Shown here: positions 1 to 64,000 of the stretch, one piece after another
Layout: each line of letters starts with the position of its first letter
How positions within the stretch are numbered: the stretch's first letter is position 1
Source of the DNA: Bacteroidales bacterium
Lineage (GTDB): Bacteria; Bacteroidota; Bacteroidia; Bacteroidales; UBA10428
Direction of reading: 5' to 3'
Assembly: GCA_016928305.1 (NCBI GenBank)
Contig: JAFGKY010000053.1
Coordinates: 1-64,000, forward strand
DNA: 64,000 nt
Notes under the pieces: generated by a model
What the model saw: only the letters and a program-made list of their open reading frames with translations
What the model was told of the DNA's origin: nothing
Databases searched by the model: none
Made by a program: the position numbers and the translations under genes

Positions 1-40
1 TAGAGTACGGACTCTGTCAGGTCTTCTAACCCACACACCA

Positions 41-70
41 TGTCACTCTTCACTTGTCACCCGTCACTAT
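41..70. repeat. Degenerate GTCACT/TTCACT word repeat at the left edge
   Basis: Short run of TCACT-type words (TGTCACTCTTCACTTGTCAC and continuing) lying just past the stop codon of the nucleotidyltransferase gene. Similar word-like repeats (GTGAACAGTGAAAAGTG, GTGACAAGTGACAAG) occur in other gaps of this window and never inside a gene. No function is claimed. Confidence 0.5.
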
Positions 71-979
71 CTATTCCCACAAATTCACCGGGTAGACACC
101 TTCTTCAAGCAGTTTTATCAGGTTATTGATCACCATGGGTTTGTCTTCCTTGTAAGTGACACCAAACCATTTCTCAGGAGTCTGCAACAGCCTTACCCTG
201 GCCATGCCTTCTTTGACAATTTCATTCATAACGGAAGGAAGGTAGAATTCTGCACTCAGGTTATCGATGTTGGCCTGGATAAAGGTTTTGAATTGTGATC
301 TCAGGTGCTGAAAGACGGAGGGCATAAAACCCATCAGGTTCATAGACACAATTTCTTTTCCTGTAAATTCCGTATGGTGTGTGTCGTCAACCTGGCTTTT
401 GATACCGTTATCTTCCCGGAAGATCTTTTTATGTTCCACGATGCTTTGGAGGAACCCGTTTTCATCGGTAACACAAACACCTCTTGAAACATGCCCCGAT
501 TCGGAAAGGGTGTTGTCCAGTTCATAACCGACAATGCAATAGCTGTCAACCTCTCCTTCCTGAGGTTGTGTGAGAAAATCAACCATGACTTTATAGGAAA
601 GGGATCCGTAAAAATCATCAGCATTGATGACTGCAAAGGGGGTGGTTATCTTCTTCTCTGCAACCATTACGGCATGACCGGTTCCCCATGGTTTGGCCCG
701 GCCGGGAGGGACAGACAATCCCGTGGGAATATTCTCAAGTTCCTGATAAACAAAGTCAATATCCGCTTTCTTTAAAGCATTTTTAAGGATCAGGTCTTTG
801 AAGTCGTTAACAAATTCCTTACGGACGACCATCACTATTTTATCAAATCCTGCCCTCAGCGCATCGTAAATAGAATATTCAACAATGGTTTCACCGGAGG
901 GTCCAAAACGGTCAACCTGCTTGAGGCTGCCATAACGGCTGCCCATGCCGGCTGCCAGAATCACTAAGGATGGTTTCAT
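71..979 (-). CDS. Sugar-phosphate nucleotidyltransferase
   Basis: 302-residue cytosolic protein of the NTP-transferase fold that makes nucleotide-activated sugars from sugar 1-phosphates. The nucleotide-binding signature is at the N-terminus (LAAGMGSRYGSLKQ, residues 8-21), with the metal-binding acidic pair in FAVINADDFYG (about residues 115-125). The ATG at 979 is immediately followed by this core, so the start is firm. It lies 21 bases downstream of an FHS-type sugar transporter on the same strand, which suggests uptake and activation of one sugar. Related Bacteroidales genes are often beside a sugar kinase-like phosphotransferase; that gene would be outside the window. The substrate (glucose-1-P, GlcNAc-1-P or MurNAc-1-P) cannot be decided from sequence alone. 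Confidence 0.85.
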   Translation of the reverse strand: MKPSLVILAAGMGSRYGSLKQVDRFGPSGETIVEYSIYDALRAGFDKIVMVVRKEFVNDFKDLILKNALKKADIDFVYQELENIPTGLSVPPGRAKPWGTGHAVMVAEKKITTPFAVINADDFYGSLSYKVMVDFLTQPQEGEVDSYCIVGYELDNTLSESGHVSRGVCVTDENGFLQSIVEHKKIFREDNGIKSQVDDTHHTEFTGKEIVSMNLMGFMPSVFQHLRSQFKTFIQANIDNLSAEFYLPSVMNEIVKEGMARVRLLQTPEKWFGVTYKEDKPMVINNLIKLLEEGVYPVNLWE

Positions 980-1000
980 ACGGTTTATAGAATAATCATT

Positions 1001-2326
1001 TTATTTCCAGGTTCTTAATTTATATCCCCTGACCGCGTAATAGAAAATGATCACGTAGCAGGGTAACAGTATCCAATAGGCTTGCTGTGATCCGATGGTA
1101 TCGGACAGTTTCCCCCAGAGTAAAGGTAACAAAGCTCCACCTGCAATAGCCATGATAAGCAAGGCAGTACCGGTTTTGATGAAACGGCCCAGGTTGTGTA
1201 TGGCCAGTGGCCAGATGGCCGGCCATACAAGGGCATTGGCCAGTCCCAGCAAGGCAATGAACAGTACCGTATGCGGAAGCATCAGTGTTACTTTGCTGAA
1301 GGTCATCAGATCCAGAAACGGCATATTCAGATGCAGGTGAGGAGGGATAAAAAGGGCAAGCAGGGAAAAAGTTATACCGAGAACAGCACACAACACCAAT
1401 GCTTTGCGTTGCGATATTACTCGCGGAATAAAAATGATGCCGCACACATAACCGATGATCATAGCGATCAGTACGAGCGAGGTGAAGAATTTGGCTGATT
1501 GCAACGGTACATTCAAGGAAAGGCCATACCGGATGATGGTGTCTCCGGCGATGACTTCTGCCCCGACATAAAAGAACAGGGCTGCAACACCCAATATAAG
1601 ATGGGGAAACTGAATGATATGGGTTTTGGAAGATTGAACGGCATCCTGATCCTGTTCCATTTCGATCTCCGGCAAGGGTGAGATCTTAACCAGTAATCCA
1701 AGAACAAGAAGCACTCCGGACATCACCAGGTAAGGATTAATAACCCTGCGTGCAAGTTCGTCAAGGGCAACATTGCGGGCAACCTCGTCCATATCCTTTA
1801 GGTTTTTAACAAATGCATCACCGTCACTCAGGATGAAATAAGCAAGAATCAAGGGAGCAACAGCACCGGCCAGCTTGTTGCATATACCCATTATGCTGAT
1901 ACGAACAGCCGCAGTTTCCCTGGGTCCCAGTATGGTGATGTAAGGATTCGATGCAGTCTGTAATATGGCCAGACCTGTCCCCATAATAAACAGGCCGGTG
2001 AGAAATATCCCGTAAGTCCGTGAAAGTGCCGCAGGTACGAAGACCAGCGTACCTGCCGCCATGACCATCAGACCTGCCATCATTCCATTCTTAAAGCCTG
2101 TTTTTTTCAACAACCACGAAGAGGGTAAGGCCATAATGGTGTAAGAAATGTAAAAAGCGAAGGCAACGATCAGTGCTTCAAAATCGGATAATTCACACGA
2201 TATCTTGAAGTAAGGGATCAGGATTCCGTTCAGCCATGTTACAAAACCGAAAATAAAGAAGAAAACACCGATTATAGCTATTGATAAAGCATAGTTGTTA
2301 TTTCGGGTGCGGCGATCTGCAGTCAT
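1001..2326 (-). CDS. FHS-family sugar:H+ symporter (glucose/galactose type)
   Basis: 441-residue major facilitator protein with about twelve hydrophobic segments. The start of helix 1 (FFFIFGFVTWLNGILIPYFK, residues 22-41) and the LQTASNPYITILGP stretch near residue 122 are typical of the fucose/glucose/galactose (FHS) branch, which imports hexoses with protons across the inner membrane. The cytoplasmic middle loop is acidic (residues about 222-232). It is the first gene of a likely two-gene operon with the downstream sugar-phosphate nucleotidyltransferase (21-base gap). Glucose, galactose, fucose or an amino sugar are all possible substrates. Confidence 0.88.
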   Translation of the reverse strand: MTADRRTRNNNYALSIAIIGVFFFIFGFVTWLNGILIPYFKISCELSDFEALIVAFAFYISYTIMALPSSWLLKKTGFKNGMMAGLMVMAAGTLVFVPAALSRTYGIFLTGLFIMGTGLAILQTASNPYITILGPRETAAVRISIMGICNKLAGAVAPLILAYFILSDGDAFVKNLKDMDEVARNVALDELARRVINPYLVMSGVLLVLGLLVKISPLPEIEMEQDQDAVQSSKTHIIQFPHLILGVAALFFYVGAEVIAGDTIIRYGLSLNVPLQSAKFFTSLVLIAMIIGYVCGIIFIPRVISQRKALVLCAVLGITFSLLALFIPPHLHLNMPFLDLMTFSKVTLMLPHTVLFIALLGLANALVWPAIWPLAIHNLGRFIKTGTALLIMAIAGGALLPLLWGKLSDTIGSQQAYWILLPCYVIIFYYAVRGYKLRTWK

Positions 2327-2414
2327 TTGAGAAATGATTTATGACAAAGTAAAGTATTTTTCAAGAAATATGGAAGCATGGAATAATGGAATAATGAGAA
2401 GTTATGATGGTTTT

Positions 2415-2456
2415 GGTAGTTATGGTTGTTATGTGCCCATGACAATCATAACTACC
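2415..2456. repeat. Intergenic hairpin of the GTTATGGTTGT word family
   Basis: GGTAGTTATGGTTGT at 2415-2429 pairs with ACAATCATAACTACC at 2442-2456: 15 pairs with one G-T, and a 12-base loop. The gap also has a duplicated GGAATAAT word near 2382. A related word string (TTATGGTTGTTGTGGTTGTT) is found near 28863, so this is a dispersed intergenic family rather than a unique structure. It could act as a transcriptional terminator or insulator between two divergently transcribed genes, but there is no T-tract on either side. Confidence 0.5.
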
Positions 2457-2616
2457 ATAACATTTATATTATCTATAACTTAAATACAAATTTTTACCGG
2501 CTGCTGTCTCCTATCCTGAAAAAACTTTCGCATGCAATAATTTTATTGTTTTAAAGTTTTATATTAGGCGCAACCAAAAAGAGTGTTCTCTCATCAATTT
2601 AAAAAGGAGTAAGTTT

Positions 2617-3093
2617 ATGAACAGAATGATTGTTTTTTCAGTTGTTTTAGTGGTGTTTGCGATATCGGCTTGCAACAGTGACCGTGATCTTTTAGCCCAC
2701 AAAAAAGAGTGTTGTTCCGGCATGGTTACTAAAGACAATGCTGTTGATCATGTTATCGGAAGCTGGAAATGGATCGAGACATCCTATTTCTCGGCAAACC
2801 GCGGTCAGTTGTTGAAGACACCCCAGACTACCGGCAAAATGCTTACCTATACCTTTGATAATGATACGTTGACCATATCTTCAGGAGGTATGATTATAGA
2901 GAAGACACGATATGAAATCGGGACACTGCGGGACATAACTCATTTCACACAAGATACTACCCTGATTATACGGTTGTTCAATGCCGAAAACAGTCACAAA
3001 ATCTCGTTGCTTCATTTTTGCGGTGACAGCATGATACTTGTAAACAGCTACAATTCCATGGGAGGAAATATTAAGCTTCGTAAAGAGGGATAG
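2617..3093 (+). CDS. Small lipoprotein, lipocalin-like fold possible
   Basis: 158 residues with a lipoprotein signal (hydrophobic stretch, then ISAC with Cys19). The mature part begins with a Cys pair (ECC) and continues as short beta-strand-like stretches starting from GSWKWIETSYFS, the kind of start seen in lipocalin-like families (G-x-W). Unusually for this phylum the start has a good ribosome-binding sequence, AAGGAG about ten bases before the ATG. No neighbour shares its strand closely, so it is monocistronic. Function unknown; the lipocalin-like assignment is by impression only. Confidence 0.75.
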   Translation: MNRMIVFSVVLVVFAISACNSDRDLLAHKKECCSGMVTKDNAVDHVIGSWKWIETSYFSANRGQLLKTPQTTGKMLTYTFDNDTLTISSGGMIIEKTRYEIGTLRDITHFTQDTTLIIRLFNAENSHKISLLHFCGDSMILVNSYNSMGGNIKLRKEG

Positions 3094-3201
3094 GTTGTTA
3101 AAAAGGCAGTTGGCAGCGGCAGTAGGCGATGCTGAAAGAAAGGAGCAAAGAAAATCAAGGAGATATGATTTCATATTCAAGCATCCATGTGACTTCATCA
3201 A

Positions 3202-3290
3202 CATCCATTGCCGTCAGCTTCAGCTGACGGAAGGATGAGAAAGCAGAAACAGTTACTTCTTCCGTTGGCTGAAGCCAACGGCAATGGATG
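3202..3290. repeat. REP/BIME-like doublet with compensatory changes
   Basis: Two 32-base arms in inverted orientation (3202-3233 and 3259-3290) separated by 25 bases. Each arm contains its own palindrome: CCGTCAGCTTCAGCTGACGG at 3211-3230 and CCGTTGGCTGAAGCCAACGG at 3262-3281. Outside the inner stems the arms are identical after reversal (CATCCATTG and GGAAG flanks), while the stems differ at paired positions, so pairing is kept. This is the layout of REP doublets mobilised by REP-associated tyrosine transposases; no such transposase is in the window. Confidence 0.8.
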
Positions 3291-3347
3291 AGGCAAAGTT
3301 AAAGTTGGCTGCAGATTTCGATGTCAGATATTTATATTATCAGGATA

Positions 3348-3824
3348 TTATTTCTTAATAAAGAAAAACCGTATACCAAATACAGCATTAAAATCAAATT
3401 CGGTTGCAGGCACAAGGTTTATGATGGGGACGGCTTCAAGGAAAACATCCAGTTTATCTGCAGCGAATATGTATGCAAGTCCAATAGGAACCCTGGCCCC
3501 CAGGTAAACATCATCGTGTGATATTTCTGTTTTTCCTCCCAATCCCAGATAAAGGGGCAGTTTGCCTTTCCCTTCTCCGAAGCGAAAAAGGCTGAAGTTG
3601 TGCCAGAGATAGTCAGTATGCATGTTCAATGCTCCCTTTTCGGTGAACGACCAGGCTACTCCTGCGTCAATAGCTGAACGGCCGGATATCCAGGTTTTAA
3701 AACTGATTCCGGTGGGCTCGCCCAGCATGATGCCGAAGCCTGTACCACCTTCCTGGGCATTGGACAGGGTGTTACAGAAAAACAGAATGAACAGGAAAAC
3801 AGGAAAGCTCAGATTTTTTATCAT
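3348..3824 (-). CDS. Small outer-membrane beta-barrel protein (BAPKO_0422/DUF3996-like)
   Basis: 158 residues from the ATG at 3824, chosen because it begins a clean signal peptide (MIKNLSFPVFLFILFFCNTL...NAQ); upstream in-frame TTG and ATG codons would only add a polar tail. The mature part starts GTGFGIMLGEPTGISFKTW, the hallmark opening of a small eight-stranded barrel family, and ends in alternating hydrophobic residues and a Phe run (FGIRFFFIKK), as expected for an outer-membrane barrel terminus. No operon partner. Function unknown. Confidence 0.8.
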   Translation of the reverse strand: MIKNLSFPVFLFILFFCNTLSNAQEGGTGFGIMLGEPTGISFKTWISGRSAIDAGVAWSFTEKGALNMHTDYLWHNFSLFRFGEGKGKLPLYLGLGGKTEISHDDVYLGARVPIGLAYIFAADKLDVFLEAVPIINLVPATEFDFNAVFGIRFFFIKK

Positions 3825-4002
3825 AAAGGTACCGTGCATAGAATTCGTCAAATTTATTCAAATAAAACAAACCGAAGGATGGTCGATCCTGCCTGATTTC
3901 CGGCAGGATTTATAAATGACCGAACCGGAGCACTTTGATTCCTGGCTCTTCTTTGTTGTTATCTCTCGCAGTTATCAACAAGGATGCCTGTAGTAAAAAA
4001 AT

Positions 4003-4010
4003 TATCTTTG
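4003..4010 (+). promoter_or_regulatory. Candidate Bacteroidota -7 box TATCTTTG
   Basis: TATCTTTG matches the TAnnTTTG -7 consensus and lies 32 bases before the ATG of the PafA-like gene at 4043. No TTTG at the expected -33 position was found, so support is partial. Confidence 0.4.
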
Positions 4011-4042
4011 AGGTTTTGAATTAATCTTTTAAAACGATTGAC

Positions 4043-5692
4043 ATGGTTAAAACGACATTATATGCGGTAGTGATTATGTTATTCCAGTATTGCAACGTTT
4101 ATTCCCAGCATGCAAAAAAAATTCCTTCCGAAAAGCCCAGGCTTATCGTTGGCATCATAGTCAGCCAAATGCGGTACGACTATGTATTCCGATTCTGGGA
4201 TAAATTGAGTGATAACGGGATCAAACTGCTGATTGACAGAGGAACTTTTTGTAAAAACACCAGTTTCAATTACCTGTATTCACAGGATGGTGTTGGACAT
4301 GCAAGCATTGTCACCGGTACAACACCTTCTAATCATGGGATTATTGCACAGCAGTGGTACCTGAACCTGCAGGATAAAATGGAACAGTATACGGAAGATC
4401 CTTCTCATAAGGCCGTAGGTGGAGATTATGATAATGGGCATCATTCACCGCGCAACCTTATGTGTACAACGTTTCCAGATGAATTAAGACTCTCAAATGA
4501 TTTCCGGTCGAAGGTTTTTTCGGTTGCGCTGGAGCCCGGACCTGCAATATTCTCGGCGGGTCATACCGGGAATTGTTCTTACTGGTTCGATCCCCGTACC
4601 GGAAGCTGGATAACCAGCACCTATTATACCGACAGTCTCGCTGCATGGGCAAAAGAATTCAATGATAAGAAGTTACCGGATATTTACCTGTCTCAGGAAT
4701 GGAATACCTTGTTTCCAATCGGACAATACACCGAAAGTCTTCCGGATAATAATAAGTATGAAACCGGATATGACGGAAGGATCACATTTCCTTACCCGCT
4801 GACGGAGATCTCCGGCAGCCGGAAAAACCAGAAGAATTACACCATCCTCATGAAAACGCCCTATGGCAATTTGCTTACCAAGGATTTTGTGTCGTCGTTG
4901 GTAATTGGAGAAGAACTTGGGAAAGATGATTATACGGATGTATTAATGGTGTCTTTTACCGCAAATGAAAGCATCGGAATCCTGTTCGGCCCCAATTCCA
5001 TTGAAGTGGAAGATGCTCTGATAAGGCTGGACCTTGAGCTCGCGCATTTCTTTCAGTTTCTGGATTCCCATGTGGGCAAGGAGAATATGCTGATCTTCCT
5101 GACCTCCGGCAGTGGCGTAGCACAGGTACCATCCTATCTGGTGGATTCAAAAATACCTGCCGGTTACTTTAATCATCTGGGGGCTATTGCATTGTTAAAG
5201 AGTGCGTTGAATAATACTTACGGAAGGGGCAACTGGGTGAAAGCGTATCAGTCACAGCAGATATTCCTGAACCATACACTGATTGAAGATTCCAAATTAT
5301 CGCTGAGGGATGTACAGGATTATACAGCCCAGTTTATGCTGCAGTTTGCCGGTGTAGCCAACACGGTGACCTCCTATACCCTGCAAAGCACTAATTTTAC
5401 AAGCGGCATCTTTCAGAAGATACAAAACAGCTATAACCAGAAACGTTCAGGCGATGTAATGATCAATCTGAAGGCAAACTGGGTTGAAAAAGGCAGTGGT
5501 TCAACCGATCATAACTCGTCCTATGCCTATGATTCAAAAATCCCGCTTATCTGGTACGGATGGAAGATCGGTCGCGGGACTATTACCCGTCCGGTTGACA
5601 TTACCGACATAGCACCAACGATTTCTACCTTTCTGGATATCAGCTATCCCAATGCGTGTACCGGCAGCCCGATACCTGAACTGGTGCAGTAA
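4043..5692 (+). CDS. PafA-like alkaline phosphatase homologue with a destroyed active site (pseudoenzyme)
   Basis: 549 residues with a signal peptide (cleavage after about VYSQ). It aligns along its whole length with the PafA/PhoX-independent alkaline phosphatases of Bacteroidota: KPRLIVGIIVSQMRYDY, GHASIVTGTTP, HSPRNLMCTT, FGPNSIEVEDALIRLD, and a C-terminal TRPVDITDIAPT. Compared from memory with Elizabethkingia PafA, nearly all catalytic residues are gone: metal Asp38 is Ser41, nucleophile Thr79 is Asp82, Asn100 is Gln103, Lys162 and Arg164 are Glu164 and Gly166, Asp305 and His309 are Glu309 and Ile313, Asp352-His353 are Gly356-Ser357. Only the last metal His (His490) remains. The frame is intact and the scaffold conserved, so a non-catalytic periplasmic role is more likely than recent decay. 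Confidence 0.85.
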   Translation: MVKTTLYAVVIMLFQYCNVYSQHAKKIPSEKPRLIVGIIVSQMRYDYVFRFWDKLSDNGIKLLIDRGTFCKNTSFNYLYSQDGVGHASIVTGTTPSNHGIIAQQWYLNLQDKMEQYTEDPSHKAVGGDYDNGHHSPRNLMCTTFPDELRLSNDFRSKVFSVALEPGPAIFSAGHTGNCSYWFDPRTGSWITSTYYTDSLAAWAKEFNDKKLPDIYLSQEWNTLFPIGQYTESLPDNNKYETGYDGRITFPYPLTEISGSRKNQKNYTILMKTPYGNLLTKDFVSSLVIGEELGKDDYTDVLMVSFTANESIGILFGPNSIEVEDALIRLDLELAHFFQFLDSHVGKENMLIFLTSGSGVAQVPSYLVDSKIPAGYFNHLGAIALLKSALNNTYGRGNWVKAYQSQQIFLNHTLIEDSKLSLRDVQDYTAQFMLQFAGVANTVTSYTLQSTNFTSGIFQKIQNSYNQKRSGDVMINLKANWVEKGSGSTDHNSSYAYDSKIPLIWYGWKIGRGTITRPVDITDIAPTISTFLDISYPNACTGSPIPELVQ

Positions 5693-5694
5693 AC

Positions 5695-5736
5695 GCAGTG
5701 AACAGTGAAAAGTGAACAGTGAACAGTGAAAAGTGA
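5695..5736. repeat. GTGAACAGTGAAAA word repeat
   Basis: Just after the stop codon the sequence cycles through AACAGTG, AAAAGTG and AACAGTG words (about six 7-base units). Comparable word-like tandem strings occur at the left edge, 52019-52062 and 52943-53100. No pairing or coding potential seen. Confidence 0.6.
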
Positions 5737-5897
5737 GAGGCTGGAAACCCTGCAAGCGGTGTGCGTCTGCCTTGCGCGTTGAAACCCTGGCAGGGTGAGT
5801 GCTGCAGCTCTTTTAGCAGCATAATGCAGTCACTCGGCAAAGCCAGGCGACTAAGGGGAGATAATTTGGTTCCCGGTTCGTAATCCTAATAAAATAA

Positions 5898-5960
5898 GAA
5901 AGGAGGCACTCTCTCAAATGCCTCCAACCTCACATTAAACAAAACTACTAACTAAACCAA
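5898..5960 (+). promoter_or_regulatory. Orphan leader resembling those upstream of SusC/TonB-receptor genes
   Basis: A hairpin with stem GGAGGCA (5902-5908) and TGCCTCC (5919-5925) and a 10-base loop is followed by ACCTCACATTAAACAAAAC and TACTAACTAAACC. This hairpin plus AAACAAAACTA...ACTAAAC tail is the form I associate with 5' leaders of SusC-type genes in Bacteroidota. No SusC gene follows: the next coding start is at 6292. The rest of the 600-base gap (5693-6291) holds word repeats, a GAAACCCTG duplication near 5745 and 5781, and otherwise nothing recognisable. Confidence 0.4.
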
Positions 5961-6291
5961 CTTGGGCAAAACCGTTTAACCATTGAATTTGTATCGTCGT
6001 ATTTTTTAATTCGTGTTTTGTTGTTTCTATTCAGATATACGGGCGATTGCAGGGGTTGTTTGATTTATTGGATGAACGGATTGAATCTGTTGATCAGTGT
6101 TTTTTTTTCACAGGTAAACGATAAAGGGAATTTGCAGGACAAAAAAGGGGGGCTCATTTCTTAATTTTCAAATAACTCCGGGACTATTTTAAGTCGTGAT
6201 AACCATCATGGTTATTTAGTTTATAAAATGATATTTTTAGGCTGACAGAACGGCTAATTGTTAAATGAATCAATTTAAACTTTATACTATA

Positions 6292-8322
6292 ATGAAAAAA
6301 ATTTGTTTTTTACTGATACCTTTATGGGTTATTATGGCCTGTCAGCAGGGTGATAAAAAGAATAGGATGTTCATAAACGAAGCATTAAAGAAAGCAGCAG
6401 TCGATACATTGGTTGTCGGTAAGGGTGAAGCTTTTCGGGCGCGGATTGAGACGGGTATAGACCAGGTAGCCTTTTTCTGGACAAAAAATGACGGGAGCGA
6501 GGACGAATTCATTCAATTCTGCAGCGATCATTTTGTTGCTGATGAACGGCAGCGTGACACCTTGTTCCATAAGCTAAGCCGGAGCCTGGAGGTGCTGTTT
6601 GGCAATGCCAACAAAATGAGCCTTGAACTTCGTGAACCCCTGGATCTTGATCAGGGTCCCATTACCCCTGTCGATATGTTGTTTGGCAGTTATAATCCAG
6701 CCAGTCATTTTTCCGACGATCTCTTCAACAATAAGGTTTATTTTCATATTCTGCTGAATTTTCCGGCGTATTCACTGGATGAAAAGCTTGACAAGGGAAG
6801 AGCATGGGACCGGAAGGAATGGGCTTATGCAGCCCTCGGCAATAAAGTCGTTTCGAGGGAACCTGCTGTACTGTTGCAGCAATTGTCGAATGTTGCCACA
6901 AAAGCTGAGGCATACATTTCGGAATATAACATCCATATGGGAATACTGGTGAATGACAAAATGGAAAAGCTGTTCCCGTCCGATAAGGTGCTGATAAGTC
7001 ATTGGGGCCTCCGCGATGAGCTCAAATCGCATTACAATAGTGAAAATGGAATGGAAAAACAACGCATGATCTATGCCCTGATGAACCGCATCATCAATCA
7101 GGAGATTCCGAAAGAGGTCATCAACAGTAGCCGGTATACATGGAATCCGTTGAATAACAAGATATTTGAAGGCAACAATGAAATAACCGCAGAACGTGAA
7201 CCAGATAAACGGTATCAGTACGTGATCGATTATTACAGGATGTTTTTGCAGCAAGATGTGTATTTCCCGAAATATCCCACAGTTATTCACCGTGCATTTG
7301 AAATGGGGACACAAATGCCTAAGGCAACGGTGGAAGAGCTGTTTAAACAGGTATTGAGCTCACAGGAAGTCCGTGAAACGGCAAAACTTATTTCCAAAAG
7401 ACTGGAACGGAAGCTTGAACCTTTTGATATCTGGTACAATGGTTTCAGGTCCGTGAATACACTCCCTGAACAGGAGCTCGACCGGCTGACCGGATCAAAA
7501 TATCAGGATGCACTTGCACTAAAACGTGATCTGCCGGTTATCCTGGTGAAACTCGGATTTGAAAAAGAGAAAGCAGCCTTTCTGGCCTCTCACATCGTGG
7601 TGGACCCGGCAAGGGGATCCGGACATGCTGCAGGAGCTTTGATGCGCGGTGATGTTGCACACCTGCGAACACGCTTCACCAATAAAGGGATGAATTATAA
7701 GGGATACAACATAGCCATCCATGAATTCGGACACAATGTTGAACAGACTTTTTCCTTATATAATGTCGATTATTACCTCCTGAACGGTGTTCCTAATACC
7801 GCCTTCACGGAAGCGCTGGCATTCCTTTTCCAGGAAAAGGACTTGCAGTTGCTGGGCGTGGATAAACCATCGGAGAAAAGCGAATTGCTATCCGTATTGG
7901 ATATTCTCTGGAATTCATACGAGATCATGGGTGTGGCTCTCGTGGATGATGCTATGTGGACATGGTTGTATGAACATCCGGATGCCACTGCAGCTGAGCT
8001 CAGGCAGACCGTGACCGGCATCGCAAAGGATATCTGGAATACTTATTATGCTGATGTATTTGGTATAAAAGATCAGGCCATCCTGGGCATCTATTCCCAT
8101 ATTATAAGCTATCCGCTTTACCTCCATTCCTATCCGCTTGGACATATCATACATTTCCAGCTGAAGGATTATTTGAAAAACAAAGACTTCGGGAAAGAGA
8201 TAGAAAGGATTTATTCCCTTGGATCGATAACACCCGAAGCCTGGATGATGAATGCAGTCGGTAAGCCGATATCGGTTGATCCGTTGCTGCAAGCCGCCGG
8301 AGAAGCACTGAAATCCTATTGA
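6292..8322 (+). CDS. Gluzincin-type zinc metallopeptidase lipoprotein
   Basis: 676 residues from the ATG at 6292, chosen over an in-frame ATG at 6265 because it opens a lipoprotein signal (MKKICFLLIPLWVIMAC, Cys17). Residues 477-481 read HEFGH, the zinc-binding HExxH motif, and 26 residues on the sequence NTAFTEALAFLFQ offers Glu507 as third ligand, as in gluzincins related to the M3 oligopeptidases. The long helical N-terminal half (residues about 30-440) carries no motif I recognise. It would act anchored in the periplasm or at the cell surface. It stands alone between the orphan leader and the convergent fucosidase gene. Family assignment below clan level is open. Confidence 0.8.
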   Translation: MKKICFLLIPLWVIMACQQGDKKNRMFINEALKKAAVDTLVVGKGEAFRARIETGIDQVAFFWTKNDGSEDEFIQFCSDHFVADERQRDTLFHKLSRSLEVLFGNANKMSLELREPLDLDQGPITPVDMLFGSYNPASHFSDDLFNNKVYFHILLNFPAYSLDEKLDKGRAWDRKEWAYAALGNKVVSREPAVLLQQLSNVATKAEAYISEYNIHMGILVNDKMEKLFPSDKVLISHWGLRDELKSHYNSENGMEKQRMIYALMNRIINQEIPKEVINSSRYTWNPLNNKIFEGNNEITAEREPDKRYQYVIDYYRMFLQQDVYFPKYPTVIHRAFEMGTQMPKATVEELFKQVLSSQEVRETAKLISKRLERKLEPFDIWYNGFRSVNTLPEQELDRLTGSKYQDALALKRDLPVILVKLGFEKEKAAFLASHIVVDPARGSGHAAGALMRGDVAHLRTRFTNKGMNYKGYNIAIHEFGHNVEQTFSLYNVDYYLLNGVPNTAFTEALAFLFQEKDLQLLGVDKPSEKSELLSVLDILWNSYEIMGVALVDDAMWTWLYEHPDATAAELRQTVTGIAKDIWNTYYADVFGIKDQAILGIYSHIISYPLYLHSYPLGHIIHFQLKDYLKNKDFGKEIERIYSLGSITPEAWMMNAVGKPISVDPLLQAAGEALKSY

Positions 8323-8340
8323 TTTCCAGGGGAGGGAGGA

Positions 8341-10224
8341 TTAGCTCTTTATCAGCTTATGTATAAACACGGACGCATCATCCGAAATGCGGATCGTATA
8401 AAAGCCGGTCGATAGCGATGAAATATCAAAAGAAAAGGATTTTTCGCTGATGACATGTTTCATCACGGGACAGCCGTAGATGTCATATATGACCAGTTCA
8501 GATTTTGGTTTTCCGGTTTGAATGATGTTTAATATTCCATGCTCATTAGGATTTGGGAAAATACGTACGGTTGTCTGATCACGAAATTGTTGATCACCGG
8601 TTGTCTGGTTGGAAATTGTAATCCGTAGCCTTCCCCGGATATCCGATTCATCATTTGCGACTGCAGTTACTGTAATGGTTCCATCTTGTTTTGCCGTTAA
8701 CAAACCTTCTGCGTCAATGCAGGCAACATTTGTATCCGATACAGTCCAGCTTACCGTGTTATCAGTGGCATCCAACGGATAAGCGGTAGCTGACAGTTGC
8801 AGGGAACCCCCGTATGTGTCAATTGTTTTGGCACCGTTTTCTCCTGTTATAACAATATCTGTAACTTTAATGAACTCGGATGATGCTTCGGGGATTCCGG
8901 AAACATCAAGAACAAAAACCGTGTTCATTGGATCAGGAGCTGTATCCGGCAGGGATAACCGGATGTATCCGTTACTGTCGGCAAAACTTATTGATGTGGT
9001 TGTTTCGGTCAGGGTATATATTTTTTTTATGGAATTGACAAGGGATGGTATCTTGAGTATACCATTATCCGGCCATTCAAAGACATGCGCAAAGAGTTTT
9101 CCCGGCTTTTTTGTATAATAACCCCACACGGGTTCTGATGCAAACGGACTTCGTGTTGCTGCATAAATACTTTCACTGTTGACGGCCATCCATTCCCCAA
9201 TTTGATTTAATACCTTCACGGACTGTTCGGGTACAGTGCCATCGCCTTTTGGACCTATATTCAGCAGATAATTCCCGTCTCTTGACACGACTTTAACCAT
9301 TTCGCGAATCAGGGTCGCCGGAGTTTTATAGTTTTGATCCCATATTTTATAGCCCCATGAGTTATTCATGGTCTGACAGGTCTCCCATGGCCTGTTAAGG
9401 GGTGTATCGGGTACTTCCTTCTCGGGGCAATCAAAATCGCCCAAACTGAAACTTCTGCAGACGCGTTCGTTGATAATGACGGCCGTATCCAGACTTCTAA
9501 GGTAATTATACAGATCTTCACCGTCTGATTTTGTCCACCAGGATGAAAGGGTGGGGGATCCTGCATTGTAAGTCCAGTCTCCATCAAACCACATTACAGC
9601 CGGGTGATACCGGGTAATTAATTCATTCAGCTGCACTTTCATGTCAGCAATATAATCTGTTCTGGCACTTTCGGAAGCCATATTGGAATAATAGGTATGA
9701 CGGTTTATTTCCTGTGAAGAGTGATTCCAGTCGAGAATCGAGTAATACAGGCAGAATTTTATGTCCTGCGCTTCACACGAGTCTTTCAGCTCCTGCAGAA
9801 TATCTCTTGTGCCGAATGCGGTATAATCGGGCAGATCATACATTGTTGTTCCGGTGATATCCTTAAAGCTCTGGACATCCGTTTCCCACATACAAAAGCC
9901 TTCATGATGTTTGGCCGTGATCACCAGGTATTTCATACCCGCATTCTTAGCCAGCCGTGCAATGGTGCCGGCATTAAAATCCGATGGATTAAAATTTGCT
10001 GATACCTGGGTCTGATACGCTGATTTGGTCCAGTTCTCCTCACTGAATGCCCATTCACCATGTCCAAGGTATGAGTAAGATCCGAAATGGATGAACATCC
10101 CAAACCGGGCTTCATACCACCATTCCATCCTGGGCGGGATGGTATATTGAGCTTTCGATGCATGGATTGAAATCTGAATCATGAGAATTATCAGTGCGTA
10201 TAACCGGTACGAATGTTCTTTCAT
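8341..10224 (-). CDS. Secreted alpha-L-fucosidase (GH29) with Big2 and T9SS sorting domains
   Basis: 627 residues. Signal peptide 1-26; GH29 catalytic domain about 30-370 with FGMFIHFGSYSY, TAKHHEGFCMW and the nucleophile Asp214 in VMWFDGDW; a small beta domain to about 445; a Big2-like immunoglobulin domain about 450-535 (ends TITVTAVANDESDIRG); and a type-A T9SS sorting domain from VRIFPNPNEHG to the end. It should be exported through T9SS and release terminal alpha-L-fucose from glycans at or outside the cell surface. The gene is convergent with the metallopeptidase (18-base gap), and no PUL genes surround it. Confidence 0.92.
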   Translation of the reverse strand: MKEHSYRLYALIILMIQISIHASKAQYTIPPRMEWWYEARFGMFIHFGSYSYLGHGEWAFSEENWTKSAYQTQVSANFNPSDFNAGTIARLAKNAGMKYLVITAKHHEGFCMWETDVQSFKDITGTTMYDLPDYTAFGTRDILQELKDSCEAQDIKFCLYYSILDWNHSSQEINRHTYYSNMASESARTDYIADMKVQLNELITRYHPAVMWFDGDWTYNAGSPTLSSWWTKSDGEDLYNYLRSLDTAVIINERVCRSFSLGDFDCPEKEVPDTPLNRPWETCQTMNNSWGYKIWDQNYKTPATLIREMVKVVSRDGNYLLNIGPKGDGTVPEQSVKVLNQIGEWMAVNSESIYAATRSPFASEPVWGYYTKKPGKLFAHVFEWPDNGILKIPSLVNSIKKIYTLTETTTSISFADSNGYIRLSLPDTAPDPMNTVFVLDVSGIPEASSEFIKVTDIVITGENGAKTIDTYGGSLQLSATAYPLDATDNTVSWTVSDTNVACIDAEGLLTAKQDGTITVTAVANDESDIRGRLRITISNQTTGDQQFRDQTTVRIFPNPNEHGILNIIQTGKPKSELVIYDIYGCPVMKHVISEKSFSFDISSLSTGFYTIRISDDASVFIHKLIKS

Positions 10225-10312
10225 GGGATGTTTATTTGAATGTACGATTCATACTTTTTTTGAGAAATTTCAAAAAGTTACAGGTTGTCTGCGAAACCTC
10301 CTCACCCCCTTC

Positions 10313-10335
10313 CCCCTCTCCAGCCTGGAGAGGGG
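10313..10335. repeat. CCCCTCTCC/GGAGAGGGG palindrome, copy 1
   Basis: CCCCTCTCCAGCCTGGAGAGGGG-type palindrome (given in two halves: CCCCTCTCCAG then CCTGGAGAGGGG), preceded by CCTCACCCCCTTC. Three further copies in this window (28971, 43328, 60303) share both the palindrome and the adjacent CCTCACCCC or GGGGTGAGG box, in either orientation. Confidence 0.8.
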
Positions 10336-10499
10336 ACGCTTCATTGACCTCAGGCTGGAGCGAAAAAGCAATTTACGGTGAATAAAGAAAGGTAATAATA
10401 TTTATCAAAAAAAGGTTAAGCAATTCTTTTTTGATGACCTGCAAAAGGTACAGCAGGGCAATTGGGCATTGTTACCCATGATCAGTCGCAGGAATCGCC

Positions 10500-11213
10500 T
10501 CAGTCAGCCAATGGTAATCCATCCGTATTTTCGGAAATGTGGTTGAAATCTGCCCAACCGATCAACCCCGCCGCTGATTTTATCAGGTACCTGTAGTCGA
10601 AGTATTCCCGGTTAGTTTTATCACAGACAAGCAGTTCAATTTCTGAACCATCGCTTAATATGGCGACCTGGTTTATCAGATCGGTCTCTTTATAAATCAA
10701 GAATCCTTTCTTTACCCTGGCTTTCACCCCGACATAATAGGCAAACTGTTCTATCCAGTGCGGGACACGGTTGATCTTATCCACCACAATTTTCTCCCTA
10801 CTGGTCCAGAAACCATTCCATTGATCCACGTATATGATCCCGTTTCCGTTAAAAACAGGCCATCCCGGGAAAAAATCAATGAGAGATATTTTCTCCCCGT
10901 CAAACCAATACACCATGTACTCATCATCATCACTGGGACCGGGAGTATGAACCACTATTTCTTTGTAATTGTCCTTTGTGTCAATGTCAACCAACATAAA
11001 CCCGTCCGGTTCTCCGTTATTAAACCGGTTAATGGTTTCCTTGTCATCAATCCAGAGTCTGAATCCGTTTGGATATTCGTTTTGTTCCAGTTTTATTTTT
11101 TCAGCTTTACCATTACCGTTCAGGTCTGTTTCAGCAGAAAATACAAAAAGCTGTGCCTGCAATCCAGTTATTGCCGGAATGCCAAAAAAGAGAATGAAAA
11201 GTAATTTTTTCAT
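10500..11213 (-). CDS. Exported protein of unknown function, possible SH3-like C-terminus
   Basis: 237 residues with a clear signal peptide (MKKLLFILFFGIPAITGLQAQ). The start of the mature part, AETDLNGNGKAEKIKLEQ, resembles an FG-GAP/calcium-loop-like repeat, and GFMLVDIDTKDNYKEIVV is a second such element, as in integrin-like propeller fragments. The last 60 residues (YRYLIKSAAGLIGWADF) look like a bacterial SH3-type strand pattern. No T9SS sorting domain. Isolated gene; function unknown. Confidence 0.72.
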   Translation of the reverse strand: MKKLLFILFFGIPAITGLQAQLFVFSAETDLNGNGKAEKIKLEQNEYPNGFRLWIDDKETINRFNNGEPDGFMLVDIDTKDNYKEIVVHTPGPSDDDEYMVYWFDGEKISLIDFFPGWPVFNGNGIIYVDQWNGFWTSREKIVVDKINRVPHWIEQFAYYVGVKARVKKGFLIYKETDLINQVAILSDGSEIELLVCDKTNREYFDYRYLIKSAAGLIGWADFNHISENTDGLPLAD

Positions 11214-11456
11214 ATTAGGGCGGGTTTATTTTTTCCTTATGAATACTTTTTTGGGTGAATTTTTATCGCGTCTTCACAGATCTTTTAACGGGATCTCCCA
11301 TTATCCTATAATAATGAAATGCATTGGGAGTACAAGCAAAAACCAAATATAAATAAATAAAGTAAATGGATGCTGATAATTAAACCGGCAGGCAATAAAA
11401 TAATTTAAAGATGATCTGTACCTGAAAGAAATTGTATGAATAAAAACAAGGCTTTA

Positions 11457-11696
11457 TTATTGCTGTAATTCCTTCTCTTTTCCTCTTTTTGCTTCTAAAA
11501 AGGCCATTATAAACATACCAGTGGCTCCCAATATGCCAATTAAAAAAGGAATTCCGAAATCACTATTCAGAAAGGCAAGGAGTTTAAAAGGCTCTTTGGT
11601 CCCCAGACTCCTTCCAAAGGCATATCCGATAACGATGCATGCCAGGGCCAGGAAGAATAGACCAATAACAATATAAGTTTTAGTATTTTTTTTCAT
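11457..11696 (-). CDS. Small two-helix membrane protein
   Basis: 79 residues with two hydrophobic segments (about 8-28 and 44-66), a short positively charged start (MKKNTKTY) and a charged tail (EAKRGKEKELQQ). This places both termini in the cytosol. No motif known to me. The flanks are AT-rich and non-coding. Confidence 0.6.
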   Translation of the reverse strand: MKKNTKTYIVIGLFFLALACIVIGYAFGRSLGTKEPFKLLAFLNSDFGIPFLIGILGATGMFIMAFLEAKRGKEKELQQ

Positions 11697-11851
11697 ATTA
11701 CTGTTATTTGGTTTTTACGCAAGGATTATCCTTTTTAACTTTTTGTCAATGAGATAAATTAGCCAGAACTTATTAAAGTTAGCTTAAATTAAGCAATAAA
11801 AAAATATTTTTGTAATAATTCAGTCAGGCGCGTATAAATTTTTATTCTCAC

Positions 11852-14284
11852 TTAAAACAACCTTGCCTGCTTTATGTAAATCTTTCGGATACCGTTTACT
11901 ATATCCACTTTGAATTCAATATCTATCGGATTGCATTCAAAGAATAACCTGCAGTAATGATAATGTACGGCCATGCAATAGTCCTTTAAAACTTTTAATT
12001 CATCAGCCGTCATCACTGTTTTTCCCTCCATTCCGGGTACATTTGAATGATTTATGTATTCAAAAATATCTTCATTGGAATAGGTATAGTAAATGATCTG
12101 GTCGGGGAAGTAGTTTCCATCGGGACTTACAACACTTATTTCGTCAACCTGCACGTTTATGGTGATGGCTGCATTATAAGGATTATACAGGTTTTTGGTA
12201 ACGACCACGCCATTGGCAGCCTCAGACGGGAAAGAACGATGAACCAGGATACCCATGGCAACGGTTTTGTGATCGATTTTAAAATAATCCCTTTCTTCAA
12301 AGGCACCGAAATTCCATAAACTGGCCCATACTCTTTTAATGGCCCTGTCAATCAGACGGTCAGGATCGGTCAATGTGCCTGTATATGAATCATACAAACC
12401 GGCGCCATTAAAGCCTTCGATGTCCTCGGCATTGGTTGATGAGCGGAAACGTATGTTGGTAAAACCTGTGATTGTTGACACCCGGTCCTTTACCCGTCTG
12501 AGTAAACTTGTGTCAAGCGGACAGTTCTTAATGGAATCCTGCAATACCCTTAACTGTTTCTGACGCCATGCAACATCGGTTTGAAATAACGTATCTTCTA
12601 ACATACCATGAATAAAATCATCCAGACCATATTCCTTTATATGCCGGTAATAATAATAAAACGGTATGGCAAAATAACCTTCAGGCACGGGCAGTGGCCC
12701 GTAACCGACAACGTTTACCTTTGTCAGTTCTGCGAAATTGGCAGCTTTCCCGCCGATCAGTGAAACCGAATTCAGATCAGCGCCGGCCAGATCCACCAGC
12801 CCTGATGTAACAGTGTCCAGGTCAAGAACATGTGGTGTCTGGGGTTCTTTTTGTGCCCAGTAATTCTGTGCTTCCTGAAGCGTGGCTTCACGGATGTAAA
12901 ACGAATCAAGTGTGACTTCTAAATATACCAGTTTATTCAGCAGGTTATTCAGTTTTGGATTTGTCCACCCGTCGCGAAGCGCCATATTGGGTGTTCCGCG
13001 GTTATGACTTAACACATTAATATGACTTAGCGGTGTTTGAAATTCAGTTGTAATTATTCCTGCAACAACTGCAATGTCAATGGGTATGCCGTTTAATAGT
13101 ACAATGTCATGCCTCCCCAGGTATGTACCGGGCAATTCGGAAACCGTAACTTTTCTCAGGTAACCGTAATTTGCCTCCGGATTCAGTGGTTGGTAATTCT
13201 GACCCTGGTATAATTCATCGGATGAGATTACAGCGACATCGGGACATGCTGCCCAGCCTGTTGAATTAGCATAAAAACGTAACCTGTTCCCGATAAAAGA
13301 AGTCTCCTTTACTTTATCATATACTGCTTTTATATCATTGCAATCGAGTTCATCGCCTGTAAAAAAGTCAAGCGTATAAATATCCGATGAGATAAAATGA
13401 TTCACTGAGGCCAGGATATAGATGCGGTTTTCATTCTTCGTGTATTGTTCGAGGTTGAACATCGCATGTCCTTTGCTGTAGCCCAGCACCTGGGCACAAA
13501 AATCATAATGGATGAAATATTTGTTGGAATTGGAATAATATATTTTACCATCAGGGATAGAATAGGTTATTTTGATCGATTTCACTTCACCAAATGTGGG
13601 ATTTAAAGGCAGGCCCTGCAGCATGGTAAAGGCTTCGGGCCGGATGATTTTATCCAGGTAGTCTATATCAGCATAGGACAACTTTAAAATTTCGTATGCC
13701 TCATCTGCATCCTGATAGACATATTGCTGGGTATAATAGCCGCTTTTGTTTATTATCAGGGTATCCGATTCTGCAGAAGTACTTTTTTCATGATTATCAG
13801 CCCGGACATAGCACGATGATTTTTCTTTGCTGATATTTACACCATTATAACCTTTGACGATTTTGTATGAATGACTGTTTTCTTCACATGCGACTGTCAG
13901 AAGGTATATGCCGTTGGGAACATAAGCCAGACTTATTTCACCACTTCCCGCAAGCGATGTGCGGGACAGGCCGGTTTCCTGACCCAGTATGGTAATAATC
14001 CGTATATCTATTTTTTTGTCAGAATGCCAGTAAATCCTGTTATCAGCAGACGCAATGCCGTAAACATCATGACCCGATGCATCATCGATACCGGTTATGA
14101 AACTGAAACATCCCGTTTCGTCGGTGGTCATCTTTATATCGGTTCCCTGTATGCTGACCCCGGCTTCCGGTATTGGATTTTTTGTGTACGTATCAATTAC
14201 CTTGCCTGAATATATTCTCTGCCCTTCAGCCAATGCAGGAATTATCAGGATGATTACCAGTATGGAAAGAAAAATCTTTTTCAC
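11852..14284 (-). CDS. Exported PEP-synthase/dikinase-like protein: CarboxypepD_reg, phosphohistidine domain, ATP-grasp domain
   Basis: 810 residues starting at GTG 14284, whose GTGA overlaps the stop of the gene before it. Signal peptide 1-22; a carboxypeptidase-regulatory-like domain about 23-80; a segment like a T9SS sorting domain but internal (about 92-145, ILGQE...PNGIYLLTV...YKIVKG); an unassigned region to about 380; a swivelling phosphohistidine-type domain (about 385-465) with candidate His421 in TEFQTPLSHINVLSHNRGTP; and a PPDK/PEP-synthase ATP-grasp domain (about 505-810) with IGGKAANFAEL and RSSTNAED at 614-621. The His domain precedes the ATP-grasp domain, the reverse of PEP synthase and the same as glucan water dikinase. 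The signal peptide implies function outside the cytosol, where ATP supply is unclear. Confidence 0.8.
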   Translation of the reverse strand: MKKIFLSILVIILIIPALAEGQRIYSGKVIDTYTKNPIPEAGVSIQGTDIKMTTDETGCFSFITGIDDASGHDVYGIASADNRIYWHSDKKIDIRIITILGQETGLSRTSLAGSGEISLAYVPNGIYLLTVACEENSHSYKIVKGYNGVNISKEKSSCYVRADNHEKSTSAESDTLIINKSGYYTQQYVYQDADEAYEILKLSYADIDYLDKIIRPEAFTMLQGLPLNPTFGEVKSIKITYSIPDGKIYYSNSNKYFIHYDFCAQVLGYSKGHAMFNLEQYTKNENRIYILASVNHFISSDIYTLDFFTGDELDCNDIKAVYDKVKETSFIGNRLRFYANSTGWAACPDVAVISSDELYQGQNYQPLNPEANYGYLRKVTVSELPGTYLGRHDIVLLNGIPIDIAVVAGIITTEFQTPLSHINVLSHNRGTPNMALRDGWTNPKLNNLLNKLVYLEVTLDSFYIREATLQEAQNYWAQKEPQTPHVLDLDTVTSGLVDLAGADLNSVSLIGGKAANFAELTKVNVVGYGPLPVPEGYFAIPFYYYYRHIKEYGLDDFIHGMLEDTLFQTDVAWRQKQLRVLQDSIKNCPLDTSLLRRVKDRVSTITGFTNIRFRSSTNAEDIEGFNGAGLYDSYTGTLTDPDRLIDRAIKRVWASLWNFGAFEERDYFKIDHKTVAMGILVHRSFPSEAANGVVVTKNLYNPYNAAITINVQVDEISVVSPDGNYFPDQIIYYTYSNEDIFEYINHSNVPGMEGKTVMTADELKVLKDYCMAVHYHYCRLFFECNPIDIEFKVDIVNGIRKIYIKQARLF

Positions 14285-15189
14285 TGTATGACAAGGATTT
14301 TTTTAAAACTGCACGACATTTGATCCGTTATTTTTGCAGCATATATCCCTTCTTTCAGGTTGCCGATGTCTATTTCCGTTATACCGGAAAACAATTCACA
14401 TGTCATCACCACCGAACCTGAAATGTTTAAAATGCTGATGGTTGAAGGCACCTTGTGCATAGCCGGTAATTCTATGGATAGCCTGCTGGTTGCCGGTACC
14501 GGGTAGATGTTCACCTCCGGATTATCCTTTAGGGTTTCAACAGCCGTGAGGAAATGATCGCAATCCACCAGCGACATTTCGTTCTGATAGATTAACTCAC
14601 CGTTTGTCTCGAAACAATTCAGATAATGACCATAGTATCCGATATGAAAGCAAGGCGGATCTTCCATAATACCACCCGAATGGCCGATCCCTTCCAGCAG
14701 GGTAATGGTTGCACAACAGCCGCCACAGATCTCGGGAACGGATGAAATGACCTTCCTGCCATCCGTCAAGGTATTAACACGATTAATAATTTGCCCTTTT
14801 CCAATTTCCGCACGAATCGTGTCCCCAAGTTCGAGGTCATAATCAAAAAGCATAACTTCGGTATCCTCATCCTTCCTTATCAGGAAAAAATTGTTATTGT
14901 CATCACGAATTGCACCCGCATATACTCTTTCATAATAGAAAGGTGTATCATAATAACTGATACCTGATTTATAGAGCTTATAATACGGTCGGGAATTAAT
15001 TATTGTATCCGATTCAATGAAGTATTCATATTTCTCCCGGATCACTTCCATATTGTAATCAGGAGCATAAGAAATCTCCGATATTTTCCATTTTGTCTGC
15101 GGATCAATCGGAAACCGACTGTTGGACTGTGCATCCAGCTTGCCTATAAAAATCCATACGGTACCAATAGCCAATAACATTTTGTTCAT
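14281..15189 (-). CDS. T9SS cargo protein, single-module paralogue
   Basis: 302 residues: signal peptide 1-20, one repeat module (about 22-215) and a type-A T9SS sorting domain (from VNIYPVPATSRLSIE). The module has the pattern DTIINSRPYYKLYKSG, then YERVYAGAIRDDNNNFF, LFDYDLELGDTI, DGRKVI and LEGIGHSGG, ending with a Cys-bearing NGELIYQN stretch. The same order of motifs appears twice in the next gene upstream. It includes a C-G-G-C-C cluster (residues about 155-160). Middle gene of a three-gene operon (17-base gap upstream, 4-base overlap downstream). No catalytic motif; a surface structural or binding role is plausible. Confidence 0.8.
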   Translation of the reverse strand: MNKMLLAIGTVWIFIGKLDAQSNSRFPIDPQTKWKISEISYAPDYNMEVIREKYEYFIESDTIINSRPYYKLYKSGISYYDTPFYYERVYAGAIRDDNNNFFLIRKDEDTEVMLFDYDLELGDTIRAEIGKGQIINRVNTLTDGRKVISSVPEICGGCCATITLLEGIGHSGGIMEDPPCFHIGYYGHYLNCFETNGELIYQNEMSLVDCDHFLTAVETLKDNPEVNIYPVPATSRLSIELPAMHKVPSTISILNISGSVVMTCELFSGITEIDIGNLKEGIYAAKITDQMSCSFKKILVIQ

Positions 15190-15206
15190 GATACTTTGTA
15201 TTGCGT

Positions 15207-17030
15207 TTATTCAATTATAATCTTTTGAGTTGAAAAGACATTTGCTTCATTTATCTTTAAAATATATATGCCTTTTTTAAAATCCCTCAGCCTGATATCC
15301 ACCGATGTAGAATTTTCAATATTTCTTGTGAAAACCTTAATCCCTAATATATTATAGATTTCAACCGAAGTTATTTTTGCATCGGGCTGAATGGATTCAA
15401 TGCATATCCTGTCTTTGGCCGGTACCGGAAATATTCTGACTGAAGGATGGTCCGAAACCGTTGTCGAAATCACAGGATTATTCCAGATAAAAAAACTAAA
15501 ATCAAATCTGATATCGTTATAGGTTGTGTCATAAAATGCCTTGGTATGAATGGTGTTTACCGAACATTCAATGGTATAGTAGCCCATTTCCAGTATACCA
15601 GCCGGAATGGTGTCGGTAATTATGGTTGTTATCATGGGTTGATCCGGAATTATGGGATTTGCGTCATTATAATACAAATCAACCTTAAACAGGTAACCAT
15701 TTTTCGTTACATTATAACCTGAAAATTCCGGCATAAACCCGTTTTCAGCAGGAACGGGATAACATAATTTGATTTTGAAGTTTTTATCAGAATTGCTGTA
15801 TATATAATTCGGCATGACTTCAACACTGTTGCATGCGGGAAAGGATGCATCGCTGTAATTCAATTCACAATTGCATATGCTGTAATTATGATATATGAGC
15901 GCATCATTTTCAGCATAACAGGTTAAATACGTATATACCTCTTTCTCATTAAGAAAATCAAGGGTTGAGCCTATGCCTGCAATTATTTTCTTGTTCCAGT
16001 AATCATCTCCGAAGTAAATTATTTTCCGGTTGTCAAGGAAGGTATCGACGTCAAATACGGTTTCTCCGTAATAAATTTTAGCGTCGTTTTTTTCTCCTTT
16101 CATAAGCGTGAAATCGTATAATAATTCTTCATTCCATGATCCGTTTTGTACAAAGTAGTATTTGTTTTCCTGGTCCCTCAGCGCACCCATATATTTATTC
16201 TCATCCAGGGTACACGAATACCCGTTATGTTCGGTACGGAACAGCTCGTTATTTCTTTTATACAATTTATAATACAGCGTGCTGTTGATGAGGGTATCAC
16301 CGGAAATAGAATACTGGTATCTTGCGTAATGAATCAATGTGTCATTATCAATATCTTTGTTATACCTCCATTGGGCTGACGGATCGATGTTATATTGAAG
16401 ATCGGGATTTACTATGTCACAGTTTGAATCAAGATGGGGTGTGTTTTGATAAACCAATTCCCCGTTTTCGGCATAACAGATCAGGTGGCACGCGCATTCA
16501 CCTGAATGCAGGGGAATATATGAAGTTCCTCCGCTCAGCAGTCCTCCGTTTGTCCCGATTCCTTCGATCAGGAAACCTGTTGTAAAATGCCCGATGTCGT
16601 AGTAAAATATTTTCCGGCCGTCGGGCAATGAGTCAACGGAGATGATCGTCTTTCCTTTGGCAATTACGGATTTAATGGTATCGCCGACATTGAGGTTAAA
16701 ATCATACAGCCCTATTTCTGTTGCTTTTTTCTTTTTGATGTAATAGATACTGTTGTTTTTTTCACGTATGGCACCCACATATACATCGGAAAAATAAAAG
16801 GGCATATCATAAAAGGCTACACCTGACTTATATAATTTGTAGTAATTGAGGTTGTTGATTAGGGTATCCCCGTGAATGAAATACCTGGTTTTTTCAATGA
16901 TTTTCCATACGGCATCCATGGAATCTACTCTCCAGGCCGATGCCGGATTGATGGGGAAACGGCTTCCGCTTTGGGCATGAAGCATGCCTGATACAGATAA
17001 GATTAACCCGGTAAGCAATAATCTCCTCAT
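15207..17030 (-). CDS. T9SS cargo protein with two tandem copies of the module
   Basis: 607 residues: signal peptide 1-19, module A (about 22-205), module B (about 210-385), a beta-rich region (about 390-515), and a type-A T9SS sorting domain (from VRIFPVPAKDRICIE). Both modules share DTLINxxxYYKLYK, VYVGAIR or KYMGALR, LYDFNL or LYDFTL, DGRKI or DNRKI, IEGIG or IAGIG, and a closing Cys-rich segment ending NGELVYQN or NDALIYHN. First gene of the operon that ends with the exported dikinase-like protein, so it may be processed or modified together with it. No enzymatic motif. Confidence 0.8.
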   Translation of the reverse strand: MRRLLLTGLILSVSGMLHAQSGSRFPINPASAWRVDSMDAVWKIIEKTRYFIHGDTLINNLNYYKLYKSGVAFYDMPFYFSDVYVGAIREKNNSIYYIKKKKATEIGLYDFNLNVGDTIKSVIAKGKTIISVDSLPDGRKIFYYDIGHFTTGFLIEGIGTNGGLLSGGTSYIPLHSGECACHLICYAENGELVYQNTPHLDSNCDIVNPDLQYNIDPSAQWRYNKDIDNDTLIHYARYQYSISGDTLINSTLYYKLYKRNNELFRTEHNGYSCTLDENKYMGALRDQENKYYFVQNGSWNEELLYDFTLMKGEKNDAKIYYGETVFDVDTFLDNRKIIYFGDDYWNKKIIAGIGSTLDFLNEKEVYTYLTCYAENDALIYHNYSICNCELNYSDASFPACNSVEVMPNYIYSNSDKNFKIKLCYPVPAENGFMPEFSGYNVTKNGYLFKVDLYYNDANPIIPDQPMITTIITDTIPAGILEMGYYTIECSVNTIHTKAFYDTTYNDIRFDFSFFIWNNPVISTTVSDHPSVRIFPVPAKDRICIESIQPDAKITSVEIYNILGIKVFTRNIENSTSVDIRLRDFKKGIYILKINEANVFSTQKIIIE

Positions 17031-17288
17031 AGTAATGAATAGGGTATGCTTTATACTAAGAAAAGATTAATGAAGATAATGAAAAGTTGCGTGGTGATAA
17101 AGAAATTTATTTTGCAAAAGCAATCCTCACCGCAAGACTGGTTTGGTGTTGCGTCAGGGCACTGATCAATTATTTGCCATACCTTGATAATTCCCTTGCG
17201 GATTCAACGATAACGCTTTCATCCGATGGCGGGAGGTTCCATTTGTTACTCTGTCCGCCGGCGGGGCATTAAAGTCTTTTCCTTAACC

Positions 17289-18620
17289 TTATAATTTGAT
17301 GATAAAGGCAAGTTTATAATAAGCAGGCCTGTTATCAACGGGAGAACCGTTTCCGGTATTGTTTATGGTGATCGTATGGGAATGTGCTCCGGCAGATGCA
17401 GTGGTATGAACATGGTTGGGCGCCATGCTTACGGTATGGCTATGGCCTCCGCCTGGCAGAGTGATGCCGTCATAGGATGTATTGACATAGTCGTCGGTAC
17501 TCTCAATAACTGCATATGGCCCTCCCCCATCCAGTTGATTTGAATCATCCAGGTAATGGCTGTGATCACCGCCACTGACGGTATGGTTATGTGTGCCTCC
17601 GGGTCCCGTGGGGCCATGATTATGATCGGGAGCGTTGCTGATGATTGCTTCATGTGAGTGAGAAGGCAATTGATCGCCTGTAAGAGAATAATAGCTGTTG
17701 CCTCCGGTTGAGCCGGGGTCTTCATCGTCTGAAACGGATAATATGAACCTGTCTCTTAAATCCGGTGTGCCGTTGCTGCCGTCACACAACGCCCATCCCC
17801 CGGGAATACCTGCCAGGGTCCCTGACCACATCACAATGATTCCTGCAGGCATGGAATACCGGTCGACATAATTCTTTGTTGCTGCATCCTGGTTGTCAAC
17901 AGGATCGGCCATGTCGGTGATCCGCATATTACCTGCATCATTGCCATTTTGAAGCACCTGGGAAAGGTTCTGTATCTCATTATCCGGATCGGCATCGTCA
18001 TCATTCCCTAAGCCGGTAAGATCGATGCTGTTACCTCCGGTAACGGACAGAACATTCGTCAGGGTATCAAAGTCCAGCAGCTGATTATCGGTGTTGTCCA
18101 GGTAAGACGATAAGTCGATTACTGAGGGGGAAGGATTGTTCGTGATCCAGATCCGGTTGCCGGAGAGCTGAAGGTCCTGGATCTCGTTAAACGGATCATT
18201 GTCCGTATCACCTGTTGCGTCCCATAATACGACAGAATCAATAATCTCACCGTTATTGAGCAGGAACAATCGAGTGCCGTTGATATCCAGACCCAGGTTC
18301 AACTCCGTATTTTGATTTGCTCCAAGCGGATACCATTGACCATTGTGCCAGTAATAAAAACTATGCATGGTATTATCGAACACCAGCATACCGTTATCAT
18401 CATTCCCCAGGTTCATGGCTAATCTTTGGGCTGTTGTTACCCTGGGCGCCAGGAAACCCTGGTTGTTGCCGGTAGAAACCAACTGCAGAACAGCATTTTC
18501 GTTTATTGCCTCAGTACCAATGCTGACCGAGTTCTGACATTTCATGTCATCGCTGATAAAAGTAGCTGTAACTACTATAAGAACAATAATCAATCCTGGT
18601 TTTTTCAAATTTGTGAACAT
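17289..18620 (-). CDS. Exported tail-collar protein with seven H-x-H pairs
   Basis: 443 residues with an N-terminal hydrophobic signal segment (about 10-28). Residues about 33-70 (IGTEAINENAVLQL...GFLAPRVTTAQRLAM) are the opening found in many Bacteroidota surface fibre-like proteins. Two EIQDL/EIQNL repeats rich in D, N and G follow, and then a phage tail-collar domain from about residue 260 (PAGIIVMWSG...GGWALCDGSNGTPDLRDRFI). The last 130 residues carry seven H-x-H pairs, the arrangement that binds metal in trimeric phage fibre tips. No other phage gene is near. It is the last gene of a cassette with PorP/SprF and a type-B sorting-domain protein (12-base gap), suggesting a T9SS-dependent surface fibre. 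Confidence 0.82.
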   Translation of the reverse strand: MFTNLKKPGLIIVLIVVTATFISDDMKCQNSVSIGTEAINENAVLQLVSTGNNQGFLAPRVTTAQRLAMNLGNDDNGMLVFDNTMHSFYYWHNGQWYPLGANQNTELNLGLDINGTRLFLLNNGEIIDSVVLWDATGDTDNDPFNEIQDLQLSGNRIWITNNPSPSVIDLSSYLDNTDNQLLDFDTLTNVLSVTGGNSIDLTGLGNDDDADPDNEIQNLSQVLQNGNDAGNMRITDMADPVDNQDAATKNYVDRYSMPAGIIVMWSGTLAGIPGGWALCDGSNGTPDLRDRFILSVSDDEDPGSTGGNSYYSLTGDQLPSHSHEAIISNAPDHNHGPTGPGGTHNHTVSGGDHSHYLDDSNQLDGGGPYAVIESTDDYVNTSYDGITLPGGGHSHTVSMAPNHVHTTASAGAHSHTITINNTGNGSPVDNRPAYYKLAFIIKL

Positions 18621-18632
18621 ATAGCTGTATGG

Positions 18633-19619
18633 TTAATTAGTTTTAAAGAGTCTTTTCCCGATCCTGTTTTTATGGCGGTACCATTTAAGGTATTCATTGT
18701 ACCATTCCATCGGTGACAAATCAATAATATTCAATACCAGGCTTATTTCGTGTGATGGCCCGACATAATGTTGATATTTGCCCGATGTTTCATAATTATA
18801 GGTCAGCTGAACTCTTTTCAGTACCTTAAATCCCGCCATAAATCCCAGTTGCATATTCGTGCTTACGAAAACCCCTCCGGTAATAAGCCCGTCGGTTCTA
18901 AAACCAAAGCGGTTTATATTCTTATAAGAATAAGTCAATCCCAAATTACCAACGGGTCTTGAAAAGGGCAGTTGCCTGTATGTGAGCAAAGGTTCGATCA
19001 CATCTCTTTCCTGTGCAACAGGCAGTGAAAGCCGGGCATAGGCAGAATAATAGCAGTTATTTTTGAACAGCTGCACAACGCGGTTGACCGTTGCTCCAAA
19101 AGAAATTATCCTGGAATAATAATTAATGCCCAATGAAAAATCAAGGTAATATTTTCCATCACTGTAACCGGAGAGTTCAGGATCGTTAATTTCCGCCCGG
19201 TCATAATTTACTTTTCTTAAATCAATATCCGTGTAATACAGATCTGTTGAAAGGCCGAAAGCGAGTGTTTTGTATTTGTTAAAATTCAAACTGTATGCAA
19301 AAGCAGGTGAAAAATAGGTTGTCTGAAAAACATTGATCTTTTCATGGAATAAGTTTGCCCCTAAACCAATCTTATGGTTTTTTAACGGTAAGCTTGCACT
19401 TAATACTGTACTGACAGGATGACCGGCAACCTGAGTGAATGTTGATTTATGAACAAGCAGCACCGTTCCTGTGGTTTTATAGGTACCGGCCGCCAATGCC
19501 GGATTGTATAAAAATGAGTTTGTGAAACCGGGGCTTAAGACGGGCATCTCCTGCGAAAAAACGGCAGCAGGATGCATCAATAGGAAAAGAAACAGGTATT
19601 TTTTATTGCAGGATTTCAT
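18633..19619 (-). CDS. PorP/SprF-family T9SS outer-membrane protein
   Basis: 328 residues with a signal peptide ending VFSQ, then the family opening PVLSPGFTNSFLYNPALAAG, which is diagnostic of PorP/SprF. Alternating beta strands follow, consistent with an outer-membrane barrel of about 14 strands. Members of this family are needed to place particular type-B sorting-domain cargo on the surface (SprF for SprB in Flavobacterium johnsoniae). Here it sits between its likely cargo (type-B protein, 34-base gap upstream) and the tail-collar protein downstream. Confidence 0.9.
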   Translation of the reverse strand: MKSCNKKYLFLFLLMHPAAVFSQEMPVLSPGFTNSFLYNPALAAGTYKTTGTVLLVHKSTFTQVAGHPVSTVLSASLPLKNHKIGLGANLFHEKINVFQTTYFSPAFAYSLNFNKYKTLAFGLSTDLYYTDIDLRKVNYDRAEINDPELSGYSDGKYYLDFSLGINYYSRIISFGATVNRVVQLFKNNCYYSAYARLSLPVAQERDVIEPLLTYRQLPFSRPVGNLGLTYSYKNINRFGFRTDGLITGGVFVSTNMQLGFMAGFKVLKRVQLTYNYETSGKYQHYVGPSHEISLVLNIIDLSPMEWYNEYLKWYRHKNRIGKRLFKTN

Positions 19620-19653
19620 TTTTTGTGATTCATTTATTTCAGAAGCGGGCTTC

Positions 19654-20793
19654 CTATTTTACAATGGAAATGGTTTGTTTAAATACCCGGTCATGGATTA
19701 AATCTTTAAAAATGCAGTAGTAATTTCCCTGAGGTAGTTCGTTACCATTCCATAAATTGGTATAATTTCGTTCCTTATACAATGTGTTTCCGAGTCTGTC
19801 GAGAACCATAATTTCATTTTCCGGAACCAGTTCGATATGGGTAACCGTCAGAAAATCGTTTATGCCGTCGTTGTTGGGTGTTATTACATTGATTATGGCA
19901 ATGCCAAATGATTCAGCCAATGCAATTATGTTTTCATTGAATGAAAGGCTGCTGATTACTTCGTCCGGACCTGAATCAGCGCTTCTGCCGATGCTTTCAA
20001 ATACACCGCCCGTTGCGGGTGCCTGTGCGATAACAACATCTGCAATGTTCTGAAGCGGGTTGTCATGTGATGAACGAATTCCGGCCAGTGCACCTTCAAA
20101 GGTCCCCGACAATTGTGTTTTTTGCCAGTACCGATCCGTTGATACCCTGCTGAGACCAGCGCCCGGAAACGGATTCTCGTTGGGCTCAAATAGCTCCATG
20201 CCCGTTACGGGTTCAAATCCTTCAATGCGGTAAAGACTTACAGGGCAGTAATGACCATTTTTACCAACGGGAAAAAACTTATTCCCCGTTCCTGAGTGAT
20301 ATAAAGGACCGTTGATATAGGATAATTCGGATGACGAAAGAATATCGGACTGATGGGTCAGGACTATCTGAGAACGCTCCGATGGTGTAACAATCCCGCT
20401 TAACAGGCTTAATGAGCCGTGGATGGTTATATTATCTTCCGCTGAGATCTCGCCTCCGTTTATCACAAGATGAAAAAAGGCCTGATTGTTATGCGATATG
20501 GATTGAGGGACAGTGCCGTTGAATATGACTCTTCCCTGCATCTCCTCATATATCCCGGTGTTATTCCAGTTACCCTGTACGTATAAAATGCCATTATTGA
20601 TCATCTGTCCGCTGTTGCTTAAATCTCCCGTATTTACCAGTGGCGTATTGCCGGAAACCGAAAAGACGGTATTTGCGGAGACGGTCAGTTGGGCCGATGT
20701 ATTATAATGAAATACGTACATCATCATAATGGCGAGAGTAATTCGTTTGAATACAGGTATGCCTTTTCTGTTTCTATTCCTTGTTAATTTCAT
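19654..20793 (-). CDS. T9SS cargo with type-B (gliding-motility) C-terminal domain
   Basis: 379 residues from the ATG at 20793 (two codons inside an in-frame TTG). Signal peptide with a basic start and cleavage after NTSAQ; a beta-helix-like region with short N-G-D turns (about 45-150); and a type-B C-terminal sorting domain from VITPNNDGINDFLTV to the end, with RLGNTLY, LWNGNELPQGNYYCIF and a terminal SIVK, as in CHU_C/gliding-motility C-termini. First gene of a three-gene cassette with PorP/SprF and the collar protein. It would be exported and attached to the surface via T9SS. Confidence 0.88.
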   Translation of the reverse strand: MKLTRNRNRKGIPVFKRITLAIMMMYVFHYNTSAQLTVSANTVFSVSGNTPLVNTGDLSNSGQMINNGILYVQGNWNNTGIYEEMQGRVIFNGTVPQSISHNNQAFFHLVINGGEISAEDNITIHGSLSLLSGIVTPSERSQIVLTHQSDILSSSELSYINGPLYHSGTGNKFFPVGKNGHYCPVSLYRIEGFEPVTGMELFEPNENPFPGAGLSRVSTDRYWQKTQLSGTFEGALAGIRSSHDNPLQNIADVVIAQAPATGGVFESIGRSADSGPDEVISSLSFNENIIALAESFGIAIINVITPNNDGINDFLTVTHIELVPENEIMVLDRLGNTLYKERNYTNLWNGNELPQGNYYCIFKDLIHDRVFKQTISIVK

Positions 20794-21231
20794 TATCAAC
20801 CAATGTTAAAATGTCGTGGAGAATTCCTGACGGATTGACAGAATGTGTTTACGGAATTGCGGGGCGAAGGTATGCTGAAAACGGACCTTTTTATTGTTGT
20901 GTTTATTTCAAAAACTGTCGTAATATTTTCACATAACAGAAATGAGCTACCCCGATGCAAGCGGCGAGGTCAATTTATCAACATATTTTATAAAAAAATA
21001 AACCGCATCAGGGTTTAATCCGTACCTGAGACAGAAGACTTTTTCACCAAGGGTAAAGGAAGTCTGCGGAATCTATATTGTATAAAGACGGATATGAGAC
21101 AATTTTTTTACACCATATTGTATGTCACTGGTCTTTCATATTATTGTCTCTTTCAAATTCTTTGTTCCCTCTTGAAACTTTTCCTCCTGGTTTTAAAACT
21201 ATATTACATCTCAAACAAAATCCTGTAATTT
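20794..21231. other. Intergenic gap, no gene seen
   Basis: About 440 bases between the divergent-looking ends of the type-B cassette and the ferritin-like gene. It contains AT-rich stretches and no open frame with a start and coding-like composition. TAACATTG at about 20803-20810 on the minus strand is one mismatch from the -7 consensus and could serve the cassette. Nothing else recognised. Confidence 0.5.
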
Positions 21232-21744
21232 TTACGTTCTTATTTTTTTCAACTCTTCTTTCATTCGGCTTAAATCAGTTATCCATGCTTCGATGTCGTC
21301 TTCATGTTCCAATTCATCGTTAAGAATCTGTACCGCCATCTTATGTGTTGCATGGTCTTTACCTGCAGTAAAATCAGCAATTTCCTGGTAACGTCTGATG
21401 GCACATCTTTCACCTTTTAAATTTTGTTCAAGAATTACTTCAATGTAAGGGTCTGAAGGTTCATCATATGAACAACCAGCCAGTTTTATCCATTCTGTTG
21501 GATTTATTACTGGTGTACCTCCTAACTGGATAATTCTTTCGGCCACTAATTCTGCATGACCCAACTCTTCGTTGGCATGCACTAAAAGTTCAGGTTCTAC
21601 TTCACTTCTCATAGGACCTTCCATTAGCCTGGCACCAATCCAATACTGGTAATATGCGAGCCATTCTTCTGACAGAGCCGCATTTAACATTTTTAATAGT
21701 TTGTCTGCATCAACGGATGAGACTTTAATTGCTTCTTTTCCCAT
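21232..21744 (-). CDS. Dps-like ferritin (DPSL/thioferritin type)
   Basis: 170 residues of four-helix ferritin-like fold. Iron ligands can be read from LSEEWLAYYQYW (about 25-36), HANEELGHAELVAERI (about 76-91) and the last helix ELEHEDDIEAW. Two cysteines, in KLAGCSYDEP and GERCAIRRYQE, are 23 residues apart near the diiron site, which fits the Dps-like (thioferritin) group known from Bacteroides and archaea that detoxifies peroxide while storing iron. It follows a four-PAS histidine kinase by 17 bases on the same strand, so the two are probably co-transcribed. Confidence 0.85.
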   Translation of the reverse strand: MGKEAIKVSSVDADKLLKMLNAALSEEWLAYYQYWIGARLMEGPMRSEVEPELLVHANEELGHAELVAERIIQLGGTPVINPTEWIKLAGCSYDEPSDPYIEVILEQNLKGERCAIRRYQEIADFTAGKDHATHKMAVQILNDELEHEDDIEAWITDLSRMKEELKKIRT

Positions 21745-21761
21745 TATTAATAATTTTTTAG

Positions 21762-24056
21762 TTAAAGATACATATTTTTAATTGCCGGCAAGGTAAACGA
21801 AAAGCAAGTTTCTTTATTTATTTCACTCTGAATATTAAAGTTGCCATTATTTTGAGCAATGAAATTTCTAACCAGTTTCAATCCTAATCCCGTTCCTTTT
21901 TCATTTTCAGTACCCTGAGTAGAATAAAACTCTGAATCGGAAAGTATTTTTTGTATATTTTCTGCTGAAATACCGGGCCCTGAATTTATTATGCGAACCT
22001 TCAATTCATTCTTTTCTTTTTTTAACACAACCCTTATGAATCCATCTGGTAAAGTAAATTTGACAGCGTTTTCAAGGAGGTTACGAACTACCAGTTTTAT
22101 CATATCTTCATCGGCATAGGCCTTGAATTTACCAGTATATTCGGTAAGTATAGAAATTCTTTTTTGTTTTGCCCTGAATTTAATATTTGCAATATTCTGA
22201 TCAATTATTGAACTGACTTCTAATAATTTAGGATTGAACTGGATTTGTTTTCTGTTATACTTTGCCCAATTAAGTAAATTTTCCAGCAGGTAATATGTGT
22301 TTTGTGTTAATTCTCTTTGAGATTTAACAAAATGACGAATAGTTGTTTCATCTTCCAGGCTATTTTCGGACATCAATTCGGAAATATGCATTATTGAACC
22401 AATTGGGCCTCTTAAATCATGAGCGATAATTGAGAAGAATTTGTCTTTTGTGGCATTTAATTTGTGTAATTCCAGTTCAGCATCCTTCCGTTCCGTGATA
22501 TCTTCCATAAGGGTAAATATATACTGCAATTCATTGTTTTTATTATAAAGAGGAACAATGTAGGATGATAAAAACAATGCTTTCCCCCATTTTGATGTAT
22601 ATCTTAATTCAATATGTTGCTCTTCCCCCGTCTCAACACATTTCTTAAAAACATTGGCATAACCATTTTCAACCAGGGCCGGGAATGTAAGTACGTTAAT
22701 TTGCTTGGTAGCTTCCAAGCTGGGTGAACCCAAAAGTTCAAGCAGCTGGTTGTTTCCGTCAATTATTTCACCCTCTTTCGTGGCAATATATATTCCCAAT
22801 GGTGATTGCTCGAATAATAATCTGAATTTAGCTGTATTCTCGATAAATTCCTCCTGCATTCTTTTTTGTACATCAATATCGGTATGCGTGCCAATTATTC
22901 TTAAGGGTTTCCCGTCTTCTGACCACGTAACTACTTTTCCCCTGTCCAGGATCCATTTGTATTGGCCGTTTTTGCATAACACCCGGTGCTCGTTTTGGTA
23001 AATGGGGGTAATACCTTCTATATGTTTATTGATATCGGCGTATACTCTCTCTTTATCATCGGGGTGCACACGTTTGTCCCATTCTTCCAGTGTATTCATT
23101 ATTTCATGCTCTTCATATCCCAACATATTTTTCCATTGCTTCGAGAAGAATACCTTGTTGGTTGCAGTGTTCCAATCCCATAAGCCGAGACCGCTTCCAT
23201 CTACTGAGAACTGCCAGCGCATCTCACTTTCCCTTAATTTTTCTTCTGCTTTTATGCGATCAGTTATATCAATTATATTTGACAGTATATATTTTTTACC
23301 GCTTATAAAAATTATTTCCGATGATAAAAGACAGGTAATAATTTCACCGTTTTTTTTCCTGAACTGAAATTCATGGTTTTTTACAGGAATATTATTTGTC
23401 ATGTTATATGCAAATCTCTCCCTGTCTGATGGATTTGCCCACATAATTATTTCCACCGATGATCGGTTTTTTATTTCAGAAAGAGAATAGCCAGACAATT
23501 GCTCAAAGCTTTTATTCACATCAGAAAATACACCTTCGGGAAAACTTGTTATTGATTTTGCAATGGAAGATTTATAAAATGCCACAGAGAATTTTTCATT
23601 ACTTTCTTTTAAGCTTTGCTCTGCCTTTATTAACTCATTGGTATCATGGATTATGATAACGTAATACTTTTTTTTATTTATCGTATATATCTCAATTTGA
23701 GTTTTTAACTGAAATTCTTCACCGGTTTTCTTTAAACCGATAGTTTCGTACAGACCAGGAGATTTGCCATGCAGTCTTTTGGCCAGATATGCTTTCGTTC
23801 TTTCGCGTTCGGAAGGAGCAATTTGATCAAGTACAGAGGTACCTAATAATTCTTCCTGCTTTTCAAAGCCAAACAATTTCAGATAAGCACTGTTGACAAA
23901 ATCATAGGTTTCATTTTTGAGAACTCCTATTGCATCCAGCCAAATTTTAAATATAATCCTTATTTTTTTTTCGTTTTCCTTGAGCTGTTTATGTAAAAGT
24001 CTTGCGTGATGCAACTCTTCTTCTAATGCCCGATACGATGGCTTTCTCTCAGTCAT
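21762..24056 (-). CDS. Cytosolic histidine kinase with four PAS domains
   Basis: 764 residues from the ATG at 24056 (an in-frame GTG lies two codons upstream). A short coiled coil (10-35) is followed by four PAS domains (about 35-145, 155-270, 280-400 with a PAC-type end, 410-525), then a HisKA dimerisation domain with the phospho-accepting His in FFSIIAHDLRGPIG, and an HATPase domain with NLLENAVKF, NSGPGISAENI and GTGLGLKLV. No transmembrane segment and no receiver domain. It probably senses redox, oxygen or a small ligand and signals to a response regulator elsewhere. The gene is AT-richer than the genes around it and precedes the Dps-like ferritin gene. Confidence 0.9.
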   Translation of the reverse strand: MTERKPSYRALEEELHHARLLHKQLKENEKKIRIIFKIWLDAIGVLKNETYDFVNSAYLKLFGFEKQEELLGTSVLDQIAPSERERTKAYLAKRLHGKSPGLYETIGLKKTGEEFQLKTQIEIYTINKKKYYVIIIHDTNELIKAEQSLKESNEKFSVAFYKSSIAKSITSFPEGVFSDVNKSFEQLSGYSLSEIKNRSSVEIIMWANPSDRERFAYNMTNNIPVKNHEFQFRKKNGEIITCLLSSEIIFISGKKYILSNIIDITDRIKAEEKLRESEMRWQFSVDGSGLGLWDWNTATNKVFFSKQWKNMLGYEEHEIMNTLEEWDKRVHPDDKERVYADINKHIEGITPIYQNEHRVLCKNGQYKWILDRGKVVTWSEDGKPLRIIGTHTDIDVQKRMQEEFIENTAKFRLLFEQSPLGIYIATKEGEIIDGNNQLLELLGSPSLEATKQINVLTFPALVENGYANVFKKCVETGEEQHIELRYTSKWGKALFLSSYIVPLYNKNNELQYIFTLMEDITERKDAELELHKLNATKDKFFSIIAHDLRGPIGSIMHISELMSENSLEDETTIRHFVKSQRELTQNTYYLLENLLNWAKYNRKQIQFNPKLLEVSSIIDQNIANIKFRAKQKRISILTEYTGKFKAYADEDMIKLVVRNLLENAVKFTLPDGFIRVVLKKEKNELKVRIINSGPGISAENIQKILSDSEFYSTQGTENEKGTGLGLKLVRNFIAQNNGNFNIQSEINKETCFSFTLPAIKNMYL

Positions 24057-24228
24057 ACACACATGTGTTATCCCTATTAAATTTAGTGATTTTATCTGGG
24101 TTTCAGAAATATTTTATCAGGAAAATACTGATGCAGGCCTGTCCGTTGTGAAAATGACTGGATAAAGTTTTGCTGCCCAATACAAACACTTGCACACCAA
24201 AGCATTATGTTTACTGTTCGCACATATT

Positions 24229-24588
24229 TCATCGTATGGGTTTGTATATGAAATTCTTAAATCTTACTCTTCCAACACCTATGGAACAGAGTCCAATACG
24301 TAAACTTAAAAATCCACCCAAAACATTATGATGCAATGCATTTGTTACCGGTGTCCAATTGATTAGATCTTCTGAATGCCAAATCAATAATCCAGGATAA
24401 TATTCAAATGAAGAATGCACCACATAGTAATCTTTTCCATCAACTAACAGACTGGGGTCAGGATAATCTCCGGCAAATATTGGATTAACATAAAAGTTCT
24501 TATCTGTTTCATGCAAATAAACCAGATATTGTGCATTTATTGAGTAACAAAAAGGAACAAGTAAAATTATTAATACGATTTTCTTCAT
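24229..24588 (-). pseudogene. Internally deleted GH43 glycosidase gene (N- and C-terminal ends joined)
   Basis: A 119-codon open frame with a signal peptide (MKKIVLIILLVPFCYSINAQ), then NPIFAGDYPDPSLLVDGKDY and HSSFEYYPGLLIWHSEDLINW, which are the start of a GH43 beta-xylosidase-type propeller including the catalytic-base Asp of PDPS. After VTNALH the sequence jumps to HNVLGGFLSLRIGLCSIG and GRVRFKNFIYKPI, which looks like the last strands of the C-terminal beta-sandwich of the same family. About 400 residues of propeller and sandwich, with the other catalytic acids, are missing. A CATCAT duplication at the junction fits a deletion at microhomology. Not functional as a glycosidase. Confidence 0.7.
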
Positions 24589-24631
24589 ATTTCAATACAT
24601 TCAGTTTAGTTCATAAAGAATTATTTCATTC

Positions 24632-25273
24632 TCATGGATTATAATTTTCCTTTGCCGAAGGTGTCGGATCGTTTTCCTTGATGCGCATACGGCAGATCTG
24701 TTCAATGTTAAATGCATTTTGAACACCTGAGATGTATATTGTATCAGGCACATAACGATCAGGCCCGTTTTTACGGCTTACCATTCTGCCGGTGCGCAAA
24801 CCCAATGCAATATTACCGTTCTGTTCATTCCCGCTCACTTCTATGTCCCCGGAAAACTGTTCCCAGTCGATAGAACGGATTGTACCGTTACGATAATGCA
24901 CCAGCCTTGTTGGCGTTCCCACAAAATATCCCCCCTTTCTGAACATTGAGTAAAGGCCAAAACTCAACATCGCCAAGCCTACCAGTACAAATATGCCAAT
25001 TACAAGGGCCGGAAGTACTATGGGTTTCAGGTTATCGGGGCTGGCAACCACCGGAACATCATTCGACAGAAAATGAACCTCTTTGCCGGCGAAAAGCGGC
25101 CCCAGAAAAGCCACAACAAAAATACTGGTAAAGGCCAGCCACACTATGCCAAACAATATCATTGCCCGTGACATCTTTGGTGGCTGGCTCCGACTTGCCA
25201 TGACAGCAAAATCACGGCTTTCTCTGCCGAGATTCTCGACAAGAAGCTCCGGTAACCGGTAACTATCGATCAT
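24632..25273 (-). CDS. Membrane protein with two helices and a PH-like C-terminal domain
   Basis: 213 residues. Two hydrophobic segments (about 37-60 and 84-108) flank a short extracytoplasmic loop. The C-terminal part (about 112-200) has strands such as GTPTRLVHYRNGTIRSIDWEQF and a helix INIEQICRMRI-like ending, reminiscent of bacterial PH domains found in small membrane proteins. A TACCTTTA sequence on the minus strand (about 25291-25298) is one base off the -7 consensus. Function unknown. Confidence 0.65.
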   Translation of the reverse strand: MIDSYRLPELLVENLGRESRDFAVMASRSQPPKMSRAMILFGIVWLAFTSIFVVAFLGPLFAGKEVHFLSNDVPVVASPDNLKPIVLPALVIGIFVLVGLAMLSFGLYSMFRKGGYFVGTPTRLVHYRNGTIRSIDWEQFSGDIEVSGNEQNGNIALGLRTGRMVSRKNGPDRYVPDTIYISGVQNAFNIEQICRMRIKENDPTPSAKENYNP

Positions 25274-25471
25274 AGGTTTGAGGTATTTATTTACTTAAAG
25301 GTAATAAATGAAATATCATTTCAGTAGGGCGATGCAGAAAATTATTCGGATGAGCATATGCTACAAAGTAAATTGCTTATACTGTTGCTCAGCCGGCATT
25401 TTGGCATACAGCCTCAAATAATCTTTGCGAAGATTTCATTCCGTTATTGCCTACACGAGACCTGTGTTCGA

Positions 25472-26617
25472 TTATTCGTCATTTTCAAGGTCTTTAATCC
25501 GGTCATCCATCTTTCGCTTCAGCATATCCAATTGCTCTTTTGTATACAAATCTTTATGCTGCTCCAGTTTTTCTTTAAACAGCCTGAGATATTTAATAGC
25601 TTCTGACGGTTTATGCTGATGCTGATACATTTCAGCAATATTGTTATACAAATCCAGGTCATCAGGAAAGAGTTGCACTGTCCATATCAATATTTTCAAT
25701 GCTTCTTCAGTTTTACCGGTATAAAGAAAACCATAGCTGACCTGTTTTAACATATAGGGAGACAAATCGATCTTTTTGTTTTCATATAGTTCGGAATAAT
25801 ATGCGATCAGGTTGTTGACTTGGAAAAACTGAAAATCCAGATAATTCTTCAAACCATAATAAACCCCTTTGGGATATATGGATAAATGATTATCGGTTGC
25901 TGAAAAGTCTTGATTAATAAATACAACTTTATCTTTAAACGGTTTTTTCTTAAGCAAAGCGACGGCCTTTTTTCTTGCAGCAATCCATTCATCGTTCTCG
26001 TTGGCATTGCACATATAAACAAACGTATTCGGTTTAATCTGTCCGGGATCTGATTCGCCGATTATCCCAACCAGTTGTTCCTTATTATAGCTGAGGTTTG
26101 GAGAGATGGCAATACAGGCATCAAAAACATTTGGATTTTTGAAAAGGCAATACAATATAAAAGTGGCACCATTGGAATGTCCGACAGCAATTCTTTTTGG
26201 CAGGGTTCTGTATTTGCTTTCCACATACGGGAAAAGTTCATCGTTTAAAAAATCAATGAACCTGTCGGCACCACCTGGGTTATCATCATAATCCTTTCGT
26301 TTTTCCGGGTGTTCATTCAGAGGTAAGAAATCGTCGTTCCTTTCTTTTGAAACAATGCCGACAACTATCATCGGGAACTGGGAGTTGTTCAGAAAGGGTA
26401 ATGCGGAATGCACGTTATCGAAATATTCCCTGGCCTGGGCATCGAAAACATAAATCACTTCACACTTCAGGGAGGAGTCGTTTTCATATTCCCAGGGTGT
26501 ATAGATGAGCACTTTTCTTTCTGTATTCAATATTCTTGAATTGATCCTGAACGAATCAATTCGTTGAGAAAAGATCAACGAAGGGAATATACTTAGCCAT
26601 ATAAAAAGCAATCTCAT
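25472..26617 (-). CDS. Exported alpha/beta-hydrolase (esterase-like) with C-terminal TPR region
   Basis: 381 residues with a signal peptide (1-17). The hydrolase domain (about 20-270) is of the esterase D/enterochelin-esterase type: VLIYTPWEYEND, then PMIVVGIVSKERNDDFLP, the nucleophile elbow GHSNG (Ser148) and a late His in ATDNHLSIYPKGVYYGL. The last 110 residues form two or three TPR-like helix pairs (KTEEALKILIWTVQLFPDDLDLYNNIAEMYQ). Probably a periplasmic carboxylesterase, possibly acting on siderophores or acylated sugars. Monocistronic, with about 150 bases between it and the peptidase gene upstream. Confidence 0.82.
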   Translation of the reverse strand: MRLLFIWLSIFPSLIFSQRIDSFRINSRILNTERKVLIYTPWEYENDSSLKCEVIYVFDAQAREYFDNVHSALPFLNNSQFPMIVVGIVSKERNDDFLPLNEHPEKRKDYDDNPGGADRFIDFLNDELFPYVESKYRTLPKRIAVGHSNGATFILYCLFKNPNVFDACIAISPNLSYNKEQLVGIIGESDPGQIKPNTFVYMCNANENDEWIAARKKAVALLKKKPFKDKVVFINQDFSATDNHLSIYPKGVYYGLKNYLDFQFFQVNNLIAYYSELYENKKIDLSPYMLKQVSYGFLYTGKTEEALKILIWTVQLFPDDLDLYNNIAEMYQHQHKPSEAIKYLRLFKEKLEQHKDLYTKEQLDMLKRKMDDRIKDLENDE

Positions 26618-26767
26618 TTTTATTCAGATTTCCTTTGCGACAGCTTCATAAGCCCGGCTAAAAAAAATCACCCTCTCATCATAGCTTACAGTTTTATGCA
26701 AAAACACTGTCATAAGCTAAAAAGATGAGAAAGTGAAAGAAATACTGACATTGTTAAGAAAACAGCA

Positions 26768-27619
26768 CTAAATAGTTTCAGTGTTGAAGGTATCTCCCTG
26801 GTCGGGGTCGCCTGTCCGGAATCCTTTGGTGAACCAGCGGACCCGTTGCTCGGATGTGCCGTGTGTAAATGCATCGGGCACCACATATCCCTGTGACTGC
26901 ATCTGGATTCTGTCATCACCCACGGAAGAAGCTGCATTCATAGCTTCCTCAATATCCCCTTCTTCCAATATATTCTTCATCTGCTGGGCATGATGGGCCC
27001 ATACCCCCGCCAGAAAATCGGCCTGTAACTCAAGTCTGATATTGTACTGGTTGTATTCGGTCTCACTTAACCTTCCCCTTAGGTTTTGCATCTGGTCTAA
27101 GATGCCCAGCTGGTTTTGCACATGATGGCCTATCTCGTGGGCAATGATATAAGCAATGGCAAAATCACCCTCAGCACCGAGCTGTTGTTGAAGCTGCTCG
27201 AGAAAATCCAGGTCGATATACACTTTTTCATCACCGGGACAATAAAAAGGGCCGGTTGCCGCTGAAGAATAACCGCAGGCCGACTGGATAGCCTGGCTAT
27301 ATATGACCAGTTTAGGTTCACGGTATGTTTTTCCCGACTGCGTAAACAGGGTATTCCAGACATCTTCCGTATCTTTCAGGACAACGGATACAAACTGGGT
27401 TAGCTCATCCGCGGCTTGTGTGCCGGTGGTTTCTTCGGTACTGTAACCGCTATCCGAAGATCCCAGGTTGTTAAGCACCTGCATGGGATTACCCCCCAGG
27501 ATCCATATCAGCAGCGCAATAATTATGGTACCTATGGTGCCCCCGGCAACCATTGTTTTTCCGCTCATACCCCTGCGGTCTTCCACGTTACCGCTTTGCT
27601 CCCGTCCTTTCCAGCGCAT
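26768..27619 (-). CDS. ypfJ: YpfJ-family neutral zinc metallopeptidase
   Basis: 283 residues opening MRWKGREQSGNVEDRRG, the family signature, then one transmembrane helix (about 26-43), a low-complexity linker, and the peptidase domain with CGYSSAATGPFYCPGD and zinc motif HEIGH (161-165) followed by Glu197 in RLELQADFLAG. Length and motifs match the Zn_peptidase family (Pfam PF04228). The protein would be anchored in the inner membrane with its catalytic domain outside. Last gene of an operon with the HHH coiled-coil protein (21-base gap) and an OmpA-type protein. Substrate unknown. Confidence 0.9.
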   Translation of the reverse strand: MRWKGREQSGNVEDRRGMSGKTMVAGGTIGTIIIALLIWILGGNPMQVLNNLGSSDSGYSTEETTGTQAADELTQFVSVVLKDTEDVWNTLFTQSGKTYREPKLVIYSQAIQSACGYSSAATGPFYCPGDEKVYIDLDFLEQLQQQLGAEGDFAIAYIIAHEIGHHVQNQLGILDQMQNLRGRLSETEYNQYNIRLELQADFLAGVWAHHAQQMKNILEEGDIEEAMNAASSVGDDRIQMQSQGYVVPDAFTHGTSEQRVRWFTKGFRTGDPDQGDTFNTETI

Positions 27620-27640
27620 AACAGATTAAACTAAAATGCC

Positions 27641-28159
27641 TTATTTTCCGGCTTGTAATTGCTCCTGGTATTGTTTCAGCCTTGTCCATTGACCTTCACA
27701 GGCAAGCAAAGCCTGCATAGGCCATGTTTTCGGATCGTGTATGTTGTAGCCTGCACCACCTTCAGCCACCAGGATTTCCTTAATTTCAACATCGGTTGTA
27801 CGTGAAAGCTTATACCAGGTATCAATGCCACGTTTTTTCAGAATTTCTTCAATTTTGTCACCTATACCTTCTATGAGGGCCAGGTCATTTTCTTTGATCA
27901 TATTGCCAAACACTTCAGCAGCCTTGGCAGCATCAAAGGGTACCCCAAACTTTTCTTTCAGCTCTGCCTTCAGGGATTTTCTTTCCTGCAGGCACTTATC
28001 GGCTTCAGATTTAAGCCTTGCTATTTCGCTTTCCAGTTCACGGCATTTTTTGGTGTATTTGTACTTTTGTATTAAATACCCAATAAAGAATCCCAGCAGC
28101 GCTGCTATTATCAGTACAACCAGTATAAAAACCAGGTCGGAGGTAAATCGTTCAGTCAT
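27641..28159 (-). CDS. Membrane-anchored coiled coil with helix-hairpin-helix domain
   Basis: 172 residues: an N-terminal transmembrane helix (about 10-30), a charged coiled coil (about 32-70), and a C-terminal domain with LIEGIGDKIEEILKKRGIDT, a helix-hairpin-helix of the kind found in DUF4332 and related small proteins. Genes like this are commonly paired with an OmpA-like protein in Bacteroidota, as here (19-base gap). The HHH may bind DNA or a protein partner; function not established. Confidence 0.75.
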   Translation of the reverse strand: MTERFTSDLVFILVVLIIAALLGFFIGYLIQKYKYTKKCRELESEIARLKSEADKCLQERKSLKAELKEKFGVPFDAAKAAEVFGNMIKENDLALIEGIGDKIEEILKKRGIDTWYKLSRTTDVEIKEILVAEGGAGYNIHDPKTWPMQALLACEGQWTRLKQYQEQLQAGK

Positions 28160-28178
28160 AATAGTATGTTTTATTGGA

Positions 28179-28706
28179 TTATTGGATTATGATTTCTGCT
28201 CTTCGGTTTTTGGCACGACCTTCGGAAGTGCTGTTATCCGTGGCCGGTTTATGGTCACTTTCTGCAGCCGTTTCAATCGTATTTGGTTCAATCCCGGCTT
28301 CCGTCAGTTTGGTTTTAATGAAATCGGCACGCTGTTCGCTTACCATCTGCTTTGCCCATGCCGGGCCCGTAGCATCCGAATGACCGGTTACCATTATCTT
28401 TTTACCGGGTTCGGCAGCCAGGTATTGTTTCAGAAGTTCAACATGTGCGGTGTTCTCAGCGGTAAGTTTAACCGCACTTTTGTTGAAGTCAAAATATATG
28501 CAATGCATGGGGGGAACAGGAACCGCCGGTATAGCAGCAGCTGCTGCCTCAAGGGAATCGGCAATGGCCTGTTTGATCGCTGCGGAATCAACTTCGGCCG
28601 TTGCTTCCACACAGCAGTCTTTTCGGATTTTGCATACATATACATAGGAAGACCCTGCTATCCAAAACAACAGCAGGATGGACAACAGAATAATTGCAGT
28701 TCTCAT
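28179..28706 (-). CDS. OmpA-family peptidoglycan-binding protein
   Basis: 175 residues. One N-terminal membrane-spanning segment (about 4-24), a short Cys-containing stretch (CKIRKDCC), an Ala/Pro-rich linker, and an OmpA C-terminal domain (about 68-175) with IYFDFNKSAV, VTGHSDATGPAWAKQMVSEQRA and a final NRRAEIIIQ. The family anchors membranes to peptidoglycan. First gene of the OmpA-HHH-YpfJ operon. A -7-like box lies 44 bases upstream. Confidence 0.88.
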   Translation of the reverse strand: MRTAIILLSILLLFWIAGSSYVYVCKIRKDCCVEATAEVDSAAIKQAIADSLEAAAAAIPAVPVPPMHCIYFDFNKSAVKLTAENTAHVELLKQYLAAEPGKKIMVTGHSDATGPAWAKQMVSEQRADFIKTKLTEAGIEPNTIETAAESDHKPATDNSTSEGRAKNRRAEIIIQ

Positions 28707-28749
28707 TATGGTTCTTTTTCATTAAATGTATGAAAAAAAAATGAAGTGA

Positions 28750-28757
28750 CAAATTTA
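28750..28757 (-). promoter_or_regulatory. Candidate -7 box TAAATTTG for the OmpA operon
   Basis: TAAATTTG on the minus strand matches TAnnTTTG and is 44 bases before the ATG of the OmpA-family gene. No matching -33 TTTG was found. Confidence 0.4.
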
Positions 28758-28889
28758 TAATGGGTAAAACTCAGTATGGAGGGAGTAAGGTTGTACTGCA
28801 CCCGCCGTGTCCCGATTCATCGGGAGAGGGCATATTTTGCTGCAGCAGGCTTAGGCGGGATTGTTATGGTTGTTGTGGTTGTTATGATT

Positions 28890-28992
28890 GCCTGCCTGAC
28901 AGCGGGCAGGCACGGCCCCTCTCCAATTTAGACAGAGGAGAATATACGCTCAGTCGTTTCTCAGGTCTTTCCCCTCTCCTTCAGGAGAGGGG
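28890..28992. repeat. Cluster of two intergenic palindromes
   Basis: GCCTGCC (28890-28896) pairs with GGCAGGC (28905-28911), a copy of the CCTGCC/GGCAGG family. Further on, CCCCTCTCCTTCAGGAGAGGGG-type halves (CCCCTCTCC at 28971-28979, GGAGAGGGG at 28984-28992) are followed by CAGGGGTGAGG, a copy of the family also seen at 10313, 43328 and 60303. A degenerate third palindrome (CCCCTCTCCAATTTAGAC, AGAGGAG) lies between them. The 390-base gap between the OmpA and pectinesterase genes is filled by these and holds no gene. Confidence 0.75.
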
Positions 28993-29052
28993 CAGGGGTG
29001 AGGCATCCTATTATAGTGACAATTATTACTATATTTTTTTAATAAAATTGGT

Positions 29053-29060
29053 TATGTTTG
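29053..29060 (+). promoter_or_regulatory. Candidate -7 box TATGTTTG for the pectinesterase gene
   Basis: TATGTTTG fits TAnnTTTG and lies 39 bases before the ATG at 29100. A T-rich stretch about 20 bases upstream takes the place of the -33 TTTG. Confidence 0.4.
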
Positions 29061-29099
29061 ACAAAAAGCGGAATGAATTATACAAATTAAGCATTGATC

Positions 29100-31067
29100 A
29101 TGAAGACAAACAGTCGGGTATTATTTTTTACAGCGCTGACAGCATTTTGCTGGATATCATTTTCAACAGCAGCACAATCCATTCAGGACCAGCTGGGTGA
29201 TGATATTTTCTGCGTGGTGGCACAAGACGGTTCGGGTGATTATCTGACGATACAGGAAGCGGTGAATGCAATACCGGACAATAATCCAACGCGTAAGGTT
29301 ATTTATATTAAAAACGGGAACTATTATGAGAAAGTAGTGGTCCCGGTCACAAAGACAAACCTGACCATGGTAGGGGAGGATATGGATAGCACCGTACTGG
29401 TTTATGATGACAGTCCTGCCAAAGGTGCTGCATATTGGACTATGAACACCTCTACGATCCGGATTGATGCTGATGATTTCTGGGCTTTGAACATGACCAT
29501 TTCCAATTCTGCAGGCAATACCGGCCAGGCTTTGGCACTTTACGGCAACGGTGACCGCCAGGTCTATACACATTGCCGCATTCTTGGATACCAGGATACT
29601 TATTATATCACTGCCAGGGTCCGGAATTATTTCAAGGATTGTTTTATTGAAGGTGCAACCGACTATATTTTCGGTTTCGGAGTGGCTGTATTTGACAGTT
29701 GCCAGATTCATTCACTCCCGGGGGGTTATATTACAGCAGCTTCTACTCCGCTGGACTACAAATTCGGATTGGTTTTCAGGGATTGCAGTCTTACTACATC
29801 GCCTAACGGAACCGGTGTATCCTTAGGACGTCCCTGGTTTGACTATGCAAGAACGGTTTTTATGAAATGCTGGGAGACAAAAGGGATTATTGCAGGGGGA
29901 TGGTCTCCCTGGGGTGGCCGCGAAGCTACCTGTTACTATCGCGAATACCAGTGTTTCGGCCCCGGCTCCGATACCACGAAAAGGGTTTCTTATGGCAAAC
30001 AGCTGACCGACCAGGAAGCGGAAAAATATGTTCTGGATACCATTTTCGCACTTTCTAACTTTCCGATCGACGCGGTTCACGATACGGCTGAGATATTCGT
30101 CCCTTACAGACGATTTGCATCAAATCCGGCTGTGCCTGATCCCGGGTTATTCTTTAAAGCCGGAAAGGACACTTTCCCCGGCTATCCTTCTGCTGACTGG
30201 AAAGTCGATGTCGAACAGGATTCCATATACCAAATCATAAAAAACAATACCTATAGGGTATTGGATTCTATTAATGGTGAATACTCAATTCAGGGTCTTC
30301 TTTATAATGATACGCCTATAGCCGGTTTTGATCTTTCGGTAACCTTATACGGAATTGAACTGGAGGAGAACGACACAGTGCCTCCGGTTATAACAGCTGT
30401 TACACAGGATGCCCTGGTCTTTGTTAAATATCCGTCGAAACTTCCGGGTTATACAACGGTTACGGTAACTTCAAAGAACAAACAATATCAATCGCTTTTT
30501 ATGATTTACAATTCGGTTGATTCGGCATTCTGGAATACCGACCTGAGATTTATTACTTATAATGCAGGGAAGGATACCATTAAAATCCTGCCCGGTGTTT
30601 ATGAATACGATGTGGCCCTTCCCGGAGGGACAACTTCGCCTCCGAGCCTGACACCATGGATTGTCATTGCCGGTACCACATATAAAATTTCTCAACCGGC
30701 TTCACTGCCGGGCACAGCTGTAATAAAAGTGATTGCCATTGATACCAGTACAAAACAGGATTATCTCATTCATTACACCGTAATGAGCGGTTTGGATAAT
30801 AATGAAGCGGATGAGGGTGTTTCTGTTTTGCAGAATCCTTTCCATGAACTGATAACGGTTATGGTAAATACGGACAAGCCTGCCTCATTGAGATTTTATT
30901 TGTACGATATCAGCGGGCGGCTGGTTTTGTCAAAGGAATGTGTTGTAAAGGGATACACGAACCTTGAAATAAACAGTCCAGGTCTTCCAAAGGGAATATA
31001 TACGTATAGTATTCAGATGGACAGTAAGATAATAACCGGTAAATTGATAAAAGTGGAGCGAAAATAA
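29100..31067 (+). CDS. Secreted pectin methylesterase (CE8) with T9SS sorting domain
   Basis: 655 residues from the ATG at 29100 (an in-frame TTG lies two codons upstream). Signal peptide 1-26; CE8 right-handed beta-helix about 35-320 with VAQDGSGDYLTIQEA, the acid Asp166 in GYQDTYY, the nucleophile Asp188 in FIEGATDYIFG and the Arg of SLGRPWF; then two beta domains (about 330-560) and a T9SS type-A sorting domain (VSVLQNPFHELITV to the end, KLIKVERK). It removes methyl groups from pectin outside the cell. No pectate lyase, SusC or SusD genes are adjacent, so it is not in a classical PUL. Confidence 0.92.
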   Translation: MKTNSRVLFFTALTAFCWISFSTAAQSIQDQLGDDIFCVVAQDGSGDYLTIQEAVNAIPDNNPTRKVIYIKNGNYYEKVVVPVTKTNLTMVGEDMDSTVLVYDDSPAKGAAYWTMNTSTIRIDADDFWALNMTISNSAGNTGQALALYGNGDRQVYTHCRILGYQDTYYITARVRNYFKDCFIEGATDYIFGFGVAVFDSCQIHSLPGGYITAASTPLDYKFGLVFRDCSLTTSPNGTGVSLGRPWFDYARTVFMKCWETKGIIAGGWSPWGGREATCYYREYQCFGPGSDTTKRVSYGKQLTDQEAEKYVLDTIFALSNFPIDAVHDTAEIFVPYRRFASNPAVPDPGLFFKAGKDTFPGYPSADWKVDVEQDSIYQIIKNNTYRVLDSINGEYSIQGLLYNDTPIAGFDLSVTLYGIELEENDTVPPVITAVTQDALVFVKYPSKLPGYTTVTVTSKNKQYQSLFMIYNSVDSAFWNTDLRFITYNAGKDTIKILPGVYEYDVALPGGTTSPPSLTPWIVIAGTTYKISQPASLPGTAVIKVIAIDTSTKQDYLIHYTVMSGLDNNEADEGVSVLQNPFHELITVMVNTDKPASLRFYLYDISGRLVLSKECVVKGYTNLEINSPGLPKGIYTYSIQMDSKIITGKLIKVERK

Positions 31068-31107
31068 TACAAACCTGACAGGTTTTCCTGAATTATCAGG
31101 CATTCAT

Positions 31108-31287
31108 TCACTTTTCACACTTCACTCCTGTTCCGTTTGCAATATCCCAAATGCTGAAAAATCCCGGCCGGATGATGTTGGTCATCTTTGCGATGTCAGC
31201 CTTGTCTGAATGGTCCTGTGGCTTATGATAATCGTCGTGCCAGCCGGACATTGGATATTTTAAGGTAAATGCCCCTTCCTGTTTCAT
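31108..31287 (-). pseudogene. Remnant of an M28-family peptidase gene (C-terminal end only)
   Basis: A 59-codon open frame, too short to be a whole gene. It reads GAFTLKYPMSGWHDDYHKPQ, DHSDKADIAKMTNIIR and GFFSIWDIANGTG before a TGA. The DYHxPxDxxDK pattern followed by a helix and an IAN/W element is how the last metal-binding segment and C-terminus of M28 aminopeptidases end. Nothing upstream extends it, so it is the leftover of a deleted gene, lying between the pectinesterase and the T9SS plug gene. Confidence 0.6.
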
Positions 31288-31324
31288 GTTAATCGTTTAT
31301 AGGTTACCGGTATTTGTGGGATCT

Positions 31325-32620
31325 TTACCTCGAAGAGATTTGTTTAACGGCTATCAGCCGGTCATAATCCCATGATGAATCATAATGATATACAAAAAAA
31401 GTATATTCGTTTTCGGTTTCGTAATGATTGCCTTCGAAATAACTTATGTCTAATACCCGGGTATCACTTTGACAATAGGCATACGCATAATTATACAATC
31501 CTTGTTTCAGCAGAAGGATGTTTTCGTATCGGCGCTTCTCGGCGTTGTACGACATACGGTATTCGATTCCGTCTGACCAGCCGGACAGAGCACCGTATAT
31601 ATAGATTTCACCATCGGTGTAAGGTATTTGTGCAGGCATTTGAAAGTGAACGTATACATAATCTGCTTCAACATGCCTGTCCTGCGAATTTTCTTTATCA
31701 ATGTAATAGTTGCCATTGAATTCCTTCTGAGTGAAATAAGGATCATAGGTTCTGGGTTCATCGGGTTTTAAGAAAACATGATAATAGGGGTTCTGAAAAT
31801 CAATGTGGCCAATATGCTCGGCTTCATATTTCATGCTTTTTATATCGAAATAACGGAATTCATTCCCCCCGTCAAAAACCAGGGTGTTATTTCCTCCATA
31901 AACCAATTCAGCAGGTCCGACAAAACGAGGTTTCGTGATGATTTTGTCTGTCCCTGAATTTCCGTTCTGCCGGATCAATATTGTGATATCCCGTGCAGGG
32001 TCAAGGATATAATGGCCCTCATAATGCATTTTAAATTCAATTTCCTGTCCGGTAAAGTTTTTCTCTCCTGCCGGTTGTCTGACTTCTGCTTCGATGGTGA
32101 CAAGAGGTTCGGTAACATAAAACTGCCGGATCAGCACAATATTTTCCGGGTCATTATCCTGATAGACTACAAGAGCATAATTACCGCTGATTAAGGGCCT
32201 TGCTTCATCCCCGGGAAACATCAGGTTGTAATGAAAATAACCATAAGTGGTATTGAAGGAAGATGCTGTTTTATCGATTCTCCCTGACCCGAAACCGCCA
32301 AGATACTCTTGTTGCTCCAGTAGCGAAGATTCCCAGCGGGAGTTGCAATGGATCAACGTATATGAAAAATTTCGTTGTTGTTCTGAAAGATCGTCGAAAT
32401 GAAGCTCGAGCCGTTCGCCGGAATTCAGGTTGATAACCGGCAGAGTGAGTGCTGATCTTTCTCTGTATAGCAAAATGGTTCTGATCTTTTCATCCCGCAC
32501 CTGATTTGTATACTTTGCCGGAGATGAATTTTCCGGTGCTGAACAATCCTGAATGTCGCCAGAAAATGGGTTAATAAATATGGCTAACATAATAGCATTC
32601 GTAAAATACCTGTATCGCAT
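31325..32620 (-). CDS. T9SS plug protein (DUF5103)
   Basis: 431 residues with a signal-like N-terminus. The conserved DUF5103 features are visible: FDDLSEQQRNFSYTLIHCNSRWE near residue 75, GNYALVVYQDNDPENIVLIRQFYV, DAR-like FPGDEARPL, an Ig-like central part, and a C-terminal beta domain (IYIYGALSGWSDGIEYRM). Plug closes the lateral side of the SprA/Sov channel of T9SS in Flavobacterium johnsoniae. This fits the several T9SS cargo genes in the window. It is divergent from nqrA with 116 bases between. Confidence 0.88.
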   Translation of the reverse strand: MRYRYFTNAIMLAIFINPFSGDIQDCSAPENSSPAKYTNQVRDEKIRTILLYRERSALTLPVINLNSGERLELHFDDLSEQQRNFSYTLIHCNSRWESSLLEQQEYLGGFGSGRIDKTASSFNTTYGYFHYNLMFPGDEARPLISGNYALVVYQDNDPENIVLIRQFYVTEPLVTIEAEVRQPAGEKNFTGQEIEFKMHYEGHYILDPARDITILIRQNGNSGTDKIITKPRFVGPAELVYGGNNTLVFDGGNEFRYFDIKSMKYEAEHIGHIDFQNPYYHVFLKPDEPRTYDPYFTQKEFNGNYYIDKENSQDRHVEADYVYVHFQMPAQIPYTDGEIYIYGALSGWSDGIEYRMSYNAEKRRYENILLLKQGLYNYAYAYCQSDTRVLDISYFEGNHYETENEYTFFVYHYDSSWDYDRLIAVKQISSR

Positions 32621-32736
32621 ACTGTTTGAATGTTGATGGTGTAAGTGTTGTTTGGGAAAAAGAAATATTATGTTCTCTGTTCAACAATTTCAAAATTATT
32701 TAATTTTATCGTTTCAAATAATAACAAGCAATTATA

Positions 32737-34089
32737 ATGCCGCAAGTATACAAAACCAGGAAAGGTTTAAACATAAACCTGAAGGGGAAAGCTGAAAAGA
32801 TATTTGTAAAAGCAGACAAGTCTGAATTTTACGCGGTAAAACCTAATGATTTTCACCTTCTTGTCCCAAAACTTGAAGTCAAAGAAGGAGATCCGGTGAA
32901 AGCAGGGTCGGTGTTATTCCATGATAAGAGCAATCCTGGCATCCGGTTTACTTCTCCTGTCAGTGGTGTTGTCTCGTCGATTAACCGCGGAGAACGCCGT
33001 GTTATACAGGAAGTTGTCATAAGGAGCTCTCAGGACCAGGAATATGTGCACTTTTCACAGGGAAATCCGGCAGAAATGGACCGCAATGCTATTGTTACGA
33101 ACATTCTTGGGAGCGGTCTCTGGCCGGTCATTAAACAAAGACCCTATAATATTATAGCCAATCCTGCTCAGACTCCGAAATCCATTTTTATTTCTGCATT
33201 TGATACGGCACCTCTTGCACCTGATTATGATTTTTTAATTAAAGGGTCGGAAAATGAATTCCAGTATGGTATTGATGTCTTGGCCAGGCTCACCACCGGC
33301 AAGGTGCATATCAACATCAGCGATGAATATCCGGCTTCATTAGCCTATTCGGGAGCACGGAATGCCAAGGTGAATTATTTCAGGGGCCCTCATCCGGCAG
33401 GCAATGTGGGTGTGCAAATTCACCGGATTGATCCGGTAAACAAAGGTGAGGTTGTATGGTCCATTGCTCCGCAGGAAGTAATCATGATAGGCCGCTTGTT
33501 CATGAGCGGTATTTATGACGCTTCGAAAGTTGTTGCCCTCACGGGTTCTGAGGTACTTAAAGCACGATATTATAAGCTTATCAGCGGTGCATGTGTGAAG
33601 AGCATAACCGAAAACAACATCACGGATGGCTGCCATCGGCATATAAGCGGAAATGTGTTAACCGGTACACAAATTGAGCCAAACGGCTTTCTTGGTTATT
33701 ATGATTCACAGGTAACCATAATACCGGAGGGAACTCAATCGACTTTCCTGGGCTGGGCTATGCCGGGATTTAAAAAATTTAGCCTGTCACGCACTTTCTT
33801 CTCATGGCTTGCTCCGGGCCGTGAGTACTGCGTAAATACCAACCTGAACGGTGGACCCAGAGCTTTTGTTGCTACCGGCGTATACGAGAAAGTACTCCCC
33901 ATGAAAATATACCCTATGCAGCTGTTCAAGGCCATACTTTCTGAAGACATTGATCTCATGGAGAAACTTGGTATTTATGAGATTGCCGAAGAAGATGTTG
34001 CACTGTGTGAATACGTTTGTCCATCCAAAACTGAAATACAGGCACTTGTAAGAAAGGGTCTTGACCTGATGATAAAAGAAATGAGCTGA
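32737..34089 (+). CDS. nqrA: Na+-translocating NADH:quinone reductase subunit A
   Basis: 450 residues, the usual NqrA length in Bacteroidota. Opens with KTRKGLNINLKGKAEKIF and has the barrel-sandwich segment GSVLFHDKSNPGIRFTSPVSG, typical of the family, then FRGPHPAGNVGVQIHRIDPV. NqrA is the cytosolic subunit associated with the quinone side of the pump. First gene of an unbroken nqrABCDEF operon, all on the plus strand. The promoter should lie in the 116-base gap upstream; no clear TAnnTTTG was found. Confidence 0.96.
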   Translation: MPQVYKTRKGLNINLKGKAEKIFVKADKSEFYAVKPNDFHLLVPKLEVKEGDPVKAGSVLFHDKSNPGIRFTSPVSGVVSSINRGERRVIQEVVIRSSQDQEYVHFSQGNPAEMDRNAIVTNILGSGLWPVIKQRPYNIIANPAQTPKSIFISAFDTAPLAPDYDFLIKGSENEFQYGIDVLARLTTGKVHINISDEYPASLAYSGARNAKVNYFRGPHPAGNVGVQIHRIDPVNKGEVVWSIAPQEVIMIGRLFMSGIYDASKVVALTGSEVLKARYYKLISGACVKSITENNITDGCHRHISGNVLTGTQIEPNGFLGYYDSQVTIIPEGTQSTFLGWAMPGFKKFSLSRTFFSWLAPGREYCVNTNLNGGPRAFVATGVYEKVLPMKIYPMQLFKAILSEDIDLMEKLGIYEIAEEDVALCEYVCPSKTEIQALVRKGLDLMIKEMS

Positions 34090-34112
34090 TTTTAACCATT
34101 AATTTCTAATGA

Positions 34113-35318
34113 ATGAGGTTTCTGAGAAGATATATTGACAGCATAAAGCCAAATTTCACCAAGGGTGGCAAATTTGAGAAGCTGAGTGCGACTTTTGAGG
34201 CGTTTGAGACTTTCCTTTTTGTCCCTGGTAATGTTACACAAAGCGGAGCCCATATACGCGACAGCATCGACATGAAACGCCTGATGGCTACTGTTGTTAT
34301 TGCCATGCTCCCTGCTTTGTTATTTGGGATATATAACGTGGGTTACCTGCATTATAACCTTACCGGCGAGACAAAGACTTTCTGGCAGGTATTTGGTTTT
34401 GGTTTTTTGAAAGTCTTTCCTATCATCGTAGTCTCTTATGTTACAGGTCTTGCTATTGAATTTGCCTTTGCCCAGGTGCGGGGCCATGAAGTAAATGAGG
34501 GATTTCTGGTGACCGGCATGCTTATCCCCCTCATTGTTCCGGTGAACATTCCCTTGTGGATGGTAGCTGTAGCTACGGCTTTTGCAGTTATCATCGGGAA
34601 AGAAGTATTCGGTGGCACCGGAATGAACATCCTCAATCCGGCACTCACGGCAAGAGCTTTTCTTTTCTTTGCCTATCCGGGTGATATGACCGGGGACAAG
34701 GTATGGGTTGCAGGTGTAAACAGTGGTGCAGGGATTACCGATTCCTCCACCGGGGCCACTGTTCTGGGCCATATGTTGCAGTCTGTTACCGAAAACGAGA
34801 CGTATGCCACAGTTGCTGCAAAATTACCCGGTGATCTGGATGCTTTTTTGGGTTTTATTCCCGGTTCCGTTGGTGAAACCTCCAAGCTGGCTATCCTGAT
34901 TGGTGCATTGATCTTAATCTATACCGGTGTGGGTAGCTGGAAAATCATTCTGTCAACCTTTCTCGGAGGCTTTTTTATGGGATGGCTGCTGAATGCTTTA
35001 TCAGTCAATGCGTATATGGAATTACCTGCATACAAGCATTTATTATACGGAGGGTTTGCATTTGGCGCCGTTTTCATGGCTACCGATCCGGTGACAGCAT
35101 CGCAAACAGAAAAAGGAAAGTGGATATACGGATTTCTTGTTGGTGTGCTGGCAATCCTGATACGTGTACTTAATCCTGCCTATCCCGAAGGTATGATGCT
35201 GGCTATCCTGCTGATGAATGTCTTTGCCCCCCTTATCGACCACTACGTGGTTGAAGGAAATATCAGAAGCCGTATGCGACGACTGAAAAAAGACTACGTG
35301 AAATTGAATAATCAATAA
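34113..35318 (+). CDS. nqrB: Na+-translocating NADH:quinone reductase subunit B
   Basis: 401 residues with multiple membrane helices. The covalent FMN attachment site is present: SSTGATVLG with Thr216 in the S-T-G-A-T motif modified by ApbE. Further family features are GGTGMNILNPALTARAFLFF and FATDPVTAS-like FMATDPVTASQTEKG. NqrB is the main membrane subunit, homologous to RnfD, and carries FMN and riboflavin. Follows nqrA by 23 bases. Confidence 0.96.
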   Translation: MRFLRRYIDSIKPNFTKGGKFEKLSATFEAFETFLFVPGNVTQSGAHIRDSIDMKRLMATVVIAMLPALLFGIYNVGYLHYNLTGETKTFWQVFGFGFLKVFPIIVVSYVTGLAIEFAFAQVRGHEVNEGFLVTGMLIPLIVPVNIPLWMVAVATAFAVIIGKEVFGGTGMNILNPALTARAFLFFAYPGDMTGDKVWVAGVNSGAGITDSSTGATVLGHMLQSVTENETYATVAAKLPGDLDAFLGFIPGSVGETSKLAILIGALILIYTGVGSWKIILSTFLGGFFMGWLLNALSVNAYMELPAYKHLLYGGFAFGAVFMATDPVTASQTEKGKWIYGFLVGVLAILIRVLNPAYPEGMMLAILLMNVFAPLIDHYVVEGNIRSRMRRLKKDYVKLNNQ

Positions 35319-35330
35319 ACCCGAGGGATT

Positions 35331-36068
35331 ATGAATGTCCAGAATAACAGTTACACCTTTCTCTATTCTTCTGTGCTGGTTATTATAGTTGCAACATTGC
35401 TTGCGCTGGCAGCAACGGCTTTAAAACCGGCACAGGAACGTAATGTGGAAATTGAAAAAAAGCAAAATATACTTTCATCGGTGAGAATTAGTTCTACCCG
35501 TGAAAATGTCCAGCAACTTTATGATCAGTACATATCGGATAGCTATACGCTCAACAGTAAGGGTGAAAAGACAGAGGGAGTAGATCCTTTTACCGTTAAC
35601 CTTCGGGAAGAACTAAAAAAGCCCCGTGAAAAAAGAAATCTTCCGGTTTTTGAATGTACGGTTCATGACAGTCTGTTCATGGTCATACCTGTTTACGGCA
35701 AGGGTTTGTGGGGCCCTATCTGGGGGTATATATCGCTGGTAAAGGACAAATCCTCCCGGACAGATTCCGCGATTTTTATCCCTTATAGAAAGATTTACGG
35801 AGCTATATTTGATCACAAAGGAGAAACCCCTGGCCTTGGCGCAGAGATCAATCAACCTTTTTTTCAGCTTCCTTTTCGTGATAAAACCATTTTCAACGAC
35901 CAGGGCCAGTTTATTTCCATTAACGTTGTTAAAGGAGGTGCTGATCTGTCATCGCTGAATGAGGTTGATGCCATATCCGGAGGAACCATTACCAGCAAAG
36001 GCGTTCAGGCGATGCTTGACACTTGCCTTACCAGTTATCAAACCTATTTCAAATCTTATAATAAGTAA
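35331..36068 (+). CDS. nqrC: Na+-translocating NADH:quinone reductase subunit C
   Basis: 245 residues with one N-terminal transmembrane helix (about 10-30) and a periplasmic FMN-binding domain (LWGPIWGYISLVKD, GLGAEI). The flavinylation motif reads DAISGGTITSKG with Thr219 as the likely acceptor; the usual Ala before the Thr is Gly here. The gene follows nqrB by 12 bases. Confidence 0.95.
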   Translation: MNVQNNSYTFLYSSVLVIIVATLLALAATALKPAQERNVEIEKKQNILSSVRISSTRENVQQLYDQYISDSYTLNSKGEKTEGVDPFTVNLREELKKPREKRNLPVFECTVHDSLFMVIPVYGKGLWGPIWGYISLVKDKSSRTDSAIFIPYRKIYGAIFDHKGETPGLGAEINQPFFQLPFRDKTIFNDQGQFISINVVKGGADLSSLNEVDAISGGTITSKGVQAMLDTCLTSYQTYFKSYNK

Positions 36069-36072
36069 TATA

Positions 36073-36693
36073 ATGGCTTCAAAAAACTGGAAATTACTTA
36101 CCAATCCGTTAAATGATGAGAATCCTATTACGGTACAGGTGCTGGGCATCTGCTCAGCACTGGCGGTAACGGTGCAGGTTAAACCTGCTCTTATTATGGC
36201 TCTCTCGGTTACCGTTGTCATAGGGTTTTCCAACCTTATCATCGCGTTACTCCGGAATACTATACCTCCAAGGATAAGGATCATTGTACAACTGGTAGTC
36301 ATCGCAACCCTGGTGATTATTGTCGATCAGCTGTTGAAAGCATACGTTTATGATGTGAGCAAAAAGCTTTCGGTCTTCGTGGGGCTCATCATTACCAATT
36401 GTATCATCATGGGAAGGCTTGAAGCCTTTGCCATGATCAACAAACCGTGGGAATCATTGATCGATGGCATTGGCAACGGTTTTGGATACGGACTGATTTT
36501 GATTATTGTATCCGTCTTTCGTGAACTGCTGGGAAGTGGTTCACTGCTTGGTTATCAACTGATACCGGAATCTTTCTATGCACTGGGTTATCAGGATAAT
36601 GGCCTCATGATACTTCCCCCGATGGCACTGATCACGGTTGGGATCATCATTTGGGTTCAACGAAGCAAGAACAGGAAATTAATTGAGAAATAG
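36073..36693 (+). CDS. nqrD: Na+-translocating NADH:quinone reductase subunit D
   Basis: 206 residues from the ATG at 36073 (MASKNWKLLTNPLNDENPIT), chosen because it matches the family start and lies four bases past the nqrC stop; the frame is open further upstream only by chance. Six membrane helices; contains VFVGLIITNCIIMGRLEAFA with the Cys that helps hold the membrane-embedded iron site between NqrD and NqrE. Confidence 0.96.
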   Translation: MASKNWKLLTNPLNDENPITVQVLGICSALAVTVQVKPALIMALSVTVVIGFSNLIIALLRNTIPPRIRIIVQLVVIATLVIIVDQLLKAYVYDVSKKLSVFVGLIITNCIIMGRLEAFAMINKPWESLIDGIGNGFGYGLILIIVSVFRELLGSGSLLGYQLIPESFYALGYQDNGLMILPPMALITVGIIIWVQRSKNRKLIEK

Positions 36694-36720
36694 TATTAAA
36701 ACCGGTATATTTAAAAGCAT

Positions 36721-37338
36721 ATGGAAAACATATTCAACTTATTCATCCGGAATGTCTTTATCGATAATATGGTATTTGCCTATTTTCTGGGCATGTGTTC
36801 CTATCTGGCCGTATCGAAAACGCTTAAGACTTCGCTTGGATTGGGCCTGGCAGTGATCTTTGTGGTTACAGTGACGGTTCCGGTGAACTGGTTACTTGAA
36901 AATTACCTGTTGAAAGCCGGTGCATTAAAGTGGATCAGTCCTGCTTTTGCCAGTTACGATCTGAGCTTTCTGAGCTTTTTGTTGTTTATTGCCGTCATTG
37001 CCGCCATGGTACAACTTATTGAAATGGTAATTGAGAAGTTTTCCCCTGCGCTTTACAATTCACTGGGAATATTTTTGCCCCTGATTGCGGTCAATTGCGC
37101 TATCCTGGGCGCATCACTGTTTATGCAGGAACGCGAATACGGTACAATTACTGAGGCAACTGTCTATGCATTTGGTTCTGGTTTCGGGTGGGCGCTGGCT
37201 ATTGTTCTGCTGGCTGCAATCCGTGAAAAGATAAGATATTCCGACATACCTGCTCCTTTAAAGGGACTGGGCATCTCTTTCATCCTTACTGGTTTGCTTG
37301 CAATTGCTTTTATGGGCTTCATGGGTATTAAAGTATAA
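36721..37338 (+). CDS. nqrE: Na+-translocating NADH:quinone reductase subunit E
   Basis: 205 residues, six membrane helices, inverted-topology homologue of NqrD. Opens [20 protein letters not shown], followed by [13 protein letters not shown], and has [19 protein letters not shown]; the Cys residues in CSYLAVS and NCAILG are the iron-ligand candidates. The end, [16 protein letters not shown], is typical of the family. Confidence 0.96.
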
Positions 37339-37364
37339 CGTATCATTCGTAAACGGATTATCGT

Positions 37365-38609
37365 ATGAGCATCGGTCAAATTATTCTGCTGAGTATTATC
37401 ATATTCCTGGTTGTGATTTCTATGCTGGTGGCAATGTTGTTGTATGCCAAGAATAAACTTACTCCCAAAGGGAAAGTGAAAATTACCATTAATGAAGAAA
37501 AAGTGATCGAGGTAGATCCGGGTTCTACCCTGCTGGCCACCTTGTCGCAAGAGAAATTGTATCTGCCCTCGGCATGCGGGGGAGGTGGTACATGCGGATT
37601 ATGTCGTTGTCAGGTGGAATCGGGCGGGGGATCGATTCTGCCCACTGAGGTTGGCTTTTTTACCTGGAGGCAGATGCATGAAAACTGGCGGCTGGGATGC
37701 CAGGTGAAAGTAAGGGAGGATATGATCATTAAAGTGCCGGAGGAAGTGTTGGGCATTCAGAAATGGGAATGTGAAGTTGTCTCCAACAAAAACGTTGCTA
37801 CTTTTATCAAGGAATTCGTTGTTAAACTGCCACCGGGAGAGACCCTGCATTTCAGGTCGGGTGGCTATATACAGATTGATGTTCCTAAATACGAGATGTC
37901 ATTCAGGGACATTGATGTAGAGCCGCAATTCCATGATGAATGGGACAAATATAATCTCTGGGATCTGAAGGTGAAAAATACGGAGGAAACCTTCAGGGCT
38001 TATTCCATGGCTAATCATCCGGCTGAAGGAAACATCATCATGCTGAACATTCGTATCGCCACGCCACCATGGGACAGTGCCAGGGGAGCTTTTATGAAAG
38101 TACCCCCCGGTATCTGCTCATCGTATATCTTTTCAAGAAAACCGGGTGATAAGGTTACTATTTCAGGCCCTTATGGTGAGTTCTTCATAAAAGACACAGA
38201 ACGCGAAATGATTTATATCGGCGGAGGTGCCGGTATGGCCCCCCTGCGGTCGCATATATTTCACCTGTTTCAAACACTGAATACCAGACGTAACGTATCA
38301 TACTGGTACGGTGCAAGGTCAAAACGCGAAATCTTTTATGAAGAAGAATTCCGGAAAATTGAAAAAAAATTCCCTAATTTCAGATTCAACATAGCGCTCT
38401 CTGAACCAAAACCTGAAGATAACTGGGATGGTTACGTGGGATTCATTCACCAGGTGCTGTATGACGAATACCTGAGCAAGCTTGAGGAGCCTGAAGAGGT
38501 CGAATACTACCTTTGCGGCCCGCCCATGATGAACAATGCTGTTCAGAATATGTTATACAATCTCGGCGTACCCGAAGAGATGATTGACTTTGATGACTTC
38601 GGGGGATAA
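37365..38609 (+). CDS. nqrF: Na+-translocating NADH:quinone reductase subunit F
   Basis: 414 residues: N-terminal transmembrane helix (about 5-27), a 2Fe-2S ferredoxin domain with Cys71, Cys77, Cys80 (C-x5-C-x2-C in ACGGGGTCGLC) and Cys112 in WRLGCQV, then a ferredoxin-reductase-type FAD domain (RAYSMANHPAE) and NADH domain (IGGGAGMAPLRSH, YLCGPPMMNNAV). It takes electrons from NADH into the pump. Ends with DFDDFGG, as usual. Last gene of the nqr operon. Confidence 0.97.
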   Translation: MSIGQIILLSIIIFLVVISMLVAMLLYAKNKLTPKGKVKITINEEKVIEVDPGSTLLATLSQEKLYLPSACGGGGTCGLCRCQVESGGGSILPTEVGFFTWRQMHENWRLGCQVKVREDMIIKVPEEVLGIQKWECEVVSNKNVATFIKEFVVKLPPGETLHFRSGGYIQIDVPKYEMSFRDIDVEPQFHDEWDKYNLWDLKVKNTEETFRAYSMANHPAEGNIIMLNIRIATPPWDSARGAFMKVPPGICSSYIFSRKPGDKVTISGPYGEFFIKDTEREMIYIGGGAGMAPLRSHIFHLFQTLNTRRNVSYWYGARSKREIFYEEEFRKIEKKFPNFRFNIALSEPKPEDNWDGYVGFIHQVLYDEYLSKLEEPEEVEYYLCGPPMMNNAVQNMLYNLGVPEEMIDFDDFGG

Positions 38610-38628
38610 GAAAGTGACGAGTAACAAG

Positions 38629-38648
38629 CCTGCCTGCCGGCAGGCAGG
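38629..38648. repeat. Perfect 20-base palindrome of the CCTGCC/GGCAGG family
   Basis: CCTGCCTGCCGGCAGGCAGG, a perfect palindrome, flanked by GTGACGAGTAACAAG and GTGACAAGTGACAAG words. Further degenerate copies lie at 28890, 40066, 46960, 53150, 60487 and 60605. It lies between nqrF and apbE and could attenuate transcription into apbE. Confidence 0.85.
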
Positions 38649-38759
38649 TGACAAGTGACAAGCTGCGTGAGGACCGAGTGTTGATTGCCGGGAAGGATAA
38701 CCGGAGTTCGATAAATTGCATTCTACTACTAACTACTAACTTCTAACTTCTTTCAAATT

Positions 38760-39785
38760 ATGAAAAACAACATCATCCGTGGTCTGATTCTAGCCTTTGT
38801 AGTTGTTGCAGTACTTTTCATCACCCTGAAAAGCAGCAGGGGCCAGTATAATAAGATTGCCGGTCTGACCCAGGGGACTTCGTACCATATTACATACCAG
38901 AGTCGTCAGGGGAAAAATCTTCAGCATGAGGTCGATTCACTGCTGGCTGATGTCGATCGTTCACTGTCCATTTATCTCCCTTCTTCCGTCATCTCAAGAA
39001 TTAATCAGAATGATCCGGATGTTGAAGCGGATGAAAAATTTATCACCATTTTTGAGAAGTCAGTCGAGGTTAACAGGATAAGTGGAGGTGCCTTTGATAT
39101 CACGGTAGCTCCGCTTGTCAATGCATGGGGTTTTGGGTTCACAGCAGCATCCGCGACTGACAGTGCAACCATCGACAGCCTGCTGCAATTTGTGGGAATG
39201 GATAAGGTCAAACTTTCCGGGAAAACGGTTATGAAAGCACATCCACTTTTAATGCTTGATGTTAATGCTATTGCCCAAGGATATACTGTTGATCTGCTGG
39301 TGGAATACTTCGAAAAGCTGGGAATTAAAAACTACATGGTGGAAGTCGGCGGTGAAGTCCGCACCCGGGGTCGCAATGACAAAGGGAATCGCTGGCGGAT
39401 AGGTATTGACAAGCCAATGGAAGGCAATATGATTCCCGGGGCAAATCTCCAGGCAATCCTGCAGTTCCACCGGCGTTCCCTTGCTACATCCGGCAACTAC
39501 AGGAAATTCTACGAAAAGGATGGTATCAGATACTCCCATACCATCAATCCGGCAACAGGCTATCCGGCCATGTCGAACCTGCTGAGTGCAACGGTGATCG
39601 CTGATGACTGCATGACAGCCGATGCTTATGCCACTGCTTTCATGGTTATGGGGTTGGAGAAATCAAAGAAATTCCTTGATCGGCACAGGTCATTGGATGC
39701 CTACCTGGTATTTAGTGATCAAAAAGGACAATATCAGGTATATTATACCAAACGGTTTAAACGGTACCTGGAAGAACAATTATAA
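38760..39785 (+). CDS. apbE: FAD:protein FMN transferase
   Basis: 341 residues with an N-terminal signal anchor (about 5-24). ApbE features: GTSYHITYQS, GGAFDITVAPLVNAWGFG, DVNAIAQGYTVDLL, VEVGGEVRTRGRN, ATSGNYRKFYEKDG and YSHTINPATGYPA, with the metal-binding Asp/Thr in SATVIADDCMTADAYATAFMV. It transfers FMN from FAD to a Thr in NqrB and NqrC on the outer face of the membrane. It lies 150 bases after nqrF on the same strand, so it probably matures the adjacent pump. Confidence 0.95.
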   Translation: MKNNIIRGLILAFVVVAVLFITLKSSRGQYNKIAGLTQGTSYHITYQSRQGKNLQHEVDSLLADVDRSLSIYLPSSVISRINQNDPDVEADEKFITIFEKSVEVNRISGGAFDITVAPLVNAWGFGFTAASATDSATIDSLLQFVGMDKVKLSGKTVMKAHPLLMLDVNAIAQGYTVDLLVEYFEKLGIKNYMVEVGGEVRTRGRNDKGNRWRIGIDKPMEGNMIPGANLQAILQFHRRSLATSGNYRKFYEKDGIRYSHTINPATGYPAMSNLLSATVIADDCMTADAYATAFMVMGLEKSKKFLDRHRSLDAYLVFSDQKGQYQVYYTKRFKRYLEEQL

Positions 39786-39787
39786 TC

Positions 39788-39982
39788 CTAACCTTCATCG
39801 GCAGCCATGCAATTCCATGGCCCGCAGCCACAGTCGGATTTTTCTCCACCCTTTGTTACTCCTTTTCCACATGAAACGGCTTTAATAGATTTTTTTGCTC
39901 TTGTACGCAGGTTGATCCAGATTGCAAGAAATTCAATCCCGACAATAACGAGGCTGAAAATCAGTAAAGTAAGAAAATTCAT
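39788..39982 (-). CDS. nqrM: NqrM-like small Cys-rich membrane protein (predicted Na+-NQR maturation factor)
   Basis: 64 residues: one transmembrane helix (about 3-23), a basic stretch (NLRTRAKKS), then four cysteines, Cys38, Cys51, Cys53 and Cys58, in SCGKGVTKGGEKSDCGCGPW and NC. NqrM of Vibrio has the same size, topology and SCG-x(n)-C-x-C-x(3)-C order and is needed to build the iron site of the pump. It is convergent with apbE, with only two bases between stop codons. The alternative is a FeoB-associated Cys-rich protein, but no feo gene is present. Confidence 0.65.
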   Translation of the reverse strand: MNFLTLLIFSLVIVGIEFLAIWINLRTRAKKSIKAVSCGKGVTKGGEKSDCGCGPWNCMAADEG

Positions 39983-40065
39983 GATTGTAAATGTTTGCTA
40001 GGGTAGAAACAAATCTGGAAGGAAATGGTTTATTCGTGAGAATCAGATTCCAGGAGCCATGCGAA

Positions 40066-40084
40066 CCTGCCTTCAGCAGGCAGG
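40066..40084. repeat. Degenerate CCTGCC/GGCAGG repeat
   Basis: CCTGCCTTCAGCAGGCAGG, a degenerate copy of the palindrome at 38629, between the NqrM-like gene and the next small membrane-protein gene. Confidence 0.6.
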
Positions 40085-40121
40085 CTGAAATCTGTAAGTC
40101 GAAAAACAATTTAATGAGGCC

Positions 40122-40352
40122 TTATGGCCTTATAATTTTAAGCTTATCGGGATTTATTTTCGGAAATGATTTTGGCTTCCTGTGTATCCGTATCTCATCG
40201 CATTTTGGGCAACTCAGCCCCAGTTTTCGCATTTCCCTGTTATGGCCGACTTCCGTCTCGGGAAAGCTTTTCCTTCGGAAGAATATGTTGAATCCCAGGA
40301 AAATAAATGAAGCGATAACAATTAGCAATACTATGACAAGATATTCCAGCAT
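40122..40352 (-). CDS. Small single-helix membrane protein with C-x2-C motif
   Basis: 76 residues from the ATG at 40352 (an in-frame TTG three codons upstream is a poorer start). One transmembrane helix (about 3-25), then FFRRKSFPETEVGHNREMRK and a short CPKC motif. The FPETEVGHNxEMRKxGLxC pattern is shared by short conserved membrane proteins of Bacteroidota whose role is unknown. It is the neighbour of the NqrM-like gene on the same strand, but 139 bases apart. Confidence 0.65.
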   Translation of the reverse strand: MLEYLVIVLLIVIASFIFLGFNIFFRRKSFPETEVGHNREMRKLGLSCPKCDEIRIHRKPKSFPKINPDKLKIIRP

Positions 40353-40423
40353 CAGAAACAAATCATTTCTAACAGCAAATTTACAGGATATTCCTGTTTT
40401 TTCCTCAATTTAATGTTTGATTG

Positions 40424-41002
40424 TTATGTCTGTCGGCTACCGATAACAGAAACAGCGGCCTGCTGCAGCATGGCAAACCATTCATCACCAAATTTTTGTC
40501 GCAGAGCCGGGGCTGTGAATTTGTAAACGGGCAACCCAAGAGATTTCCCGAGTGACCTGGCTGGTTCGCAGATTGACCATGAATCATAGTTTACTGCCAC
40601 AAATGTTTTGTACTTCTTGATACGAACAGGATACAAATAACAGGATATGGGTTTCCGTAACGTTGTTGCGCCGGCATGGAAAGCATTCTCAATACCACAC
40701 CTGGCAATCCCGTTTTCGAAGACAGTATACGCACATTCCTTCCCTTCAACCAGGGGCGTTACACAATCGTTTTCCTTGTCAATAACAGAGGTTCCTTGTT
40801 TTTCTATTGCGTTAACACCTTCCGGGCGCAGAAAAGGTTTAATGGACGGGTAGCTTTGCTCAAGGATGATTTTTTCGTTTTCATCCAGCGGGGCCCCTGA
40901 ATCTCCTTGCACACAGCAGGCCCCTTTGCATCGCTTCAGATCGCAAGTGAATTGTTGGGTGAATAAATCGGTACTGATAACGGTCTTATCAATTTCAAGC
41001 AT
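40424..41002 (-). CDS. DUF3109 family protein
   Basis: 192 residues, cytosolic, Cys-rich. The family core reads FTCDLKRCKGACCVQGDSGA, then CVTPLVEGKECAYTVFENGIARCGIENAF and ISCYLYPVRIKKYKTF; this set of cysteines resembles the YkgJ/Fe-S or zinc-binding CxxxCxxCC group. Function unknown but the gene is near-universal in Bacteroidota. It has no close neighbour on its strand. Confidence 0.9.
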   Translation of the reverse strand: MLEIDKTVISTDLFTQQFTCDLKRCKGACCVQGDSGAPLDENEKIILEQSYPSIKPFLRPEGVNAIEKQGTSVIDKENDCVTPLVEGKECAYTVFENGIARCGIENAFHAGATTLRKPISCYLYPVRIKKYKTFVAVNYDSWSICEPARSLGKSLGLPVYKFTAPALRQKFGDEWFAMLQQAAVSVIGSRQT

Positions 41003-41200
41003 AGAGCATCGGCGTTTATTTACCTCTAAGTTAATAAAATCAGTTAATTACGCATTGCTTCATGGATAATAATCCTGCCTGTGACAGAGCCTGATCTTTT
41101 CAGAATGGCTGAAAATCATGAATTACAGTATAGTTGAATTTTATTAAGAAGTATTATTTAATATGTTTAACTTTACTCAACTAACCTATACTTTATAATT

Positions 41201-42130
41201 ATGAAAAGACTTTTACTATCTATTACAATGTTAACATTCATTGGGATGATGAGTGTTAATGGACAGTCAACGTTAATTATCAGTGAAGATTTCCAGGATT
41301 GGGAAGCTACCGAAGACACCGATCCTTCTACATGTTCAGCTGGTGTTGTTATTGAAGCCAGTCTCACCAGAAGTTTAACACTAACAGTCTCATCAGGTAC
41401 CATAGAAATACCGGTTACCCTTATCAAATGTGGAATTGCTCCGGAGTGTGAATCAAGAAGGATAGAAGATGGAGGAGCAACGGAAAATCTTCCGGGCGTT
41501 ACAACAGGATGGGTTTTATTAAATAAACTTGATGGTTATACAATTTCTGATTATTTAACCAGTCCCGACACAATTGGTGAATTTATTTTTGGGCCTGTTC
41601 CTCAGATTGACAGTATAAGATTTGCACATTCGAACACCGGAGGCAACAGAGGAATCCGGATATACAAATCCAGCGATGGTGAAACCTGGGAAAGGGCATC
41701 AGAAGATGAATTCTGGGATGGCGATGATTGTCAGCTTGGCGATGTGAATACGGTTGAAATTAATGCAACGGATGTCTATATTAAATTTACTTCGGGATTC
41801 AAAATGTCTGATGAAACCTCTCAATATTCAAGACTTCATAATATTGATGTTTGGGGCATACCCGGTGATGTTAATTATGTGAATAATACTGAAATGGACA
41901 TGCTGAATATTTATCCGGTTCCTGCGAATGATTTTATAATCGTTAAATTAGCAGCAGATGATGTAAACAGTGAATTGCAAATTATTGATGTAGTAGGAAG
42001 AACTGTTTATAGCCGTGTTGTTGACCGGCAAACATCAAGCATAGATATCAGTAATCTGAAGAGTGGAATGTATTTTATACAGATAACTCATAATAACGAA
42101 AAATATGTAAAACGACTTATGGTGAAATAA
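41201..42130 (+). CDS. T9SS cargo protein of unknown function
   Basis: 309 residues: signal peptide (MKRLLLSITMLTFIGMMSVNGQ), a beta-rich region (about 25-215) with Cys pairs, including SSDGETWERASEDEFWDGDD, and a type-A T9SS sorting domain from LNIYPVPANDFIIVKL to VKRLMVK. The region between resembles domains that accompany secreted polysaccharide-binding proteins, but I cannot name it. The gene is AT-rich and monocistronic, ended by a strong hairpin at 42217. Confidence 0.8.
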   Translation: MKRLLLSITMLTFIGMMSVNGQSTLIISEDFQDWEATEDTDPSTCSAGVVIEASLTRSLTLTVSSGTIEIPVTLIKCGIAPECESRRIEDGGATENLPGVTTGWVLLNKLDGYTISDYLTSPDTIGEFIFGPVPQIDSIRFAHSNTGGNRGIRIYKSSDGETWERASEDEFWDGDDCQLGDVNTVEINATDVYIKFTSGFKMSDETSQYSRLHNIDVWGIPGDVNYVNNTEMDMLNIYPVPANDFIIVKLAADDVNSELQIIDVVGRTVYSRVVDRQTSSIDISNLKSGMYFIQITHNNEKYVKRLMVK

Positions 42131-42216
42131 GGAGCTGATTGCAATATAGTTGTGCTTTTTTCTGATTGGTGCCAGACTATAAAGTACCTGTTTTTGAACT
42201 TCTCCACGAAAGGGTC

Positions 42217-42258
42217 AAAAATCATGAATCCCGGCCAAAGCCCGGGATTCATGATTTT
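42217..42258. terminator. Strong bidirectional hairpin between convergent genes
   Basis: AAAATCATGAATCCCGG (42218-42234) pairs perfectly with CCGGGATTCATGATTTT (42242-42258): 17 base pairs, 7-base loop. The A/T-rich stem base supplies a U-run in both directions, so it can end transcription of the T9SS cargo gene on one side and the small exported protein on the other. Confidence 0.85.
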
Positions 42259-42274
42259 GTGATGCAATCGCCGG

Positions 42275-42685
42275 CTATTTGTATTTGCCCGGAGTGGCAT
42301 CAATGCCCTGCCTGACAGGAAAATAATATATCTTGTTTTTAAAGGAACAACCGATGACCGGGTATGGTTTCAGCTTTTTAGGAGGGTATTCCGGCGGATT
42401 TTTTAACAGGGCGGAAATCATCAAAGTGTCTCCTTTACGGTAACGGTTTCCCCTCTCCGGATCACTGATGTTGTTTACCTTGTAACTGCAGCCCTGCTGA
42501 TCAACAGTGACGCTCACAAACTTCAGTTTTGTTGATTTTTTGTCAACCACAAGTTTAATTTCATAGTTTACGCCTTTCCCGGTTTCTTCCCTTCCCCCTG
42601 TCCATTCCTGTCGCGTGGCCTCCAGTATGCGGATCAGGTCAGGTGGAGGTTGAAGGAAAACAAATATTAATAAAATATACAACAT
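42275..42685 (-). CDS. Small exported protein of unknown function
   Basis: 136 residues with a short N-terminal hydrophobic segment (1-13) followed by a basic, beta-rich part (EIKLVVDKKSTKLKFVSVTV). A few features stand out: QQGCSYKVNNIS, and a Pro/Lys stretch NPPEYPPKKLKPYPVIGCSF with a second Cys that could form a disulphide. No known family. Confidence 0.6.
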   Translation of the reverse strand: MLYILLIFVFLQPPPDLIRILEATRQEWTGGREETGKGVNYEIKLVVDKKSTKLKFVSVTVDQQGCSYKVNNISDPERGNRYRKGDTLMISALLKNPPEYPPKKLKPYPVIGCSFKNKIYYFPVRQGIDATPGKYK

Positions 42686-42844
42686 GGCAAATTATCATTG
42701 ATTCAAAACCACGACACTTGATTTTTTTATAATTTTAGCGTTACCATATCATCTGCGGCAGAAAACCGATCAGGAATTGTTATTTCTGCAGGTTCAATTT
42801 GTTGCTGGTGTAAAGGTAAGAAAAACTCATTAACGAATGGAATT

Positions 42845-43249
42845 ATGCCCAGGGTAACTGTAGGTGCGGTATTGACACGAAAAATCAATAACGAGACCAA
42901 TATTTTACTGACAAAACGGAACGTTGAACCATTTAAGGATTACTGGTGCATTCCGGGCGGACATATTGAGGAGAATGAAGACGCAGTTACTGCGGTGATC
43001 CGTGAAGTAAAAGAAGAAACCAACCTGGATTTTAAACCGGAATTCTTTGCCTATCTCGATGAAATATATCCCGAACGGGGTGTTCATAATGTAGTACTGC
43101 TGTTTCATGGTGAAGCGGCTAATGAAGCCAAGGGTTCCCCTGCCGAAGTAGCCGATATCGGATGGTTCTCCATAGCCGAAGTATTGAAAATGGATCTTGC
43201 CTTCCGGCACAATGAAGCGGTTAAACTATTTGTTGATTTATTGATTTAA
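42845..43249 (+). CDS. NUDIX hydrolase
   Basis: 134 residues. The NUDIX box is clear: GGHIEENEDAVTAVIREVKE then ETN (about 38-60), with the REVKEE catalytic glutamates; only the last Gly of the consensus is Asn. The start (MPRVTVGAVLTR) and WCIPGGH approach are typical of the ADP-ribose/8-oxo-dGTP-like group. It hydrolyses a nucleoside diphosphate linked to a moiety; substrate unknown. Monocistronic. Confidence 0.93.
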   Translation: MPRVTVGAVLTRKINNETNILLTKRNVEPFKDYWCIPGGHIEENEDAVTAVIREVKEETNLDFKPEFFAYLDEIYPERGVHNVVLLFHGEAANEAKGSPAEVADIGWFSIAEVLKMDLAFRHNEAVKLFVDLLI

Positions 43250-43327
43250 TGATTGGTTGATTGAAAAACTCATCAGTCCCCGTCTGGTGAGAGCAAAAAC
43301 CATAGAAACGATAGTGTAAGAATTCTC

Positions 43328-43350
43328 CCCTCTCCAGTTTTTGGAGAGGG
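43328..43350. repeat. CCCTCTCC/GGAGAGGG palindrome, copy 3
   Basis: CCCTCTCC (43328-43335) and GGAGAGGG (43343-43350) with a 7-base loop, followed by ACAGGGGGTGAGG, so same orientation as the copy at 28971. The gap 43250-43547 shows no other recognisable feature. Confidence 0.75.
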
Positions 43351-43547
43351 ACAGGGGGTGAGGAAGTCTTGGTACACGGATGACTCAGTGCTTCCGGCGG
43401 ATAGTCCTCAGTCTCATCCGGGGTATTATTGGTTTTTCCAAAGCTGGTTTCCTGGGTGACACATCGGAAGGCAAATTATATGTGATTATAAACGCTGACA
43501 GCATGCCTCAATCAGTCGGAAGTCCTTCGCATATTGTCAGGTCCACT

Positions 43548-45020
43548 TCAATATCCCGCATTTTGATCGATTCCCGGATTGTTATCAACGATAATTTGCG
43601 GTATGGGCAAAGCCTCATGTTTCCCCTTAATAAAGCCTCTGTCCCCAAGTTCAGAATCGGCCATATCCCAGCGGATCAGATCGAACCAGTAAGATCCTTC
43701 ACCGCACAGTTCATTGAACCTTTCGTCTCGCAGTATTTCCATCAATGCATCTGCCGATAACGAATGGTTTGTGATGAGATCAGCGCCGGCCCTTTCCTTT
43801 ACCATGTTGATATAAGTAATTGATTCAGCAATGTTTCCCTTCATAATTTGCGCTTCACTATGTAACAGATATACATCAGACAGGCGAATTAAAACAAGAT
43901 TATTGCCGTAATAGGAACCTGAACCGGATGGTTTTATAACATGTGCGTACTTTTTTATATAGTAATCGTATGTTTCATTAATAACAGTTGTGCCATCATC
44001 ATCAATCATTGTATCTCCCGGGGAATAGTATGTTTCTTTCGCACGGGGATCGTTGCCCAATCGTGTTACGGCAGATTCAGCCACGGTATTCCATCTGTTT
44101 GTGATTTGCATGTAGCTGTATGCTTGGGCCGGATAATAGGGTGTTGAACTATACCTTGTACCACCATTCCAATAATACTGAAATTCAAATAGTGATTCTG
44201 AATTGTTCTCGTGCTGTCCGTCAAAGTTGTCACTAAAACGATCTGTCAGGTAGAAGTATCCGCTTTGAATAATTTGTTCCAGCAATACATCGGCCTTGTA
44301 GTATTGTCCGAACCATATATGAGTCTTTGCAGCAAGTGCCATGGCTGAATACCGGGTTGTATTGTTTTCAGCTGAAACACCCGGATCAGGCAAAAAGATA
44401 GTCGCACTGTCAAGATCATGTATGATCCGGTCATATACTTCCTGAACAGAGGCCCTGGTATTAGGTTGCGTTTCATCCCCGGATAGAATAGGGACACCGG
44501 GTGCATTAAAATCCTCATAAGGATAATATTCTCCAAAGTACTTTATCAGGGTGAAATATGACAATGCCCTGTAAAAATAAACCTGGCCTTTATAAGCGTT
44601 TATTGAAATATCGGAAGAGTTTTGGGTATCGGATAAAAATAAGTTTGATATGCTTACAGATTGGTAACAACCGCTCCATATTGATAAAATTGTACTACTG
44701 GCTGCATAATGACCAAAATACTCTAATGCGTTCAATTCCATATCCCAATCATCGATTTCATACTGTCCGCTTAAAATATTGTTGAAATTCCAATACATGC
44801 CCCAGTGAAAGGTTATATATTCATAATTATACCGTATCCTTGCCAGAACTTCATCATAGCTATTAAAAGAGTTATAATCAATGGTGTCGATGAAGTTGTT
44901 ATTATTATTACTATAGGGTTTAGGTTCATCTTCTTCACAGCTCAGGAGAAATGAAAACAGTACTGTCACAATAACAATTTTAGCGACCGATATTGAGATA
45001 TATATATTTTTGGTTTTCAT
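43548..45020 (-). CDS. SusD/RagB-family outer-membrane lipoprotein, without a SusC partner
   Basis: 490 residues: lipoprotein signal (LLSC, Cys28), an N-terminal SusD-like half (about 45-260) with AYKGQVYFYRALSYFTLIKYFG, and the C-terminal RagB/SusD domain with RLSDVYLLHSEAQIMKGN, LRDERFNELCGEGSYWFDLIRW and the final NPGIDQNAGY. SusD-type proteins bind glycans and form a lid on a SusC TonB-dependent channel. The normal gene order is susC-susD, but here the gene on the same strand just upstream (21-base gap) is a YD-repeat-like lipoprotein and no SusC is in the window. Confidence 0.92.
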   Translation of the reverse strand: MKTKNIYISISVAKIVIVTVLFSFLLSCEEDEPKPYSNNNNNFIDTIDYNSFNSYDEVLARIRYNYEYITFHWGMYWNFNNILSGQYEIDDWDMELNALEYFGHYAASSTILSIWSGCYQSVSISNLFLSDTQNSSDISINAYKGQVYFYRALSYFTLIKYFGEYYPYEDFNAPGVPILSGDETQPNTRASVQEVYDRIIHDLDSATIFLPDPGVSAENNTTRYSAMALAAKTHIWFGQYYKADVLLEQIIQSGYFYLTDRFSDNFDGQHENNSESLFEFQYYWNGGTRYSSTPYYPAQAYSYMQITNRWNTVAESAVTRLGNDPRAKETYYSPGDTMIDDDGTTVINETYDYYIKKYAHVIKPSGSGSYYGNNLVLIRLSDVYLLHSEAQIMKGNIAESITYINMVKERAGADLITNHSLSADALMEILRDERFNELCGEGSYWFDLIRWDMADSELGDRGFIKGKHEALPIPQIIVDNNPGIDQNAGY

Positions 45021-45041
45021 AAGTGCATATTTAAAAAAGAA

Positions 45042-45971
45042 TCAAAAAAATTCTAAGTTGTAATAATAAGCACTGGGACTGGCAGGAGTTGTGAAATCCT
45101 CAATATTTGACCCGCCGCTTTCATAAAAATACAGGTATTTATTAGTGCTACCCGAAGATACACTGGTCATTTCAGCTATATTACCGTATTCATCATAGGT
45201 GTATGTACTGGTGGTTACATATGATTCTCCGTCCGCATATGAATACTTATATTGAGTAATATCACCTTTTTCGTTATATTGGTATTCGGTTTTCGTGTAA
45301 GGTTCCAAATCTGGACCATTTAGCTGTTCCTTAGAGCTGACAAGGTTGTTTATAAAAAAATATTTCATCCTTCTATATAAAGTCCAGACCTGATCATTTC
45401 TGTCAAAATAATACCTGTCAGCTATAATGGAATCACCTTTATATTCAAATATATATCTTTCCTCCGGTTCATATTCTGTTTGTCCTTCATTATATCGGAC
45501 TGTAGTAATACCGGTAACGCGATCATCCAAGTATTCATAGGTGCTTTTGTAACGGGTATCCGTATTGTCTCTTTCTATCAGCAAGCTATTTCTGTAAGTA
45601 TAAAATTCGTTGTTATAACGAATCAACACACTGCCCTCAAATTCATATTCATCCCGGCCATTTGATACTGTCATATTTCCTATTTTACCTATCCAATTTT
45701 CAAAATAAACATCTCCTGACCGTTCATACGTAATTAAACCATATTCATAACCATATGGGTCGCTGCCATAAACATTATAATAATACTGAATAGAGTCAAT
45801 CCGGTTGCCTTCATAAGAATACAGTTTTTTATATTGCAGGATATCATCCTCGTAATAAACGATCATTTTTAACCGGAAGTCGGCATTAAGCTCAAACGAA
45901 TCATCATCCTCACAGGAAAGCATTGCTGACAGAAGAGGCGGAAGAAATACCAGAAGTTTCAGGTGTTTCAT
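45042..45971 (-). CDS. Lipoprotein with YD-type repeats
   Basis: 309 residues: lipoprotein signal (LSCEDDD, Cys20) and mature part made of short Tyr/Asp/Asn-rich strands such as YQYNEKGDITQYKYSY and STYTYDEYGNIAEMTSV, resembling RHS/YD repeats but on a short scale (about 8-10 strands). No toxin domain. It is directly upstream of the orphan susD-family gene on the same strand, so it takes the place a susC would normally have. Probably a surface-exposed glycan- or protein-binding lipoprotein. Confidence 0.75.
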   Translation of the reverse strand: MKHLKLLVFLPPLLSAMLSCEDDDSFELNADFRLKMIVYYEDDILQYKKLYSYEGNRIDSIQYYYNVYGSDPYGYEYGLITYERSGDVYFENWIGKIGNMTVSNGRDEYEFEGSVLIRYNNEFYTYRNSLLIERDNTDTRYKSTYEYLDDRVTGITTVRYNEGQTEYEPEERYIFEYKGDSIIADRYYFDRNDQVWTLYRRMKYFFINNLVSSKEQLNGPDLEPYTKTEYQYNEKGDITQYKYSYADGESYVTTSTYTYDEYGNIAEMTSVSSGSTNKYLYFYESGGSNIEDFTTPASPSAYYYNLEFF

Positions 45972-46131
45972 GGGATCAGGGATTTTTAGGGGAATAAAAG
46001 TAATAAAAAATATGCACTGAACAATCTACGATGTACTGTGTTCGATATTTAGCCTGTATAATTCATGAATTTCTTTTAATGAACAGATTACGATTAAGTC
46101 ACACTAACTTTTCTTCGAAAACTAAGTGTAA

Positions 46132-46896
46132 CTAAATCGGGCTAACCTGCTTTAAAACAGAATAATCTGTGTTTTTATGAATAGGGCAGGTTAGATAATA
46201 ATCTTTTGTTATTTTGATATAATCGGATGAGTACCTGCCATTTGCCTGATGAATTGTAATTTCAGTCCTGTCGGTTTTGGTGACGGGTATCTTTCCAAAG
46301 GCCATAAGCACTCTTGAAAAAGAGGTTTCCGGGGTTGTTTTAACACAGGTATTCCGGCAGTTATATAGTCCGTAAATATGAGCCAGATCAGAAAAGTTAT
46401 CCTTTTCGCTGAAAGGAAGGATAGCACAAAACCTCCCGCTGGTGGTGAGCAAAGCTGAGGTGCCTTTCAGCAGCTCTTCATAGGTCATTCCGGTGTCATG
46501 CCGTGCTTTCGATTTACGTTTATCGGCCGGCTTCAGGGCATTCGAGAAAAAGGGCGGATTCGAAACAATGAGATCATATCGGGTTTGCAAACCTGATGCA
46601 AAATGCTGAAAGGAGTCATGATAACAAAAAATGCGGTTTTTCCAGGGTGACCGGGAAGCATTGGCACAGGCCTGCTCATAAGCCTGCCGGTCAATTTCCA
46701 CTGCATCTATTACTGCATCCGATCGCTGGGCGATCATCAGGGCGATCAAACCCGATCCGGTGCCGACATCCAGCGCACGGCTGATGTTGCTTACATCCGC
46801 CCATGCACCCAGCAATACCCCGTCGGTGTTGACTTTCATCGAGCACTTATCATGGTAAACGGTGAATTGCTTGAATTGGAAATAATTGTTGGACAT
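46132..46896 (-). CDS. tRNA1(Val) adenine-N6 methyltransferase (TrmN6/YfiC type)
   Basis: 254 residues from the ATG at 46896 (a TTG two codons upstream is in frame). SAM-binding motif DVGTGSGLIALMIAQR, catalytic N6-adenine motif SNPPFF, and FQFKQFTVYHDKCSMKVNTDG at the start are those of YfiC, which methylates A37 of tRNA-Val. The C-terminus ends in SSDYIKITKDYYL as normal, then adds 19 extra residues (TCPIHKNTDYSVLKQVSPI). Monocistronic. A TATCTTTG at 46900-46907 would be only 3 bases from the start, so it is either a leaderless-type promoter or chance. Confidence 0.85.
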   Translation of the reverse strand: MSNNYFQFKQFTVYHDKCSMKVNTDGVLLGAWADVSNISRALDVGTGSGLIALMIAQRSDAVIDAVEIDRQAYEQACANASRSPWKNRIFCYHDSFQHFASGLQTRYDLIVSNPPFFSNALKPADKRKSKARHDTGMTYEELLKGTSALLTTSGRFCAILPFSEKDNFSDLAHIYGLYNCRNTCVKTTPETSFSRVLMAFGKIPVTKTDRTEITIHQANGRYSSDYIKITKDYYLTCPIHKNTDYSVLKQVSPI

Positions 46897-46907
46897 AATC
46901 AAAGATA

Positions 46908-47044
46908 GTTTGAAGATTTGAAAATTTGATGGTTTAAAAATTTACCAGTATACAAACCTACCTGCCGGTAAGCAGGTTGACAAGTTTACAGATTAACAGA
47001 TTTACTATGAACTTCAATCATCAAATCAGTAAATCAAGAAATCA
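46908..47044. repeat. Word-like repeat gap (TTTGAAGATTTGAAAATTTG, CCTGCCGG, TTACAGATT words)
   Basis: The 140-base gap contains GTTTGAAGATTTGAAAATTTG, the reverse complement of the tandem unit at 54863, a degenerate CCTGCCGG...AGCAGG copy at about 46960-46975, and the strings CAAGTTTACAGATTAACAG and AATCAGTAAATCAAGAAATC. These are the same word families as in the gaps near 52.9 and 54.7 kb. Confidence 0.6.
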
Positions 47045-47824
47045 TCAAATCAACAAATCTTTTCCTGCCCCCATCCCGAATAATGCATAATCATATTTCA
47101 CCGGATCATTACTGTCGAATATCCTGAGTACCGCAGTGAGCTCTTCCACCGCCTGCCAGTCGTTCTGCTTTCGCTTAAGCAGACCGAGTTTCCGTGCAAC
47201 CGTGCCGCTATGAACATCAAGGGGTATATACAGCGCTGAAGGAGGTATTTTTTTCCAAATGCCGAAGTCAACACCCTGGCTATCGCAACGCACCATCCAG
47301 CGAAGAAACAGGTTAAGACGTTTGACTGATGAACCATGACCGACATCCGGAATATGCTTCAACGTTCTTGAAGGAAAGGGCAGTTCAAAGAATTTGCTTC
47401 GGAAATTTTGCAGGGTCTGCTTTATGTTTAATGTTTGCAGGTATGCCGATTCAAAGAGTTCCTGTAAGGATCCGTAATGTATAACGATATTTTTCAGGGC
47501 TTGCACAAAATAAAGTGTATCAATGCCATTAAAGGTGCGATGACGGAAGGATTCCAGATGTTTCCAATGATCCTTCCCGGCATAACGGATAAAATCATAA
47601 GGACTATTATTCATCATGCCCAGTAATTGACGGGCCTTACGGATAATTGTTTTACGCTGTCCCCATGCCAGCATGGCTGTCAGAAAAGCTGCTATTTCAA
47701 TGTCTTCTTTCCGGTAAAAGGCATGAGGTACCTGTATGGGGTCGGAAGGGATAAATTCCTGCCGGTTGAATTGTGATACTTTTTTGTCCAGGAATTCTTT
47801 TACATATACCCGATCATTTTTCAT
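47045..47824 (-). CDS. TIGR02757 family protein (DUF2400)
   Basis: 259 residues. Family features: VPHAFYRKEDIEIAAFLTAM, LAWGQRKTIIRKARQLL, HIPDVGHGSSVKRLNLFLRW, MVRCDSQGVDFGIW and LYIPLDVHSGTVARKLGLLKRK, with the closing DPVKYDYALFGMG. The fold resembles helix-hairpin-helix DNA glycosylases; function is not established. Follows lolD by 18 bases and is the end of the secDF-tatA-lolD block. Confidence 0.9.
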   Translation of the reverse strand: MKNDRVYVKEFLDKKVSQFNRQEFIPSDPIQVPHAFYRKEDIEIAAFLTAMLAWGQRKTIIRKARQLLGMMNNSPYDFIRYAGKDHWKHLESFRHRTFNGIDTLYFVQALKNIVIHYGSLQELFESAYLQTLNIKQTLQNFRSKFFELPFPSRTLKHIPDVGHGSSVKRLNLFLRWMVRCDSQGVDFGIWKKIPPSALYIPLDVHSGTVARKLGLLKRKQNDWQAVEELTAVLRIFDSNDPVKYDYALFGMGAGKDLLI

Positions 47825-47842
47825 GCAAACGGAAGTGACAGA

Positions 47843-48496
47843 TTATCCTATGATTTTCCCGTCGTGCATGGTAAGTGTACGATCGGACATAGAGGCAAGT
47901 TCTTTATCATGTGTGACAATAACGATTGTCTGGTTGTACCGTTCGCGCAATGAAAAGAACAATTCATGAAGTTCTTTTCTGTTCTGTGAATCGAGATTTC
48001 CGGACGGTTCATCCGCAAGGATAATATCGGGACTATTAATCAGTGCGCGGGCAACGGCTACACGTTGTTGTTCTCCTCCCGAAAGTTCACCGGGTTTATG
48101 CTCAAGGCGGGATCCCAGTCCCAGGAAATCAAGAAGCTCTTTGGCTTTCTTTTCCGTTTCATGCCGGGATGCCTTCCGGATAAAAGCCGGGATACAGACA
48201 TTCTCAATGGCTGTAAACTCAGGGAGAAGGTGATGGAACTGGAAGACAAATCCGATATGCTGATTCCTGAACCGGGAAATCGATTTCTCTTTTAATCCAT
48301 ATACTTTATGGTTATTGATAATGACCTCACCCGAACTTGGATTAAGCAAGGTTCCCATGATATGCAGGAAGGTAGTTTTTCCGGCTCCGCTGGGTCCGAC
48401 CAGGGTAACAATTTCACCTTTTTTTATGGAAACATCAATTCCCTTTAATACCTGCAGTTCGCCAAAAAACATGGTTATATTGCGGGTTTCGATCAT
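47843..48496 (-). CDS. lolD: LolD-type ABC transporter ATP-binding protein
   Basis: 217 residues. Walker A GPSGAGKT, signature [15 protein letters not shown], Walker [13 protein letters not shown], and the switch His of VTHD. The sequence is of the LolD/MacB group ([18 protein letters not shown]). It would power extraction of lipoproteins by LolCE-type permeases, which are not in the window. Its location beside tatA, secDF and TIGR02757 is a protein-export block. Could also serve the ATPase-less MacB-like permease at 54957. Confidence 0.88.
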
Positions 48497-48538
48497 AATG
48501 CTGTGGTCAGCTTGAACGTGAATATATTAAAGGCCGGA

Positions 48539-48766
48539 TCAGGAGGCGTTTAAATCCTTTTTTACATCGTTGACTTCTTTTGTCACTTCTTTTGCGCTTT
48601 CGTTGATTTCGCGTTTGATATCATCGGTGGCTTTTTTGAATTCGTTCAATCCTTTACCAAGACCTTTTGCAAATTCGGGTATTTTTTTTGAACCAAAAAG
48701 CACCAGAAAAACCAATAAGACAATTATGATTTCACCACCACCGATGAATAATAGTGTGCCTTGCAT
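48539..48766 (-). CDS. tatA: Sec-independent protein translocase TatA/E
   Basis: 75 residues: one membrane helix (about 5-22) with [20 protein letters not shown], the amphipathic hinge of TatA/E, and an acidic/basic tail ([20 protein letters not shown]). It forms the twin-arginine translocation pore with TatC, not in the window. Lies between secDF and lolD. Confidence 0.93.
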
Positions 48767-48841
48767 GCTTATGATAGTATTACGTAAATATAGTGAATGT
48801 CTTATAAAATTAAAGGATATAATCCTTTAATGCACGCTTAA

Positions 48842-51800
48842 CTATATTTTCTTTTTTATTGAATCGTAAACCACAGGGGTTGCAATAAAAATGGTTGAAT
48901 ATGTTCCGACGATCACTCCCACGAACATAGCAAATGTAAAGCCCCTGATAGTCTCACCGGCGACAAAAAACAGTATTAAGATTGTCAATAATGTTGTTAA
49001 CGATGTAATTATTGTACGGCTAAGGGTGCTGTTTATAGCGGCATTCATCATTTCTCCCTTGTCTCGCTTGGGATGCAATGTGAAATATTCCCGTATCCGG
49101 TCATAAACAACCACCGTATCATTAACCGAGTAACCAATTACAGTTAACATGGCAGCAATAAAGGCCTGATCAATTTCCATAGAAAATGGCATGAACCCAT
49201 AGAAAATTGAGAACAGGCTCAGAACGAAGAAAGCATCGTGGAATGTGGCGATTGTAGCACCCATTCCGTATCGCCAGTTCCTGAATCGCATAAAAATATA
49301 GAAGAACATCATGCCAATGGCTATTAACATAGCCCATGAGGATTGGCGTTTGATATCATCAGCAATGGTGGGACCTATTTTTTGTGTCCCCTGCAGGTAT
49401 GTATTTGCAAATACCTCATAAGAAGTTTTTTCAGGCAGGAAAGACTGAAGACCCTGGTAGAGCAAGCCTTGGATTTCTTCGTCAATATTGGGGTCATCCG
49501 AATCAATTTTGTACTTGGTTGTAATCCTGACCTTGTCAGCCGTACCGAATGTTATCACGGTGGGCTCGGTCCCGAGCAGAGGTTCCAGAGAATTCCCGAT
49601 AACAAGGTTATTAACCGGTTTATCAAACTGGACGATAAAGTTTCTCCCTCCTGAAAAATCAACTCCTGCATCAAGGCCTCTGGTAAAGAGTGATACAACA
49701 CCAATGACAATAACGGCTCCGGAAATCACATAAAAGACTTTCCTGTTCTTCAGAAAATCAAACGATGTCTTTTTCAGGAATCCTTCTGTCACTTTTGTAG
49801 CGAAAGAGAGCACAACATTTCTGTCAAGAAGAATTTCAAAAACCAACCTCGAAAGAAATATGGCTGTAAAGAGGGAAGTACAGATACCAATGACCAGTGT
49901 GGTTGCGAATCCTTTTACCGGTCCTGTCCCAAGAACGAATAATATGATGCCTGTAATCAGTGTGGTTACGTTACCGTCAATGATGGCTGAAAGCGCATTT
50001 TTATATCCGTCGGAAATAGCCATACGGATACCTTTCCCCGTAAGGACTTCTTCGCGGATTCGCTCAAAAATAAGCACATTGGCATCAACCGACATACCCA
50101 ATGTGAGTACAATACCGGCAATACCCGGCAAGGTCAAGGCAAGCTGCAAGGATGCCAGCACGCCGATCAGAAAAAAGATATTGAATAAAAGGACAATATT
50201 TGCCACAACACCGGCTTTACGGCTGTAATAGAATATCATAAACAACCAGATGGCACAAAAGGCATACAGAAATGCTTTGAGTCCGGAATTTATGGATTGC
50301 TTTCCCAATGAAGGACCAATCACTTCTTCCTGGACAATATTTGCAGGTGCCGGCATAGTACCTGATTTCAACAGGTTGGCCAGGTCGGTGGCTTCTTTGG
50401 TATCAAAATCTCCGGATATTGAGGATGAGCCCGTTGGAATTTCTTCGTTTACCCGCGGAGAGGAATAAACATAGTCATCCATAACAATGGCTATGCATCT
50501 TCCCACATTCTCACGGGTTATACGGGCCCAGGCAGTGGTGCCGGTTGCATCCATGCTCATCGAAACCTCGGCGTTGCCACTCATCTGGTCGAACTGCATA
50601 TTGGCCCGGGTCACCACATCGCCGGTGAGGGGAGGTCTGCCCTCTCTTCCTGTTATTTTAATAGCATGTAATTCATAGTAATCCGTTGGTTTTCTGGTTT
50701 CTGGATCCTGGATGGGTTTGGCCGACCATAAATATTTAAAATCGCTGGGAAAAAGATCTTTCTGCATGGCCAGTTGGAGATACTGGTTTGTTTTGGCCGT
50801 ATCCTTGTAATGTACACGTCCGAATACCGATCCCGGTAACGGCTCCCAGTTTTGGGTGACATTGGGTTTCAGCACAACAAATAAAGGCATTTCTTCATCC
50901 ATGGCCTTTTTTGCGAGAGAGTCCTGTGCAGCGGATGTGTCTGCTTCGATCTGCTCGAGCAGTGCTATTTCTTCGCCTTCCTCCTTTTTCGTTGTATCAT
51001 CAGGTGTGGATGTCATTGTCGGTTCATCGGATTTTGCAGCAATTTTCGGACCGCCGGCTTTATTAAGCTCCTTAATAAGATCATTGGCTTCCACCAGGCT
51101 TCTGACAACCTCGCTGTTTTCATACGTCTCCCAGAATTCCAACCGGGCCGTTCCCTGCAATAATTTTCGTACTCTTTCTTTTTCTTCGACACCCGGCAAT
51201 TCCACCAATATGCGGTCACCACCCTCAATACGCTGAACATTTGGTTGTGCAACACCAAAATGGTCAATACGTGTACGGATGATCTCAAACGAATTGCTGA
51301 TCGCATCGTTGGCCTTTTCGCGCAGGATATTAAGTACTTCGTCGTTTGAAGTGTTATAGCTTATTTCATTGCGCAATTCCTGTGCAGTGAAAATTGATCC
51401 TAGTTTTGCATTTGGATTGATGCTTTCAAAGGCCCTGCCAAAAAGAGTTACAAAGTCTTCATTGGATGCCTTTTGCTGTTGGCGTGCAAGAGCTATTGCT
51501 CTGTTGAAAGTGGTATCCTTGCTATAATTGGCCAACGAACGGAGAACGTCAACAGTAGAAACCTCAAGAATAACATTCATTCCCCCGCGAAGGTCTAATC
51601 CAAGGTTTATCTCTCTTTCCTGACATTCACGGTAAGTATACTTTTTCATCCACAGGAAATTGTATACATTTTCCGAAGCGATGGAATCGAGATACCGGTC
51701 GGATATCTTCAGCCCTAAGGAATCAAGTTTGCCATCAGTACTCTTGGTTATGCTAAGCGCATAATTCTTGGCATCCTTTCGAACTTTGTAAGTAACCAAT

Positions 51801-51874
51801 GTAAATGATAATTGATATATACAAACCAGCATGAGAGCGATGGCCAGTGTCCAAATGGCTCCTTTATTACGCAT
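48842..51874 (-). CDS. secDF: Protein translocase subunit SecDF (fused)
   Basis: 1010 residues from the ATG at 51874 (MRNKGAIWTLAIALML), chosen over an in-frame TTG at 51919 because it opens the first membrane helix. SecD half: ERINLGLDLRGGMNVILEV-like LGLDLRGGMNV, periplasmic P1 domain, and SIGPSLGKQSI-like IGPSLGKQSINSGL; SecF half from about residue 700: GVDFSGGRNFIVQF, and DTVVVYDRIREY. The single-chain SecDF is usual in Bacteroidota. It pulls preproteins through SecYEG using the proton or sodium gradient. Acidic insert (about 265-330) is species-specific. Confidence 0.95.
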   Translation of the reverse strand: MRNKGAIWTLAIALMLVCIYQLSFTLVTYKVRKDAKNYALSITKSTDGKLDSLGLKISDRYLDSIASENVYNFLWMKKYTYRECQEREINLGLDLRGGMNVILEVSTVDVLRSLANYSKDTTFNRAIALARQQQKASNEDFVTLFGRAFESINPNAKLGSIFTAQELRNEISYNTSNDEVLNILREKANDAISNSFEIIRTRIDHFGVAQPNVQRIEGGDRILVELPGVEEKERVRKLLQGTARLEFWETYENSEVVRSLVEANDLIKELNKAGGPKIAAKSDEPTMTSTPDDTTKKEEGEEIALLEQIEADTSAAQDSLAKKAMDEEMPLFVVLKPNVTQNWEPLPGSVFGRVHYKDTAKTNQYLQLAMQKDLFPSDFKYLWSAKPIQDPETRKPTDYYELHAIKITGREGRPPLTGDVVTRANMQFDQMSGNAEVSMSMDATGTTAWARITRENVGRCIAIVMDDYVYSSPRVNEEIPTGSSSISGDFDTKEATDLANLLKSGTMPAPANIVQEEVIGPSLGKQSINSGLKAFLYAFCAIWLFMIFYYSRKAGVVANIVLLFNIFFLIGVLASLQLALTLPGIAGIVLTLGMSVDANVLIFERIREEVLTGKGIRMAISDGYKNALSAIIDGNVTTLITGIILFVLGTGPVKGFATTLVIGICTSLFTAIFLSRLVFEILLDRNVVLSFATKVTEGFLKKTSFDFLKNRKVFYVISGAVIVIGVVSLFTRGLDAGVDFSGGRNFIVQFDKPVNNLVIGNSLEPLLGTEPTVITFGTADKVRITTKYKIDSDDPNIDEEIQGLLYQGLQSFLPEKTSYEVFANTYLQGTQKIGPTIADDIKRQSSWAMLIAIGMMFFYIFMRFRNWRYGMGATIATFHDAFFVLSLFSIFYGFMPFSMEIDQAFIAAMLTVIGYSVNDTVVVYDRIREYFTLHPKRDKGEMMNAAINSTLSRTIITSLTTLLTILILFFVAGETIRGFTFAMFVGVIVGTYSTIFIATPVVYDSIKKKI

Positions 51875-52018
51875 TTCTTTGTTTGTTAGTTTATGAATCC
51901 TTTTTTTATAGTGGCGCAAATATATTAAAATTTTCCTAACGATCTATCCAGAGCGTTATCTTACTTCGAAAAACACAAATAATAGTGATGGCAGGTCATT
52001 TCTTGATCGTTTTTTTAC

Positions 52019-52062
52019 TATGAACCGTGAACCGTGAACTTTCAATCAATAAATCATCAATT
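52019..52062. repeat. GAACCGTGAACCGTGAAC and ATCAATAAATCATCAA words
   Basis: GAACCGTGAACCGTGAAC followed by CAATCAATAAATCATCAA, a short word-like repeat string in the gap between the divergent secDF and MORN-lipoprotein genes. Confidence 0.5.
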
Positions 52063-52104
52063 TGAATTAACTTTATCGTATATTTCATTAATAAAAATAC
52101 GCTG

Positions 52105-52905
52105 ATGAAAACAATCCGTATCGTAACCATTCTAATTCCTGTGTTGCTTGTTGCAGGCTGTAATCCATTTAAGAAAAAAACGGATCCGAATGCCCCCGAA
52201 ATTGCATATGAATACTATGATAATGGAAAAATCAAGTCGGAAGTTTCCATGGTCGATACTTTCCGGCAGGGAATAACAAAAAACTACAATAGAAGCGGAC
52301 AGCTGATAAGTGAAGTTATGTATGAAAAGGATATGAAACACGGTTGGGCAAAAAACTTTTATCCATCCGGGCAGGTTCATTCAAAGATGATGTACCAGGA
52401 AGATATTAAAAATGGCGATGAGATCTGGTATTATGAAAGCGGTAAAGAATACCGGATAAGTCCATATGTTAACGGTAAGCGGGAGGGAATGCAAAAAGCT
52501 TTCTATGAAAACGGAAACCTGAAATACGAAGTCCCATACAAAAACGGCAACGTTGGGACGGGCCTGAAGGAATATTCAATGAATGGCGAACTCATTACAG
52601 ATTATCCTGTTATTGTAATCAAAGAAATCAACAACCTGGCTAGAAACAATAAGTATATACTGAGGATATCCCTATCCAATCAGGCAGGTAAGGTGAAGTA
52701 TTACAAGGGTGAGCTGGATGAAGGACAATTTCTTGGGAAGACGCTTATGCCCCTGATAACTGAAAAAGGTGTTGCCCAGTATGTCATATCGGTTACACCG
52801 GGAGGAACGGCGGTAGATAAACTGAACTTTATAGCCAATTATACGACACCCATGGGCAATCCCTGCATTCTGCAGAAGAAATTCAACCTGAATGTCAGAA
52901 ATTAG
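52105..52905 (+). CDS. MORN-type repeat lipoprotein (YwqK-like)
   Basis: 266 residues: lipoprotein signal (AGCNPF, Cys19), then five or so MORN-like 22-residue repeats (YEYYDNGKIKSEVSMVDTF, YNRSGQLISEVMYEKD, FYPSGQVHSKMMYQED, YYESGKEYRISPYVNG, FYENGNLKYEVPYKNG), and a C-terminal beta domain (about 175-266). This repeat pattern is annotated as YwqK-type antitoxin in databases, but there is no toxin gene nearby and it is exported, so a structural surface role is more likely. Divergent from secDF. Confidence 0.85.
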   Translation: MKTIRIVTILIPVLLVAGCNPFKKKTDPNAPEIAYEYYDNGKIKSEVSMVDTFRQGITKNYNRSGQLISEVMYEKDMKHGWAKNFYPSGQVHSKMMYQEDIKNGDEIWYYESGKEYRISPYVNGKREGMQKAFYENGNLKYEVPYKNGNVGTGLKEYSMNGELITDYPVIVIKEINNLARNNKYILRISLSNQAGKVKYYKGELDEGQFLGKTLMPLITEKGVAQYVISVTPGGTAVDKLNFIANYTTPMGNPCILQKKFNLNVRN

Positions 52906-52942
52906 GCAAGTCTGTTGAGTACAAGATTCAGAAAGGAAGACA

Positions 52943-53183
52943 AAAGAATAAAGAATAAAGAATAAAGATCCTATACCATAGCAAATGCACTGTGGACGTT
53001 CGGTCGTGGACATTTGCAAATTGACAGATTGACAAGTTAACAAGTTTACAGATTAATTGATTGACAAATTGCTGTGGACTGTCGACTGTCAACGGTGGAC
53101 TTTTTAGGATGAATGTTGAACGGTGAGTATAAATTGTGCAGATTAATAAACCTGATGGCAGGCAAGCAGGTCATTCGATAATT
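52943..53183. repeat. Intergenic word-repeat cluster
   Basis: About 240 bases with AGAATAAAGAATAAAGAATA (7-base units), GACAGATTGACAAGTTAACA, GTGGACTGTCGACTGTC and a degenerate GGCAGGCAAGCAGG copy (about 53158). No gene. These words are the same families found near 46.9 and 54.8 kb. Confidence 0.6.
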
Positions 53184-53198
53184 TTCAAACAGTCATCT

Positions 53199-54680
53199 TT
53201 ATTCAATCAGATCCTCGAACAACGCGCTCAGGGGATGCATTTTAATGAAATCATACAGTGTCAGCTGCCTGATTTCAAAATAGTATGTCCAGAATTCGCG
53301 CAGGGCTGAGATATAACCCCGGCGTGCCACGTCTTTTTCTTCGAGGGCAACATTCAGATCAAGCACGTCAATTTTACCGATAAGGAAACGCTGTTTGCTT
53401 ACCTCATAACGATATTGTGCGATGGTGTCAGCTTTTGAGGCGATCATCAGCTGATCGTCCTGCAGGTTGAACTGCATTACTTTCAGTAATACCTGCTGTT
53501 CGAAGTCAATTTGTTCCTGTTGTACGGTGGTATTGACAACTTCCTGGTTGGACCGGGCCATTTTATAACGACCTTTTGCCAGGCCCCAGTCCACCAGTGG
53601 CAGTTCAATTCCAACCCGGAAAGTCTGCTGATCCTGTGGATTTTTATATGCGCCCGGTATATCAGGAGCTGTTTGTGTAAACCCGAAGGAAGCAAATAAA
53701 TCGGCATCCAGCCCCTTTTCAGCCCTGGTCATCGCCACATCTCTTTTCGCTTCAATGAGCTGTCTTTCCATCTGCAGCATTTCGGGATTGTTTTGCTTTG
53801 CCTCCGTAAGAGCTTTATCAATATCCACCTGCATAACAGGCACTTCGTAAGGAATAACCAGCTCAATATCCGTAAGACGGCTCAAATTCAGGAATGAACG
53901 GAGCTGAAATTTGTAGATTTCAAGGTCAATCCCTGCCTTGTTCAGGCTGGTGCCTGCATTGAGATGACTCAGTTCAAGCTGCAGCAATTCATTTTCGGCA
54001 ATGGTGCCCATATTGAATCTGCCCCTGGCAATTTTGTAAAGAGTATCCGTATTCTGGTAGTTAATACGGGCTATTTCGACATTCATCTGTGCCAAAGCCA
54101 TGTCAAAGAAATAATTTACAGCACGCATGGCTACCCCTTCCATTGCATCGATATATTCCTTTTTGGCCTCTTCATATCGCAAAGGTTCAATTTTCTTCTC
54201 CCAGCGAAATTCATTATAGCCACTCAGAGGCTGCCTGAATCCAAGTTGAACAGGAGAAGAAAGGTACATTACATCATCGTCTTCACCGAATTGATCTACC
54301 CGCTGCAGGCTCGAGTTTGCAAATATGGATCCGCCTGTCAGTCCCACATTCTGCCGGAGGTTCATCTCCATAGTTATGGTATTGGCATAATCCTCGACAT
54401 AGGTATAAGTTCCATCCTCCCGCTGGTATTTTTTCAGCGACCGGTTAAAGTCGATGAGATTGCCCGACAGACTCAGGTTGGGGCGGTATTTGGCAATGTG
54501 CGTCCGGTATTGCCAGTAACTTCCCCGGAACCGGTGCCGGGCCAGGATTGCCTGCAACGATTGTTCCTGGGCAAGCCTGATGACTTCATCAAGACTGAGT
54601 GTTTTCTTCGGAGTTTCCTCGGCGAAGGTCCCGGTTATTGAGAAGACCAGAATGAACAGAAACAACAAACATCTTATCAT
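53199..54680 (-). CDS. TolC-family outer-membrane efflux protein
   Basis: 493 residues from the ATG at 54680 (signal peptide MIRCLLFLFILVFSITGTFA); a start 17 codons upstream lacks a signal. Two outer-membrane efflux protein repeats: SLSLDEVIRLAQEQSLQAIL-like start, NPEMLQMERQLIEAKRDVAM, and FLIGKIDVLDLNVALEEKD. It is the outer-membrane end of a tripartite transporter. Same strand and next to the MacB-like permease but separated by a 276-base gap with tandem repeats. Confidence 0.9.
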   Translation of the reverse strand: MIRCLLFLFILVFSITGTFAEETPKKTLSLDEVIRLAQEQSLQAILARHRFRGSYWQYRTHIAKYRPNLSLSGNLIDFNRSLKKYQREDGTYTYVEDYANTITMEMNLRQNVGLTGGSIFANSSLQRVDQFGEDDDVMYLSSPVQLGFRQPLSGYNEFRWEKKIEPLRYEEAKKEYIDAMEGVAMRAVNYFFDMALAQMNVEIARINYQNTDTLYKIARGRFNMGTIAENELLQLELSHLNAGTSLNKAGIDLEIYKFQLRSFLNLSRLTDIELVIPYEVPVMQVDIDKALTEAKQNNPEMLQMERQLIEAKRDVAMTRAEKGLDADLFASFGFTQTAPDIPGAYKNPQDQQTFRVGIELPLVDWGLAKGRYKMARSNQEVVNTTVQQEQIDFEQQVLLKVMQFNLQDDQLMIASKADTIAQYRYEVSKQRFLIGKIDVLDLNVALEEKDVARRGYISALREFWTYYFEIRQLTLYDFIKMHPLSALFEDLIE

Positions 54681-54862
54681 AGGGATATCAATTATTTGTT
54701 GATTTGGTGATTTGACAATTGATGATTTCAATAGATACCAGCGTATTTACTTATGAGCAATCTAAGGTTCACAGTCTACGGTCCACATACAATATGTAAA
54801 TCGGTTAACTTGTTAATCTGTAAATTTGTTTACAGTATAGAGTCCACAGTATACAGATAATA

Positions 54863-54934
54863 TTCAAATTTTCAAATCTTCAAACCTTCAAACCTTCAAA
54901 TCTTCAAACCTTCAAACCTTCAAATCTTCAAACT
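54863..54934. repeat. 8-base tandem repeat, nine units (TTCAAAYC)
   Basis: Nine consecutive 8-base units from 54863 to 54934: TTCAAATT, then TTCAAATC or TTCAAACC, last TTCAAACT. Units TTCAAATC, TTCAAACC, TTCAAACC recur as a 24-base superunit. No spacers, so it is not a CRISPR. Located between tolC and the permease gene, where length change could alter expression. A reversed fragment is at 46908. Confidence 0.9.
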
Positions 54935-54956
54935 ATCATTGTTCTTTAGTCATTCT

Positions 54957-56336
54957 TTATTCATACCGCAATGACTCGATCGGATCCTTCTCCGACGCTC
55001 TCTTTGCCGGTGAATATCCGAAGATAATACCCACGGATGCCGAAACAATAAACGCTATCATCACCGATGAAAGGGTAACAATGGTGCGGATATCAAATAT
55101 TTTCTCGATTGCCTCGGCCAGGATGATTCCGAATATGACACCAATAAGACCGCCTGTAACGCTTATCAGGACAGCTTCAGCTAAAAACTGCACAACAATG
55201 TCTGTTTTTTTTGCGCCAATTGCCATGCGTGTGCCGATCTCTTTGATCCGCTCCATTACAGAAGCGAACATAATATTCATGATACCAATACCCCCAACAA
55301 CTAAGGCAATACTGGCAATGGCTCCAAGTACTATATTGAATATATCCTTGGTTCGTTGCTCCTGTTTCAGCAACATTTCCGGGATGGTTATCTCATAATC
55401 CTTTACCTGCATGTGTCGCCGGTTCATCATGCGACTCAATACTTCAGCAGTAGATGAAAGTTGTCCGGATTCAAATACCTGAACGATTATCCGGTCGAGC
55501 TGGTGGTAATTTCCCTCTGTGTTTTGTTTTGGCGTCACGCTGCGGGCCATCTCCGGAAAATTGTCGGACTGGCCGGCAAAAGTACGCGTATTGATGAGTG
55601 CACGGTTCTGAAAACGCAGGAGAATTGTTTTGACGGGTACATAGATATTATCATTGAAAACATTGATACCGGCATTTTCAAATCCTGTGAGGCTTACCGT
55701 GCTTTTCTCGATAACCCCGATTACTTTCAGCCATACGTTGCCGAACTTAATATATTGATTGATCGGATTAACTTTGTTGAAAAACTTTGCCCGGATATTG
55801 GATCCTATAATGCATACAGGTATTCCATTTTCTTCCTGGTAAACATTAAAAACCTCTCCCATTTCCAGCTTCAGGTTGTATATATCAAAATAGGATCTGG
55901 AGACGCCAAGTATTTTAGCGGCTTCTCTCAATCCTCCACTGGTAACAAAGGAGTTGATCGCGATCTCCGGACTGATTCTTTTCACTGTGGGAATGAGTTC
56001 CTGTATTGTCTTCATGTCATCAAGGGTAAGGCCGGGTGAGTATTTGCGTTTTTCTTCCGGATTATTGCTGCCTTCACTACTGCCGTTGTTGCTATTACCC
56101 AATTTCTCCCGGGCTTCCACAACGGGCAAAACGACTATGTTATTAACCCCGACAAGCTTAATCTGTTCCAGAATCTCCTGTTTGGCTCCCCGTCCGACCG
56201 CCAGCATGCTGATGACCGCCGCCACTCCGAAAATAATACCAAGCCCCGTGAGAAAAGTTTTCATTTTATTATCCAGCAATGAGTCAAACGCAATGTTTAA
56301 ATCATGAATATACCGCTTATAAAGCCTTTCGATCAT
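54957..56336 (-). CDS. MacB-like ABC transporter permease (no ATPase domain)
   Basis: 459 residues from the ATG at 56336 (MIERLYKRYIHDLNIAFDSLL), chosen because it is the conserved family start and lies 14 bases past the adaptor gene stop; the frame is open upstream within that gene. One membrane helix at about 28-50 (TFLTGLGIIFGVAAVISMLAVG), a periplasmic MacB-type domain (about 70-320) and three C-terminal helices (IVVGGIGIMNIMFASVMER-like; GIGIMNIMFASVMERIKEIG). No Walker motifs: the ATPase must be supplied by another gene. Second in an adaptor-permease-TolC set. Confidence 0.9.
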   Translation of the reverse strand: MIERLYKRYIHDLNIAFDSLLDNKMKTFLTGLGIIFGVAAVISMLAVGRGAKQEILEQIKLVGVNNIVVLPVVEAREKLGNSNNGSSEGSNNPEEKRKYSPGLTLDDMKTIQELIPTVKRISPEIAINSFVTSGGLREAAKILGVSRSYFDIYNLKLEMGEVFNVYQEENGIPVCIIGSNIRAKFFNKVNPINQYIKFGNVWLKVIGVIEKSTVSLTGFENAGINVFNDNIYVPVKTILLRFQNRALINTRTFAGQSDNFPEMARSVTPKQNTEGNYHQLDRIIVQVFESGQLSSTAEVLSRMMNRRHMQVKDYEITIPEMLLKQEQRTKDIFNIVLGAIASIALVVGGIGIMNIMFASVMERIKEIGTRMAIGAKKTDIVVQFLAEAVLISVTGGLIGVIFGIILAEAIEKIFDIRTIVTLSSVMIAFIVSASVGIIFGYSPAKRASEKDPIESLRYE

Positions 56337-56350
56337 AGTGCCATGTTCAT

Positions 56351-57706
56351 TCAGTTGCCACGGGAACCACGAAATGGAGGTCGGGGATGCTGACGGGGAA
56401 CGGAATCCTGTATCTTTTTCTTTTCCAGCTCTTCTTTCATTTTTTTCTCCTTTAATAGCGGATACAGATCCATGCCGGTCCACTTAAAATCATCAGCATC
56501 TTCGGGAACAGAAAGATACAACCTGTCTCCTTCCGAAAGCCCTTTTTCGATAATTACCGCATTTTCGTTGGCATCACCCAGCAAAACAAGTTGTCGGGTA
56601 TTGTTTTTACAATAAACAAAGGTAAGACTATCGTTACTATGCACTGCCTCAAGCGGAACATACAGAACATCATCGTATGAACGTGTAAGGATGGCATTGC
56701 TCGTTGTCATGGCAGGTCGTAATACCGGATCGGTTTCATTTACCTGTATCTGAACTTCGAATACTTTGGAGTCGGTGTTGGGTAATTGTTCACCGATATT
56801 AGCCACATGCAATACTTTTCCGGGAAACTTCTTTTCAGGGAAGGCATCGATACCTATGGTTACCAGCTGGCCTTGTTTAACCTTGCTGATATCAATTTCG
56901 TTAACATAAGTTATGGAATTGAACGATGAAAGATCGGGCAATGTCGCAACAGTCGGATCCCTGAATAAATGCAGCATGCTGCCGACAGTTCTTTTTGTAC
57001 CGTCGCGGTCTTTGTGATATACGATCATACCCGAAGCAGGTGCCTTAATGGTTAGACTACTAACAGCGTCTATGATTCTTTCTTTTTCTCTCAGGAGTTT
57101 TTGCAGTTCCGCATTTTTTTGCCGGATATTTACCTGGGCCTGTTGTACTTTAAGGTTATAATTGCTGAGGGCCTGGGTATATTCTCTCCTGACTTTATCG
57201 AGGTCAATTTCAGCTTTACGAATAACAGCCGGAGATTCGTATTTTGATTGCTCTAAATTTATTTCAGCCTCCTCCACGGAGAACTTCAGGTTAATAATGT
57301 TGTCACGCTGTGATCTTAGTTCCAGGGACGAGTCAATCCGGGCTTTTTCAATTTCGGCCTGGTTTTTTTCAATTTCACTTTCTTTTTCCTTAAGCTGATT
57401 TTCAATTTCGGTCTGATCCAGCTGTGCAACAAAGTCCCCTGAATCCACTAAGGATCCCTCAGGAACAATTTTCCCGATTGTAATATTCCATACCCAGATA
57501 TCTCTCAGTTTCGAAATAGGGGCTGATATATTCACAGAATTGCGTGCCTGCAGTTCACCGGTAACGTTTATCAGAATTTCAAATTTTCCCCTTTTCACTT
57601 CTGTTTCAAGATCAACGACGGATTTCTTTTTTGTAACGCTGTAAATTATTATGGTCAGTAAAACAACGGCTAATGCAACTATGGAATAAATATACTTTTT
57701 CTTCAT
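56351..57706 (-). CDS. HlyD/MacA-family periplasmic adaptor
   Basis: 451 residues: N-terminal membrane anchor (about 6-24), a biotinyl-lipoyl segment (ELQARNSVNISAPISKLRD), a long coiled-coil hairpin (about 90-205, with ERIIDAVSSLTIKAPASGMI closing it), a beta-barrel region, and a Pro/Arg-rich tail (RQHPRPPFRGSRGN). It links an inner-membrane ABC permease with TolC. Its stop is 14 bases before the permease start. Starts 33 bases after glmM, so glmM may be co-transcribed. Confidence 0.9.
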   Translation of the reverse strand: MKKKYIYSIVALAVVLLTIIIYSVTKKKSVVDLETEVKRGKFEILINVTGELQARNSVNISAPISKLRDIWVWNITIGKIVPEGSLVDSGDFVAQLDQTEIENQLKEKESEIEKNQAEIEKARIDSSLELRSQRDNIINLKFSVEEAEINLEQSKYESPAVIRKAEIDLDKVRREYTQALSNYNLKVQQAQVNIRQKNAELQKLLREKERIIDAVSSLTIKAPASGMIVYHKDRDGTKRTVGSMLHLFRDPTVATLPDLSSFNSITYVNEIDISKVKQGQLVTIGIDAFPEKKFPGKVLHVANIGEQLPNTDSKVFEVQIQVNETDPVLRPAMTTSNAILTRSYDDVLYVPLEAVHSNDSLTFVYCKNNTRQLVLLGDANENAVIIEKGLSEGDRLYLSVPEDADDFKWTGMDLYPLLKEKKMKEELEKKKIQDSVPRQHPRPPFRGSRGN

Positions 57707-57739
57707 GGGGTTAACAATTAAACGACAGAATTGAGGATT

Positions 57740-59131
57740 TTATTTCCGGATTGCTCTTTTTATTTCCCGGATTATTTTGTTTGCCAGCATATCTGCAGCT
57801 TCTTCCGAAGTACTCTCCGCGTAAATCCTGATGATAGGTTCGGTATTGGACTTTCGCAAATGCACCCATTCCTTCTCAAAGTCGATCTTTACGCCATCAA
57901 TTGTATTTACCTGTTGGTGACTGAATTTGTCACGAATTATGGCAAGCACATTATCCACATCGATATCCGGTGTGAGTTCAATTTTGTTTTTGGATATAAT
58001 GTATTCCGGATAACTTCTTCTCAGCTGTGAGCAAGTCTTTTTGGATAATGCCAGGTGAGAAAGGAACAGAGCAATGCCAACCAGGGCATCGCGTCCATAA
58101 TGAAGGGGGGGATATATAACCCCGCCGTTTCCTTCACCTCCGATTACAGCCTTTGAGCGTTTCATCTCCTGCACAACGTTGACCTCACCAACGGCAGCCG
58201 CAGTATAAGAACCTCCATATTTTTGTGTTATGTCGCGCAAGGCACGGGTCGAAGATAAATTTGAAACGGTATTGCCAGGTGTATGTTGCAGGATATAATC
58301 GGCTGTTGTCACCAGGGTATACTCTTCACCAAACATTGTCCCGTCTTCATTGATAATAGCCAGCCGGTCAACGTCGGGATCCACAACAAAACCGACATCA
58401 GCTTTGTGTTTTTTTATGGCGGCTGAAATGTCCCCCAGGTGCTGGGGCAGGGGCTCCGGGTTGTGGGGGAACTCTCCCGTTGGCGTGCAATATAATTCAA
58501 CCACTTCAGCTGCTCCCAATTCCTTTAATAAGTGAGGGATGATAATCCCTCCCACAGAATTGACACAATCAAGTGCGACCTTAAAACCGGCTTTTCGGAT
58601 GGCTTGCAGGTTTACCAGCGGAAGCTGCAGTATCTTTTTTATATGAAGATTTCCCATATCCCTATTGCAGGATACGATGCCCAGGTTATCGACAACAGCA
58701 AAGGTGAAATCACCTTTTTCGGCTATCTTAAGCACTTCTGCCCCATCCTGTGCTGACAGGAATTCTCCTGAATCATTCAGCAGTTTAAGAGCATTCCATT
58801 GCCGTGGATTATGACTTGCAGTGAGAACAATCCCTCCGTCGGCATTGAGTTCCTGCACAGCAATTTCAACGGTAGGTGTTGTTGCCAGTGAAAGATTGAT
58901 AACATCAATACCAAGACCGGTCAGTGTTCCTGTCACCAGCCTTTCGACCATTTCCCCGGAAATACGGGCATCCCGTCCCAAAACAATACTATTTTTTCTG
59001 GCAGGATGCTGTTCCTGTATCCAGGTACCGAAAGCGGCTGCATATTTTAATGTATCGGGAGGCGTAATCCCTTCTCCCTCTTTACCTCCAATGGTACCCC
59101 TGATTCCTGAAATCGATTTAATTAAAGTCAT
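57740..59131 (-). CDS. glmM: Phosphoglucosamine mutase
   Basis: 463 residues from the ATG at 59131 (MTLIKSISGIRGTIGG); a TTG four codons upstream is in frame. Catalytic Ser106 in TASHNP, metal loop DPDVDRLA, sugar-binding GEGNGGVI and phosphate-binding RKSNTEPIIRIYAE are all present. It converts glucosamine-6-phosphate to glucosamine-1-phosphate for UDP-GlcNAc and peptidoglycan. In the Bacteroidota this family is also annotated as phosphoglucomutase/phosphomannomutase; the SNTEP motif and RGTIGG start fit the glmM assignment moderately. First gene of the set with adaptor, permease and tolC. Confidence 0.85.
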   Translation of the reverse strand: MTLIKSISGIRGTIGGKEGEGITPPDTLKYAAAFGTWIQEQHPARKNSIVLGRDARISGEMVERLVTGTLTGLGIDVINLSLATTPTVEIAVQELNADGGIVLTASHNPRQWNALKLLNDSGEFLSAQDGAEVLKIAEKGDFTFAVVDNLGIVSCNRDMGNLHIKKILQLPLVNLQAIRKAGFKVALDCVNSVGGIIIPHLLKELGAAEVVELYCTPTGEFPHNPEPLPQHLGDISAAIKKHKADVGFVVDPDVDRLAIINEDGTMFGEEYTLVTTADYILQHTPGNTVSNLSSTRALRDITQKYGGSYTAAAVGEVNVVQEMKRSKAVIGGEGNGGVIYPPLHYGRDALVGIALFLSHLALSKKTCSQLRRSYPEYIISKNKIELTPDIDVDNVLAIIRDKFSHQQVNTIDGVKIDFEKEWVHLRKSNTEPIIRIYAESTSEEAADMLANKIIREIKRAIRK

Positions 59132-59354
59132 ATTGATTAACAAATTTTATATTTTTTTACCCGTTAAAATTTTGTAACTTTAAGAGACAATCCTTAAACT
59201 GAAAAAAAGAATAAACAATTGGTTCTCTTGTTAAAAACTCATCAGATCTGGAGATCGCTCGGTCTAAAATTACTAAATGTATTTATAAGTTCGAAAATTC
59301 CATACTTTTTTCATTACTTAAAGCCATATTTATAAACTATTAAAATTCAGGTAA

Positions 59355-60287
59355 ATGATGGGAATAATCCGAAATGCCCGTAGAGGAAGCGCACCATCCG
59401 GGGGCAGGAAGCCTTCGGTATCCGGTTCCGTCAGAAATACCCGAAAGAAAGGTTCATTAGCCAGAGCAAACAGGGTTATTGTTTCCGGTACTGCTGCAAA
59501 ACCAACAACACGTAAGGTGGTTAAGACCAAAAAGCAGGCACATGATATGCCTAAGTCAAAACATGAGGATATATTAATACGGTTGAATAAGTACATTGCC
59601 AGTACAGGCATCTGTTCCCGCCGGGAAGCAGACAACTTTATACGGGCCGGTTTGATCACCGTGAATGATAAGCTGATCACTGAAATGGGGACGAAAGTAA
59701 AACCATCGGATGTAATTAAATACAACAGGGAAAGACTGAGGGAAGAAAAGAAAGTATATATCCTGCTGAACAAGCCCAGGGATTATATTACAACCCTCGA
59801 AGATCCGCATGCCAAACGAACCGTTGTCGACCTCATCCGAGGTGCATGTCGCGAGAGGGTTTATCCTGTGGGAAGGCTTGACCGTAATACAACAGGTGTA
59901 TTGTTGCTGACTAATGACGGGGAACTGACGAAAAGACTTACTCATCCCAGGTTTGAGAAGCTTAAAGTGTATCACCTGGAATTGAATAAAGGCCTGAAAA
60001 CCAATGATATGGAAAAAATAGCCACAGGCATTATGCTTGAAGACGGCTTCATTAAAGCCGACGCAATTAGCTATACCGATACGGAAGATAAGAAACAGAT
60101 AGGCATTGAAATTCACTCGGGGCGTAACAGAATCGTTCGAAGGATATTTGAACAACTGGGATACGAAATCCGAAGGCTTGACCGCGTGTGTTTTGCAGGT
60201 CTTACTAAAAAAGGTTTATCACGTGGGAAATGGCGTTTCCTGACAGAACAGGAAATACACCTGCTGAAGATGAATGCGTTTAAATAA
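59355..60287 (+). CDS. RsuA/RluB-family rRNA pseudouridine synthase
   Basis: 310 residues: a basic, disordered N-terminal extension (1-70, rich in R, K, S, G, T), an S4 RNA-binding domain (ILIRLNKYIASTGICSRREA, residues 73-92 on), then the catalytic domain with LLNKPRDYITTLEDP and the catalytic Asp in PVGRLDRNTTGVLLLTNDG, and HSGRNRIVRRIFEQLGY. It isomerises a uridine of 23S or 16S rRNA; RluB is the closest common type. Monocistronic; a palindrome at 60303 follows its stop. Confidence 0.92.
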   Translation: MMGIIRNARRGSAPSGGRKPSVSGSVRNTRKKGSLARANRVIVSGTAAKPTTRKVVKTKKQAHDMPKSKHEDILIRLNKYIASTGICSRREADNFIRAGLITVNDKLITEMGTKVKPSDVIKYNRERLREEKKVYILLNKPRDYITTLEDPHAKRTVVDLIRGACRERVYPVGRLDRNTTGVLLLTNDGELTKRLTHPRFEKLKVYHLELNKGLKTNDMEKIATGIMLEDGFIKADAISYTDTEDKKQIGIEIHSGRNRIVRRIFEQLGYEIRRLDRVCFAGLTKKGLSRGKWRFLTEQEIHLLKMNAFK

Positions 60288-60302
60288 AGGCCTCACCCCT
60301 TG

Positions 60303-60324
60303 CCCCTCTCCAGAAGGAGAGGGG
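60303..60324. repeat. CCCCTCTCC/GGAGAGGGG palindrome, copy 4
   Basis: CCCCTCTCC (60303-60311), AGAA loop, GGAGAGGGG (60316-60324), preceded by CCTCACCCCTTG, so same orientation as the copy at 10313. It lies 16 bases past the pseudouridine synthase stop and may stop transcription there. Confidence 0.8.
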
Positions 60325-60426
60325 AAGAAAGATAAATCAGTTAATCCTATAAGAAATCGACTACCAGTCTTTACGAGTCCCCATCCTGCAAACAGGAAAA
60401 ACAATAAAATGACGTATTTGAATTTC

Positions 60427-60532
60427 GAACAAGGAATGCTGAATGTCGAATAACAAAGATAATGCGTTCTTTGTCTTAACTTCAGTGCCTGACTTGCCGG
60501 TAGGCAGGTTCGGCGTTCGATGTTCCTTGTTC
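60427..60532. repeat. Composite inverted repeat with nested palindromes
   Basis: The arms GAACAAGGAATGCTGAATG (60427-60445, continuing to 60450) and its near reverse complement (60509-60532, ending TGTTCCTTGTTC) enclose two further palindromes, ACAAAGA...TCTTTGT (about 60453-60475) and a GCCTGACTTGCCGGTAGGC-type copy (about 60486-60508). The 466-base gap 60288-60753 holds these, another degenerate copy near 60605, and no gene. Confidence 0.65.
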
Positions 60533-60722
60533 ATAATTCATATTATATTAACATTCATTTAGTTAACGATGAACGTCATTGTAAGCTTTTTCTGACTAAA
60601 GTATGCCTGACGGAAGACAGGCCAGAGTCAAATGATGTTAAGCAGCACGATATTTATTTGTTGCCCCTGACTTAATTCAGGTGAAAGGCAAGGATCAGGG
60701 GTGGGTCTAATAATTAATAGAT

Positions 60723-60730
60723 TATATTTG
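60723..60730 (+). promoter_or_regulatory. Candidate -7 box TATATTTG for the HIT gene
   Basis: TATATTTG matches TAnnTTTG and lies 23 bases before the ATG at 60754. No -33 TTTG at the expected spacing. Confidence 0.4.
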
Positions 60731-60753
60731 TAATCTTAAATTCATTTTTCCCC

Positions 60754-61236
60754 ATGTCTTGCCCCTTTTGTGACCCGCAGATAAAAGATTGTGTTTTTTT
60801 TGAATCCAAGAATTTTCTCGCTGTTTATAACATTGCCCCGGTGTTGCCCGGCCATTCCCTTGTTATCCCCAGGGATCATATTGTCAGCTTTATTGATCTC
60901 AACCCGCAACAAAGAACGGAATTCCTGGAAACCACAACAAGGGCAGTGAGAATACTTCTGAAAGCTTTCCATACCGATGCTTTTGATTTATCGATACAGG
61001 AAAAACCCGAAGCCGGGCAGACCATTGAACATCTCCACTTGCACATCCTGCCCCGGCTGAAAGGTGATATGCCCAATCCGGGTGACTGGTATCCGGTAAT
61101 CCATACGAGTGATTCGATGATCATGGACGACAGGAACCGGAAACGGCTGCCGGAAGATGATCTTCGAAGAATCGTGGATAAACTGAGGAATGTGGCATCC
61201 CGACCGGATCTGCAGGAACATGTCAGAGAAGTCTGA
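60754..61236 (+). CDS. HIT-family nucleotide hydrolase/transferase (FHIT-like)
   Basis: 160 residues. The histidine triad is HLHLHILPR with His93, His95 and His97; the start SCPFCDPQI has two cysteines that may bind zinc, and LPGHSLVIPRDHIVSFIDL is the second family block. Length and the C-terminal acidic extension (MDDRNRKRLPEDDLRRIVDK) resemble FHIT-type diadenosine polyphosphate hydrolases. Convergent with the exported Tyr/His-rich protein gene; a hairpin lies between them. Confidence 0.92.
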   Translation: MSCPFCDPQIKDCVFFESKNFLAVYNIAPVLPGHSLVIPRDHIVSFIDLNPQQRTEFLETTTRAVRILLKAFHTDAFDLSIQEKPEAGQTIEHLHLHILPRLKGDMPNPGDWYPVIHTSDSMIMDDRNRKRLPEDDLRRIVDKLRNVASRPDLQEHVREV

Positions 61237-61301
61237 CCAGGGATACAGGCAGTGGATTCAAGAATATATAATTGAATCAGCGACAGGATTGTTGGTATAA
61301 A

Positions 61302-61331
61302 AAAAGCCGGCCTTTTATCAGACCGGCTTTT
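61302..61331. terminator. Bidirectional terminator between convergent genes
   Basis: AAAAGCCGG (61302-61310) pairs with CCGGCTTTT (61323-61331), 12-base loop, with A-run on the left and T-run on the right, so it can function in both directions for the HIT gene and the gene ending at 61349. Confidence 0.85.
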
Positions 61332-61348
61332 GTTTGTTCTGAGATATC

Positions 61349-63688
61349 TTATCTTCGCTGATCGGATGATGTTCGGCTTTGCGATCTGCCGGAGGATGAT
61401 GAACGTGTTGTGGGCTCTGACCTTGTAACCCGTGCATTGGTGCTGCGCTGATCTCCTCTTTCACGGGTGTATTGCTGCCGATCCAGATCAGTTCGTGATC
61501 TTGTGGAAGAGGATTGACGTGTTGTGGTGGCCGGTTGTGTGGTTGTTGTTTCCCTTGTGGCAGGTTTCCATGTATTGTTTTCTCTTTTTTGCCATTCCTG
61601 ATCCGTATGGCGGTATACATTTCCATCCCTATCGGTATATACGTTGTTCTGTGAGGATTGACGTGTTGTCTGTCCTGTACTGGTTGACCGGGAAGGAGCA
61701 GAAGTACCAGATGTGGAAGATCGTGTTGTGGTCGAAGACCGGCTTGTGCGTTGCGGTGTGGTTGTTGTTGTGGATGTTCTGGATGAAGTTGACTGGCGGG
61801 TTGAGGTTTGTGTTGATGATCGTGTGCCCGCAGTACCTGAGTCAGTTCTTCTTGTTGTTGTCGTCGAACGAGATGCAGCTGACGGTGTAGTAATGCGGCG
61901 ACTGGATTCAACACCACTCCTGTGCTGAGCGTATACATTCTGCGGTGGCTGGTTATAGGATACATGATGATATACGGTGCGCTGAACCGGATTAGGACCA
62001 TAATAATGATGATAATAATGATGATAGGGAGGCCGGTATGCCGGAGGACCCCAGTAACCACCGTAATAATGATAATGGTAATGCGGATGGCTGTAATACC
62101 ATGTATACCAGCTGTAAGGTCTCCAGACAGGAGTTGAAAAACCTATACACCATCCATTGTAAGGATCATAATACATATGATAGCCATAGGTCCATGGGCG
62201 CGCATAATAATGACGATGGTACCAGGAGTGATAATGAAAACCAGTGCCATAGACTACTGTGGGACCGTAAATATAACATCCGGTGTAGCCGGGGGTGTAA
62301 CCGACATATACAATATCGGGAGTATAGTCATATACATAAACATATCTTACATGATGTACGGGTGCACTTGGTGGTATATCCTGTACTTCGCCGGGAACAT
62401 GTACGCAAACCTCCCAGGGACCCAGGGCTCTGTCGGATTCAAACCATACGCCGTTCTCACAGACGTAATAACGGCTGTTTATCAGCAGAACTGTATTTGG
62501 GGAATTCTCAGCATATGCAACACGGGTTCCGGGTATGTTAATGAATTTCGGATTTCCGTCATAGGTAACTTCAGCTGTGGCTTCATTCCTCCTGACTGTT
62601 GCAGTTTGCGGTATTGTTGCATCGAGAACCGCTTCCTTGGCAGCATAGGTTCCGGCAACACTGGCCAGAATCCTGTCTTTCTCGCTTCCTTCGGGAATGG
62701 TTGAAAACTCCTGTGGAAGCATATCTGCAGGAACATATTCCCATGGCCCTTTCATTAATTTTGATATATACCAGCGACCCGATAAAAGGATGTAATATGA
62801 CTGGCTGTTGATATCCATAAATACGTCACTTTGCGTATTTTTGAGATAGAGAAGACCTGATCCTTCCACCGGTGCAAAAACCGGCTCGCCATCGGTAACG
62901 ATGAGCTCGGCAGGATTTGAACGCACTACTATTTCAGGCACAGCTTCTATCTGGATTTCACTTTCTGTAGTGGCCTGGGTATCATCAATCAACTCGCGGA
63001 TGTTCGCATGGGGATTTCGTTCATATTTCCAGGTGCCTCTCAGGACATCGGATGTGACAAACCACATGCCGTCACCATAGAGCCAGTATTCATGTGGTCC
63101 GGGATCGAAAACAATAAAATAAGGAGTATTCACAACCTGTTGTATCGTTGATCCTTCAATAAGCTCTGTACGGGGTTCTCCGTCGATGGTAATCAATACT
63201 GCGGGTCTGTCCCGTATAATAATTTCGGGAGGTGTATTGTTAAGTCCTTCTGCCCCGACCTTCCCGCTGTTGGCTTCCTCGATGGTTGCCAGCAGCTCAT
63301 CCAGCTGGAATACAAGACTCATTTTGGGTATTTCGGTCTCCAGTATTGTTCTGATTTCTTCTACCCTGGTGGCATCCATTTCACCCGGGAACTTAATGTT
63401 ACCAATAGCAATGGATTCAAGCATTACCATCCTTGCTTCCCGGTCAGTGGCCATACGGGCATCAAACCAGAAGGCTCCAAAAACCGGTTCGCTTTCCTTT
63501 CTCTGTTTGATCATAACCGCAGCCCTGCCATGAAGATTATTCCCTTCCAGCGATTCAGGCTGAGGTTGATACAGGGTTATCGTTCCTTGTTTGGAATGGA
63601 TCTCCCGCGGCCAGTATGCCTCTTCTGACCATGAAGCCTGGCTGAGCAGGAGGCTGTTTAGGAGCAGAAGTAAAGATATCCGTTTCAT
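61349..63688 (-). CDS. Exported Tyr/His-rich protein resembling database 'carbohydrate-binding family V/XII' proteins
   Basis: 779 residues: signal peptide (cleavage near SWSEE), an N-terminal domain (about 25-150) with QGTITLYQPQPESLEGNNLHGRAAV, three similar beta units (about 155-235, 245-320, 355-430) each with a WY/WF-x(n)-GPWEY or GTWKYE ending, a segment very rich in Tyr and His (about 445-575), and a disordered Thr/Ser/Arg/Gln tail with NVYTDRDGNVYRHTDQEWQK-type element in it (about 660-685). The repeated DGEP/DGNP plus G-x-W units resemble exported proteins annotated as carbohydrate-binding family V/XII; the true function is unknown. The His/Tyr zone might bind metal or cross-link. 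Confidence 0.78.
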   Translation of the reverse strand: MKRISLLLLLNSLLLSQASWSEEAYWPREIHSKQGTITLYQPQPESLEGNNLHGRAAVMIKQRKESEPVFGAFWFDARMATDREARMVMLESIAIGNIKFPGEMDATRVEEIRTILETEIPKMSLVFQLDELLATIEEANSGKVGAEGLNNTPPEIIIRDRPAVLITIDGEPRTELIEGSTIQQVVNTPYFIVFDPGPHEYWLYGDGMWFVTSDVLRGTWKYERNPHANIRELIDDTQATTESEIQIEAVPEIVVRSNPAELIVTDGEPVFAPVEGSGLLYLKNTQSDVFMDINSQSYYILLSGRWYISKLMKGPWEYVPADMLPQEFSTIPEGSEKDRILASVAGTYAAKEAVLDATIPQTATVRRNEATAEVTYDGNPKFINIPGTRVAYAENSPNTVLLINSRYYVCENGVWFESDRALGPWEVCVHVPGEVQDIPPSAPVHHVRYVYVYDYTPDIVYVGYTPGYTGCYIYGPTVVYGTGFHYHSWYHRHYYARPWTYGYHMYYDPYNGWCIGFSTPVWRPYSWYTWYYSHPHYHYHYYGGYWGPPAYRPPYHHYYHHYYGPNPVQRTVYHHVSYNQPPQNVYAQHRSGVESSRRITTPSAASRSTTTTRRTDSGTAGTRSSTQTSTRQSTSSRTSTTTTTPQRTSRSSTTTRSSTSGTSAPSRSTSTGQTTRQSSQNNVYTDRDGNVYRHTDQEWQKRENNTWKPATRETTTTQPATTTRQSSSTRSRTDLDRQQYTRERGDQRSTNARVTRSEPTTRSSSSGRSQSRTSSDQRR

Positions 63689-63806
63689 AATGCAGTATTT
63701 TTATATAATTAAAGATAATCGAAAGCATTTAATCTTACTAACGTAATCTTTACAAAAAGAATACCATTTTTTAACACCCTTTAAGCAGGAAAGACCGGAA
63801 ATAAAA

Positions 63807-63836
63807 AACCGCCGGGATTTTCAGATCCTGGCGGTT
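63807..63836 (-). terminator. Intrinsic terminator of the gene at the right edge
   Basis: AACCGCCGGGAT (63807-63818) pairs with ATCCTGGCGGTT (63825-63836): 12 pairs with one G-T, 6-base loop. Read on the minus strand the stem is followed by TTTTTTATTT, a classic intrinsic terminator, 45 bases past the stop codon at 63881. Confidence 0.88.
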
Positions 63837-63880
63837 GATTATCCGTATCTGATTTGAGGCAGATACCGGTTGAAACAGTG

Positions 63881-64000
63881 TTATTTAATCTGCATTAAGG
63901 TGGCCCTGAATGTATGACTCTTCAGATCATCGGGATAATATATCGTTAATGTATTTGACGGAATAGGGGATGTAGAGGAATACAACTTGTAACCGATGGT
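63881..64000 (-). CDS. Partial gene at the right edge (C-terminus only)
   Basis: The last 39 codons of a minus-strand gene that continues beyond the window, read from 64000 to the TAA at 63881. The visible end is GYKLYSSTSPIPSNTLTIYY, PDDLKSHTFRATLMQIK: beta-strand-like, with no recognisable motif. It is followed by the terminator at 63807. Function unknown. Confidence 0.7.
   Translation of the reverse strand, partial: TIGYKLYSSTSPIPSNTLTIYYPDDLKSHTFRATLMQIK

Follow-up and report, generated by a model that had tools for sequence, protein, structure and literature searches.

The gene at positions 4043 to 5692 of the window (by which we mean the whole 64,000-nucleotide stretch of Bacteroidales DNA analyzed here) quite probably encodes a secreted, periplasmic pseudophosphatase that descends from PafA, has lost alkaline phosphatase chemistry, and is kept for a non-catalytic job. 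Judged by its residues, the product is a pseudoenzyme, that is, a protein homologous to an enzyme but without the residues essential for that enzyme's chemistry, and it is predicted to have no catalytic activity. The features on which the argument draws are these:

4043..5692, + strand: putative PafA-fold pseudophosphatase gene, 549 amino acids, ATG start, open frame
4043..4105, + strand: signal peptide, residues 1 to about 21, recognized by eye, with cleavage near VYS-Q and no lipobox by eye
4163..4165, + strand: codon 41, Ser for PafA Asp38 (metal ligand), from alignment
4286..4288, + strand: codon 82, Asp for the nucleophile Thr79, from alignment
4349..4351, + strand: codon 103, Gln for Asn100, from alignment
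4532..4540, + strand: codons 164-166, Glu-Pro-Gly for Lys162-Asp163-Arg164, from alignment
4967..4981, + strand: codons 309-313, with Glu309 and Ile313 for Asp305 and His309 (metal ligands), from alignment
5108..5113, + strand: codons 356-357, Gly-Ser for Asp352-His353 (metal ligands), from alignment
5162..5353, + strand: subdomain 374-437, newly conserved by column entropy (F376, L384, L385, Y393, W398, L413, I414, F431, G437)
5510..5512, + strand: codon 490, His, the sole kept catalytic position (PafA His486), from alignment

Kinship with PafA runs the length of the protein, as the sequence-only reading of this DNA had proposed. Elizabethkingia PafA is 37-38% identical to it from end to end, phmmer matches residues 29-548 to residues 15-533 of the PafA chain in 5TJ3/5TOO at an E value of about 1e-113, and Pfam PF01663 is also matched. 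The AlphaFold model (pLDDT 87.3) superposes on 5TJ3 with a Z score of 58.4 and an rmsd of 2.3 Å over 513 residues, which supports placement of the predicted structure in PafA at the level of the fold. A model of L260, from a divergent subgroup, still reaches Z 48.3 to 5TJ3 at 30% identity, and PafA and SPAP head the list of PDB structures for both models. The score against the NCBIfam model for alkaline phosphatase PafA, NF042991, is 592.6 bits, under the equivalog cut-off of 650. The frame runs uninterrupted through 549 codons from ATG to stop, again as first read. From the signal peptide, which coincides with a helix at residues 2-22 of the model, a periplasmic location like that of PafA would be expected; among 168 degenerate relatives, just 6 showed a lipobox-like motif.

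What sets the protein apart is its active site. In PafA we take T79 to be the nucleophile, N100, K162, and R164 to be further active-site residues, and D38, D305, H309, D352, H353, and H486 to be metal ligands; the title of 5TOO names T79, N100, K162, and R164. Alignment pairs these ten positions, D38 T79 N100 K162 R164 D305 H309 D352 H353 H486, with S41 D82 Q103 E164 G166 E309 I313 G356 S357 H490 of the window protein, so that the PafA string DTNKRDHDHH reads SDQEGEIGSH and one of ten catalytic or metal-binding residues is kept. All ten positions had been numbered correctly before any alignment was made, and the claims that the nucleophile is replaced and that only His490 is left both stand. 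The other active-site residues had been described as two, when there are three (N100, K162, R164), and the count of six changed metal ligands among seven is right only if the nucleophilic Thr is included; otherwise it is five of six. Even the remaining histidine is not a constant of the lineage: its equivalent is gone in six of eight full-length copies from the same genus, and the same six keep D352-H353.

The window gene is not the cell's only copy, since an intact PafA with all ten residues lies elsewhere in the same genome (G000:C144:46899-48509) and scores 663.7 bits against NF042991, above the cut-off. Among near genomes, 45 of 60 had a match, the window's own included. One of these, from the same genus (G002), carries a copy 84% identical to the window protein with the string SDKEGENGSH, and an accident of one genome or an assembly error is ruled out by this nearly identical second case. 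The relatives of the window family that we fetched have open frames with no stops, and their strings vary between lineages: one copy of the same genus reads SQRDAESDHG, one of a sister genus SISDAENEHF. The sequence-only reading had suggested looking for clusters of homologues with the same substitutions; across the family no one set of replacements is shared. A scan of named genomes returned at least 568 relatives, classical PafAs included; the best 80 of these include Labilibaculum and Marinifilum isolates, with 70 keeping six or fewer of the ten residues and 10 keeping all ten. His353 or His486 is kept in about half of these best 80 rows. No phage or virus copy appeared when viral_contigs was searched with the window protein, a search that would reach close relatives only. 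One subgroup (L104, L118, L122, L126, L130, L149, L165, and relatives) has the string E-(S/A)-D-(K/R/N)-x-D-H-(A/S/G)-H-H, which keeps the metal site of D305, H309, and H486 and sometimes has Ser at the nucleophile position; by sequence, its members could retain binding of a single metal.

Selection on the gene was gauged from close pairs. Pairwise NG86 estimates were tried for 17 close pairs, five of which had saturated dS and gave no value; in the 12 computable pairs dN/dS was 0.027-0.077, the three pairs with dS < 0.2 giving 0.027, 0.074, and 0.077. Values this low are usual for a gene held under tight constraint by purifying selection. Homologues that are mostly frameshifted would point the other way, yet single open frames were found in all 100 full-length loci of the census described below. 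Two loci with one stop (G312 and G295:C1) have it at the C-terminal end, leaving open frames of 529 and 547 amino acids. The earlier proposal that the gene is selected for a non-catalytic role is well supported by the open frames, the dN/dS values, the presence of degenerate copies in 91 of 149 genomes, and a newly conserved zone.

To describe the family across Bacteroidales, a profile of 46 family members (A2) was compared with 149 genomes of the order, a set chosen at 95% completeness or more with the window's own genome included in the count. Matches occurred in 105 of the 149. The 100 full-length loci, a count that leaves out two further pieces of G029 at contig ends, comprise 91 degenerate copies keeping six or fewer of ten residues, each in a different genome; three intact copies with the family signature (G275, G277, and G353); and six classical PafAs, one of which keeps nine residues. 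The profile picked up no full-length PafA-like gene in 54 of 149 genomes (10 with weak partial matches, 44 with none). Degenerate and classical copies stand together in five genomes (G000, G024, G276, G295, and G330), and for the other 86 of the 91 genomes that carry a degenerate gene, the profile turned up no classical PafA beside it. Outside the order, we typed all but two very weak matches in 198 genomes drawn from the phylum. Each of the 88 typed loci keeps every catalytic residue that it covers, down to 27% identity: 29 of 29 in a first set, then 56 of 59 with ten of ten and three pieces cut short by contig ends or the fetched stretch, for a total of 85 full-length loci with ten of ten. 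Degeneration was not found among these 88, and the complete seven-residue family signature is absent from all of the 59. The degenerate family is order-wide and, among the genomes typed, confined to the order.

Among 217 homologues at <95% identity, 169 are degenerate (0-6 of ten residues), 44 are classical (9-10), and four are intact with the signature; none keeps seven or eight. In one alignment 43 rows keep nine or ten residues, 42 of these all ten. Homology alone would miscount 91 of 100 full-length PafA-like loci of the order as phosphatases, an error that the strict NCBIfam cut-off avoids nearly always: only one of the 46 A2 members reaches E 3e-195, which is about the NF042991 cut-off.

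Where constraint was lost and where it was gained can both be read from column entropy. Fifteen columns are invariant among intact rows but no longer kept in the family; catalytic positions account for nine of them, five more (T77, H83, D163, A302, F348) lie four or fewer residues from one, and S230 is the exception. His353 is missing from this list because many degenerate rows keep it. Across the aligned sequences, loss thus appears concentrated at the catalytic site more than chance would give. When columns are ranked by entropy within the family, R164 reaches the 99th percentile, H309 the 90th, H486 the 89th, T79 the 86th, and D305 the 82nd, with N100, K162, D352, and H353 at 60-62; nine of ten catalytic columns are at or above 60, and D38 is at the 37th. 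Some catalytic columns are thus still partly restrained, which counts against free drift of the whole site.

Constraint has been gained in one place. Of the 25 columns that gained most in conservation, 20 lie in residues 374-435, which make up 62 of 537 columns (Fisher 2.9e-16), and 21 fall within one 62-residue segment. Control splits never gave a segment of that size more than 12 (44 splits of classical PafA) or 10 (25 splits of the degenerate set). The share in the zone is 19 when rows of the SecA-linked type are left out, 17 in those 25 rows alone, and 21 at 50% identity. Mean entropy changed by -0.68 in 374-437 versus +0.58 elsewhere (Mann-Whitney p 1e-19). The model has a helix at 378-393, strands at 399-403 and 406-409, and helices at 411-416 and 421-432. 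The residues newly fixed across the family are A, G, Y, L, F, W, and I only; the polar or acidic newly conserved columns, Q434, Q425, E415, D423, and D295, make up no catalytic-type set. At positions 384, 391, 421, 431, and 435, classical PafA often has a charged or amide residue where the degenerate family has a hydrophobic one, the share of charged or amide residues falling from 50% to 0% of rows at 384, from 68% to 13% at 391, from 27% to 0% at 431, and from 30% to 1% at 435. For this reason we read 374-437 as a new binding face and infer a surface for another envelope protein; the conservation could also serve folding or homodimerization rather than a partner. W398 is present in 10 of 44 classical PafAs, and a single one of these 44 carries F-L-W-L complete, so by these sequences part of the family signature is ancestral.

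The order of events is suggested by members that have the new signature and the old active site. A careful tree of 48 chosen rows, built with catalytic columns removed and 200 bootstrap trees, puts 12 classical PafA rows on one side of a branch with support of 100/99, recovered in 100% of bootstrap trees, and the window protein falls outside this classical clade. Four intact proteins (L105, L203, L204, L211) lie on the family side with all ten catalytic and all seven signature residues. Because intact members share it, the signature is probably older than the loss of catalysis. As to how often catalysis was lost, both trees scatter the intact members. In a quick free tree the four fall in two places, and parsimony without regain would need six losses, a figure on which we do not rely since weak branches were probably left uncollapsed. 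The degenerate rows of the 48-row tree are on one side of a branch in 0 of 200 bootstrap trees, a bootstrap that had not converged, and the AU test accepts a single degenerate clade (p 0.79; the likelihood of the held tree is 30.7 higher than that of the free tree). A single loss is compatible with that test, and we claim no more than one.

Gene neighborhoods are consistent with this history. A frequent arrangement runs transketolase, YchF, CrcB or an M14 peptidase carrying a T9SS tail, the degenerate gene, an S8 protease, GGGPS, an AcpT-like PPTase, GldD, GldE, SSB, MutY, and RNase G. The intact gene of G353 adjoins the S8 protease, GGGPS, PPTase, GldD, GldE, and SSB, and that of G277 adjoins CrcB and the M14 peptidase, as degenerate members do; six classical PafAs (L144, L147, L150, L152, L153, L161) sit at the YchF-CrcB locus. 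With neighbors shared in this way, the gene looks like the form that an old pafA locus has taken in this order, one whose catalytic site was lost after the subdomain signature was in place. None of the neighbors examined names a pathway. In 18 of 56 census loci fetched with flanks (L229-L284), SecA lies beside the gene, and in 17 of the 56 secA is downstream on the same strand after a gap of about 15-157 bases (to the start of the tblastn match), an arrangement in which divergent members (L254-L284, the subgroup modelled on L260) might possibly be cotranscribed with secA.

The window gene's own context is different. The window holds an MFS transporter that may be a sugar importer (1001-2326), and, at 6265-8322 (+), a 685-residue secreted-looking protein with no Pfam match at E 0.001 and, by eye, a zinc-peptidase-like HEFGH motif; this protein presumably resembles those of the dipeptidyl-peptidase III type. 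An alpha-L-fucosidase with Big_2 and a T9SS sorting tail lies at 8341-10224 (-). The protein encoded at 11852-14284 (-), 810 residues long, has an N terminus resembling a signal peptide, a weak match to a carboxypeptidase-regulatory-like domain, and an ATP-binding domain of the PPDK_N type (PF01326, E 2e-27), apparently an exported nucleotide-binding domain.

The common neighbors invite the idea of an accessory of type IX secretion or gliding, as GldD is near 38, GldE near 36, and a T9SS-tailed M14 peptidase near 30 of the 80 named loci (the best 80 of at least 568, many on short contigs). Co-occurrence does not follow SprA or GldD, however. Four census genomes (G272, G310, G316, G350) have the degenerate gene without SprA, 51 of the 142 genomes (among 149) with SprA lack a full-length PafA-like gene, the degenerate gene persists in 13 of the 17 genomes where GldD gave no match, and another subgroup has SecA as its neighbor instead. 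We do not regard such a role as supported and consider it very unlikely. What is left is to read the protein as a putative scaffold or adaptor in the periplasm. The degenerate protein might instead be a regulatory subunit that joins an intact PafA made by the same cell. This would suit the window's genome, which has both, and might apply to all five genomes that carry the two copies, but the 86 in which no classical PafA was found largely contradict it as a general role and leave it a very slim chance. Decay into a pseudogene, suggested by nine missing catalytic residues, deserves next to no credence given 100 open full-length census loci, dN/dS below 0.08, and a newly conserved segment.

Two further readings keep a use for the old cleft. 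The emptied site could still bind phosphate esters or a lipid head group, as a sensor like YejM (also called PbgA or LapC), which we think unlikely. The overall fold is kept, and two papers (PMC7576196, PMC13333357) offer a precedent in the periplasmic, hydrolase-fold domain of YejM that regulates envelope lipids; on the other hand, few positions of the protein vary as much as R164, H309, H486, and T79, while K162 and N100 are about average, unlike a conserved phosphate pocket, and YejM itself is reported in PMC7576196 to bind metal and have phosphatase activity. That the fold now houses a new active site, making the protein a different sort of enzyme, seems a shade less plausible again. In its favor, one metal site and a Ser in place of the nucleophile are seen in subgroups like E-S-D-K-x-D-H-A-H-H; but the family as a whole has fixed no new residue of a catalytic type, and the ligands lost differ between subgroups, which means that one new site derived from the old could not serve them all.

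Part of our reading, a pseudophosphatase kept for a non-catalytic job, is that the ancestor was probably still catalytically active when the binding job of 374-437 arose, catalysis being let go once that job was in place. A fuller account can be offered tentatively, at something short of an even chance. In such a history, partner binding arose in an active PafA, the catalytic site then drifted, perhaps several times independently, and the protein became a single secreted scaffold used in most Bacteroidales and joined to a conserved envelope complex, encoded in one branch immediately upstream of secA. PafA surveys leave out homologues that lack the catalytic residues, and this would be why the protein has escaped notice.

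Pseudoenzymes are known as a kind; what is new here is one that is order-wide, has intact members with the signature, and has a measurable relocation of constraint. Active PafA, intact proteins with the new subdomain, and eroded ones form a natural series in which the point of passage from enzyme to pseudoenzyme can be studied, and the family brings to light a secreted protein that no one has studied in a large order of bacteria. The turnover of organic phosphorus is one process for which PafA serves as a marker (PMC8812569, PMC8115612); the latter paper (ISME J 2020) places it in 78.7% of surveyed genomes of the phylum. PMC8812569 (PNAS 2022) kept only PafA sequences with key residues before building a tree (423 isolate ORFs, bank n = 468), a filter through which the degenerate family would have dropped out. 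We found no description of an inactive PafA family in the open-licence PMC literature.

The known system closest to the window protein is PafA itself (5TJ3, NF042991), which it matches in whole-length fold, size, and secretion; it differs in the replacement of nine of ten catalytic residues, a score below the NF042991 cut-off, a position across the 100/99 branch, and conservation of 374-437 in the degenerate family. The next closest solved fold to the model is SPAP/PhoK of Sphingomonas (3Q3Q, 5XWI; Z 41.4), an alkaline phosphatase by its PDB title and 21% identical to the window protein. YejM is likewise a periplasmic hydrolase-fold protein, with a regulatory role in the envelope according to PMC7576196 and PMC13333357; it differs in being membrane-anchored and enterobacterial and is reported in PMC7576196 to keep a metal site. 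The likeness is offered as an analogy of kind only.
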